Shown here: positions 1 to 40,780 of the stretch, piece by piece
Layout of the letters: every line of letters starts with the position of its first letter
Numbering within the stretch: position 1 is the first letter of the stretch
Source: Thermococcus sp.
GTDB taxonomy: Archaea; Methanobacteriota_B; Thermococci; Thermococcales; Thermococcaceae
Assembly: GCF_015521605.1 (NCBI RefSeq)
Contig: NZ_WANV01000010.1
Span: forward strand, 1 to 40,780
Reading direction: 5' to 3'
Length of the DNA stretch: 40,780 nucleotides
The notes under the pieces: model-generated
The model's input: only the letters and a program-made list of their open reading frames with translations
Database searches by the model: none
Told to the model about the DNA's origin: nothing
Made by a program: the position numbers and the translations under genes

Positions 1-388
1 CGGAGTCGTAGCCTATCTGGGTGGGCAGGTCGAAGGCGACGCTCAGACCGGTCTGGCCCTGCTCCAGGAGGTATTTGTAGCGCCTGTTGGACTCCTCAGC
101 GGTTCCGAAACCGGCGTACTGCCTCATCGTCCAGAACCTGCCGCGGTACATGGTGGCGTAAACGCCGCGGGTGAAAGGATATTCGCCCGGGAAGCCGAGC
201 TTTTTGAGGTAATCCCAGTCCTCGCCGAGGTCAGCGGGGGTGTAAATCCTCTTTATCTCAAAACCGTCATCCGTCATGAACTTCTCCTTTCTCTCTGGCC
301 TCTTCTCGATGAACTTTTTGACGGTCGTTTCCTCCCAGCGCTTCTCCTCCTCCCTAATCTTCGCGAGCTTCTCCTTATCGAAGGTCAT
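1..388 (-). CDS. Methylmalonyl-CoA mutase large (catalytic) subunit, N-terminal part; runs off the left edge
   Basis: The first 129 codons of a gene whose remainder lies beyond position 1. The start ATG is at 388-386, preceded by a GGTGG ribosome-binding site. The N-terminus is a charged helix ([20 protein letters not shown]) followed by the substrate-binding start of the TIM barrel, with [20 protein letters not shown], then [19 protein letters not shown] and [11 protein letters not shown], all diagnostic of the family. The enzyme interconverts (R)-methylmalonyl-CoA and succinyl-CoA using adenosylcobalamin. In Thermococcales the cobalamin-binding small subunit and epimerase are usually separate nearby genes, so those would be expected to the left. 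Identification is by recognised family motifs; the C-terminal half cannot be judged here. Confidence 0.95.
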
Positions 389-420
389 GCCTACCACCTG
401 CCCCTATTTGGGCGGCGGCC

Positions 421-430
421 TATAAAAAGC
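421..430 (-). promoter_or_regulatory. TATA box of the methylmalonyl-CoA mutase gene
   Basis: Read on the minus strand the sequence is GCTTTTTATA. Its centre is about 37 bases from the start codon at 388, which places transcription start near 400 and leaves a short leader holding the GGTGG site. Confidence 0.6.
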
Positions 431-517
431 TTTTACATAACTAAAGGTTGGGCTTGACGTTGGATAAATTATCCAGCTAGCGGAGAAGGTCTAAAAGGAC
501 TCAACCCCTATTTATTA

Positions 518-1399
518 ATGATGATAATAGGTAATGTCGGCCTCGACAGCTCCGCCCGCTTCGCCTTCCAAAGCCACGCCCACACCGACCACTTCGTCAG
601 CGGTGAGGTTATCTACTCCACCAGAGCGACCAAGTTCCTCAGCCACCTCAGGAAGGGCGGTTTTTACCGCGAGGTGGGCTTTGGAAAGACCTTCTACCTG
701 GGCGACTTCAGGGCGAGGCTCTATCCAGCAGGCCACATGCTCGGCTCGGCCGGGATAAAGCTGTGGCTCGAAAACGGGACGCTCTTCTACACCGGAGACA
801 CCAAGTGGTTCAAGCTAAGAACGGCAGAAAAGAGCCGCTTCCCGAGGGCGGACTTTCTGGTAATCGAGGCCACCTTCGGCGTTCCCCACTTCACGTTCCC
901 CGCCCCAAGGGAGGCAGAGAAGAAGCTGATAGCCTTCGTCGAGGAGGCCATTGAGAGGGGCAAAAAACCCGTTCTCTACGTCAACCAGATGGGGAAAGCA
1001 CAGGAGGTCATGAAAATACTCGACCTTCACGGCTACACGGTAAAGGCCTCGCGGGAGATGCTCAAGGTGGCGCGCGTTTATTCGAAGTTCGGCCTCTCGT
1101 TCGGCAACGTATCGGTTGATGGAGAGGTCGTCCTGCGTTCCTACCGCTCTCCCCGGGTGGAGAACACACTTTCGCCCTGGGAGCTGACTGTTTCCGGTTT
1201 TGGAAGGCTGAAGCTCAGCAACCACGCCGACTTCTGGGAGCTGATGCGGATCGTGGAGAGGGTAAACCCGGAGAAAATCTTTACGGTCTACGGCTTCGCC
1301 GAGGAGTTCGCGAGGATTCTCCGGGGACTCGGCTACGACGCCCGCCCCGTGTCCCAGAATTCCGTCCTGGATCCCGTGGACATGATGACAAAAACCTAA
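518..1399 (+). CDS. Metallo-beta-lactamase fold nuclease-like protein (CPSF/RNase J/Artemis-type)
   Basis: A 293-residue protein. The zinc-binding HxHxDH motif is present as SHAHTDHF (about residues 19-26), followed by GHMLGSAG (about 72-79), the GDTK aspartate and a C-terminal SNHADF. These are hallmarks of the nucleic-acid-processing branch of the MBL superfamily (CPSF-73, Artemis, ligase-associated exonucleases). No KH domain and no full beta-CASP insert are evident at this length, so it is closer to the short exonuclease-like members. Two adjacent ATGs (518, 521) could start it; no strong ribosome-binding site is seen, so a very short leader is likely. Substrate (DNA or RNA) is not decided by the sequence. 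It is divergent from the mutase gene. Confidence 0.8.
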   Translation: MMIIGNVGLDSSARFAFQSHAHTDHFVSGEVIYSTRATKFLSHLRKGGFYREVGFGKTFYLGDFRARLYPAGHMLGSAGIKLWLENGTLFYTGDTKWFKLRTAEKSRFPRADFLVIEATFGVPHFTFPAPREAEKKLIAFVEEAIERGKKPVLYVNQMGKAQEVMKILDLHGYTVKASREMLKVARVYSKFGLSFGNVSVDGEVVLRSYRSPRVENTLSPWELTVSGFGRLKLSNHADFWELMRIVERVNPEKIFTVYGFAEEFARILRGLGYDARPVSQNSVLDPVDMMTKT

Positions 1400-1478
1400 C
1401 TCTACCCGGAGCAAAAACTCAAACTCTTCCATTGAGATGCACATGAACAGACAAATCTTCCAAAAAATTGGCCGAAAA

Positions 1479-1489
1479 GCTAATATTTT
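1479..1489 (+). promoter_or_regulatory. Probable TATA box upstream of the structured leader
   Basis: The sequence GCTAATATTTT sits after an A-rich, BRE-like stretch. A start about 25 bases downstream, near 1510, would begin the transcript just before the first hairpin, about 145 bases ahead of the next start codon. Confidence 0.45.
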
Positions 1490-1509
1490 TCAAAGTCGTA
1501 GGGATCTAA

Positions 1510-1627
1510 TGAAACCCACGGTGAGTGGGTGGTAGCAGGACGCGGCAGTGCCTGAAATCCGCCCCGAAAAATAGGTCTGTCGTGCCAATAAGCCAAAGGG
1601 GGTGGTAGCCAAGCGCCCCTTTCCTTC
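1510..1627 (+). ncRNA. Candidate structured leader or independent small RNA
   Basis: A non-coding stretch between the predicted promoter and the small gene at 1656. It starts with a 6-bp hairpin, ACCCAC (1514-1519) paired with GTGGGT (1525-1530) across a 5-base loop. It ends with a 7-bp stem, AAAGGGG paired with CCCCTTT (about 1596-1624), followed by a pyrimidine-rich run. Between them GCGG and CCGC can pair around 13 bases. GGGTGGTAGC occurs at 1527-1536 and again at 1600-1609. Thermococcales leaders are usually under 30 bases, so this is either a cis-regulatory leader or a separate RNA. No tRNA, C/D or H/ACA signature was found. Confidence 0.4.
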
Positions 1628-1655
1628 TTCTCCCATTACCCCTGGGGGTGAATCC

Positions 1656-1940
1656 ATGGAGGCTGTAACCAGACGAAGGCTTCGTCCAAAGTGGGTTACC
1701 GGATTAAGGCCCAGGCTTGAGGCCATATTAAGGAACGGCATCAGCAGGGGTTCTCTTCTCGGAAAGGGCCGTATAGTCAGTGACATGCTCGAAGTCACGG
1801 AGCTCACCTTGGTAAACGAACCCAGAGAGATGGAGGCCAAGGTAGAAGGGAAGGAGGTCAGGTTCGTTTACCCACTCAGGGGAAACGAGAGCTTTGATGA
1901 TGTCTACTACCCACTCGTCCGCATGCTGAGCAACCTTTGA
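1656..1940 (+). CDS. Small basic conserved hypothetical protein
   Basis: 94 residues from the ATG at 1656, which has a GGGGGTG ribosome-binding site 5 bases upstream. A longer reading from GTG 1602 would cover the structured leader and is unlikely. The N-terminus is basic (MEAVTRRRLRPKWVTGLRPR) and resembles a nucleic-acid-binding tail. The C-terminal half (about residues 40-94) alternates charged and hydrophobic residues as in a small beta sheet. No family is recognised. It is a single gene ahead of the hsp20 promoter. Confidence 0.7.
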   Translation: MEAVTRRRLRPKWVTGLRPRLEAILRNGISRGSLLGKGRIVSDMLEVTELTLVNEPREMEAKVEGKEVRFVYPLRGNESFDDVYYPLVRMLSNL

Positions 1941-1996
1941 TCTTTCCCCTGTTCTTTCCAGATTTTAGTCACCGATGCACATTAAAAGACGAAAAA

Positions 1997-2006
1997 CTTT
2001 ATAAAC
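1997..2006 (+). promoter_or_regulatory. TATA box of hsp20
   Basis: The sequence ACTTTATAAA follows an A-rich BRE-like segment. It predicts transcription start near 2027, inside the Phr operator, and a leader of about 28 bases. Confidence 0.8.
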
Positions 2007-2013
2007 CTTGAGC

Positions 2014-2038
2014 TTTTAGTTACTACTGGTAACCAAAA
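2014..2038 (+). promoter_or_regulatory. Phr heat-shock repressor operator
   Basis: An inverted repeat, TTTTAGTTAC (2014-2023), a 5-base spacer, and GTAACCAAAA (2029-2038), with one mismatch between arms. It covers the predicted start site of hsp20. The Pyrococcus furiosus repressor Phr is known to bind such a palindrome across the start sites of hsp20 and an aaa+ ATPase gene and to block polymerase recruitment. The match here is by position and palindrome form. Confidence 0.8.
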
Positions 2039-2054
2039 GGTTGGGGGTGAGAGC

Positions 2055-2540
2055 ATGGTCTGGAGGAGGGACCGCTACTGGGACCCCTTCGACCTGATGA
2101 GGGAGATTCAGGAGGAGATCGACGCCATCTTCAGGGACATCATGCGCGGGCCAAGGCTCTGGAGCACCAGGGAGCCAGAGCGCTACGAGTTCGTCAGCGA
2201 GACCTGGCGCGAGCCCTTCGTCGACATCTTCGACCGCGGAGACAGGTTCGTCATCACCGTTGAGCTTCCGGGAGTCAGGAAGGAGGACATCAAGCTCCGC
2301 GTTACGGAGGACACCGTCTACCTCGAAGCCCAGGTGAGGCGCGAGAAGGAGCTTGAAACCGAGGGGGCCATAAGGATCGAGCGCTACTACAGCGGTTACA
2401 GGAGGGTCATCAGACTGCCCGAAGAGGTCATTCCAGAGAAGACCAAGGCGCGCTACAACAACGGCGTCCTTGAGATAGAGATACCCAAGAAGAGGCCCAG
2501 CAAGCCAGAGGGTGAGGGCTTCGAGGTGAAGATTGAGTAA
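2055..2540 (+). CDS. hsp20: Small heat shock protein, Hsp20/alpha-crystallin family
   Basis: 161 residues, normal for archaeal sHSPs. The N-terminal arm (residues 1-50) is aromatic and charged (WRRDRYWDPFDLMREIQEEI). The alpha-crystallin domain (about 55-145) carries PFVDIFDRGDRFVITVELPG and the closing GVLEIEIPK, and the C-terminal tail contains the IEIPKK-type anchoring motif. It is an ATP-independent holdase that forms cytoplasmic oligomers. The start is fixed by GGGGGTGAGAGC just upstream. Transcription is predicted to be heat-inducible through Phr. It lies directly before cdc48, the same order as the Phr-regulated hsp20 and aaa+ ATPase genes of P. furiosus. Confidence 0.97.
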   Translation: MVWRRDRYWDPFDLMREIQEEIDAIFRDIMRGPRLWSTREPERYEFVSETWREPFVDIFDRGDRFVITVELPGVRKEDIKLRVTEDTVYLEAQVRREKELETEGAIRIERYYSGYRRVIRLPEEVIPEKTKARYNNGVLEIEIPKKRPSKPEGEGFEVKIE

Positions 2541-2647
2541 CCCTTTCGTTGTTTCCCATCTTGACTTTGCACCCTACAACCACGGGATAAAATCAAAGTC
2601 TCGAATCTCACGATCATCAGTCATGAAAAGTTTGGAGGTGGTGAAAA

Positions 2648-5035
2648 ATGGCCGAAAAGAGGGAGGTCAAGCTCAAGGTCGCCTCTGCCTATCAGCGTGA
2701 CGTTGGCAGGGGAATAGTAAGGATAGACCGCAAAGCCATGCGCGAGATAGGTGTCCAGAGCGGCGACATCATCGAGATAATCGGAACCAAGAACACTGCC
2801 GCCGTCGTCTGGCCGGCATATCCGGAGGACGAAGGACTGAGCATCATCAGAATGGACGGAACCATAAGGAAGAACGCCGGCGTCGGCCTCGGCGATGAGG
2901 TCACGGTGAGAAAGGCCGATGTCAAGGAGGCGAAGAAGGTCATCGTGGCCCCGACCGAGCCCATTCGCTTCGGCCACGACTTCGTCGAGTGGTTCCACAG
3001 CAGGCTCGTCGGAAGGCCCGTCGTCAGGGGCGACTACATCAAGGTCGGCATCCTCGGGCAGGAGCTGACCTTCGTGGTCACGGCAACGACTCCTGCCGGG
3101 ATAGTCCAGATCACCGAGTTCACCGAGTTCCAGGTTAGTGAGAAGCCGGTCAAGGAGGTCAGCAAGACCGCCGCCTTAGGCGTCACCTACGAGGACATCG
3201 GCGGCCTCAAGGACGTCATCCAGAAGGTCAGGGAGATGATAGAGCTCCCACTCAAGCATCCGGAAATATTCGAGAAGCTCGGCATAGAACCGCCGAAGGG
3301 TGTGCTCCTCTACGGTCCGCCCGGAACGGGTAAGACTCTCCTCGCCAAGGCGGTAGCGAACGAGGCGAACGCCCACTTCATCGCCATTAACGGGCCGGAG
3401 ATAATGAGCAAGTACTACGGTGAGAGCGAGGAGAGGCTCAGAGAGGTCTTCAAGGAGGCTGAAGAGAACGCCCCGGCGATAATCTTCATCGACGAGATCG
3501 ATGCAATAGCCCCAAAGAGGGAGGAGACCCACGGCGAGGTCGAGAAGCGCGTAGTTTCACAGCTGCTCACCCTGATGGACGGTCTCAAGAGCCGCGGAAA
3601 GGTCATAGTCATAGGCGCTACCAACAGGCCTGACGCCATAGACCCGGCCCTCAGGAGACCCGGAAGGTTCGACCGCGAGCTTGAGGTCGGCGTTCCCGAC
3701 AAGAAGGGCAGGAAGGAGATACTCCAGATACACACCAGGGGAATGCCTATCGAGCCCGAGTTCAGGAAGGGCAGGGTCATTGAGATACTTGAGGAGCTTG
3801 AAAGAAACGATGCCTACCGCGAGAGCGCCGAGAGGGCCCTGCTGAAGGTCAAGAACGCAAGGGACGAGGAGATCCCTGAGATACTCAAGGGCGTAGACGA
3901 GAAGCTCTACGAGGAGGTCAAGGCCAGGCTCATCGATGCCCTGCTGGAGGAGCTGGCCGAGGTCACTCACGGCTTCGTTGGTGCAGACCTTGCCGCGCTG
4001 GCGAGGGAAGCGGCGATGGCAGCACTCAGGAGGCTCATCAGGGAGGGCAAGATAGACTTCGAGGCCGAGCACATACCCAAGGAGGTCCTGGAGGAGCTCA
4101 GGGTAACCAGGAAGGACTTCTATGAGGCCCTCAAGATGGTAGAGCCGAGCGCCCTGAGGGAAGTCCTGCTTGAAGTGCCAAACGTCCGCTGGGACGACAT
4201 AGGTGGACTTGAAGACGTCAAGGAGGAGCTCCGCGAGGCCGTCGAATGGCCGCTCAAGTACCCGGAGGCCTTTATGGGGCTTGGAATCACCCCACCGAAG
4301 GGGATCCTGCTCTACGGTCCTCCTGGAACCGGTAAAACACTGCTCGCGAAGGCAGTCGCCAACGAGAGCGAGGCCAACTTCATAGCCATCAAAGGTCCAG
4401 AGGTGCTCAGCAAGTGGGTCGGCGAGAGCGAGAAGAACATCAGGGAGATATTCAGGAAGGCAAGGCAGGCGGCTCCAACGGTGATATTCATCGACGAGAT
4501 AGACGCAATCGCTCCAAGAAGGGGAACCGACGTCAACCGCGTCACCGACAGGCTCATCAACCAGCTCCTCACCGAGATGGACGGAATACAGGAGAACAGC
4601 GGAGTGGTCGTTATCGGAGCCACCAACAGGCCGGACATCATAGACCCGGCTCTGCTCAGACCAGGAAGGTTCGACAGGCTGATACTCGTTCCTGCACCGG
4701 ACGAGAAGGCCAGATTGGAGATACTGAAAGTCCACACCAGGAACGTGCCGCTCGCGGAGGACGTCAAGCTGGAGGAGCTGGCGAAGAGGACCGAGGGCTA
4801 CACCGGTGCCGACATCGAGGCAGTGGTCAGGGAAGCCGCGATGCTCGCCATGCGCAGGGCACTGCAGGAAGGCGTAATAAGGCCCGGTATGAAGGCTGAC
4901 GAGATAAGACAGAAGGTCAAGGTAACGATGAAGGACTTCGAGGAGGCCATGAAGAAGATAGGCCCCAGCGTGAGCGAGGAGACCATGGAGTACTACAGAA
5001 AGATACAGGAGCAGTTCAAGCAGTCCCGCGGCTGA
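2648..5035 (+). CDS. cdc48: Cdc48/p97/VAT-type AAA+ ATPase
   Basis: 795 residues. The N domain (1-190) has the double-psi barrel start [19 protein letters not shown]-like segment. D1 has Walker A GPPGTGKT at 223-230 and Walker B IIFIDE at 278-283. D2 has Walker A at 557-564 and Walker B VIFIDE at 612-617; both arginine fingers are in RPGRFDR contexts. A charged insert of about 60 residues (roughly 370-430) after the D1 second-region homology is characteristic of Thermococcales versions. No intein is present. The hexamer unfolds proteins, probably feeding the proteasome. The start follows GGAGGTGGTGA. A weak TATA (GGATAAAATC near 2584) lies upstream, but no Phr palindrome was seen there, so heat control may come from hsp20 read-through. 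Confidence 0.97.
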
Positions 5036-5109
5036 TGTCCACCCTCCCAAACGGGGGAATGAACCCCCAACCTTTTAACTTTTGAAGCCAACTCTTCTAA
5101 GGTGGTTCC

Positions 5110-5607
5110 ATGAACGTTAGAAGGCTTGAGGTTCTCTTTGCACTGACGCTGGTTCTGATGATGTACATCTATCCGCTGACCCTCATCGGCCTCTGGCTCC
5201 TCATGAGGGAGCTCACGGAGTACAGGAAGGATATCAAAAGGTCGCTCATTGTTTTCATTGCCTCACTCCCCCTCTACGGGGCGAAGATAGCCCTAGGAAT
5301 CTCCGGGTGGAGCAAAACCCTGGGGATAACCCCCATCGAGACCAGTCCCGCGGTGATAAACACCGTCCACGTGGTCTTTCTGGCGCTTCAGTTCCTGAGC
5401 CTCTACTTCCTCTACCGCGCCCTCTCACGGATGTCCGACGACACAGGGGCCGAGATGCTGAAGACCGGCGGGCTAATGCTCCTCGTTGCCATACCGCTTC
5501 ACTTCGCCACGATAACCGCGTACTTCATAGCGACGTGGATTGGCCTTGTCCTGATAATCTACGGGCTTGAGCAGACCGGAGGGGTCTCCAACATTGGGAA
5601 ACACTGA
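5110..5607 (+). CDS. Polytopic membrane protein, unknown function
   Basis: 165 residues with about five hydrophobic segments: residues 8-32, 42-62, 78-100 and a pair at about 118-155. The cytoplasmic loops are basic and short (LTEYRKDIKR). No catalytic motif or transporter signature is recognised. The start ATG follows AAGGTGGTTCC. It is a single gene after cdc48, converging with the small minus-strand gene at 5610 with 2 bases between the stop codons. Confidence 0.75.
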   Translation: MNVRRLEVLFALTLVLMMYIYPLTLIGLWLLMRELTEYRKDIKRSLIVFIASLPLYGAKIALGISGWSKTLGITPIETSPAVINTVHVVFLALQFLSLYFLYRALSRMSDDTGAEMLKTGGLMLLVAIPLHFATITAYFIATWIGLVLIIYGLEQTGGVSNIGKH

Positions 5608-5609
5608 CT

Positions 5610-5759
5610 TCAGGCCACCCACTCAACCTCGTACTCCCTAGCGCCAAGCTTTTTCATCTCTTCCCGGGCAATTTCCTCGGCTTTTTTCACGTCGTTGGTC
5701 GCCACAATGCGCTCCTCCGGAAGAGTGTGGTCGAAATAGTACACTATCCTCACGAGCAT
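5610..5759 (-). CDS. 49-residue conserved small protein, paralogue of the gene at 5952-6101
   Basis: The ATG at 5759 is preceded by GGGGGTGTGGAA. The product begins MLVRIVYYFDHTLPEERIVA and ends AREYEVEWVA: a predicted beta hairpin, a helix rich in Ala/Glu/Lys (KKAEEIAREEMKKLG), and a last beta strand. The product at 5952-6101 has the same length and the same order, including the T-x-D/A-x-A-x-x-A-x-x-E helix spacing and the final R-x-Y/F-E pattern. The beta-alpha-beta form resembles tiny domains that bind nucleic acid or proteins, but no function is assigned. It was absent from a 60-codon cut-off and is supported by its start site and its paralogue. Confidence 0.75.
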   Translation of the reverse strand: MLVRIVYYFDHTLPEERIVATNDVKKAEEIAREEMKKLGAREYEVEWVA

Positions 5760-5951
5760 TTCCACACCCCCAAATATATCACTGCGGATGATTCATGTGG
5801 CCGACCGTTTTAAAAACATTGATGGTCTTAAAAGCACATCAATGGCCACAAATAAGCGCACAAAAAAGCTCATTAATGGACATGAAAATACAGGGAGACA
5901 TAGGTGGGCATCGTCACTGCGGGCGGTAGGGGGAAGAAAGGGAGCGGAGAA
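5760..5951. other. AT-rich gap with nested inverted repeats
   Basis: 192 bases between the two small paralogues. An inner inverted repeat CATTGATG (5817-5824) and CATCAATG (5837-5844) is enclosed by TGTGGCC (5796-5802) and GGCCACA (5844-5850). TTTTAAAA at 5808-5815 could be a TATA box for the gene at 5610. The right half is purine-rich with no recognised element. Confidence 0.4.
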
Positions 5952-6101
5952 TTACTCAAGCTTTTCGAGTTCGAAGACCCTCGCGTCCTTCCGCCTGAGC
6001 TCCTGCTTCGCGAAACGTCTTGCCTCGTCCGCGGTTTCGGTCTCAAAGACGATGGTCGTCCCGTGGTGCTCTCCACCATGTAACGTGAGGGCCCATTTCA
6101 T
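5952..6101 (-). CDS. 49-residue conserved small protein, paralogue of the gene at 5610-5759
   Basis: The ATG at 6101 follows CCGGTGGTATT. The product begins MKWALTLHGGEHHGTTIVFE and ends ARVFELEKLE; the helix is TADEARRFAKQELRRKD. Length and secondary-structure order match the gene at 5610-5759, so the two look like a duplicated pair. It adds HGGEHHG, a histidine cluster that could bind metal, though its paralogue lacks it. It is divergent from the JAMM protease gene and shares its TATA region. Function unknown. Confidence 0.75.
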   Translation of the reverse strand: MKWALTLHGGEHHGTTIVFETETADEARRFAKQELRRKDARVFELEKLE

Positions 6102-6132
6102 AATACCACCGGCAGAGCGTTGTCACATCTCC

Positions 6133-6144
6133 AAGCTTTATAAG
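6133..6144. promoter_or_regulatory. Shared bidirectional TATA box
   Basis: AAGCTTTATAAG reads CTTATAAAGCTT on the other strand, so either direction offers a good TATA box. The centre lies about 26 bases from the JAMM start at 6166 (practically leaderless) and about 38 from the small-gene start at 6101 (leader with GGTGG). Confidence 0.55.
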
Positions 6145-6165
6145 TCTAACGGGGGAGTTTTAATC

Positions 6166-6618
6166 ATGGAACTGATAATCCGACAAGACGATTTAAATGC
6201 AATTATCAAAATGGCAGAAAGGAGCGCCGTTGAGATCTGCGGCTTCCTCTTCGGAAGGCGAGAGGGCAACCGCTTCATCGTGGAAGAGGCTCGCTTCGTT
6301 CCCAACAGGCTGAACTCTCCCACAGAGTTCGAGATGGAACCGGTCGAGATGGTAAAGGCCATAGACGAGGCTGAAGGAAGGGGACTGGAGGTCGTTGGGA
6401 TATTCCACTCCCACCTCAACTGTCTCCCCAGGCCGAGCGGGAAGGATCTGGTGGGAATGAAGCTCTGGCCTGTGGTGTGGTTGATAGTTGACGAGAAAGG
6501 GAACTACGGGGCGTACGTTTTAAGGGATGGGGAGGTAGTGGCATTCGATGTTAGGGTTGTACCCTTGCAAACAAAGCAACCTTTAAATCCAGAGGGGTGC
6601 AAAAACAAAGCGGTGTGA
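6166..6618 (+). CDS. JAMM/MPN+ metalloprotease (SAMP-specific isopeptidase-like)
   Basis: 150 residues from ATG 6166; the reading frame stays open further upstream, but the TATA box at 6133 fixes this start. The complete JAMM signature is present: Glu23 (VEICGF), His81-x-His83, Ser91 and Asp94 in HSHLNCLPRPSGKD, the zinc ligands and catalytic residues of Rpn11-like enzymes. Archaeal stand-alone JAMM proteases cleave ubiquitin-like SAMP conjugates and help recycle them, and can act in sulfur-carrier processing. The last 18 residues or so overlap the promoter region of the following toxin-antitoxin pair and look like a weakly conserved tail. Confidence 0.9.
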   Translation: MELIIRQDDLNAIIKMAERSAVEICGFLFGRREGNRFIVEEARFVPNRLNSPTEFEMEPVEMVKAIDEAEGRGLEVVGIFHSHLNCLPRPSGKDLVGMKLWPVVWLIVDEKGNYGAYVLRDGEVVAFDVRVVPLQTKQPLNPEGCKNKAV

Positions 6619-6623
6619 AGGAA

Positions 6624-6812
6624 ATGGGAAATCTGACCCTAAAGAGACTCCTTGGAAACATGGACATAAAGAAGGTTCAGGAGCTCATAGAGGTTGAGGC
6701 GATTAGGGAGGAAATACGAGAACTCGCCAAGGAAGTCCGGAGGGGAATGTTCGGCGAAGGGGGCACCAGTGAGGAGCTTAAAAAGCTCAGAGCTGAGGTG
6801 TATGAGCAGTGA
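6624..6812 (+). CDS. vapB: VapB-like antitoxin
   Basis: 62 residues from ATG 6624 (GAAGGAA upstream). The sequence is mostly charged helix (KKVQELIEVEAIREEIREL, then EELKKLRAEVYEQ), with no clear ribbon-helix-helix N-terminus. Identification rests on position: its stop codon overlaps the GTG start of a PIN-domain gene by 4 bases, the standard vapBC arrangement. It should bind and mask the toxin and repress the operon. A likely TATA (ACCTTTAAATCC, about 6578-6590) lies inside the 3' end of the JAMM gene. Confidence 0.65.
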   Translation: MGNLTLKRLLGNMDIKKVQELIEVEAIREEIRELAKEVRRGMFGEGGTSEELKKLRAEVYEQ

Positions 6813-7282
6813 TCTACATTGACACGAGTGTTTTCTACCACTACACCACCAACGGAGAGTTCGCAGACATGGCTGAGGAAGTGCTAACATCTCCTGAGCC
6901 TAAGATAACCTCTGATCTTGTTCTAGATGAGTTCCTTTTTGTCATAATCCGGAGAGAGGTTCAACGTGAGTTTGGGATTAGATCTTCGGTCGCCATAAAA
7001 GAGAGGCTTTCGAAAAGTCCAGAACTGGCAGAGTTTATCTATGAAACCGGGAAGAAAGCTCTGGCGGTTTTTGAGGCGTTTGATGTCGTGGTAGTTCCAG
7101 ATTCCCGCGACTGGGCAAAGACATTACTCTTCATGAGGCACTATAACCTCTTCCCCCATGATGCACGGATAATAGCTACCGCCTTGGAGTATGGAACGAA
7201 GAGGATAGCCTCACTCGACAGGGACTTTGGGAGGGCCAGGGAGATTATTGAACTTCTCCCCGAAGAGTTCTGGAAGGAATGA
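6809..7282 (+). CDS. vapC: PIN-domain ribonuclease toxin, VapC type
   Basis: 157 residues starting with GTG 6809. PIN acidic residues are visible: Asp5 in YIDTSV, Glu41 in LVLDEF, Asp in HDARIIATA (about 116) and Asp in SLDRDF (about 133). These coordinate Mg2+ or Mn2+ for RNA cleavage; VapC toxins usually cut tRNA or rRNA. Translation is coupled to the antitoxin by the overlap. It converges on MobB with 1 base between stop codons. The RNA target cannot be inferred. Confidence 0.88.
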   Translation: MIYIDTSVFYHYTTNGEFADMAEEVLTSPEPKITSDLVLDEFLFVIIRREVQREFGIRSSVAIKERLSKSPELAEFIYETGKKALAVFEAFDVVVVPDSRDWAKTLLFMRHYNLFPHDARIIATALEYGTKRIASLDRDFGRAREIIELLPEEFWKE

Positions 7283-7283
7283 T

Positions 7284-8018
7284 TCAATCCTCCCTTATCA
7301 CGATCTCTATCCTCTTCCCCTCGCGGTAGCCCTTCATGCTCGACAGCATGCCCCTTATCGTCTTCTCAACCAGCTCCTGCACCCAGTCCTTCATGGGCAG
7401 GACCTGTCCGTCTATCTTTACCGTGACTTTCGGCTTTGAGCTGAGGACGACGCAGTCCTTGAGCGTCTTCTCGCCGCTCACTATCATTTCCGCCATCTCG
7501 GCGCACTTGAATCCGCACATGCCGCAGTCTATGTTGGGCAGCATGAATGCTCTTCTCTCCACGAGGTCGGCGAGCTTCTCGGGCTCTTTAGTCGCGTCTA
7601 TAACGGGCAACCCGTCTATCTCCTCAACGCCGGTTGAGGCTATAACCCCGCTCACGGCCATAGCAAGGCCATCGTTGAGCTCCCTAACGTCCTCCTCTTT
7701 CCTCGCGCATATGACCTTGGGGACGTGTTTTATCGACTTGAACCCCTCAAGCAGGAGGAAGTCAGCGCTGACCATGGAGAAGAGGGCGTTGATGTCCTTG
7801 GCTTTGAAGAGGAGCGCATCGGTGTCGTGGGCGCGAACCACAACGGTGTCCGCAATCCGCGAGAACCTCCAGGTGTCGCTCCCCTCCCGATCAAAATCTG
7901 CGTGCATGCTCTTCGCTATGGCAACGCGGTAGCCCCTCTCCTTCAGCACCCGGGAAACCGCCTCAACAGCGGTCGTTTTCCCGCTCTTCTTGAAGCCCAC
8001 AAAGGCAACCGCCTTCAT
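7284..8018 (-). CDS. mobB: MobB-type GTPase for molybdo/tungstopterin cofactor assembly, with cysteine-rich C-terminus
   Basis: 244 residues from ATG 8018 (GGGGTGG just upstream; a GTG two codons earlier is possible). The P-loop GFKKSGKTT is at residues 8-16 and the later D-x-x-x-x-EGF segment is typical of MobB. The C-terminal 85 residues contain CGMCGFKC plus a following Cys, a cluster that could hold an Fe-S centre or zinc. MobB proteins bind GTP and assist guanylation of the pterin cofactor; Thermococcales use tungstopterin oxidoreductases. It is probably co-transcribed with the Sm-like gene 9 bases upstream. Confidence 0.85.
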   Translation of the reverse strand: MKAVAFVGFKKSGKTTAVEAVSRVLKERGYRVAIAKSMHADFDREGSDTWRFSRIADTVVVRAHDTDALLFKAKDINALFSMVSADFLLLEGFKSIKHVPKVICARKEEDVRELNDGLAMAVSGVIASTGVEEIDGLPVIDATKEPEKLADLVERRAFMLPNIDCGMCGFKCAEMAEMIVSGEKTLKDCVVLSSKPKVTVKIDGQVLPMKDWVQELVEKTIRGMLSSMKGYREGKRIEIVIRED

Positions 8019-8027
8019 ATCCACCCC

Positions 8028-8243
8028 TCACAGAAGCATTATCCAGTTCATGTCCTCTATCTTGACTATCAGCGCCTTTGCCTTGTTTCCGGCTATGTCG
8101 GAGACGTCACGGATGAGTATGACCTCCTCGTCGAAGTCTTCAAGGATTCCGGTAAATGAGTGCTCGTTGCTAACCGCCAGAGCCACCCTTTTACCTTTCC
8201 ACGCCTCAAGGGTCCTGTCCAGCAGGTACTGCTTCTCCCCCAT
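8028..8243 (-). CDS. Sm-like (LSm/Hfq fold) small protein
   Basis: 71 residues. The ATG at 8243 follows GGGGGTGAGAGG, a better start than the upstream GTG. The core fits the Sm1/Sm2 pattern: LEAWKGKRVALAVSNEHSFT with GILEDFDEEVILI, then KALIVKIEDMNWIML. It differs from canonical archaeal SmAP1 at the RNA-binding loop, where no clear hMN triad is seen. It may be an oligomeric RNA-binding or scaffold protein. Operon with MobB. Confidence 0.65.
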   Translation of the reverse strand: MGEKQYLLDRTLEAWKGKRVALAVSNEHSFTGILEDFDEEVILIRDVSDIAGNKAKALIVKIEDMNWIMLL

Positions 8244-8267
8244 CCTCTCACCCCCAGAAACCAAAAA

Positions 8268-8276
8268 CCTATAAGG
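8268..8276. promoter_or_regulatory. Shared TATA box, CCTATAAGG
   Basis: The near-palindrome reads CCTTATAGG on the opposite strand. Its centre is 29 bases from the Sm-like start (8243) and 35 from the plus-strand start (8307), suitable for both. No other TATA-like element lies in the 63-base gap. Confidence 0.55.
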
Positions 8277-8306
8277 CTTTTAACCGTTTCCGGTTCCGGT
8301 GATAGA

Positions 8307-9134
8307 ATGAGGTTCGTCACGAAGAACGAGGCGGTAAGAAAGTCGTTTCTCGAAGACCTGAGAAAGGAAGGTATCAAGTTCGAGCTTCATGAGAGACTCG
8401 GCTACGAGGCCTTTGTGGGCTACCTGCTTGAGGGAACGCTTGAAGAGATAAGCGCGCAGATAAATGTTATCGAGGGTGCTGACAGGGAGGCCCTCAAGGA
8501 GGGATTCCTCTCGTTCAAGGAGAGCCTTAACCACATCCTGGAGCACATCAAGGTCGGTGAGAGGTTCGAGACCCTGATTCAGGAGGGGCCGTGGGTTGCA
8601 GAGCTCCTCGACCAGCTGACCAGGAACGGAGCGGTCGAGTACAGCGACGGAGTTATCAGGCTGAAGGAAGGGGTCGACGTTACAAAGCTCCATTTTGAGT
8701 TCAAGTTCCCGTTCAACCTCGTCCACAGTCCAGAAAGCGCGGAGAGAATCGCCAAGCAGTTTGCCTTCACGGACCTCACCATGGAATACGAGTTTGAGAT
8801 ACTGGAGCTGGACATAGCCAAGATAAACGCCCTCGGAAAGATAGCATCGCGCTACTTCCCGGAGGACTACCTGCTGAGGGTGTACTTTGCACTGATAGGC
8901 CGCTCGATACTGGCGGGGGAGATACTCAAAGCCCTCGGCAGTGACAGGGTCCCAGAGGAGGAGCTGGTTAAGGGATTCGTCAGGGTGGCGCCAATATCGA
9001 TACCCACAGAAAAGGGAACCCTCGTGATCAACTACTCCCAGAAGGCCGTTGAAGAAGTCCTGCGCTTCCTCAAGAGGGCCGGCTACGTCGAGATTAAAGC
9101 CGGAAAGGTCAAGAAGCTCAGGGATCTGGTGTGA
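8307..9134 (+). CDS. Conserved hypothetical protein with probable C-terminal winged helix
   Basis: 275 residues; ATG 8307 follows CCGGTGATAG. The sequence is mostly helical and acidic in the first 110 residues (LEEISAQINVIEGADREALK). The last 80 residues resemble a winged helix: RSILAGEILKALGSDRVPEE, followed by a strand-rich end (GTLVINYSQKAVEEVLRFLK, then GYVEIKAGKVKKL). No enzyme motif is recognised. The 3' end overlaps the convergent mptE gene by 17 bases. Confidence 0.75.
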   Translation: MRFVTKNEAVRKSFLEDLRKEGIKFELHERLGYEAFVGYLLEGTLEEISAQINVIEGADREALKEGFLSFKESLNHILEHIKVGERFETLIQEGPWVAELLDQLTRNGAVEYSDGVIRLKEGVDVTKLHFEFKFPFNLVHSPESAERIAKQFAFTDLTMEYEFEILELDIAKINALGKIASRYFPEDYLLRVYFALIGRSILAGEILKALGSDRVPEEELVKGFVRVAPISIPTEKGTLVINYSQKAVEEVLRFLKRAGYVEIKAGKVKKLRDLV

Positions 9135-9825
9135 GGTACACTATCCTCGCCCTCCCCTTCTTTTTCAGCCAATCCAGCAGTTCCATCGCGAACTCAAACT
9201 TCTTCCTCTTGCTCTCCCAGACCGGGGAGTGCTCCTTCAGTCCCGGCTTGCTCCACCTGCCCACGACCTGACCGAAGTCAAAGCCAACCAGGACGATTTC
9301 TCTCGCCCCCATCTCCTCGGCCAGAAAAGCCGCCCTGTCACCGTCGGTAAAGCCCCCGAAGTTGTAAACGATGTCCAGAGGCTCCGTCTGACATGTTCCG
9401 AGAATCCGCGAAAACATCGGGACGTAAACGGCCATCTTCTCCACGTTGTCCCCGTGGGCGTGGATGGCCATGAAGGAACCTCGATCGTTGGCCAGCTTTA
9501 GGTCCGGGATCCTGCCATCGAGGTCGGTGACTATTATGTCGGGAAGAAGGCCCGCATCGAGGAGTGCAGAGGTCGCCCCGTCGGCCGCTATCAATGTCCC
9601 ATTGGAGAAGTCATGCTTCCCAAGCGCCCTCTCAAGACTTGGACCGCAGCCGAAAACGTAGGCCCTCCTTTCCACAACCGCGGCCAGCTCGTCCTTCAGG
9701 ATGTATTCGTCACCCTCAAGGAGCAGTGCCCTCAACAGCTCGGCTGCCCTGCGGTCTTCCTCAATGGAGTAGCCCATCTCACGGACGATCCTCAGATAGA
9801 ATGGCTTCCACTCCTCCCACTCCAT
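9118..9825 (-). CDS. mptE: MptE-like 6-hydroxymethyl-7,8-dihydropterin pyrophosphokinase
   Basis: 235 residues from ATG 9825 (TGGTGTTGAG upstream). Signature segments are present: GCGPSLE, IAADGATSALLDAGLLPDII, VTDLDG, HAHGDN and FGGFTDGDRAAF. This is the archaeal MptE/DUF115 family, which transfers pyrophosphate from ATP to 6-hydroxymethyl-dihydropterin during pterin (methanopterin- or folate-like) synthesis. It is unrelated in fold to bacterial FolK. A TATA-like GGTTTAAAAGG about 30 bases upstream overlaps the end of the preceding minus-strand gene. Confidence 0.88.
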   Translation of the reverse strand: MEWEEWKPFYLRIVREMGYSIEEDRRAAELLRALLLEGDEYILKDELAAVVERRAYVFGCGPSLERALGKHDFSNGTLIAADGATSALLDAGLLPDIIVTDLDGRIPDLKLANDRGSFMAIHAHGDNVEKMAVYVPMFSRILGTCQTEPLDIVYNFGGFTDGDRAAFLAEEMGAREIVLVGFDFGQVVGRWSKPGLKEHSPVWESKRKKFEFAMELLDWLKKKGRARIVYLTPDP

Positions 9826-9857
9826 CTCAACACCAGCCAATGGTGGGTAGACACCTT

Positions 9858-10319
9858 TTAAACCCTTCTCAGCTTTTCGCCTATCCTCAGCATCTCCCTC
9901 CACTGTCTCCCCGGCCAGTAGACTTGACCGCAGTTTTCGCAGACGTAGAACTCATCGTATTTCTGATAGACGCTCTCTGGAACTCTCCCCCTGAGGTCGT
10001 CCTTGGGGACCGGCCGGATGGGGCCGTTACACTTCGGACATCGGGCATGGGCAGGAAACAGTTCCTCAAACTCAAGGCCACGCTTCTTGAGCTCCCCTAC
10101 CTGTCCCTCAAGGGAGTTTGAGCTCAGCGCGATCACCTCCACGCCAAGCCTCCTGGCTCTCGCGGCAAGGCCTGAATCCCTGGTGAGGAGAACCCGGTTC
10201 TCAGCCAGGGCGATCCTGAGTATCTCATCGTCGTCCTCAACGCCGTAGAGCGTGTCGTAGCCGTACAGCCTGAGCCACCTCGCGAGCCGGCCGAGCATCA
10301 TATCGGCGATGAACCTCAT
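9858..10319 (-). CDS. Mut7-C PIN-like RNase domain protein with zinc ribbon
   Basis: 153 residues starting at ATG 10319, about 25 bases from the TATA centre and so probably leaderless. The N-terminal Mut7-C (DUF82) PIN-like domain has FIADMMLGRLARWLRLYGYD and LLTRDSGLAARA with acidic residues near 6 and in TRDS. The C-terminal zinc ribbon has CPKCNGPI and CENCGQVYWPG. The domain pair is typical of archaeal Mut7-C proteins, considered RNA nucleases by homology to the C-terminus of Mut-7. Divergent from the PhnP-like gene. Confidence 0.85.
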   Translation of the reverse strand: MRFIADMMLGRLARWLRLYGYDTLYGVEDDDEILRIALAENRVLLTRDSGLAARARRLGVEVIALSSNSLEGQVGELKKRGLEFEELFPAHARCPKCNGPIRPVPKDDLRGRVPESVYQKYDEFYVCENCGQVYWPGRQWREMLRIGEKLRRV

Positions 10320-10339
10320 GTTCGAGGGTAGGCGGCAAT

Positions 10340-10349
10340 CCTTATAAGG
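10340..10349. promoter_or_regulatory. Perfectly palindromic shared TATA box CCTTATAAGG
   Basis: A 10-bp perfect palindrome, the only TATA candidate pointing left. Its centre (10344.5) is 25 bases from the Mut7-C start at 10319 and 40 bases from the hydrolase start at 10384, which has GGTGGTGGG in its leader. A weaker AACTATTTTA follows for the plus strand. Confidence 0.6.
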
Positions 10350-10383
10350 GAAACTATTTTACAGCCATAAAACGGTGGTGGGA

Positions 10384-11133
10384 ATGCTCGTCTACTTCAT
10401 CGGCACAGGCGGGAGCGAGGGGATTCCGGCACACCTCTGCACCTGCTCGACCTGCAACGAGGCGAGAAAGCTCGGCTTTGCCCAGAGGCTGCCCTCAACG
10501 CTCGCAATAATAACCGATAACCGGAAGGCGGTTCTCTTCGACGTCGGGACGGACATAAGGGACTTCCTCAACGTTCCGCTGGAGGCCATCTTTCTGACCC
10601 ACTGGCACCACGACCACATCTACGGCCTCTACAAGCTTAGATGGACGGCGCTGGAAACACCGCTCTACGCGCCGGAGGGGCACGCCGACGCCCTGATCCT
10701 GCGGGAACCCAAGAACCTCCAGCCGAGAACGATAAAACCGGGGGACACCGTTGAGCTGGACACGCTTAAAATCACCGCGTTCCGTCTCAACCATCAGGTC
10801 GAGACCCTCGGGTACCTCATAGAGGAGGACGGGAAGAGCGTGGCTTTGCTCTACGACACGAAAGGCCTCCCTGAGGAGACGGGGGAGTTTCTGAAAGAGA
10901 AGGCCCCGCTAAGGCTCGCCATCGTTGATGCTACATACCCCCCTGGAACCGATGACCCCTATCACAACAACGTTGATGAGGCGGCGGAGATTGGGCTCAG
11001 GCTCGCCGAGAGAACCGTTTTAAGCCACATCTCCCACAAGAACCTGCCGTTCCTTGAGCTGACCGGGTACGTGAGGAGGAGGTGGGGGAACAGGGTTCTC
11101 GTCGCCTACGACGGAATGGTGTTCTACGTCTAA
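10384..11133 (+). CDS. PhnP-like MBL-fold phosphodiesterase/hydrolase
   Basis: 249 residues from ATG 10384. The N-terminus GTGGSEGIPAHLCTCSTC carries the structural zinc cysteines characteristic of the PhnP branch. The catalytic dinuclear site is LTHWHHDHIYG (about residues 76-86), with VDATYPPG and HISHKN providing later ligands. PhnP-type enzymes hydrolyse cyclic or nucleotide phosphodiesters. There is no C-P lyase operon here, so the physiological substrate is open. Next gene on the same strand starts 41 bases later with its own TATA. Confidence 0.82.
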   Translation: MLVYFIGTGGSEGIPAHLCTCSTCNEARKLGFAQRLPSTLAIITDNRKAVLFDVGTDIRDFLNVPLEAIFLTHWHHDHIYGLYKLRWTALETPLYAPEGHADALILREPKNLQPRTIKPGDTVELDTLKITAFRLNHQVETLGYLIEEDGKSVALLYDTKGLPEETGEFLKEKAPLRLAIVDATYPPGTDDPYHNNVDEAAEIGLRLAERTVLSHISHKNLPFLELTGYVRRRWGNRVLVAYDGMVFYV

Positions 11134-11174
11134 ACGTTTTTATCCGTTCCCGCCCAAAAGAAACCGGTGATGCC

Positions 11175-11738
11175 ATGCGTGTTCTTGAGCTGGCGAAGAG
11201 GAGGAAGACCGTGAGGGAATTCCTCCCGGACAAGCCGCCGAAGGATGACATCCTGAAGGCGATAAAGGCCGCGAAGGAAGCCCCATCCGGAATGAATGCC
11301 CAGCCATGGAAGTTCGTAGTCATCGATGACGACTGGCTGAAGGGGAAGATAAGGGAGCTCTGCGAGAGGGAGGAGGAGAAGTTCTACTCAAGGACGAAGG
11401 GCGACCTGATGGCATGGCTGAACGCCAAGGGATTCAAGCCCGAAAAGCCCTTCCTCAGCGAGGCCCCCTACCTAATCCTCGTCTTCGGGCACACGAAGGC
11501 ACCCTACTGGCTTCAGTCAACGTGGATAGCGGTCGGCTACCTCCTCCTTGCGCTCGAAGAGCTCGGCCTTGGAACCGTGACGTACACTCCTCCGAACCCG
11601 AAACCGATAGAGGAGCTGTTAAACGCACCAGCGGACTACAAGCTCCAGACGATTCTGCCCGTTGGCTATCCCGCAGACCCCAAGCCAAAGTACGATAGGA
11701 GGAAGCTCGAAGATGTGGTGAGCTTCAACGGCCTCTAA
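11175..11738 (+). CDS. Nitroreductase-family FMN oxidoreductase
   Basis: 187 residues from ATG 11175, preceded by CCGGTGATGCC. RRKTVREF (about 9-16) and SGMNAQPWKFVVI contact FMN in this family, and the C-terminal GLGTVTYTPP with VGYPADPKPKYDRR is also typical. The proteins are FMN-dependent NAD(P)H oxidoreductases with varied substrates (quinones, flavins, nitro compounds). A TATA (AACGTTTTTATCC) lies about 30 bases upstream. The stop overlaps the convergent proC stop by 4 bases. Confidence 0.88.
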   Translation: MRVLELAKRRKTVREFLPDKPPKDDILKAIKAAKEAPSGMNAQPWKFVVIDDDWLKGKIRELCEREEEKFYSRTKGDLMAWLNAKGFKPEKPFLSEAPYLILVFGHTKAPYWLQSTWIAVGYLLLALEELGLGTVTYTPPNPKPIEELLNAPADYKLQTILPVGYPADPKPKYDRRKLEDVVSFNGL

Positions 11739-12514
11739 ACCTTTCTGGAGAGCAGCCTGGATTTTTTTGAGGCTGTATCGATGGCCTTCATAACGGCCGT
11801 CCTTATTCTGCCCTCCTCCAGCTCAAAGACACCGTCTATAGTTGTCCCTCCCGGAGTTATCACCCACTCCCTCACCTCAGCCGGATGCTCCTCAGTTTTC
11901 ATCAGGAGCTTTGCGGTCCCCAGGAGTGTCTGGAGGGCTGCCTTGGTGGCGACTTCCCTTGGGAGGCCCACTCTAAGGCCGCCGTAGACCATAGCCTCCA
12001 GGAACACCGTCACGTACGCGGGCCCGGAACCGCTTAATCCCGTTATCCCGTCCAGGTATTCCTCGTCCACTCTCACACAGTCCCCAAACGTCCCAAGGAT
12101 GCCCTCGATGGTTTCTATGTCCCCATCACCGTCCAGCCACGTGGCGTATGCCGTGAATGACTCCTTAACAAGCACCGCTATGTTGGGCATGGCCCTCACA
12201 AACCGGGCACTGGCTGCCCTGCTCAGCTCCGCCAGGGATACCCCCGCAACCACGGAGATCACGAGCTTGTTTCCCACAGCCTCCTTTATTTCCTCAAGAA
12301 CCACCCGGGCCTTCCCGGGCTTCACCGCCAGAATGACGACGTCCGCCCATTCCGCGGCCTTTCTGTTGTCATCCGTGAGCGTCACGCCGAACTCTTCAAG
12401 GTATTTAGCCCGTTCAATGTGCCTCCTCGTCGCGGTTACCTCGTGTCCTTCCTCCGCGAGGGCCCGGGCTATGGCGCCCCCTATCATTCCCGCACCGATT
12501 ACTGCGATCCTCAC
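11735..12514 (-). CDS. proC: Pyrroline-5-carboxylate reductase
   Basis: 259 residues from GTG 12514, chosen because GGAGGTGGTATC stands directly before it; an upstream in-frame ATG (12529) would remove that spacing. The Rossmann motif AVIGAGMIGGAIARAL is N-terminal, VKPGKARVVLEEI and VVAGVSL are in the middle, and the family signature GLSGSGPAYV is at about 160-170. It reduces pyrroline-5-carboxylate to proline with NAD(P)H. It is preceded by about 137 non-coding bases. Confidence 0.92.
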   Translation of the reverse strand: MRIAVIGAGMIGGAIARALAEEGHEVTATRRHIERAKYLEEFGVTLTDDNRKAAEWADVVILAVKPGKARVVLEEIKEAVGNKLVISVVAGVSLAELSRAASARFVRAMPNIAVLVKESFTAYATWLDGDGDIETIEGILGTFGDCVRVDEEYLDGITGLSGSGPAYVTVFLEAMVYGGLRVGLPREVATKAALQTLLGTAKLLMKTEEHPAEVREWVITPGGTTIDGVFELEEGRIRTAVMKAIDTASKKSRLLSRKV

Positions 12515-12650
12515 GATACCACCTCCCATCCCGAGTGCGATCTCAATCGCTGACCCTACCCCTGGGACGGGCATGAAGATAAAGCTATTCCAAGCTCCTT
12601 TGCAGTATTGACAAAAATGGACAAAAATTGCGAGATGCTTTGTCACAAAT

Positions 12651-13097
12651 TCAAAATAGTGTCCCCTCAAGCTTCCTCAGAACCCCCATCTGCTCCTCAA
12701 CCTCAACAGCACCGGGTCTCAGCCGCCGAACCTTCAAGAGGGCATCCCTCAGAGGGACGCCTTCCGAGTACATCACCCATGCAACCGCCACCGTCCCGCT
12801 CCTCCCGAGGCCACCCATGCAGTGAATCAGAACCTTTTTGCCCTCCCCAACCCTCGCCTCGATCCAACGAAGGATTTTGAGGAGCTGCTCAAGACTCGGC
12901 GCGGTGAAGTCTTCTATTGGGCTGTGGAGAACCTCAACGCCCCGTTTCTGCCATTCATCCAGGCTGTATGGAAGTTCAAACTCCTCAACGAGTACCACAA
13001 CCGCATCGAAGGTTTTGGCAACTTCGTCTATTTCCCTCCGCGTTGGCATCCGGGAGAAGGCAACGTTACCGTCAACGAATCTGGCCGAGCGCCACAT
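12651..13097 (-). CDS. Dual-specificity protein phosphatase
   Basis: 148 residues from ATG 13097 with GGGTGGTAGC before it. The active-site loop is HCMGGLGRSG, the HCx5R(S/T) signature with nucleophilic Cys and phosphate-binding Arg. The general-acid Asp is probably in PIEDFTAP. It matches small archaeal cysteine phosphatases such as Tk-PTP, which act on phospho-Tyr and phospho-Ser. A TATA-like GTTTATCTAA (minus strand, about 13125-13136) is suitably placed. Confidence 0.9.
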   Translation of the reverse strand: MWRSARFVDGNVAFSRMPTRREIDEVAKTFDAVVVLVEEFELPYSLDEWQKRGVEVLHSPIEDFTAPSLEQLLKILRWIEARVGEGKKVLIHCMGGLGRSGTVAVAWVMYSEGVPLRDALLKVRRLRPGAVEVEEQMGVLRKLEGTLF

Positions 13098-13181
13098 GCT
13101 ACCACCCACGGGCATTCTGGGGCCATTTAGATAAACCTTTTGACAAAGCACCCACTTCAAATGGTCCGATGAACCAAAAGG

Positions 13182-13189
13182 TATTTATG
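13182..13189 (+). promoter_or_regulatory. TATA box of the first DUF2202 gene
   Basis: TATTTATG after AAAAGG, about 50 bases before the start codon, predicts a leader of about 25 bases holding AGAGGTGATGG. Confidence 0.55.
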
Positions 13190-13232
13190 AACCTCAGGTA
13201 AGATTATCAGATAGACAGCAAACACAGAGGTG

Positions 13233-13985
13233 ATGGAAGTGAAGAGGCGCTACGCCCTCTTCGTGATGGTTGTCCTCGTATCGGGAGTTCTCGCCTCAGG
13301 GTGCATTGGAACGAGCGAGACCTCAACGACCTCCACTGAGAGTCCGGTGCCAACGAACACCGTTCCGCTCGTGGCGGACTCAAACGGCAACGTGAACACC
13401 AACGATCTCCAGTCCTACATAGACTCCCTCCCTGCGGAACCGCTGACTGACGCAGAAAAGGAGGGACTCCTGTACATGGTGGAGGAGGAGAAGCTCGCCC
13501 ACGACGTTTACACCAAGCTCTACGAGAAGTGGGGACTCCAGATCTTCGCCAACATCGCCAAGAGCGAAACGACCCACGTTGAATCGGTGAGGATGCTGCT
13601 CAAAAAGTACAACCTGACCGACCCGACCGCCAGTGAGGGCATCGGCGAGTTCCAGAACAAGGAGCTCCAGGCCCTCTACGACCAGCTCATTGAGATGGGC
13701 ATGAAGAGCGAGGTCGATGCGCTCAAGGTCGGCGCGCTGATAGAGGAGACGGACATAAAGGACCTCCAGGAATGGATATCGAAGACGAACAAGATAGACA
13801 TCATAACCGTCTACGAGAACCTCATGATGGGGAGCAGGAACCACCTGAGGTCCTTCGTCGGACAGCTGGAGAACAGAGGGGTGACCTACGAGCCGCAGGT
13901 TCTCCCCAAGGACGAGTATGAGGCGATAATCAACAGCCCGATGGAGACCGGCGGTAGCGGCCAGGGAAACGGCAACAAGCCGTGA
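13233..13985 (+). CDS. DUF2202 ferritin-like lipoprotein (paralogue 1)
   Basis: 250 residues from ATG 13233; GTG 13239 is an alternative with better spacing to GAGGTGATG. The signal peptide ends in the lipobox SGVLASGCIG, so the mature protein begins with a lipidated Cys on the outer membrane face. A Thr/Ser-rich linker (TSETSTTSTESPVPTNT) leads to the DUF2202 domain (about residues 70-240). EEEKLAHDVY and SETTHVESV supply the Glu and His residues used as metal ligands in ferritin-like four-helix folds. Close relative of 16599-17357, ending in the same YEPQVLPKDEYEAIINSPME-type tail. The redox or metal role is inference. Confidence 0.85.
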   Translation: MEVKRRYALFVMVVLVSGVLASGCIGTSETSTTSTESPVPTNTVPLVADSNGNVNTNDLQSYIDSLPAEPLTDAEKEGLLYMVEEEKLAHDVYTKLYEKWGLQIFANIAKSETTHVESVRMLLKKYNLTDPTASEGIGEFQNKELQALYDQLIEMGMKSEVDALKVGALIEETDIKDLQEWISKTNKIDIITVYENLMMGSRNHLRSFVGQLENRGVTYEPQVLPKDEYEAIINSPMETGGSGQGNGNKP

Positions 13986-13989
13986 AGTC

Positions 13990-14008
13990 TTTTTCTCCTT
14001 TGTTTTTT
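13990..14008 (+). terminator. T-rich terminator after the DUF2202 gene
   Basis: Runs of five T (13990-13994) and six T (14003-14008) start 5 bases after the stop codon, the usual form of archaeal intrinsic termination. Confidence 0.6.
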
Positions 14009-14079
14009 GTTGTTAAATTCTCAAAGCGGGAATTTACGAAGAAAATATGAAAAAATCTACAAATAACGGGTGATGGCCT

Positions 14080-14874
14080 GTGGAGCGCAGGGTGATGGTA
14101 GCCTTTGTGATATGCGCACTCCTAACGGCGTTGCCCTTCGCCGTCAGAACCGCCGAGAAAAACCTCGGCACCGAAGGCCCCTTATCTCTTCAGCCTCAGA
14201 ACGAAAGCATAGTCTCAAACGGCGTCTATTACATCGGCTCAGCTGTTTCACACGAAGGTTCAGACCTTCTCTGTGTTGTTCCGGCCAAGGCCTACGTGCC
14301 TGAGGTTGGAACGGAGGTTACAATCAACGTCACCGTTAAGTTCAAGCATGCCCAACCCTGCCAATACTCGGACTGGAAGATAACAACGGAAAATCCCACA
14401 AACGTTGAGATCGTCGGGGAAAGCGAAACCAAGCTCTCCGACCCGTATACGGCGTTTAAGCAGTACACCGTCAAGGTTCTCGGGAACGGAACACTCGACG
14501 TCGTGTTCAAATACGGGAGCGGATGCCCCTACGGCAGCGAGGAGCGGGTAACGGTTCACTTCTACGTGGGGGTACCGTCGGAGGAAGAGGTCGCCAACAC
14601 TTCAACTCAAATCCCAGAGCTCAACGCGACCGAGAAAGTGATAACTGGAACCATCGAGGAGGTAAACACCGCAGGACGCTACATAGAAGTCAATTCAACC
14701 AAGGTTTTCATCAGGGGAAAGTGGACGGACGACGAAGGCAAAGAATACACGTGGCGGGATATGCTCTTCATTCTCAAAGTCGGAGAAAAAGTCGAGGTAA
14801 CAGCTACATACGAGGACGGTGAACCGAATGCCTATGAGATAAAGATCAACGGCAAGACGTTTGTCAAGGGGTGA
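14080..14874 (+). CDS. Secreted or membrane-anchored hypothetical protein with two conserved cysteine pairs
   Basis: 264 residues, starting at GTG 14080 with GGGTGATG 6 bases upstream. One N-terminal hydrophobic segment (VMVAFVICALLTALPFAV) serves as signal or anchor. Residues about 60-165 are an extracellular beta-rich domain with Cys in DLLCVVPAKA, QPCQYSDW and GSGCPYGSEE and many N-x-S/T sites. The last 75 residues (KVITGTIEEVNTAGRYIEVN and following) resemble a small OB-like barrel. It overlaps functionally with the next gene, 4 bases downstream, whose ribosome-binding site lies in its stop region. No known family named. Confidence 0.7.
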   Translation: MERRVMVAFVICALLTALPFAVRTAEKNLGTEGPLSLQPQNESIVSNGVYYIGSAVSHEGSDLLCVVPAKAYVPEVGTEVTINVTVKFKHAQPCQYSDWKITTENPTNVEIVGESETKLSDPYTAFKQYTVKVLGNGTLDVVFKYGSGCPYGSEERVTVHFYVGVPSEEEVANTSTQIPELNATEKVITGTIEEVNTAGRYIEVNSTKVFIRGKWTDDEGKEYTWRDMLFILKVGEKVEVTATYEDGEPNAYEIKINGKTFVKG

Positions 14875-14878
14875 TCGG

Positions 14879-15121
14879 ATGAGTGCAAAGCTAAGGATGT
14901 GGGTGTCGCTGATACTCTTCGTCCTCTGGCTGATAACGGGCATAAGCGGTGTCTTCCTCCTCATAGGCCCCCTCGCCGCGAGGCTGGGAGTCTCGTTGCC
15001 CGTGTCACTGATGGACACGGTCCATACGTACGTAGGTTTCGCGTTCTTCGGCCTCTCGGTGGTGCACCTTGCCCTCAACTGGCCCGCGATGAAGAGCTAC
15101 TTCCGCAGGCTCGCCCGGTGA
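14879..15121 (+). CDS. Small DUF4405-like membrane protein
   Basis: 80 residues with a near-ideal GGGGTGATCGG before ATG 14879. There are two long membrane helices (about 9-34 and 53-75). His residues in MDTVHTYVGFAFFGLSVVHL are spaced like the haem- or quinone-related histidines of DUF4405 and b-type cytochrome-like proteins. It is translationally coupled to the secreted cysteine protein, so the two may form an envelope redox pair; this is inference. Confidence 0.7.
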   Translation: MSAKLRMWVSLILFVLWLITGISGVFLLIGPLAARLGVSLPVSLMDTVHTYVGFAFFGLSVVHLALNWPAMKSYFRRLAR

Positions 15122-15133
15122 GGAGCGTCGTTT

Positions 15134-15802
15134 TTATTCTCCCTTCCAGACGATCATTTCATCTCCTCTGCTTTCCGCAAGAAGGTTCCCGTTCTCGTCG
15201 AAGACCCAGGCACCTCCTGGGGGATAGCTGTTCACGATGAAAGCCCTAACGCCGAGGAGCCTAACCCGGTCAGCCATCGCCTCAACGTCCTCCTCGTTCG
15301 GTTTTCCATATTCCGGCGAGTACTCCATCGGCACAAAGAGGTAATCCGGCCTTTTCCGCCTCACCCATTTCATTATCCTCTTGTTGTAGAGGTCGCCGCA
15401 GATGATTATCGCCACCTTCCCGAACTCCGTTCTTGCCGTCCTGACTGTGTTGCCCGTGCAGAACTTCATCGGCTCCTGGAACTTGCGGTGCTTGAGGAGA
15501 ACCCCTCCGTCCCTGCCGATTAGGAGGGCGGAGTTGTAAACGCAGTTTTTGTATGGCTCAAGGAGGCCGAAGACGACGTAAACGCCGTTTTCCCTCGCGA
15601 GCGAACTTACCCGCTCAACTATTTCGCCGTAAAGCTCTGCCCCGCTGAAGTCCCACTCCTCGAAGCCGGTGAGACAGTACTCGGGAAACACTATGAAGTC
15701 GGGGTTATGGTCCAAAGCCTCGTCGAAGCGCCTCTCGAACTCAACCCAGTTGGCGTTGAAGTTTCCAACCTCAACCCTCATTGGAACCAAGGCCACCCTC
15801 AT
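15134..15802 (-). CDS. Nitrilase-superfamily carbon-nitrogen hydrolase
   Basis: 222 residues from ATG 15802 (GGAGGCTCAAGA upstream). The catalytic triad is complete: Glu41 in FPEYCLTG, Lys107 in HRKFQEP and Cys135 in IICGDLYN. At this length it is a compact member close to the archaeal nitrilase/amidase branch; whether it is a nitrilase, an omega-amidase or an amidase cannot be told. The start lies inside the upstream membrane-protein gene (32-base overlap), so the two are cotranscribed. Confidence 0.88.
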   Translation of the reverse strand: MRVALVPMRVEVGNFNANWVEFERRFDEALDHNPDFIVFPEYCLTGFEEWDFSGAELYGEIVERVSSLARENGVYVVFGLLEPYKNCVYNSALLIGRDGGVLLKHRKFQEPMKFCTGNTVRTARTEFGKVAIIICGDLYNKRIMKWVRRKRPDYLFVPMEYSPEYGKPNEEDVEAMADRVRLLGVRAFIVNSYPPGGAWVFDENGNLLAESRGDEMIVWKGE

Positions 15803-16487
15803 TCTTGAGCCTCCTTACCGTTAATGGAACCAGCAGAATGAATGACAGTGCAAAAGCAATTAGCGTGGGCATTTTTACGTCCTCTGGAGCATACAGGGCA
15901 AAGGTGAGTGTTTCAAGAAGGTATATGCCCGGTCCGAAGCGCTTGAGGCACGAACATATTGAAGGATCCGAAAGTCGTTCGTAAAGGTAGAATATTATGA
16001 GCGAGACGAGAAACCAGCCGAGGTAGTTCGTCCAGGGGATGCCAAACCAGTTAAGGGACGTCGTCCTTATCCAAACCCAGGCGTCCCAGGAGGTCATTAT
16101 GGGGTCTATAGAGAGGTCAAAGACCACCATCAGGATCGAAGCAAAGAGAATCCGGACGGTTTTCCTCGAAAACAGGAAGCCCGCCGCCAGATAGGCAACG
16201 GAGCCGAATATTGCCCATGCTAGTGGTACGAAGAGAGCGACGCCGAAGAGCTGTGGCTGAAGGTTCACGTACTCGTAGCAGCCGAAGGGGAGACAGAGAT
16301 GCGTTCCAACGAGTTCGGCGAGGAACCCTATGAAAATCCCCAGACCCACTAGAGAGGGCAGGCTCTTCCACTCCCTCCGCGAGAAAAGTGCAAACGCCAG
16401 GAAGTACAGGAGAAGGTACACTGGAGATTTCTTCAGAATATTTGCAAGCAGGATCAACAGGAGCGCGGCCTTTAAACGATTGCTCAT
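15771..16487 (-). CDS. DUF422/CruF-type carotenoid hydratase-like membrane protein
   Basis: 238 residues with six to seven membrane segments. The conserved ELVGTHLCLPFGCYEYV loop (about residues 59-75) and DPIMTSWDAWVW match the DUF422 family, which includes CruF and the bisanhydrobacterioruberin hydratase of haloarchaea. Family membership is well supported; a role in carotenoid or other polyprenoid lipid hydration is inference because no carotenoid genes are present here. It uses ATG 16487, with GAAGGAG upstream and a TATA (CTTATATTCC, minus strand, about 16507-16517). Confidence 0.78.
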   Translation of the reverse strand: MSNRLKAALLLILLANILKKSPVYLLLYFLAFALFSRREWKSLPSLVGLGIFIGFLAELVGTHLCLPFGCYEYVNLQPQLFGVALFVPLAWAIFGSVAYLAAGFLFSRKTVRILFASILMVVFDLSIDPIMTSWDAWVWIRTTSLNWFGIPWTNYLGWFLVSLIIFYLYERLSDPSICSCLKRFGPGIYLLETLTFALYAPEDVKMPTLIAFALSFILLVPLTVRRLKNEGGLGSNEG

Positions 16488-16546
16488 GAAAAACGTTTCT
16501 CCTTCAGGAATATAAGTCTGTTGCCCACTTCTGTAACCCGAAAGGC

Positions 16547-16554
16547 TTATAAAG
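16547..16554 (+). promoter_or_regulatory. TATA box of the second DUF2202 gene
   Basis: TTATAAAG after AAAGGC; predicts transcription start near 16575, at the centre of the inverted repeat 16563-16588. Confidence 0.7.
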
Positions 16555-16562
16555 CTATGTCA

Positions 16563-16588
16563 CATATGTAATATTAGAATTACATATG
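16563..16588. promoter_or_regulatory. Perfect inverted repeat, probable operator
   Basis: CATATGTAAT (16563-16572), spacer ATTAGA, ATTACATATG (16579-16588): 10-bp arms with no mismatch. It spans the predicted transcription start and stops 10 bases before the start codon region, a position where bound protein would block polymerase. It does not match the Phr, SurR or TGM motifs I know. Confidence 0.65.
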
Positions 16589-16598
16589 GGAGAAGGTG

Positions 16599-17357
16599 AT
16601 GAAAATGTTGGGAAAGAAAACCTTTGGACTGCTCCTTATGGGGGTCGTCCTGCTGGGAGTGTTCAGTGCGGGGTGTATAACGGGCGACTCGGCCACAACC
16701 ACCGAGACTGTGACCAGCTCAACCTACGGCGTCGAAGCGGCCCCACAGGGCCCTCCATCAAACGTGACTGCTGGCGGTGCGATGGATATGTACAGCACTG
16801 ATTACATAGCATCCCTCCCTTCGGAAGACCTCAGCGTGGATGAAATACAGGCCATCCTCTACATGCGCGAGGAGGAGAAGCTCGCCAGGGACGTCTACCT
16901 CACCCTCTACGACCAGTGGGGGATTCCGATATTCAACAACATAGCGAGGAGCGAGCAGACCCATATGGACATGGTGCTGGCGCTGATAGACAAGTACAAC
17001 CTGACCGATCCTGCCGCGGACAAGGACATCGGCGAGTTTGAGAACCCCGAGCTTCAGGCCCTCTACGACCAGCTCATCGAGGAGGGTATGAAGAGCGAGG
17101 AGGCGGCACTCGCGGTTGGTGCCCTCATAGAGGAGGTTGACATCAAGGACCTGCAGGACTGGCTGGACAAAACCGACAACCAGGACGTCGAGTACGTCTT
17201 CGAGAACCTCATGATGGGGAGCAGGAACCACCTGAGGGCATTCACAGGAGTACTCGCGAGGCAGTACGGCGTGACCTACGAGCCGCAGGTTCTGCCGCAG
17301 GACGAGTATGAGGCAATAATCAACAGTCCGATGGAGAACGGAATGACCACGGGATGA
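16599..17357 (+). CDS. DUF2202 ferritin-like lipoprotein (paralogue 2)
   Basis: 252 residues from ATG 16599; ATG 16605 has better spacing to GAAGGTGAT. The lipobox is GVFSAGCIT, followed by a Thr-rich linker. The DUF2202 domain has REEEKLARDVY and RSEQTHMDMV, again the Glu and His ligand pattern of ferritin-like proteins. It shares long identical stretches with 13233-13985, such as ELQALYDQLIE, ENLMMGSRNHLR and VTYEPQVLP. Unlike its paralogue it has an inverted repeat over its start site, so the two copies are probably regulated differently. Confidence 0.85.
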   Translation: MKMLGKKTFGLLLMGVVLLGVFSAGCITGDSATTTETVTSSTYGVEAAPQGPPSNVTAGGAMDMYSTDYIASLPSEDLSVDEIQAILYMREEEKLARDVYLTLYDQWGIPIFNNIARSEQTHMDMVLALIDKYNLTDPAADKDIGEFENPELQALYDQLIEEGMKSEEAALAVGALIEEVDIKDLQDWLDKTDNQDVEYVFENLMMGSRNHLRAFTGVLARQYGVTYEPQVLPQDEYEAIINSPMENGMTTG

Positions 17358-17430
17358 AGATTTCTTTCTTTTCTCCCATTACTCGGTCAGAGGAGCAACG
17401 CCCCGAGGCAGATCTGACAGGCAGAAGTAA

Positions 17431-17439
17431 ATATTTAAA
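17431..17439 (+). promoter_or_regulatory. TATA box of the methyltransferase gene
   Basis: ATATTTAAA, about 35 bases before ATG 17471; supports that start over an open frame extending upstream. Confidence 0.6.
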
Positions 17440-17470
17440 ATTCTTTTGCGTTGTAGGTTTGGTGGGCGGG

Positions 17471-18184
17471 ATGTTCCAGAACCTTGGTTACACGGACGTT
17501 CCACTCTATGAAAAAACCCGAGACGAGTACGATATTGAGAGCGAGAGGGGCCAGGAGAGATTTAGAGAACTCATGGAGCTTCTGTCAAAGCACTTACCCG
17601 TTAGGAGCGGTAGAGCTTTGGACATTGGCTGCAACGCTGGGTTAAGCAGTTTTGTCTTAGAGGAGCTTGGTTTTGAAGTTATTGGGATAGATATTCAAGA
17701 AAAAGCTGTTGAGCGTGCCAAAGAGCTAGCCAAAAAGAGAGGCTCAAAGGTGAAATTTTATGTTATGGATGCTAAAAATCTAAACTTCAAAGAAAACACC
17801 TTTGACCTCGTGGCTCTGCTTGGCTCTCCTTTACCCCACTTCAGTATTTATGACCTCGATGAAATTGTGAGGGAATCACATCGCGTCTTAAAGGCGAAGC
17901 GAGCCATTGTAATCGAATACGCGGATAATCTCAGGGGACTTTACAGCTGGTACAGGGACGTTTTTGTTGAGGGCCCACTTGTTTCTATCCGAGAGAGCAT
18001 TGATTTCATCAAAGGCAGTGAAAGAAGGTTCTTTATCGAGTTGGCAGGGGAGACTATATTTATCGTTGAGTTCTACCTCTGGTCACCGTGGATTCTTGAA
18101 TTCATCCTGCGAAAGGCGGGTTTTGAAGTGAGAAGCTACCCTATAAACGAGAAAATGATTGTGACTGTGGGGATGAAACCATGA
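17471..18184 (+). CDS. Class I SAM-dependent methyltransferase
   Basis: 237 residues from ATG 17471, with GGTGGGCGGG before it. Motif I is RALDIGCNAGLSSFVLE (about residues 48-64), the motif II acidic residue follows in VIGIDIQEKA, and FDLVALLGSPLPHF is the motif IV region. No substrate-specific domain is seen. Base composition is more AT-rich than neighbouring genes, particularly 17600-18150, which hints at a different origin. Its stop overlaps the start of the next gene (ATGA), so the two are coupled. Confidence 0.85.
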   Translation: MFQNLGYTDVPLYEKTRDEYDIESERGQERFRELMELLSKHLPVRSGRALDIGCNAGLSSFVLEELGFEVIGIDIQEKAVERAKELAKKRGSKVKFYVMDAKNLNFKENTFDLVALLGSPLPHFSIYDLDEIVRESHRVLKAKRAIVIEYADNLRGLYSWYRDVFVEGPLVSIRESIDFIKGSERRFFIELAGETIFIVEFYLWSPWILEFILRKAGFEVRSYPINEKMIVTVGMKP

Positions 18185-19110
18185 AAACCTACTCCTTCGG
18201 CGTCGAAACGGTTCCAGTTGCCATGGCAGGGGATTTGGTAATTGGAAGCGTCCATGACGAGAGGAACTACAGGATAACGCTGGCAAGGATTAACGAAGAG
18301 GAAATCATTGAAACCCACTTTTTGGCTGGAGAAAATGACTGGGAAGGGCACAGCGTAGCCAAGCTCGCGGACGGCTACATTATTGGCGGAGCCGTTGAGG
18401 GAAAAGCCACCCCAGAAGGCGGAAGTGGCTGGAAGGCCTACGTCGCGAGGCTTGACGGGAACTTGGAAGTCCTCTGGGAGAGGAAGCTGGAAATCCTTGG
18501 TAACGAGGCTGTTTACGCAATTCTACCGACCAGAGACGGGGCATTCATAGCTGGAGAAGCCTCGGACGGGAAGGGCAGGGGCCTCTTCATTGGGAGAATC
18601 ACGGGAGACGGCGAAGTCCTCTGGCTCAAAGCCCTCGGCCCCTGGGACGATGCCGTGATTTCCGGCCTGGTTGAACTCGATGGGAGGCCCCTCCTCGTTG
18701 GGAGCCTGAAGGAGGAGAAATGGAAGGTCAAAACGTTTGAGTTCAATGAGAACGGGGAACCGATGAGGGAAAGCGAGTTAACAGAGGGAATCGCCCTAAC
18801 GGCCGCTGAAATGGGAGGAAAAATAATCCTGGGTGGTTACAAGGAAAGTGACCTCTGGGTCTGGGGCGGAGACTGGGAGGTGACGCTCCCAAACGGCGCG
18901 GCGACCTCTCTCCTGCCAACCGGAGACGGTCTCCTCGTTGGGGGCGAAGTCGAGGGGAAGGCGACGGTAATTAAGCTCGACTCGAACGGAGAACCCCTTT
19001 GGAAGAGGGAGCTCTGGGAGCGCGGCTGGGTCGAGGTTTTGGGTGAGGGCGTCGCACTCGGGGTTAAGGAGGAGGACGGGAAGACCGTTATGGTGGTTGG
19101 GAGGACTTAG
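18181..19110 (+). CDS. Beta-propeller-like repeat protein, unknown function
   Basis: 309 residues. Repeated units of about 45-50 residues carry the pattern of an exposed turn then a strand such as GYIIGGAVEGKA, GAFIAGEASDGKG, PLLVGSLKEEK and GLLVGGEVEGKA, alternating with L-x-x-x-G-x-x-LW-x-x (LDGNLEVLWERKL, ITGDGEVLWLKAL, LDSNGEPLWKREL). This is the form of PQQ-like or delta-60 propeller repeats. No signal peptide is seen, so it is cytoplasmic. The 4-base overlap with the methyltransferase suggests a joint function. Confidence 0.7.
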   Translation: MKTYSFGVETVPVAMAGDLVIGSVHDERNYRITLARINEEEIIETHFLAGENDWEGHSVAKLADGYIIGGAVEGKATPEGGSGWKAYVARLDGNLEVLWERKLEILGNEAVYAILPTRDGAFIAGEASDGKGRGLFIGRITGDGEVLWLKALGPWDDAVISGLVELDGRPLLVGSLKEEKWKVKTFEFNENGEPMRESELTEGIALTAAEMGGKIILGGYKESDLWVWGGDWEVTLPNGAATSLLPTGDGLLVGGEVEGKATVIKLDSNGEPLWKRELWERGWVEVLGEGVALGVKEEDGKTVMVVGRT

Positions 19111-19122
19111 GGGGTATCCACA

Positions 19123-19677
19123 ATGAGGCCCATCGTTCTCAAAGGTAAGAAAGTCTCGCTGGGGATCCTCTTAAAGGAAGACCTTGGCAAAAGCTGGGAG
19201 TGGTTCAACGAGAGGAGCACCGTAAGGCACCTCTTCAACTCGGCCCACTTCACCCTGCCAGAGGAGGAAGATGAGTTCTATGAGGAGCTGAAGAAGAACA
19301 AGGACAAGATGCCGACGTTTGCCGTGATTGAAAACGAAACCGGAAAGCTCGTAGGTATAGCGGGCTTCAACTGGGTGAACTATCAGGCGAGGTGGGGCGA
19401 GATACTATACTATCTGGCACCAGACGAGAGGGGAAAGGGCTACGGCACCGAGGCCGTCAAACTCCTCTGCGAGTACGCCTTCAGGCACCTCAACCTCCGC
19501 AAGGTCTGGGCGAAGGTGCACGAGGACAACACGCCCTCGATAAGGGTTCTCGAAAAGAACGGATTTACATTGAGCGGTCGCTTCAGGGAGCACGTCTGGA
19601 GCGACGGGAGGTATATCGACGAGCTGATCTACGAGAGGTTCGCAGGGAACCATAACTATCTCATTAAAACAAATTGA
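19123..19677 (+). CDS. GNAT acetyltransferase, RimJ/RimL type
   Basis: 184 residues. The acetyl-CoA-binding motif A is YLAPDERGKGYGTEAVKLL (Q/RxxGxG/A form), followed by HEDNTPSIRVLEKNGF, typical of RimJ/RimL-like N-terminal or small-molecule acetyltransferases. GGGGGTATCC precedes the ATG, 12 bases after the previous stop, so it belongs to the operon beginning at 17471. Confidence 0.88.
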   Translation: MRPIVLKGKKVSLGILLKEDLGKSWEWFNERSTVRHLFNSAHFTLPEEEDEFYEELKKNKDKMPTFAVIENETGKLVGIAGFNWVNYQARWGEILYYLAPDERGKGYGTEAVKLLCEYAFRHLNLRKVWAKVHEDNTPSIRVLEKNGFTLSGRFREHVWSDGRYIDELIYERFAGNHNYLIKTN

Positions 19678-19704
19678 AAGGGAATTTGGGGGTGAAAAAA
19701 GCGA

Positions 19705-19920
19705 CTACCTCCGGGAAAATCCGGAGAACGCCTTTTTGAGCGGCGCGGATAGGTCAAAGTCCCTAACCAGCTCATCGACGACCTCGCTTGGAAGTCCCTC
19801 GCGGAGGAGCTCCCTCCTGAACCGCCGTTTTGTCCGGTTTGCCACCTTAAATATACCCACTACCCTGAACAATATCACGGGCAGTCGGAGAAAAAAGCGA
19901 AGGAGGGCCACCAAGCTCAC
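19705..19920 (-). CDS. Small membrane-associated hypothetical protein
   Basis: 71 residues from GTG 19920 (GTG 19911 also possible). A hydrophobic N-terminus (LVALLRFFLRLPVILFRVVG) is followed by a very basic stretch (RTKRRFRRELLREG) and an amphipathic end. The GTG overlaps the stop of the upstream gene (GTGA), which is the main support for it being translated. Last gene of a four-gene minus-strand operon. Function unknown. Confidence 0.6.
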   Translation of the reverse strand: MSLVALLRFFLRLPVILFRVVGIFKVANRTKRRFRRELLREGLPSEVVDELVRDFDLSAPLKKAFSGFSRR

Positions 19921-20399
19921 TCCTTCCCGTTTTCGGGCTTTCTGGCCCCGTGCATCATAATCCAGTTGCCGTGGTTGCCCTTCCCGATGAGTCCCCCGAG
20001 CATCTCCATGAGCTTCTTCCCGGGGTTTATCGCGTCCATGTACTCCTTCGTCAGCTCAAGGGCCGCATCCTTGTCCATGCCTGCCTCCGTGAGGTTCTTG
20101 TAGAACTCCGCCACGCTCCTTCCCATGGCCTGAACCCTCTCGGGGCTGTAGAGCTCGTTGAGGAGCTCCTTGAGCGGCTGAAGGATGTCCTCGATCATCT
20201 CCCCGACCTTGTCCATGATGGCCGGAATCTTTTCGAGGTCCTTGTCGCCCTCGTAGGTCTCGATGAGGTCTTCCACAATCTCGGCCTTCTTCTTGAGGAG
20301 TTCAACCTCCTCCTCGCTCTTTGCGTTCCTTATCTCCTCGACCAGCTCGTCGAGGAGTTCCTCCAGCTTCTTTGGGGCTCCGGCATTTTCATCCACCAT
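19917..20399 (-). CDS. Acidic helical (coiled-coil-like) hypothetical protein
   Basis: 160 residues from ATG 20399 with GAGGTGGTTGAT. The first 110 residues are Glu/Lys/Leu-rich helices with heptad character (KKLEELLDELVEEI, then EEEVELLKKKAEIVEDL). The middle part, MGRSVAEFYKNLTEAGMDKD, reads like a helical-bundle domain, and the end has Gly/His/Met (GNHGNWIMMHGARKPENG). Cotranscribed with the HTH regulator 11 bases upstream; may be its partner. No family recognised. Confidence 0.72.
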   Translation of the reverse strand: MVDENAGAPKKLEELLDELVEEIRNAKSEEEVELLKKKAEIVEDLIETYEGDKDLEKIPAIMDKVGEMIEDILQPLKELLNELYSPERVQAMGRSVAEFYKNLTEAGMDKDAALELTKEYMDAINPGKKLMEMLGGLIGKGNHGNWIMMHGARKPENGKE

Positions 20400-20409
20400 A
20401 TCAACCACC

Positions 20410-20850
20410 TCAATAATCATTAGTCTGGTCAAGCCTAATCGGCATTCCGATCATTTCGAGCCACTTTTTGACCACCTGCTTGGAGAGGGCGTAGACCTTC
20501 CCCCTCTCGCCGGGAGCCTCGACGACGATGCCCATCTCCCTCAGCTCGGCCAGTTTCGCCCTGACAGTGTTCCGCGAGGCCTTCCCGCGCCTCCCCTTCA
20601 GTTCGCGGGTTATCTGGCTGACGTTCGCCCTCCTCAGGTCGAAGAGAACCCTCACGATTTCCCTCGCTATTGGGTCGTTCCGTATCTCGGGCACGACGAC
20701 GTCTATACCGAGCCCGCCGTACTGGGTGTAGACGTTGATGAGCCTCAAATAAGCCTGCGCCATCTGGGAAACGACGGCGAAGCTCTCCCTGAGCTCCTCA
20801 AGGGCTTTCCTGAGTTCCTGAACTTCCCTGGCAAGGTCTTCATCGGGCAT
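20410..20850 (-). CDS. Winged-helix transcriptional regulator
   Basis: 146 residues from ATG 20850; GTG 20871, beside GGAG in the overlap with the upstream gene, would give 153. An N-terminal helix (AREVQELRKALEELRESF) may dimerise. The winged helix covers about residues 65-130: IVRVLFDLRRANVSQITREL, then SRNTVRAKLAELREMGIV and a wing, VEAPGERGKVYAL. It lies between a methyltransferase and an acidic helical protein and probably regulates this operon. Confidence 0.82.
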   Translation of the reverse strand: MPDEDLAREVQELRKALEELRESFAVVSQMAQAYLRLINVYTQYGGLGIDVVVPEIRNDPIAREIVRVLFDLRRANVSQITRELKGRRGKASRNTVRAKLAELREMGIVVEAPGERGKVYALSKQVVKKWLEMIGMPIRLDQTNDY

Positions 20851-20875
20851 GATTGTCCATAGGGTGGTCACTCCT

Positions 20876-21490
20876 TTAGCCTTTCCGGTCAGGGATGAGC
20901 AGTTCAATTTCTGCAATCCAGACGTAGCGGTTCACCCTCTCGAACCGGCACTCCAGCCCTAGCTTCGTGCAGATTTTCCTCAGCTCATCAACGGTGGCGA
21001 AGTACTCGTCCTCTATCTCCTCCTTCAGACCGTCCTCCTCCCCGATTCTCATCTTTTTCTCCTCTGACTCAAACATCACATCGGCGATGACGATTTTCCC
21101 TTCTGGCTTTAGAATGCGGAGCATCTCCTTCAGCGCGTCCTTCTTTTCCTCATCCGGCATGTGATGGAGAGCGTAGGTGCTTATCACGACATCGGCCGTT
21201 CCGTCAGGCAGGGGAATGTGGAGAAAATGCCCATTGAAAGGCTCAAAGCCGTGTTTTTCCCTGAACTTCACCCTCATCCCGCGGGAAGGCTCAACCCCGA
21301 TGTAGCGTTCGCACTTGAGAAAGCGCAGGATGTTGCCCGTTCCGCAGCCGATGTCCACAACAGTTCCACTGACCTTCCCCGCCACGAGCGTTAGAACCCT
21401 CTCGTAATCGGCGTGAATCCAATCCTCTATCCTAACGTCCTCGTCATAGGTTTCGGCCCAGGAATCGAAGTCCCACTCCAAGGAAGTCAC
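20876..21490 (-). CDS. Class I SAM-dependent methyltransferase (UbiE/Methyltransf_11-like)
   Basis: 204 residues if GTG 21490 is used; a TTG 9 bases in has a better-placed GGTGA and gives a start at EWDFDSWAETYDEDV. Motif I is VVDIGCGTGNILRFL, and DVVISTYALHHMPDEEK and LKPEGKIVIADV are motif IV and post-motif. First gene of the minus-strand operon ending at 19705. A TATA-like GTTAAAAAGAC (minus strand, about 21510-21520) lies in the gap shared with the MFS gene. Confidence 0.87.
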   Translation of the reverse strand: MTSLEWDFDSWAETYDEDVRIEDWIHADYERVLTLVAGKVSGTVVDIGCGTGNILRFLKCERYIGVEPSRGMRVKFREKHGFEPFNGHFLHIPLPDGTADVVISTYALHHMPDEEKKDALKEMLRILKPEGKIVIADVMFESEEKKMRIGEEDGLKEEIEDEYFATVDELRKICTKLGLECRFERVNRYVWIAEIELLIPDRKG

Positions 21491-21542
21491 CTATGAAAGG
21501 GAATTCACAAGTCTTTTTAACCCCTCCGCCTCACTCCCCACC

Positions 21543-22715
21543 ATGAACCGCCGCCTCTACAACCTCCACCTGCTCACCTCAGCCCTCCGAACCGCAGGCG
21601 ATGCAATCGAGAGCGTCGCCCTGCCGTGGAGCCTGCTCGATGCCACCGGCTCACTGGTGAGCATCGGGGGTTTTGCGCTCTTCACCCACCTGCCATGGAT
21701 CATCCTTCCTCCCCTCCTAGGCAGAACACTTGATAAAACCAGAAAGAAGGTCAGGCTGGCGTTCCTGGCTCTGCTCCTTCAGGCCTTTCTCGCTGTCGCA
21801 ATAGTACCGCTCTCCTCGAACGTCTGGGCCTTCTACCTCGTCGTCTCCGGCATCTCCACCCTGGATATCCTCCACCGCTACTACGGGTTCTCGCTTATAG
21901 CGACCATGACCCTTGACGAGTCTGAGCTTCAGGGACTGAACGCGGCGCTGGCAACGGTCGGGAACACGGTCTCGCTGGTTGCGTTTCCCATCGCGGGGTT
22001 TCTGGCGTACCGCTTCGGGGTAAGGGCGATGTTCATCGATGCGGTTCTCCTTCTCCTCGGTGCGCTCACGCTCCTTCCCTACCTGAACGTCGAGGTGAAG
22101 CGCGAAAGGACGGCTGAGAAGCTGGAGGAGAAGCGGTTGAAGGTGGACAAAAGGCTCGTGGTTGGAGTCCTAGCCTCGGTGCTGCTCTTCAACTTCGCCC
22201 TCGGCTCCTTCAGGATATTCGTTTTTGCCTCGCTGAGGGAACTCGCCGGGGGCAAGGTTCTGTACGGCCTCCTCCAGGGGCTCACGACGGTCGGAAGCCT
22301 TGTGGCGGTGGCGGGGCTGACCTACCTGGCGGGCAGAAAACTGGCCGGGCTAAAGCGCCCGCTGATGGCCGGAATGCTCCTCCAGAGCATCGCTCTCCTC
22401 ATCGTAGGCCTTCCCGCCGTGATAGCATTGTTCCCTGCGGTCTTCCTGGTGGGCTTCGGCGGGGAGCTCTTAAACGTCTCCTTCGACAGCCTGATGCAGA
22501 AGGTTATCCCCCTCGAAAGCCTCGGGACGGCGAGGGGCATCTTTGACGCCCTCGCGACGCTCGCTATTCCGCTGTCGCAGTTAGCTTTTGCGTGGGCGAT
22601 TGAAAAAGGAATGGCGGTGTTGACCGCTTCCCTCTCCGCGGCTGGACTGGCATGCGCTGGGACAGTTCTGTCGTATGCTTGTTTTGTCAAGTTGAGCATG
22701 ACTCGAGGGAAATAA
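21543..22715 (+). CDS. Major facilitator superfamily permease
   Basis: 390 residues with about 11-12 hydrophobic segments. The loop 2-3 motif appears as GRTLDKTRKKVR (a form of GxLaDrxGRrr), and a central cytoplasmic charged loop lies near residues 180-205. The start at 21543 is about 27 bases from TTTTTAA and has no ribosome-binding site, so it is probably leaderless. Substrate unknown; it resembles drug- or small-molecule exporters. Confidence 0.87.
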   Translation: MNRRLYNLHLLTSALRTAGDAIESVALPWSLLDATGSLVSIGGFALFTHLPWIILPPLLGRTLDKTRKKVRLAFLALLLQAFLAVAIVPLSSNVWAFYLVVSGISTLDILHRYYGFSLIATMTLDESELQGLNAALATVGNTVSLVAFPIAGFLAYRFGVRAMFIDAVLLLLGALTLLPYLNVEVKRERTAEKLEEKRLKVDKRLVVGVLASVLLFNFALGSFRIFVFASLRELAGGKVLYGLLQGLTTVGSLVAVAGLTYLAGRKLAGLKRPLMAGMLLQSIALLIVGLPAVIALFPAVFLVGFGGELLNVSFDSLMQKVIPLESLGTARGIFDALATLAIPLSQLAFAWAIEKGMAVLTASLSAAGLACAGTVLSYACFVKLSMTRGK

Positions 22716-22929
22716 TTAAGTGTAGGACTTCTACCTAACGTCTTGTTCTGATTATTGTGAACTTCTCAGCACTTTAAATTGCTCTCCAAAGTTATTTTGC
22801 TTTAATCTCGGCTATTTCTAGAAACGATAGTGTTACAAGTTACTTTTTTTTCTGAGTGATTTTTACTTATGTAACAAGGAATTCTTAAATAGTTTGAACG
22901 CACACAATATTATGAAAATCCATGTGGGG
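22716..22929. other. AT-rich intergenic region with inverted repeat, T-run and TATA box
   Basis: About 210 bases, much richer in A+T than the preceding gene. It contains TGTTACAAGT (22831-22840) facing ACTTATGTAACA (22865-22876), an imperfect inverted repeat around a T8 run (22844-22851). A TATA box (TTCTTAAATAG, about 22882-22892) leads into the next gene. Nothing else recognised. Confidence 0.5.
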
Positions 22930-23964
22930 ATGCCAATGCGGTGGAAATTGCTGAGTGTTTTGTTACTTGGTTTGTTGGTTTTGAGTTCTTTTGGGAGTGC
23001 AGCACCAAACCAAGAGAAAGAACAGCCACTTAAAGTTCTAACTTACAATGGGGATAGGTATGTAGTTCCATTTGGGGCGTATGTAATTCACGAAAATGGA
23101 AGAACGCTAATTTACAACAAGCAGCATGAACTAATCGTGAGTGTATGTGATGACAACGTGCAAAAAGTATATGTTCCAACAAGAGGAGAAGTCCCAATAA
23201 CTCGTGTTTATCCAGTACCTTCGGGAGCACATGTATACTACAAAAGAGGCATAACGAAAGTGATTTACAGGGGAGATGTCATTTTGACCATTATGGAAAA
23301 AGACACAAATACAAATAAAATCAAAAGCAAGAGCTCAGCATTCCTTCCTGATTTCGATGGATGGATAGAGGATGCACAGGACTGGCATGTATCGGAAGTT
23401 ACATGGTTCTCTGCATATTGGGATGTTCCTACTTCACCATCTACCACCTCAAGCACTATATTTTTATTCCCGGCAATAGAACCTAGTGATGGAAGTGCCA
23501 TTATACAGCCAGTATTGGAATGGAAGAATAGGGAATCTCCAAAATGGACAATTGCATCTTGGTGGGTTATGGGCAGTGATTCTTTATACAGCACTCCTAT
23601 CGATGTGAGTGTTGGTGATACGATCTATGGTGTGATGGACTGGCATGAGAATCTTGCAATGTGGTCAGTCGAGACATGTGATGTAACAACGAATAAATGC
23701 ACAACTCTTTATACAGATATATTTGACCAATTCGGAAATGCTGTGTTTGTAGCCTTAGAGGGGTATGATGTTACAAGCAAATCGGATCTCCCAGGAGATA
23801 CATATTTTTACCAGGTACGGGCCTATAACTCCAATGGGGGATTTTATCCAGATTGGAAACCGTGGGTTAGTGAAGAGGCCCAGCAAGCTATAGGAGACGG
23901 ACTTAAGGTAGAGATACATTATTACTATGGGAAAACCGGCATATGGCTTCTGACGCCGAATTGA
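22930..23964 (+). CDS. Secreted beta-rich protein, possibly related to G1-type peptidase/ConA-like folds
   Basis: 344 residues from ATG 22930; ATGs at 22912 and 22936 are alternatives. A signal peptide (MRWKLLSVLLLGLLVLSSFG) is clear. Residues about 35-140 form repeated short strands (YNGDRYVVPFGAYVIHENG). Residues about 150-330 contain VTWFSAYWDVPTSPSTTSST, FLFPAIEPSDG, IIQPVLEW and WTIASWWVMG. This pattern recalls extracellular proteins with a concanavalin-like sandwich, such as eqolisin (G1) peptidases whose catalytic Gln and Glu lie in comparable strands. That relation is a low-confidence inference. The gene is AT-rich and first in a probable operon with 23972-24539. Confidence 0.75.
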   Translation: MPMRWKLLSVLLLGLLVLSSFGSAAPNQEKEQPLKVLTYNGDRYVVPFGAYVIHENGRTLIYNKQHELIVSVCDDNVQKVYVPTRGEVPITRVYPVPSGAHVYYKRGITKVIYRGDVILTIMEKDTNTNKIKSKSSAFLPDFDGWIEDAQDWHVSEVTWFSAYWDVPTSPSTTSSTIFLFPAIEPSDGSAIIQPVLEWKNRESPKWTIASWWVMGSDSLYSTPIDVSVGDTIYGVMDWHENLAMWSVETCDVTTNKCTTLYTDIFDQFGNAVFVALEGYDVTSKSDLPGDTYFYQVRAYNSNGGFYPDWKPWVSEEAQQAIGDGLKVEIHYYYGKTGIWLLTPN

Positions 23965-23971
23965 GGAGGGA

Positions 23972-24539
23972 ATGCAGATGCATGTGAGAAGCTCCAGCGT
24001 TCTTTTCTTATTATTTTTTTTGATAATTATTATGGTGGTACTAACAATGTATAAACCCCTACCAATGTTTGGGGAAACTTCAAAAAAACCCTGATAATAC
24101 TGTAAGACATGAATGCCTGCGCCCTGGTTATGGAGAGCTAAATACTCACTCCCTACAGCTGGATAAAAAGAAGCTCATTATCAGTGAAGGAAGACATTTT
24201 GTGGTTAGAGGTCATATCACAGGGAGGGAATACCACGTAGGGGAAGCTGGTGGGTCTGAGATTACATGCTACTATGATGGCCACGTAGTATTGAAGGCAT
24301 ATCTCGGTCCGGAAGCTTCAAAGGATTCTTGGAGCTATATGCAGGGAAAACTCACAGGTGTAGATGGCTTAGATATCAAAATCATCCCTCAGGAGTTCCC
24401 TTTAAAACCCAATGAAACTATAGACTTTCGAGTTGAGATACATGTCCAAAAAACTGGGACTTACTACCTTTATATAGTGGCCTTTGGAGAGGGAGGATGG
24501 AAAAGCTGGGATGTCGTAGAGATTGATGAAAAAACTTGA
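23972..24539 (+). pseudogene. Secreted hypothetical protein gene interrupted by a frameshift in an A7 run
   Basis: ATG 23972 or 23978, just after GAGGAGGGA, opens a frame with a signal sequence (SVLFLLFFLIIIMVVLT) that stops at TGA soon after the A7 run at 24082-24088. A second frame, open from TTG 24069 to 24539, encodes the rest: a beta-rich extracellular domain with CYYDGHVVLKAYLGPEA and DFRVEIHVQKTGTYYLYIVA. Removing one A from the A7 run joins the two into about 188 residues with no other defect. The second frame alone has neither start site nor signal peptide. It may be a recent pseudogene, a sequencing slip, or a gene read through by slippage. Function unknown; it follows 22930-23964 by 7 bases. 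Confidence 0.7.
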
Positions 24540-24622
24540 CATGGTGTTAGATAAATATTGTAGATCGTAGATAAAATGGAATAACAGCAACCATAGTTCA
24601 AAAGCGTTTGGAGGTTATCCCT

Positions 24623-25006
24623 ATGACAGCAAAGGAATTCACACTTTCTATTGTTTTCATAGCCCTGATCATTGAGCTAATGATGCTTATCCTCAGTAAA
24701 ATTGGGGGCTGGATCACTGACGTAGGGGGCGATCTGGCCGTTGTTGGGGTTATTATTTTTGTTCCTGCCCTTGCAACGCTTCTCTTTCTTTCATATCTCC
24801 GTGTTCCAGCTGGAGAGTTTGGAGCCTTGGCAACTTTGACAACACCACTCACAATACTCCTCCAGGTCATGACTGCGAGGGTATTAAGTCCCGGCTACTA
24901 CGATGAGAGTTCGGGTGGAGTAGTTGTTACCCTCCTTTTCTACATTGGGTTCTTGTTGGGGATAGCGTTTTACAAAGCCTTCCAACCATTTAAGGCAAGT
25001 CGCTAA
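24623..25006 (+). CDS. Small polytopic membrane protein, unknown function
   Basis: 127 residues from ATG 24623, with GGAGGTTAT upstream. Four hydrophobic segments: about 7-28, 37-60, 68-88 and 102-122. No charged or catalytic motif in the membrane. Last gene of the AT-rich block that starts at 22716. Confidence 0.75.
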   Translation: MTAKEFTLSIVFIALIIELMMLILSKIGGWITDVGGDLAVVGVIIFVPALATLLFLSYLRVPAGEFGALATLTTPLTILLQVMTARVLSPGYYDESSGGVVVTLLFYIGFLLGIAFYKAFQPFKASR

Positions 25007-25175
25007 AAGCTACGTAGCGGTGATCCGGAAATGAAGACGTCGAAAACAGCCCTTCTTCCTTTCTGTCTCCCGTACCCAACTGCAGAGACGTATTTCTGTT
25101 CATTCTAGTAGAAGATACTTCGAGGAACACAAAAGCATAAAATCCTGAGTGTCGAAATACCCGCAGGTGAAGGCT
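25007..25175. other. Non-coding gap at the right border of the AT-rich block
   Basis: 169 bases with no open frame with a credible start. GC returns toward the average. A TATA-like GCATAAAATCC (about 25134-25144) precedes the acetyltransferase. No target-site repeat, tRNA or integrase remnant was seen. Confidence 0.4.
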
Positions 25176-25988
25176 ATGAACCCAACCATCCGCGAAGCCC
25201 AACCCGAGGACAGGCCCTTCATCGAGGAGATAGCGCGTTTAACCTGGGGTGGTGAGGACTATCTGGCGAGGGTCTTCGACGATTGGGTCAAGGACGGGAA
25301 CTTCTACGTCCTTGAGCTCGGTGGGAAAGTAATAGGAACTGCCAAGCTCACCCTTTTGCCGGGAAAAGTTGGCTGGCTGGAGGGACTTCGCGTTCACCCT
25401 GACTACCGCGGCAGGGGATACGGAAGGCTCTTGCACAGCTTCATGCTCGAACTGGGCGAGGGGCTCGCCCGGGAGGGAAGGATCGAAGCCCTTGAGTTCT
25501 CCACGTACTTCCTGAACAGGGAGAGCATTGCGATGGCGAAGAGGGACGGGTTCTCAATAATCGCGAAGTTCTTCAACATGGGGGCAAAGGTTTCCACCTT
25601 CGAACCGGAGGCCGTCGAGAGGGCGGAGCTGAGCATTGATGACCTGGCCTTTGGTATCGTCCCCCTTGGCTGGAAATTTGTTCACAGAAGCGAGGAAGCC
25701 CTGAGATGGCTGAGGGAAAAGGGAGAGGTGTACGAGATCAACGGCTTCAAGTTTCTTACCCCGAAAGGGGAGGCAACGTTTACCCCTCTTTCCACGGGCC
25801 TAGCGTGCCTAAGGGCTATGCTTCCGGGAATGGCGTGGGCTGCCATGAAAATGGGGCGGGAAGAGTTCGACCTCATGATTCCCAGCGGCATGAAACCCGT
25901 CCTCCCGGGACTGAAAAGGCTCGGCCTCTTCCTCTGGGACGAGACAGAGGAACCGAACGTGCTGGTGTTCAGGAAGAAACTCCCGTAA
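25176..25988 (+). CDS. GNAT acetyltransferase with extended C-terminal domain
   Basis: 270 residues from ATG 25176, after AGGTGAAGGCT. The GNAT core is residues 1-150: motif A VHPDYRGRGYGRLLHSFML binds acetyl-CoA. The C-terminal 120 residues (FVHRSEEALRWLREKGEVYE onward, to EEPNVLVFRKKLP) form a second, degenerate GNAT-like half. Substrate unknown. Confidence 0.82.
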   Translation: MNPTIREAQPEDRPFIEEIARLTWGGEDYLARVFDDWVKDGNFYVLELGGKVIGTAKLTLLPGKVGWLEGLRVHPDYRGRGYGRLLHSFMLELGEGLAREGRIEALEFSTYFLNRESIAMAKRDGFSIIAKFFNMGAKVSTFEPEAVERAELSIDDLAFGIVPLGWKFVHRSEEALRWLREKGEVYEINGFKFLTPKGEATFTPLSTGLACLRAMLPGMAWAAMKMGREEFDLMIPSGMKPVLPGLKRLGLFLWDETEEPNVLVFRKKLP

Positions 25989-26028
25989 GAAGGACTTTAA
26001 GGGCACCTTGAGAAAAGGGGGAGGTTCA

Positions 26029-26490
26029 ATGAGAATCAAGTCCCTCGAAACTGAAATTGAAAGGCGCGCCTGCATTGAAATTGTCAGGGAGCTGCCAGAG
26101 TGGTTCAACGAGAGGGGAATAGAGGCCATCGGACGGGACTTAACTAGAGGAGAAACGTTCATAGCCGTCGAAGACGGCCAAGTCCTCGGCTTCGCAACGA
26201 TAAAGCCGGTGAGTGATAGGGCCCTCGAAATCCTCTGGATGGCCGTTAGGAGGGGGCTGAGGGGTAAGGGAATAGGCACGAGGCTGCTCCTGTTCGTCGA
26301 AGAGTGGGCGGGGGAGAGGGGCTTTGAGGTTCTCGTCGTCAAGACCTCGGGCGACCTCTCGTATAAGCCCTACGAGGAGACGAGGCGGTTCTATGAAAAG
26401 AACGGCTTCGTGAGAATAGCGCTGATTGACCCCTACCCAGAATGGGGCGAGCCGGCGCTGATTTATGTGAAGTGTCCCCTCAAAATTTAA
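26029..26490 (+). CDS. GNAT acetyltransferase
   Basis: 153 residues from ATG 26029, with GGGGGAGG upstream. Motif A is VRRGLRGKGIGTRLLLFVE, followed by YEETRRFYEKNGFVRIA, the usual motif B. Starts 40 bases after the previous acetyltransferase and is probably cotranscribed. The product resembles small-molecule or aminoglycoside-type acetyltransferases; substrate not determined. Confidence 0.87.
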   Translation: MRIKSLETEIERRACIEIVRELPEWFNERGIEAIGRDLTRGETFIAVEDGQVLGFATIKPVSDRALEILWMAVRRGLRGKGIGTRLLLFVEEWAGERGFEVLVVKTSGDLSYKPYEETRRFYEKNGFVRIALIDPYPEWGEPALIYVKCPLKI

Positions 26491-26514
26491 ATGTAAAGTT
26501 TTTCATCCTTTTCC

Positions 26515-27708
26515 ATGCACTGGAGTGAAATTCCGAGGGAAGCCAAGGCCTACATGCTCTACCACACACTCATCGCCCCAGGTCTGATAGTCTGGATCCT
26601 CTTCCCGCTCTACCTGATGGAGACCGGCTACTCGGTTCTGGAGGTCGGGGCGTTCTTCACGGCCGTCAACATCATCGCGATTCCCTTAACGTACCTCTTC
26701 GGCAGGCTGTTCAACCGCTGGGACATCAAGAAGGGCCTCATCGCGATAGACGTACTCGACGGCATCGCCTACGTCCTCTACGGCCTTGCCGGAGGTGCCA
26801 TGGCCCCCCTCATGCTCTTCGTCGGAAGAACCGTGGAGAAGCTCTCAACGATCCTCTACCCCCTCTATCGAGCCTACGAGCAGATAATCTACCCAGAGGA
26901 CAAGTACGAGGAGATATTCGCCTGGCACCTCCGTCTGCCGGAGATAGCGAGACTGATAACCTTCCCGGTTCTCGGCTACATCTTCGGCTACCTATATCCC
27001 GGCGCGGAGAGCTACCGGTGGGCATTCCTATTCTTCGGTCTCTTCTCGGCCGTTACGGTCGCCTACATCCGGCTCTTCCTGCCATCGGTCGGCAGGGAGG
27101 AGAGGATAACGCCGGAGGGATTCACCTTCAAGGCTGGTGAGTTCAAGCTCCTCCTCGCCTTCGAGGCCTTACTAACGCTCGCCTGGGCGCTCGCCCCGGA
27201 GCTGGTGCTCATCAACTACGTCGTCTTCGTGCTGCATAAGACGGTCTTTGAGGTAACGCTCATTGCCTGCGCGAGCAGTCTGGCATCGATAATCGGCACC
27301 TACGCCAGTGAGAGGGTTCCAAAGGGGAGAGACTTCCAGGTCATCGGCCTCGGAATGTTTATCAACGCGGTCTACGCGCTGGTCATGGCGCTCTCACCGC
27401 CCTTCTGGCTGGCGCTGGCGGTGTATGCCCTCGGCGACTTCGGAAACACGCTCTGGCTCCCCTTCTACCGCTCATGGCAGTTCTCGCTGATTCCGAAGGA
27501 GCGTGCCAGCGAGTTCCACGCTGCAATATCGAGCTACAACAGGCTTATCGGCCTCGTCACACCATTCATTGCCGGCGCACTGGCGAGCGTCCATGCAACG
27601 CTGCCGTACGCGGCGAGCCTGGTGCTGTTTTTGGTAACGGGAGCCCTGTTCATGTGGCTCTACAAATCCAGGACGGCAGGAGCACCGGCGTCTAAACCTC
27701 AACCCTAG
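26515..27708 (+). CDS. Major facilitator superfamily-like membrane protein
   Basis: 397 residues with about 12 membrane segments. FGRLFNRWDIKKGL is the loop 2-3 region and SERVPKGRDFQ the equivalent in the second half, in keeping with MFS two-fold symmetry. The start is about 27 bases after a TATA box (AAATTTAAATG, near 26484-26493) and has no ribosome-binding site, so it is probably leaderless. Substrate unknown. Confidence 0.83.
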   Translation: MHWSEIPREAKAYMLYHTLIAPGLIVWILFPLYLMETGYSVLEVGAFFTAVNIIAIPLTYLFGRLFNRWDIKKGLIAIDVLDGIAYVLYGLAGGAMAPLMLFVGRTVEKLSTILYPLYRAYEQIIYPEDKYEEIFAWHLRLPEIARLITFPVLGYIFGYLYPGAESYRWAFLFFGLFSAVTVAYIRLFLPSVGREERITPEGFTFKAGEFKLLLAFEALLTLAWALAPELVLINYVVFVLHKTVFEVTLIACASSLASIIGTYASERVPKGRDFQVIGLGMFINAVYALVMALSPPFWLALAVYALGDFGNTLWLPFYRSWQFSLIPKERASEFHAAISSYNRLIGLVTPFIAGALASVHATLPYAASLVLFLVTGALFMWLYKSRTAGAPASKPQP

Positions 27709-27746
27709 TCCTCAAGCGCCTGCTTCCAGTCCCTCATAACGCCACC

Positions 27747-28310
27747 TCAGAACTCCGGAATCCTTATCGGTGCCTGCAGCTCCTTCTCGTTCTTCTCAAG
27801 GTTCGTCGCGAGCATGCGTATCCTTTCACATCCCTTTATCTCCCTGATGAACTCGGCCACGCTCCTGGGCACAAGCTCCTCCCAGGGCTGTCCCTCGATC
27901 ATGCGCTTCCGTATCTCGGTCGCCGAGAGGATGTCCTTCCTGAACATCGGTTGAACTATCACCTCATAGCCCTTCTCGCGGAAGAGCTGTGCAACGAGCG
28001 AGTTGCCGGTGAAGACGACGTCGAAGCGCGGAACCATGCTGACCACGTAGGTCGCCCAGATGGCGTTGAAGTTTATGTCCGGGAGAGGAATCAGGTAGTA
28101 GTGCTTCTCCAGACCCGCCTCGTTCAGCGCCCTGATGAGCATTTCCATCCTCTCGCTCGTCGTGAATGGGTTCTTCAGCGTGTGGCTGGCCTGGGCGCTT
28201 CCGATTCCTATGATTACCTCATCAACCTGGGAAAAAACGAATTCAAGGGCCTTAATGTGCCCGTTGTGAACCGGCTGAAACCGGCCGACGAAGAGACCTC
28301 TTTTAACCAT
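27747..28310 (-). CDS. nadM: Nicotinamide-nucleotide adenylyltransferase (archaeal NadM)
   Basis: 187 residues from ATG 28310, with GGAGGTGAAAGTG upstream. The nucleotidyltransferase GRFQPVHNGH (HxGH, about residues 8-17), FTTSERMEM and SATEIRKRM motifs are all present. It joins NMN and ATP to make NAD+. Its ribosome-binding site lies inside the end of the PIN toxin gene and the two overlap by 8 bases, so NAD synthesis is in one transcript with a toxin-antitoxin pair. Confidence 0.95.
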   Translation of the reverse strand: MVKRGLFVGRFQPVHNGHIKALEFVFSQVDEVIIGIGSAQASHTLKNPFTTSERMEMLIRALNEAGLEKHYYLIPLPDINFNAIWATYVVSMVPRFDVVFTGNSLVAQLFREKGYEVIVQPMFRKDILSATEIRKRMIEGQPWEELVPRSVAEFIREIKGCERIRMLATNLEKNEKELQAPIRIPEF

Positions 28311-28752
28311 CACTTTCACCTCCAATCAGGGAAATTTCTTCGTTTTTGGCGGCATCCACGAAGTCGGAATCAAGCGTCACCAAGGTCACTCCGTAGAATT
28401 TCGCCGTAGCAAGGATTATAGCGTCGTTGGGGAGAAGGGCATGTTTCATCATCAGTTCAAAAGCGAGGTCGCTTACCTCTTCCGTTAGGGGAAGCTCTGA
28501 GAAGTTCTCGCGTAGGAACCTGTGGAGCTTGGAAATCTCGTTCCGATGCTTAAGAAGTTCCTCTCTGTTGCCCCTTAACGTGCGGTAGCTTTTCCCGGTG
28601 ATGTTCTTCAGGAATATGAAGAGCACCTCGCTGAATATCACGGAGTTTATGAACTTGGGGTTGTTCCCAAGGCCGTTCAGCACCTCCCTCGCCCTAGGAT
28701 TCCCCTTGAGGGCCTCAAGGATTACGGAAGAATCAACCAAATAGCTCCTCAT
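28303..28752 (-). CDS. vapC: PIN-domain ribonuclease toxin, VapC type
   Basis: 149 residues. Acidic PIN residues appear in LVDSSV (Asp7), in SEVLFIF (Glu about 42), PNDAIILATA and TLDSDF. Its start overlaps the upstream antitoxin by 20 bases and its end overlaps nadM by 8 bases. It is a second VapC in the window, clearly divergent from 6809-7282. RNA target unknown. Confidence 0.88.
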   Translation of the reverse strand: MRSYLVDSSVILEALKGNPRAREVLNGLGNNPKFINSVIFSEVLFIFLKNITGKSYRTLRGNREELLKHRNEISKLHRFLRENFSELPLTEEVSDLAFELMMKHALLPNDAIILATAKFYGVTLVTLDSDFVDAAKNEEISLIGGESDG

Positions 28753-28936
28753 ACAGCTCCAACCTCATCTCTTTTGAGGACTTCTCCGAGGGCATAATTC
28801 CAAAGACGTCATCCAGGGTAACGGAGGGCTTTTTCTTCAGCTTCAAAAGGCCCGCCGTCAGGGCTTCCAGCTCCTTTTTAAACAGCTCCTCCATCCCATC
28901 TGGAACGGAGATTTTCACGGTTATCTCACCCATCAT
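28733..28936 (-). CDS. vapB: VapB-like antitoxin
   Basis: 67 residues from ATG 28936 (GGTGGTGAG; ATG 28933 is equally possible). The N-terminus GEITVKISVPDGMEELFKKE looks like the strand and helix of a small antitoxin DNA-binding domain. The C-terminal half, VTLDDVFGIMPSEKSSKEMR, is the likely toxin-binding tail. A TATA-like GTTTATCAAC (minus strand, about 28965-28975) starts the vapB-vapC-nadM operon. Confidence 0.78.
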   Translation of the reverse strand: MMGEITVKISVPDGMEELFKKELEALTAGLLKLKKKPSVTLDDVFGIMPSEKSSKEMRLELYEELFG

Positions 28937-29023
28937 CTCACCACCCCAATCTAAGGATTTGAAGTTGATAAACCTTCTCAACAGGAGGTTACCCTCGAAT
29001 TCCAAGGGAAAAGTTTGGCTTCA

Positions 29024-29803
<780 letters not shown>

Positions 29804-29850
29804 CTAAAGCTTATTAACGGTTGGGGCTTTAAAGGGTTTGGAAGATGGTC

Positions 29851-31446
29851 ATGAGAAAGCTAATCCCTCTCCTGCTGATTCTCATCGTGGTAGTTTCGGG
29901 CTGCCTCTTCAAACCACCGGCCGAGGTCAGGTTCTCCGTCGACAAGACGCTTGTACGGCCGGGCGGAACGATTCACGTGATGATACTCGTCAATAACACC
30001 GGCAAGGTTGGCCTCACCGGTGCGACACTTGTTCTGGGCGACGACAGCTTTCAGATACTCCAGGAGCCGAAGTTTCCGGAGGTACTACCCGTAGGTGATG
30101 CGGTGCAGCTCGTCTGGATTCTAAGGGCACCGATGAAGCCCGGAGTCTACAACCTGAAGCTGTCTCTTGAGCTCACCGATGAGCTCAAACGCTCCTGGAC
30201 TGGATTTTACGGGCAGTTCAGGATAACGGTGTCGAGCGAAGCCGGGCCCTCTGATGATGTCGAGATCAGCGTGGAGGCGCCCAGTGTGATCAGCGGCGGG
30301 GAAACCGCCGATATAACCGTGGTCATCAAAAACAAGCTCGACGTCCCGATAGAGCTCCGCGACCTCAGCTTCAACCTGTTCAACGGTATGAAGATCGTAA
30401 GCGCCAACGCCCTCCCAGCAACGGTCGACGGAAATGGGGAGGTCAGGGTGAGCTACACTGTAAAGGCACCCTACGCCTACCGCGAGGGGTACATCTCGGC
30501 CATCCTCAGGTACGCGATAAGCGGCGCCGAGGGCAGCACCGTCAAGAGCTTTCCAATGAAGGTAGTGTGGAGGCCCTGGAACCAGAGCAGGGAAGTCCTC
30601 AAGGAGGCCTACGGTCTGAAGTACCACTGGGTAACCGACGAGTACATAGTTGACGGCTACTGGATGGAGCTCTACAACTCGACGTCGGAGTTCAACAGGA
30701 CGGAGCTCAGAAACATTGCACTGAAGGTAATCGGGGATGCAGAGTCGGAGTCCCAGGCCGCGGAGGCAATATACGGCTGGATGATGAGGACATATTCCCT
30801 GGGCGACACGACGTCCAGCCTTGAGCCCTCAAAGATACTTCAGCAGGACAGGATAAGCTACGCCGAGGCACAAATACTGATCACCGCCATGCTCCGCTCG
30901 GTGGACATCCCGGCGAGGATAATAACGCTCTCAAACGGAACAGACTGCACCCTCAGACCCATGACGGAGTTCTACACCGCCGACGGATGGTACATAGTGG
31001 ACGTGAGGCACGGGTTCGTCGGGTCGATTGACGAGTACATCGCCAGCCCGTACTTCCCGAAGATATATCAGCTCGTGACCCGCGACGGATACAGGGTGGT
31101 CGCCCAGGCACCGGCCACCCTGAAAGGACACGAACACGTCGATGTTACCGGAGATTTCCTCGCGAACTTGGAGGACAGACTCCTCAAGATGGTGACTGAA
31201 AGGCTCAACCCAGAGCTCCGCTCGAAGCTTATGATAGTCATGAACAACCTCGACGAGAACGAGAGGCTCTACGCCCTCTTCCTCTTTGCCTCGGCGCCCA
31301 GTGAAGATGACCTGAACAGGGTGCTGAGCGAGTACAGCACGGGCAAGATAGAGCAAGACGTAAAAACCATGTACGAGTTCTACAAGAACATGACCTGGAG
31401 GGACGACTTCACCAGGTACTGGAAGATATTTGCGGGGGAGGTGTGA
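29851..31446 (+). CDS. Lipoprotein with Ig-like repeats and an inactive transglutaminase-like domain
   Basis: 531 residues from ATG 29851 (ATG 29845 also possible). The lipobox is [10 protein letters not shown]. Residues about 25-240 hold two CARDB/Ig-like domains ([35 protein letters not shown]). Residues about 300-390 have the transglutaminase-like frame [19 protein letters not shown] and GWYIVDV. The catalytic Cys is replaced by Tyr337, the His falls at Arg369 or its neighbours, and only Asp384 is kept. It is therefore expected to bind rather than catalyse. The C-terminal 130 residues are helical. Its stop overlaps Trm56 by one base. Confidence 0.82.
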
Positions 31447-31982
31447 TGATAGCCGTTCTGAGACTCGGACACAGGCCCGAGAGGGACAAGAGGATAACCA
31501 CCCACGTGGCACTGACGGCGAGGGCCTTTGGGGCGGATAAAATAATCATCGCCGCCGAGGAAGACGAGCACGTGAGGGAGAGCGTCGAGGACGTTGTTCG
31601 GAGGTGGGGAGGACCCTTTGAGATAGCCTTCGACCCCGGCTGGAAGAGAATTCTGAGGGAGTGGAAGGAGCGGGGAGGGGTGATAGTCCACCTCACGATG
31701 TACGGAGTTCACATCGACGACGCCATGCCGGGGATCAGGGAAGAGCTGAAGGATGGAAGGGACATCCTCGTCGTAGTCGGTGCCGAAAAGGTGCCGAGGG
31801 ATGTCTACGACATCGCCGATTACAACGTCGGCGTGGGGAACCAGCCTCACAGCGAGGTCGCGGCTCTGGCCGTGTTCCTCGACAGGCTCCTCGACGGGGA
31901 GGGCTTGAGGAAGGAGTTCCAGAACGCAAAGCTCAGAATAATCCCGCAGGAGAGGGGCAAAAAGATAATCGAGCTGGAGTGA
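31446..31982 (+). CDS. trm56: tRNA (cytidine-56) 2'-O-methyltransferase Trm56
   Basis: 178 residues starting at ATG 31446, with GGGGGAGGTGTG before it. The N-terminal [20 protein letters not shown] and [10 protein letters not shown] are hallmark sequences of archaeal aTrm56, a SPOUT-fold methyltransferase. The C-terminal trefoil knot includes [13 protein letters not shown] and [16 protein letters not shown]. It methylates ribose of C56 in the T-loop of tRNAs in archaea. It overlaps the lipoprotein stop by one base and is followed 10 bases later by the phosphatidyltransferase. Confidence 0.95.
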
Positions 31983-31992
31983 GGGGGTTCAA

Positions 31993-32556
31993 ATGGTTCT
32001 CAACAGATACCGCGGGAACGTGAAGGGTTACCTGGAGGCAATCGTCAGGCCCCTCGCGAAGGCCGGCGTCACACCGAACCAGATAACAGTCCTCGGCCTG
32101 CTGATAAGCCTTGCCGGTGCTTACTTCTTCTACCTGGGAGAACAGGTCATCGCGGCGCTCATTCTACTTTTCGGCTCGCTTATAGACGCCCTCGATGGAA
32201 CGCTCGCGAGGCTCACAGGGAAGACGAGCCGCTTCGGGGCCTTCCTCGACTCCACCTTCGACAGGATAAGCGACGGTGCGGTGTTCCTCGGAATAGCCCT
32301 CGGGAACCTCGCGGACTGGCGAGTGGCCTTCATCGCCTTCATGGGGAGCTATCTGGTGAGCTACGAGAGGTGCAGGGCGGAGCTGGCCGGTTCAGGGAGG
32401 CTGGCCGTTGGAATAGCGGAGAGGGCCGAGAGGCTGCTCATACTCATATTTGCGGCGCTCTTCGGCCACGTCGAGTACGGTGTTTACCTGGTGGCGGTGC
32501 TCGCGTGGATAACCGTCCTTCAGAGGATGTGGGCCGCCTACCAGAGGCTCAAATGA
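31993..32556 (+). CDS. CDP-alcohol phosphatidyltransferase, probable archaetidylinositol phosphate synthase
   Basis: 187 residues. The complete CDP-alcohol phosphatidyltransferase motif is DALDGTLARLTGKTSRFG followed by AFLDSTFD, matching DxxDGxxARx(8)GxxxDxxxD at about residues 66-91. There are six membrane helices. In Thermococcales the enzyme adjacent to Trm56 is likely to make archaetidylinositol phosphate from CDP-archaeol and inositol phosphate; this substrate is inference from lineage and length. The downstream guide RNA begins 17 bases after the stop. Confidence 0.87.
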   Translation: MVLNRYRGNVKGYLEAIVRPLAKAGVTPNQITVLGLLISLAGAYFFYLGEQVIAALILLFGSLIDALDGTLARLTGKTSRFGAFLDSTFDRISDGAVFLGIALGNLADWRVAFIAFMGSYLVSYERCRAELAGSGRLAVGIAERAERLLILIFAALFGHVEYGVYLVAVLAWITVLQRMWAAYQRLK

Positions 32557-32573
32557 GAAAGAAGGAATAAAAC

Positions 32574-32641
32574 CGGGGAATGATGACAATTTCGCTAGGC
32601 GAGGCCTCGCCGATGAAGAGCCCTGCCGTTGCTGACCCCCG
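32574..32641 (+). ncRNA. C/D box guide RNA with likely 23S rRNA targets
   Basis: C box ATGATGA (32580-32586), C' box CCGATGA (32610-32616) and D box CTGA (32632-32635). Flanking CGGGG (32574-32578) can pair with CCCCCG (32636-32641), the terminal stem of a kink-turn. The D' box is degenerate, probably GCGA (32599-32602), 12 bases after C. The D' guide is complementary over 10 bases to TAGCGAAATT, part of the near-universal GUAGCGAAAUUCC segment of 23S rRNA. The D guide pairs, with wobble, to UAACGGCGGG a few tens of bases earlier in archaeal 23S. No promoter of its own is visible. rRNA sequences are recalled, not read here. Confidence 0.72.
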
Positions 32642-32665
32642 CTACTCTTTTTTATCATCCGGAAC

Positions 32666-33373
32666 TCATTTTCCCATCAGTCCCTTCACGATTTCAACGA
32701 CCTCGCTAAGTTTCGAGACCACGAAGTCGCAGTTGCCCCACAGCTCCCTCTTCGCACCATCCGGGTCGAGGAGGATGCTCATCATGCCAACCTTCTTAGC
32801 ACCAACGCAGTCCTTTGACGGGTTGTCGCCGACGTAGATGGCCTCGCCCCCTCCAACGCTGGCCCTTTTGAGGGCGAGCCTGAATGGCATCTCGTGGGGC
32901 TTGTAGAAGCCGGCATCCTCGCTCGTCGTTATGCTGTCGAACAGGTCGTAGATTCCGAGGGCCCTGAGGTGGGCCTCGATGTAGTCGTTGTCAGAGTCTG
33001 TTATGATTCCGACGTGGAGCCCGAGGGCTTTGAGGGTCTTGATGGTCTCGACGGCATCTGGGAAGAGCTCCCCAAAGCGCTCGTGCATGGTGATGCTTAT
33101 CTCCCAGAAGTCGTCGGGAACGGAGAAGCCGTAGCGCCCGGCCACCTTTCTCATGGCCTTGGTATCAACCTCCCGTATTCTGACGTAGGGCTTGCCGGCG
33201 AGCTCCCTGAACATGGCGGAACTCTCGGCCTCGTACTCCTCCCAGAGCCTCACGTAATCGAGGTCTTCCCTCCCGGCCCTTTTGAGGACTTCCCTCACGA
33301 TGTTCTGATGGGTAACGTTTTCGCCCTCCTTCGTTATGAGCGTGCCCACGAAATCGAAGAAGACGGCCTTCAC
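32666..33373 (-). CDS. HAD-superfamily hydrolase
   Basis: 235 residues from GTG 33373, with CCGGTGG 6 bases upstream. HAD motifs: I FFDFVGTL (the second Asp is replaced by Val), II TDSDND (with T/S), III Lys in FYKPHEMPF, and IV YVGDNPSKDCVGAKKVG. A helical cap lies at residues about 20-90. Members of this subgroup are phosphatases for small phosphorylated metabolites. In motif I, DxD is reduced to D-F-V, as in some dehalogenase-like branches, so activity needs assay. Confidence 0.85.
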   Translation of the reverse strand: MKAVFFDFVGTLITKEGENVTHQNIVREVLKRAGREDLDYVRLWEEYEAESSAMFRELAGKPYVRIREVDTKAMRKVAGRYGFSVPDDFWEISITMHERFGELFPDAVETIKTLKALGLHVGIITDSDNDYIEAHLRALGIYDLFDSITTSEDAGFYKPHEMPFRLALKRASVGGGEAIYVGDNPSKDCVGAKKVGMMSILLDPDGAKRELWGNCDFVVSKLSEVVEIVKGLMGK

Positions 33374-33528
33374 CACAACCACCGGAGGAAGTTGGAGGCG
33401 GACGTTAAAACCGTTGCCTGGCAGAACGACAAGTTGAACCCAAAAATCTTTCAGAAATTTGCATTGATGACAGAAAATATCTAGAAAAACTTTTATCCCA
33501 TCCGGAGGAGGGGTCGGCGACGGAGGTG

Positions 33529-33795
33529 ATGGGGATCGAGGCGATACTCCTCGTCTGGGGCGTCCGGGACGAGGTTCTGGAGAAGCTCCCCGTCGAAGGG
33601 TACTGGCTCTACGGGGAGTACGACTTCATAGCAAAGATGGAATTCAGGGACGAGTTCGAGATGGAGGAGTTCATGAGAGACCTCAAGCGGGTAATCCACG
33701 GGGGGACCTTCAAGCTCATCCCGGTTGTAATCTCGGCGATCAAGAACGGAGAAGGGACAAGCGTAGTTGAGGGGCTCAAACCTTTGGCCCCATGA
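33529..33795 (+). CDS. Stand-alone Lrp/AsnC effector (RAM)-like domain protein
   Basis: 88 residues from ATG 33529, next to GGAGGTG. The fold pattern is beta-alpha-beta-beta-alpha-beta: EAILLVWGVRDEVLEKL, GYWLYGEYDFIAKMEF, EMEEFMRDLKRVIHGG, TFKLIPVVISAI. The GEYD turn is characteristic of Lrp/AsnC C-terminal ligand-binding domains. There is no helix-turn-helix, so it is not a DNA-binding regulator alone and may modify Lrp oligomers. TATA AACTTTTATCC lies about 40 bases upstream. Its stop overlaps the convergent ASCH gene by 20 bases. Confidence 0.72.
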   Translation: MGIEAILLVWGVRDEVLEKLPVEGYWLYGEYDFIAKMEFRDEFEMEEFMRDLKRVIHGGTFKLIPVVISAIKNGEGTSVVEGLKPLAP

Positions 33796-34345
33796 TTCCC
33801 CTCCTTTTCAGCTCCTCGTATGCCCTCCTGAGGGCGTCCCTGATCAGATACCTCTTGTTCATGCCGCCAAGCCTGTGGGCGGCCTTTCTCAGACTTCCGG
33901 CCCGGAGGAAGAGCTCAAGGAGTTCCCTGTCCTCGTCGGGGAGGTCGAGGTGCTCAAGAGCCTTCTCGGCAATCTCCACCGGCAGGTTGCCCTCGTAGGC
34001 GTAGTCCGAACTCATGACAGGATTCTTGAAGCGCTCCACGATGCGAAAGACTATAACGTGGGCAATGGAGTCGTCGTTGACGTACTTGTAATGGCCTTTG
34101 AGGGCCTTTATCAGCTCTTCCCTGTCAGAAAAACCGTCCAGAAAAGCGTCCTCGTCGGTGAGCTCGCCCACCTTCTTGCTCTCGACCCTCTCGATAACCG
34201 CCCTCGCTATGACCCTGCCCCCGGAATGTATGAGAACCTCGTCCCCGGGTTTGAGGTTCGGCCTCCTGCCCAGCCTCACCGTTGCCCGCTTCTTTCCCCC
34301 CAGTATCGCCTCGGCGTAGCGTCCATCAAACTCTAGGTGCCTCAT
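33776..34345 (-). CDS. ASCH domain protein with C-terminal helix-turn-helix-like region
   Basis: 189 residues. The N-terminal ASCH domain (about 1-105) has [40 protein letters not shown] and a later strand ending in [14 protein letters not shown] is a PUA-like barrel linked with RNA binding. The C-terminal 70 residues (DREILELF-like, then [20 protein letters not shown]) resemble a helix-turn-helix. Its start overlaps the upstream ASCH gene by 4 bases (ATGA). Confidence 0.8.
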
Positions 34346-34680
34346 CTCCCCTCACCGAGGAGCTTGAACTTTATGGCGATTACTCCGTAGCGGTTCTCCT
34401 TCCACTTTGGGTACATGCCGTGGAACCTCTTAACCGCCCTCTCAAAGCTCGGTTCGTCCGGGAATATCTTCTTTATGGGCTCCTCCCTCAGAACCTGCCG
34501 GAAGGTCTCGTAGCGCTTTACACCGGTCACTACGGCGGGAATCGTGTCGTTGAATATGAGCTTGTCTCCCGCTTTTATGCCCCTAAGGGCTGGATACGCA
34601 ACCCTGACCTCGATCCGCTTTTCTCCGGACTTTATATACTCCAGGTACTCCTCGCGAACCCTCAAGTGATAAACCCTCAT
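34342..34680 (-). CDS. Small ASCH domain protein
   Basis: 112 residues from ATG 34680, with CGTGGTGAAA. The complete ASCH domain contains [31 protein letters not shown] and the closing strand [13 protein letters not shown]. It is the first gene of a two-gene operon with another ASCH protein. Related small ASCH proteins are often ribonucleases or RNA-binding factors. The next plus-strand gene (34774) is divergent; each has its own TATA-like element. Confidence 0.85.
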
Positions 34681-34773
34681 TTTCACCACGTTAGGCCTTC
34701 TCTTTTCCCTTAAAAGATTACCCTATGGAAACTTTTAAATCCTTTAGCTCCTTAGAATGTTTAGGTGTAGAAG

Positions 34774-34938
34774 ATGAGACGAGCCCAGGGAGCCCTCGAG
34801 TACCTGTTCATGCTGGCGGCGGTGCTCATTCTGGTAACCATAGCGGCCAGGGTTGTCCTCAACAGCACGAGGAACCTCAACGATGCAATATCAAACTACA
34901 CCACCCAGATAAGGAAACAGATCCTCGAAGACCTATGA
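34774..34938 (+). CDS. Pilin-like protein with class III signal peptide
   Basis: 54 residues, too short for a 60-codon cut-off. MRRAQGALEYLFMLAAVLIL contains the class III signature, a basic stub, Gln5-Gly-Ala, Glu9 and a hydrophobic helix; cleavage is expected just before Gln5. The rest is NSTRNLNDAISNYTTQIRKQ and an acidic end. GTGTAGAAG and the TATA AACTTTTAAATCC (about 34730-34742) stand upstream. It is co-transcribed with the prepilin peptidase 9 bases downstream, which would process it. It may be a structural pilin or a minor pseudopilin. Confidence 0.85.
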   Translation: MRRAQGALEYLFMLAAVLILVTIAARVVLNSTRNLNDAISNYTTQIRKQILEDL

Positions 34939-34947
34939 GGTGAAATC

Positions 34948-36168
34948 ATGGATTACGTTCCCCTGATTCTGGGGCTGGTTATGGGAGTCGTTACTTCATA
35001 TACCGATATAAAGACCGGATTCGTTTTTGACACCCACATCTTCCCGACGCTAACCCTCATAGGAAAGCTCCTCGGATGGGAGGAAGAAGAGGAAGGGGAG
35101 GAAGACCTTCCGGGATGGGTTTCAAAGCTCATAATACCCGCCGTCGAGGTCGGGATACTCTATTACATATACCTCGGAATCAGCCGGGGGGATGCACTCC
35201 TGGCCGCATCGGGATTCATGGGGCTTATGTTGGGCCTCATCCTGGGGCTTCTCCTGTACTACCTTGGGGCATGGGCAAGCGGCGACGCGGTGATACTCGC
35301 CGGATTTTCCGCACTCCTGCCCTACGCACCGGCAACGGCCTCGGTCGTTGCCCCATACACCGTTGAGTATCCCCTCTACCCCCTGACGATACTGATCAAC
35401 AGCATCATAGCGGTGTTTCCCTTCATCTTCCTTTACTCCCTCGGCGTGCTCATCGCCAGGAGGAAGTTCGGGGAGCTGAAAGGTATATTCACCGACAGGG
35501 CGAGGCTTACACTTGAGGTCTCCCTCTGGATAATGGCCGCCCTCGGCCTCAGGCTGATTCTCCACGACCTGACCGGGGTGTCCATGGCTGGAATCTGGTC
35601 GTGGCTCTTCACGATAGCAGTCATCTACGCCCTGGGGAAGTTCAGGAAAGCGGGGGATCTCATGGGACTTGCGGTGCTGGCATACCTGGTCTATCAAGAA
35701 CCATCTGCGGCAGTGGTGGCGTTTCTGAGGCTCCTTGCCGTGCTGTACATCTTCAAGGTCTTCCTATCCCTCGTAAAGTTCATGCGCACCGGGATCCTGA
35801 TGGAAGAGGTCACGGTGGATGAGCTCAGGGAGTGGGACATTCTGGGTGAGACCGTCTTTGAGAAGGACGGAGAAATCCTCAGGGACAGGACGGATCCATT
35901 CACAAGGATAAAGAACGCCCTCCTGAGTGCCGACCTGAGCGCCCTCCACCCGGACTACGGCAGGGTTATAGCGTCCCCAACAGCCGAGGGACTGACCGGG
36001 GAGCAGATAGAAGAGCTGAAACGCCTCGTTGAGGAGGGAAAACTCGAAAACCTCTTCCTAAGGAAGAAGTCGATGCCCTTCGCTCCGGCCCTCTTCCTCG
36101 GCTTCCTGATAAGCTACTTCTGGGGCGATATCTTCTGGTGGATTCAGCTCAAGATGGCGGGGCTGTAA
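34948..36168 (+). CDS. Prepilin peptidase, EppA/A24-like
   Basis: 406 residues, start after GAGGTGAAATC. It is a polytopic membrane aspartic peptidase. The first catalytic Asp is Asp20 in SYTDIKTGFV and the second is Asp113 in ASGDAVILAG, equal to the GxGD motif of family A24 although the first Gly is replaced by Ala-Ser. It has an acidic loop after residue 45 (EEEEEGEED) and a long soluble insert (about residues 285-375). It is larger than FlaK-type enzymes and fits the EppA group, which cleaves class III (QxxxE) signal peptides like that of the gene immediately upstream. Confidence 0.83.
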   Translation: MDYVPLILGLVMGVVTSYTDIKTGFVFDTHIFPTLTLIGKLLGWEEEEEGEEDLPGWVSKLIIPAVEVGILYYIYLGISRGDALLAASGFMGLMLGLILGLLLYYLGAWASGDAVILAGFSALLPYAPATASVVAPYTVEYPLYPLTILINSIIAVFPFIFLYSLGVLIARRKFGELKGIFTDRARLTLEVSLWIMAALGLRLILHDLTGVSMAGIWSWLFTIAVIYALGKFRKAGDLMGLAVLAYLVYQEPSAAVVAFLRLLAVLYIFKVFLSLVKFMRTGILMEEVTVDELREWDILGETVFEKDGEILRDRTDPFTRIKNALLSADLSALHPDYGRVIASPTAEGLTGEQIEELKRLVEEGKLENLFLRKKSMPFAPALFLGFLISYFWGDIFWWIQLKMAGL

Positions 36169-36176
36169 GAAAATGA

Positions 36177-36182
36177 TTTAAA
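36177..36182 (+). promoter_or_regulatory. TATA box of the tandem guide RNAs
   Basis: TTTAAA centred at 36180, 24 bases before the 5' end of the predicted H/ACA RNA stem at 36204; the spacing is ideal. Confidence 0.7.
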
Positions 36183-36203
36183 ACCGTCCCCGAACATCTA
36201 TCC

Positions 36204-36261
36204 GGCCCGGCGTCCGCCCACCCCGCGGAGGAGTGAGGCGGGGATTCCGGTCGGGCCAACA
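36204..36261 (+). ncRNA. H/ACA box pseudouridylation guide RNA
   Basis: A lower stem GGCCCGG (36204-36210) pairs with TCGGGCC (36251-36257). An upper stem CCCCGC (36221-36226) pairs with GCGGGG (36238-36243). Between them is an internal pocket, 10 bases on the left and 7 on the right (attccgg). The apical loop GGAGGAGTGAG has GGA and TGAG elements that could form a K-loop. ACA stands at 36259-36261, one base after the stem. The right side of the upper stem is 15 bases before ACA, the distance H/ACA RNPs require. The implied target has form CCGGAAU-UN-UGGGCGG; no match is claimed. Confidence 0.72.
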
Positions 36262-36319
36262 GGGGGATGACGAGCTTTTGCTTTGCCGAGCGGTGATGAA
36301 CACGCCCTTCACTGACCCC
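36262..36319 (+). ncRNA. C/D box 2'-O-methylation guide RNA
   Basis: C box ATGACGA (36267-36273), 12-base guide, D' box CCGA (36286-36289), C' box GTGATGA (36293-36299), 12-base guide, D box CTGA (36312-36315). Both guide lengths equal the archaeal standard exactly. GGGGG (36262-36266) can pair with CCCC (36316-36319) for the terminal stem. It starts at the base after the H/ACA RNA's ACA box. C and D' each differ from consensus by one base. Target not identified. Confidence 0.75.
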
Positions 36320-36320
36320 G

Positions 36321-36944
36321 TTATTCTATGAGCCCCTTAACAATCTCCATGACCTCGTAGAGGCTCTCAACGTTGTGGTCGCCTTCAACGCCCTCGTGGG
36401 GGTTTATCGCTATGCTGACGTCGGCCTCCCTAAACATGCTCAGGTCGTTGTAGCCATCGCCCACCGCAACGGTAAGCTCCGGCCTTAACTCGTTCTTCAG
36501 CCCGCGCAGGATGACCCCCTTGCTCTTGAAGTCAACCAGGGACTTCACCTTTCCGGTGACAACGCCGTTCTCGTCAAAGACCAGCTCGTTGGCGAAGACG
36601 TAATCAACTCCGAGCTCCCCCGCTATCCGCTCTGCGAGGCACATGAGACCACTGCTCAGTATGGCTATCCTGAAGTCGTTTGTTCTCAGAAACTCGATGA
36701 GCTCCTTCGCGCCGTCCATGTACTCAACCGAGTTCGCCCACCCCATTATCTCCTCCCTCGTGTGGCCCCTCCAGAGGGAGGCATCGAGCTCGGCCCACTT
36801 CACGTAGTCAATCTTTCCGGAAAAGAAGAGCTCGGCGTATTCCTTTCCCTTCTCCCATGTCCCGAACCTCTTGTGGAGTTCCACCCAGCTGGATACGGAT
36901 TTGACCAGAGTCCCTTCGAGATCAAAAGCTATGAGCCTGACCAT
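36321..36944 (-). CDS. HAD-superfamily phosphatase, SerB-like
   Basis: 207 residues from ATG 36944, with GGTGGTAAG. HAD motif I is FDLEGTLV (DxEGT variant), II SSGL in IAILSSGLM, III Lys in SLVDFKSKGVIL, and IV VAVGDGYNDLSMFREAD. The cap domain (about 15-80) is helical. The overall pattern is that of phosphoserine phosphatase-like enzymes, though the DxE motif means the acid/base role is filled by Glu. Its stop abuts the C/D RNA at 36319. Substrate not certain. Confidence 0.86.
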   Translation of the reverse strand: MVRLIAFDLEGTLVKSVSSWVELHKRFGTWEKGKEYAELFFSGKIDYVKWAELDASLWRGHTREEIMGWANSVEYMDGAKELIEFLRTNDFRIAILSSGLMCLAERIAGELGVDYVFANELVFDENGVVTGKVKSLVDFKSKGVILRGLKNELRPELTVAVGDGYNDLSMFREADVSIAINPHEGVEGDHNVESLYEVMEIVKGLIE

Positions 36945-36984
36945 CTTACCACCTTAAAGGAGAGCTGGCGTTGGTCTTAAAAGC

Positions 36985-37842
<858 letters not shown>

Positions 37843-37860
37843 CTATACCTCCCGCGGTGC

Positions 37861-37870
37861 ATTTATAAAT
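37861..37870. promoter_or_regulatory. Perfectly palindromic shared TATA box of 5S rRNA and the gene at 37891
   Basis: ATTTATAAAT is a perfect 10-bp palindrome. Its centre (37865.5) lies 26 bases from the 5S 5' end and 25.5 bases from ATG 37891, the correct distance for start sites in both directions. No second TATA is present in the 51-base gap. Confidence 0.75.
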
Positions 37871-37890
37871 CTTGCGGTCGATGGAGGTGA

Positions 37891-39402
37891 ATGATGGAGG
37901 AGCTGATTGAACTGCTGGGGCTTGAGAGGACGAGAGAGCCGCTCAGTCCAGGGAAGCGGCTCAGGGAGTTCCAGATAAGGATCCAGCGGCTCAAAAATGG
38001 AGAGGAAATTGAGATAGCCGGTTTTCTGCTGGGCAGAAGGCCGCCCCATGCGCCGGCGGATGCTCTCTACTACATGCTCTCTCCCCTGTCACCATCCGAG
38101 CTGTCCTCCCTGGGCCGTGAGACCTTCCGCACGTACCTGGTTATCAGGGCAACGGAAAAGACTGCAATATCCGGGAGGGCAAAACCCGGGAGCTACGTTC
38201 TCGTGAGGGGTGTTATTGATGCCTACCCCTGGGGAAGCCTAAGGATGGTTCACGCTTCCAGCATCGAGGGGCAAGACTACTCGGAGTACTGGAAGGACTA
38301 TCGCGAGTTTGCGCTCAGCAGGCAAGAAGTCCTGGATCTGTTTGAAAGAACGGTGTATCTGCGAGATGATATGCGAAAAGCCCTCATCTACTCGATATAC
38401 GGCGTCCCGTACATACCGGGGGAGGAGTGGGGCGAGGGGTTCGAGTTCACGGTGTTCAAATACAGGGAGAATTCCGGACTCCTGGCCCTCTGGAAGGCCC
38501 TAAAGTACTTCTACTCAAGCCTTCCCTGGGAGGTTCGCCTCACCAGAAAAAGGGTTCTTGAAATAGACGACCCCTTCCTCGGCATAGATTTCAGGCTCGG
38601 AAATCCCAACGGAAGCGACATGGTGTACTACACACCGCCAACGAAGAGAGGCACCGTCAGCCTGCCCAAGTGGGTCGCCGAAAGAATACTGAACAAGCGG
38701 GCTATCGGTCTGCTCCCCAAAAACGTCGACGCCAATCCCCTCAACAGGATGGCAAGGATCTCAGAGACACCCTTTGTTCTCCTGCCCTCCGAGGAAAAAC
38801 CATACTTCGAGGAGAACAGGGAGTTCCTTCAGCTCATACCGAACCTTCTAGTCACCATCTTCACCCAGAGGGAAAAGCTGGGATCGCTTGACTGGGAAAA
38901 GGCCCGTGTCGTTGAGGAGGAATTCCTGAAGTGGCTCAGGGAATCGCGGGACGACTATGGGGACCCCTTCCGGGCTTTAACCGCCCCCAGCGGCCCGATG
39001 AACATCAGGCTCAAGGTGGAGCTTGGCAAGAGGCTCTTCGGATCAATAGTCAGGTTCAACGGCAGGGCCACCAAAAGGGCCGCCAGAGACGTCAAGCTGA
39101 TAAACGAGGCCATCGTAAACGACTGGATGGTCGTTCTCCGGGATCACCCCTCCGAGATGATAAAGCTCCTGAAGGAATACCGCATGTACGTCCCGGGAAC
39201 CCTCAAAGCCCAGAGGGCGCTGGAGATACTCCACGACCTGGCCTCGGTGAGCCCCTCGAACGAGGTAACGAGGGAAGACTTCGTTCGCGAAATGGTACGG
39301 GACGGCTTCTCGGAGAGAGAGGCCTCTGAGCTCCTTGAAAGGTTTATAGCGGCGGGATATGTATATGAACCGTTCCCAGGAAAACTCAGGCTGATAGGGT
39401 GA
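37891..39402 (+). CDS. Conserved archaeal protein with OB-like N-terminus and MCM-like winged-helix C-terminus
   Basis: 503 residues from ATG 37891; ATG 37894 has better spacing to GGAGGTGA. Residues about 25-135 look like an OB fold (GSYVLVRGVIDAYPWGSLRM). Residues about 135-165 (SRQEVLDLFERTVYLRDDMRK, then ALIYSIYGVP) recall the start of the MCM ATPase region (GhedvKkaillqlfGG). The last 70 residues (ALEILHDLASVSPSNEVTRE; GFSEREASELLERFIAAGYV; YEPFPGKLRLIG) resemble the MCM winged helix, with the final G-x-I/V-Y-E-P segment. There are no Walker A or B motifs. Function unknown; replication accessory is inference. Followed by rnp4 4 bases after its stop. Confidence 0.7.
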   Translation: MMEELIELLGLERTREPLSPGKRLREFQIRIQRLKNGEEIEIAGFLLGRRPPHAPADALYYMLSPLSPSELSSLGRETFRTYLVIRATEKTAISGRAKPGSYVLVRGVIDAYPWGSLRMVHASSIEGQDYSEYWKDYREFALSRQEVLDLFERTVYLRDDMRKALIYSIYGVPYIPGEEWGEGFEFTVFKYRENSGLLALWKALKYFYSSLPWEVRLTRKRVLEIDDPFLGIDFRLGNPNGSDMVYYTPPTKRGTVSLPKWVAERILNKRAIGLLPKNVDANPLNRMARISETPFVLLPSEEKPYFEENREFLQLIPNLLVTIFTQREKLGSLDWEKARVVEEEFLKWLRESRDDYGDPFRALTAPSGPMNIRLKVELGKRLFGSIVRFNGRATKRAARDVKLINEAIVNDWMVVLRDHPSEMIKLLKEYRMYVPGTLKAQRALEILHDLASVSPSNEVTREDFVREMVRDGFSEREASELLERFIAAGYVYEPFPGKLRLIG

Positions 39403-39406
39403 TTGC

Positions 39407-39787
39407 ATGTCCAAGAAGTTCATTCGCCAGAGGGAGCAGAGGGAAAAGCGCAGAATCGCCCGCGAGAGGGTAAACGTCCTCTTTACCCTCGCAGAGCGGG
39501 TTTTTCCCTATGAGCCAGAGCTGGCCAACCGCTACGTTGAGATAGCCCTCGCGGTCCAGCAGAAGGCCAGAATAAGGATGCCGAGGAAGTGGAAAAGGAG
39601 GTACTGCAAAAAGTGCAACTCCTTCCTCGTCCCGGGCAAAAACGCCCGCGTGAGGTTAAGGAGCAGGCCCTATCCCCACGTCGTGATCAAGTGCCTCAAC
39701 TGCGGCCACATCATGAGGTACCCCTACCTGAGGGAGCAGAAGAAAAGGAGAAGGGAGAGGCAGAAAGGAGCTGATTCAAGCCCCTGA
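39407..39787 (+). CDS. rnp4: RNase P protein component 4 (Rpp21/Rpr2)
   Basis: 126 residues from ATG 39407 with GGGTGATTGC. The N-terminal basic helices (MSKKFIRQREQREKRRIARE) pair with Rpp29 in RNase P. A zinc ribbon is formed by RYCKKCNSFLVPG and VIKCLNCGHIMRYPYL. The C-terminus is very basic (KKRRRERQKG). It takes part in tRNA 5' maturation. Four bases separate it from the stop of the MCM-like gene. Confidence 0.95.
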   Translation: MSKKFIRQREQREKRRIARERVNVLFTLAERVFPYEPELANRYVEIALAVQQKARIRMPRKWKRRYCKKCNSFLVPGKNARVRLRSRPYPHVVIKCLNCGHIMRYPYLREQKKRRRERQKGADSSP

Positions 39788-39837
39788 TTTTAGCTCCCAT
39801 ACCGGGGGTTGGTGGTGCCCAACGTGTGTTAGTCTAT

Positions 39838-40780
39838 TCACGGCCGTGATGGGCGCATTCCGTGGGTTTTCTGAGCGCTGTCCCTGATGGCCTGCCTTCC
39901 GTTCTGGTAGGCGTCCCGTATCATGGCCTTTATCTGGTTCATGAGTTCTTTGGCCTCATCGTACTGGCCGTTCTGAACCATTACCTTGAGCTCCTCCATC
40001 AGGGCGGTGATTGAGCTGACGTCTATTCCAGCCCTCTCCATGACACTTATCTGGGCCTCCAGCTTGGCTATCTCGCGCTCAAGGGCAACTTTTTTGTTAA
40101 TCTCCATCATCGCCTTCATTTCACCGTTCGCCATCTTGAGGCCGAACTCAGTCTGGATCTGAAGTTCGAGCATCAGCTGGTACGCCCTGGTATAGTTTCC
40201 TGCCTGGAGCGCAGTATTGGCCTTCTCCATTGTCATTTCCATGACCCTGACCTGCTGCATGAGCTGGGTGGAGTTGGTTTCGTTGGCTATTTCCTCTATC
40301 GTTTTGACCCTCTCCCTGACCTGAACCATTAGCTGAAGAACCGTCTCCCTGGTGACGTTGACCTGAACCTCCGCGGCGGTGCAGTTGCACTCGCGGAGCT
40401 GCTCCTTAACGCGCTCCATAACCCTCTCAGATGCCTGCGTCTTGACCATGGTAGCCGTTTTCACCCGGAGCTTCTCCATGACTCCAGTGACGTTGGTGCT
40501 CTTGTTGACGTAGATTATCACTGCCCCGTTCTGAACCGCGAGCTGAAGGGCGTTCCTTATGGCCAGGGTGTCGTTTCCAGCAACTATGACACTCCCGTTG
40601 AACTGTAGCTGGAACTCCACCTCCGCCCTTTCCATTGCTATGATGTTGGTTTGGTATCTGTTCTGGCCGCCCCAGCGTTCGACGGTAATTCCAAGCTCCT
40701 GAAGGTCTGAAACGTACTGTTCAACGACCGCATCAGGCCCGCCGATGATTATCACTTCATCTGGGGCGTAACTCATGATC
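39838..40780 (-). CDS. Extracellular protein with cell-wall-binding repeat and long helical C-terminus; runs off the right edge
   Basis: At least 313 residues. The frame stays open past the ATG at 40776 and the homology starts in the middle of a repeat, so the true start is outside the window. Residues near the visible start, DEVIIIGGPDAVVEQYVSDL and GITVERWGGQNRYQTN, are the CW_binding_2 repeat (S-layer or envelope proteins). After it the protein turns into Gln/Met/Glu-rich helices (about 150-300) of coiled-coil type, e.g. ELQIQTEFGLKMANGEMKAM. Two Cys lie in RECNCTAAE. Many N-x-S/T sites fit an exported glycoprotein. Confidence 0.82.
   Translation of the reverse strand, partial: IMSYAPDEVIIIGGPDAVVEQYVSDLQELGITVERWGGQNRYQTNIIAMERAEVEFQLQFNGSVIVAGNDTLAIRNALQLAVQNGAVIIYVNKSTNVTGVMEKLRVKTATMVKTQASERVMERVKEQLRECNCTAAEVQVNVTRETVLQLMVQVRERVKTIEEIANETNSTQLMQQVRVMEMTMEKANTALQAGNYTRAYQLMLELQIQTEFGLKMANGEMKAMMEINKKVALEREIAKLEAQISVMERAGIDVSSITALMEELKVMVQNGQYDEAKELMNQIKAMIRDAYQNGRQAIRDSAQKTHGMRPSRP

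Follow-up and report, generated by a model that had tools for sequence, protein, structure and literature searches.

A probable Thermococcus orthologue of the Pab21/snoR9 gene, with an H/ACA and a C/D guide RNA behind one promoter

An H/ACA guide RNA and a C/D box guide RNA that abut in the gap between two convergent genes of Thermococcus sp. raise the question of whether they form one gene and, if so, whether that gene yields one RNA or two. The stretch of DNA analysed (contig NZ_WANV01000010.1, positions 1–40,780; hereafter the window) carries upstream of them a gene for 406 amino acids (34948–36168, + strand), named prepilin peptidase in an earlier note on this DNA, and downstream a convergent HAD-type gene for 207 amino acids (36321–36944, − strand; name likewise from that note), the stop codon of which abuts the 3′ end of the RNA; both were recognized as open reading frames and by synteny. 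The earlier note had read two guide types, one promoter, no spacer and two 12-nucleotide C/D guides at this locus, had left the choice between a precursor and a composite guide open, and had proposed Rfam models, conservation across Thermococcales, compensatory changes and a search for rRNA targets as checks, each of which, as described below, speaks for the gene. In our reading, held with good confidence, the window gene is the Thermococcus orthologue of the Pab21/snoR9 gene, with two guides behind one archaeal promoter, and produces a precursor of two RNAs.

The locus (36203–36329, + strand) is matched by the Rfam family RF00065 (snoR9) over the whole of its model (positions 1–128 of 128), with a score of 106.2 bits against a gathering score of 90 bits and an E value of 5.9e-24, and is accordingly a member of that family. 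The H/ACA guide Pab21 of P. abyssi constitutes the 5′ end of a single 127-nt transcript annotated as the C/D guide snoR9 (230,449–575, − strand; PMC4652768), and an RNP reconstituted with Pab21 is active in pseudouridylation (PMC3726423); our genome search returned positions 230449–230575 (−) of genome G066, exactly the published coordinates. The joint arrangement is therefore already known from Pyrococcus and RF00065, and the joint gene cannot count as new, since the Pab21/snoR9 transcript has been published (PMC4652768). Two points are apparently new: the H/ACA half has been lost repeatedly from lineages that keep the C/D half, and the circular RNA sR01 of T. kodakarensis can be assigned to the Pab21/snoR9 locus. 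RF00065 is typed in Rfam as a C/D-box snoRNA only, a label that conceals the H/ACA guide at positions 1–59 of the model.

The window gene and Pab21/snoR9 of Pyrococcus have both halves, their order, spacing, guides and boxes in common, but diverge in the sequence of the stems and the spacer; the window gene also differs in its D′ box (CCGA), its C box (AUGACGA) and an A–A at the pocket-closing position. Whereas the window unit lies between the 406-aa and HAD-type genes, neither of these was found near the nine loci of the Pyrococcus genus (g2). HgcF (RF00058), encoded in the same genome (G000:C40:4841–5013), resembles the H/ACA half in having hairpins with K-loops and ACA boxes, but comprises several H/ACA units in a row with other guides; P. 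abyssi Pab35 likewise has three H/ACA units in a row (PMC4652768).

The H/ACA guide (36204–36261) begins with a hairpin (36204–36258) and is matched with 80.2 bits by a covariance model of this half (R1), of which the window sequence is itself a part. Its lower stem, read as 7 bp in the earlier note, has 8 bp including one G–U (36204–36211 with 36250–36257), while the 6-bp upper stem of that note stands (CCCCGC/GCGGGG, 36221–36226 with 36238–36243). The upper stem is capped by a K-loop (GGA..UGA; GGAGGAGUGAG, within 36221–36243), a predicted L7Ae site. Between the two stems, the pocket is formed by a 5′ guide, GUCCGCCC (36212–36219), and a 3′ guide, UUCCG (36245–36249), and the ACA box (36259–36261) lies 14 nt past the pocket-closing position. 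These are the elements of an archaeal H/ACA guide, in which an ANA box was sought 14–15 nt from the upper stem, and the fold is of type 10/5/9 as defined in PMC4652768. Counted from the K-loop over the 10 bp sought, the GA stem consists of six standard pairs and a G.G/G.A/A.G step, with a tenth position that is A–A here and U–G in Pyrococcus.

The C/D box guide RNA follows immediately, with an expected excised extent of 36262–36322 by analogy with sR01. A short terminal stem (GGGG, 36263–36266, with CCCC, 36316–36319) encloses the C box AUGACGA (36267–36273), guide 1 or D′ guide GCUUUUGCUUUG (36274–36285), the D′ box CCGA, a variant of CUGA (36286–36289), the C′ box GUGAUGA (36293–36299), guide 2 or D guide ACACGCCCUUCA (36300–36311) and the D box CUGA (36312–36315), so that all four boxes of an archaeal C/D RNA are present and both guides are indeed 12 nt long. 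The same layout was parsed automatically in 81 of 84 loci, and the other three are alike by eye, one of them with an altered C box region; the C box reads AUGACGA in 35 and AUGAUGA in 28 of the 81. The stretch from guide 1 to the C′ box, about 7 nt in the window, measures 18–25 nt including the D′ box in L048, L049, L044, L045, L052, L053, L054, L157 and L158 (genomes G050, G055, G047, G045, G013, G004, G032, G022 and G026, respectively), several of which have a GC-rich hairpin there.

Might such motifs arise by chance in a GC-rich intergenic stretch? The folding energy of the whole RNA would fit that explanation, with a z-score of −0.12, and is uninformative as evidence; since, in addition, the minimum-energy fold of the window RNA closes the pocket and thus differs from the productive fold, folding energy alone could not reveal this RNA. 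Conservation already refutes the explanation, which we regard as practically nil in probability: an exact pattern of the C/D half occurs in 83 of 94 Thermococcales genomes, while a reversed control pattern had no match, and one further locus, in which the second guide differs by one base, was found in G029 through RF00065. The E value of the Rfam match, the recurrence of a TATA-like stretch at a comparable distance in the genomes with both halves and the covariation of the H/ACA stems likewise argue against it. A scan of 85,000 genomes for the C/D pattern outside Thermococcales found it in no other archaea and returned scattered bacterial matches only, which look like chance. Some of the Thermococcales genomes without the pattern are incomplete metagenome-assembled genomes (MAGs); in G019, a single contig of 99% completeness, neither half was found by pattern and covariance-model searches.

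Covariation was assessed in an alignment of 29 rows, picked from the fused set (genomes with both halves) and G003. In the H/ACA stems 96.3% of cells are paired (helix 1, the lower stem, 95.4%; helix 2, the upper stem, 97.7%), and eight of the 15 pairs change on both sides, with 36 double-sided change cells as against 12.0 in shuffles and 0–3 when slid; in helix 2, CG is switched to GC in 12 of the 29 sequences. The alternative upper fold of minimum energy was rejected, being paired in 71.5% of cells with covariation no better than that of shuffles, and covariation thus supports the pocket fold.

The assembly contains only a partial 16S and no 23S rRNA, and the rRNA of relatives was therefore used for the target search, with positions given in the numbering of the relative G001. 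In the window itself, Rfam matched a single rRNA, a 5S rRNA gene at 37716–37837 (− strand; RF00001, 84.1 bits). Guide 1 forms 11 contiguous Watson–Crick pairs with 23S GAAAGCAAAAGC, a run equalled in one of 200 Markov-shuffled rRNA sets, and guide 2 forms ten with 23S CGAAGGGCGTGG, equalled in five of 200, for which reason each pairing is only suggestive by itself. Both sites lie in the 5′-terminal 220 nt of 23S, a G lies opposite the fifth nucleotide upstream of D or D′, and the pairing is conserved in the relatives tested. Stronger evidence than the length of pairing comes from the guide cores, which are essentially invariant throughout the order: CUUUUGCUUU is present in 81 of 81 parsed loci and CACGCCCUUC in 80 of 81, the one exception retaining a G–U pair. 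The predicted 2′-O-methylation targets of the C/D half are G207, through the D′ guide, and G55, through the D guide.

With one C beside the upper stem left unpaired, the H/ACA pocket accommodates 16S GGAA[U]UGGCGGG: UUCC of the 3′ guide pairs with GGAA immediately 5′ of the target U, and UCCGCC of the 5′ guide with GGCGGG. This pairing is short (4 + 6 bp), and the site is the best in 16S in its register although not the top one overall by simple scoring. It is preferred because the substrate of Pab21 has a U as the nucleotide 3′ of the target U (PMC3726423), as here, while the higher-scoring 23S sites in register have an A. The predicted pseudouridylation target is accordingly U867 of 16S.

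Upstream of the hairpin stands the TATA box TTTAAAA (36177–36183), the TTTAAA of which (36177–36182) had been read as a single TATA box in the earlier note. The 61 fused genomes have an A/T-rich, TATA-like stretch that spans roughly −32 to −20 relative to the start of the H/ACA half, with an A/T content of 92–98% at −25 to −23; the best match reaches at least six of eight positions in 60 of the 61 loci (five in the remaining one), compared with 11 of 61 downstream control windows. The halves are adjacent in all 61 cases, with 4–8 nt from ACA to the C box, which bears out the absence of a real spacer and leaves no room for a promoter between them. Two independent genes that merely abut, each with its own promoter, are therefore very unlikely; the C/D half does occur alone in several lineages, as such genes would allow, but it is the H/ACA half that the TATA-like stretch precedes, and the start site predicted in T. 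kodakarensis, in the part of PMC9014305 concerned with sR01, falls at the H/ACA 5′ end.

The sR01 data from T. kodakarensis also bear on the fate of the transcript. Table 1 of PMC9014305 lists for sR01 (TKOcandSno19) a circular junction at 47786–47847 and a predicted start site at 47910. Placed on genome G011, which C/D boxes at five other listed coordinates help to identify as that of T. kodakarensis, the 62-nt circle reads CGGGGGATGAAGAG...CTGACCCCGTAT and is exactly the C/D half; its guide sequence identifies the locus as the same as that of the window gene. The circular reads (395 in the wild type and seven in the ligase knockout; PMC9014305) begin 2 nt past the ACA box and cover the C/D half only, and the start site lies 2 nt upstream of the H/ACA hairpin. 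Circular sR01 was not detected by RT-PCR, for which the authors suggest heterogeneous junctions (PMC9014305); the passages of that paper on sR01 make no mention of the preceding H/ACA guide.

Because the circles span the C/D half only and the start site coincides with the H/ACA 5′ end, the published sR01 entries favour a two-RNA precursor, one of the two possibilities raised in the earlier note, over the other, a genuine composite guide. In the latter, an RNA of about 118 nt would stay whole and carry H/ACA and C/D RNPs side by side, coupling pseudouridylation of 16S with methylation of 23S. The annotation of a joint transcript in P. abyssi (PMC4652768), a linker from ACA to the C box of at most 8 nt in all 61 genomes and the retention of the pair in Pyrococcus outside the usual gene gap, and where the strand is inverted, are compatible with such coupling. 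We nevertheless consider it unlikely in view of the C/D-only circular reads listed for T. kodakarensis, of the location of the targets in different ribosomal subunits and of the persistence of the C/D half in 17 loci without the H/ACA half, which it evidently does not need. As only the 127-nt transcript is annotated in P. abyssi, the uncut RNA may also be stable.

For the two-RNA precursor, the following course may be proposed. The primary transcript would start at the H/ACA hairpin, where L7Ae would bind the K-loop and Cbf5, with Nop10 and Gar1, the pocket and the ACA box, and this half would convert the U of 16S GGAA[U]UGGCGGGG (U867 in the relative) into pseudouridine. The 3′ half would fold as a C/D RNA, bind L7Ae, Nop5 and fibrillarin, and methylate G207 and G55, both close to the 5′ end of 23S. 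The halves are probably separated at the junction of ACA and terminal stem, cleavage near the ACA box in the window organism being suggested by analogy with sR01, and some C/D halves may be circularized by the RNA ligase Rnl.

The 84 Thermococcales loci comprise 61 with both halves, 17 with the C/D half only and six with an altered or decayed H/ACA half, namely decayed hairpins in G141, G064, G137, G039 and G052 and a replacement of ACA by ACG in G003, the H/ACA half of which may still work. The 62 strong matches of the H/ACA covariance model (60 bits or more) are those of the 61 fused genomes and G003. Relocated copies were sought in genomes without the H/ACA half, where the matches were weak (27–40 bits) and the inspected ones came from other H/ACA RNAs whose guides differ.

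In 74 of the 84 loci the two convergent genes of the window flank the unit, and in one locus the HAD-type gene alone was found nearby. In nine of the 74 (G037, G024, G015, G005, G003, G030, G060, G067 and G062) the unit stands on the opposite strand relative to these genes in the same gap, which suggests several small local inversions. In G022 and G026 (L157 and L158), where the H/ACA half is gone, the C/D half starts directly past the stop codon of the upstream gene, and the C/D RNA may hence be excised from the 3′ end of the mRNA of that gene. The C/D-only RNA of G030 and G060 (L174 and L175) has no clear TATA box upstream and may arise by read-through from the HAD-type gene that precedes it.

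Parsimony on trees built from a fragment of RNA polymerase B gives 8–10 changes of the fused state. If the fusion is ancestral, two of the trees imply nine losses each and the third implies 13, a rough count since topologies disagree (for example on G067), G124 groups oddly, rooting was at the midpoint, G052 and G124 were omitted from two trees and altered copies count as losses. The RNA polymerase fragment of G124, a MAG, groups with genus g6 and its RNA locus resembles that of Pyrococcus, a mismatch that is possibly a binning error. Remnants of the H/ACA half in G064, G141, G137 and G039 show that these lines once had it and lost it; the remaining C/D-only lines, genera g3 and g4 and most of g6 among them, may never have had it.

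A broader reading, which we hold to be evenly balanced, treats the H/ACA half as a 5′ module that a core C/D gene can lose: it would have stayed fused through relocation and strand inversion and been lost perhaps at least nine times while the C/D half was kept, with the RNA acting as a precursor that is cleaved at the ACA box or, in certain species, as a double RNP left uncut. Thermococcales that are related and share an unchanged target sequence but differ in having one pseudouridylation guide amount to a natural experiment, through which the costs or benefits of a single rRNA pseudouridine, and likewise the processing of a joint H/ACA–C/D transcript, become testable in a genetically tractable archaeon.
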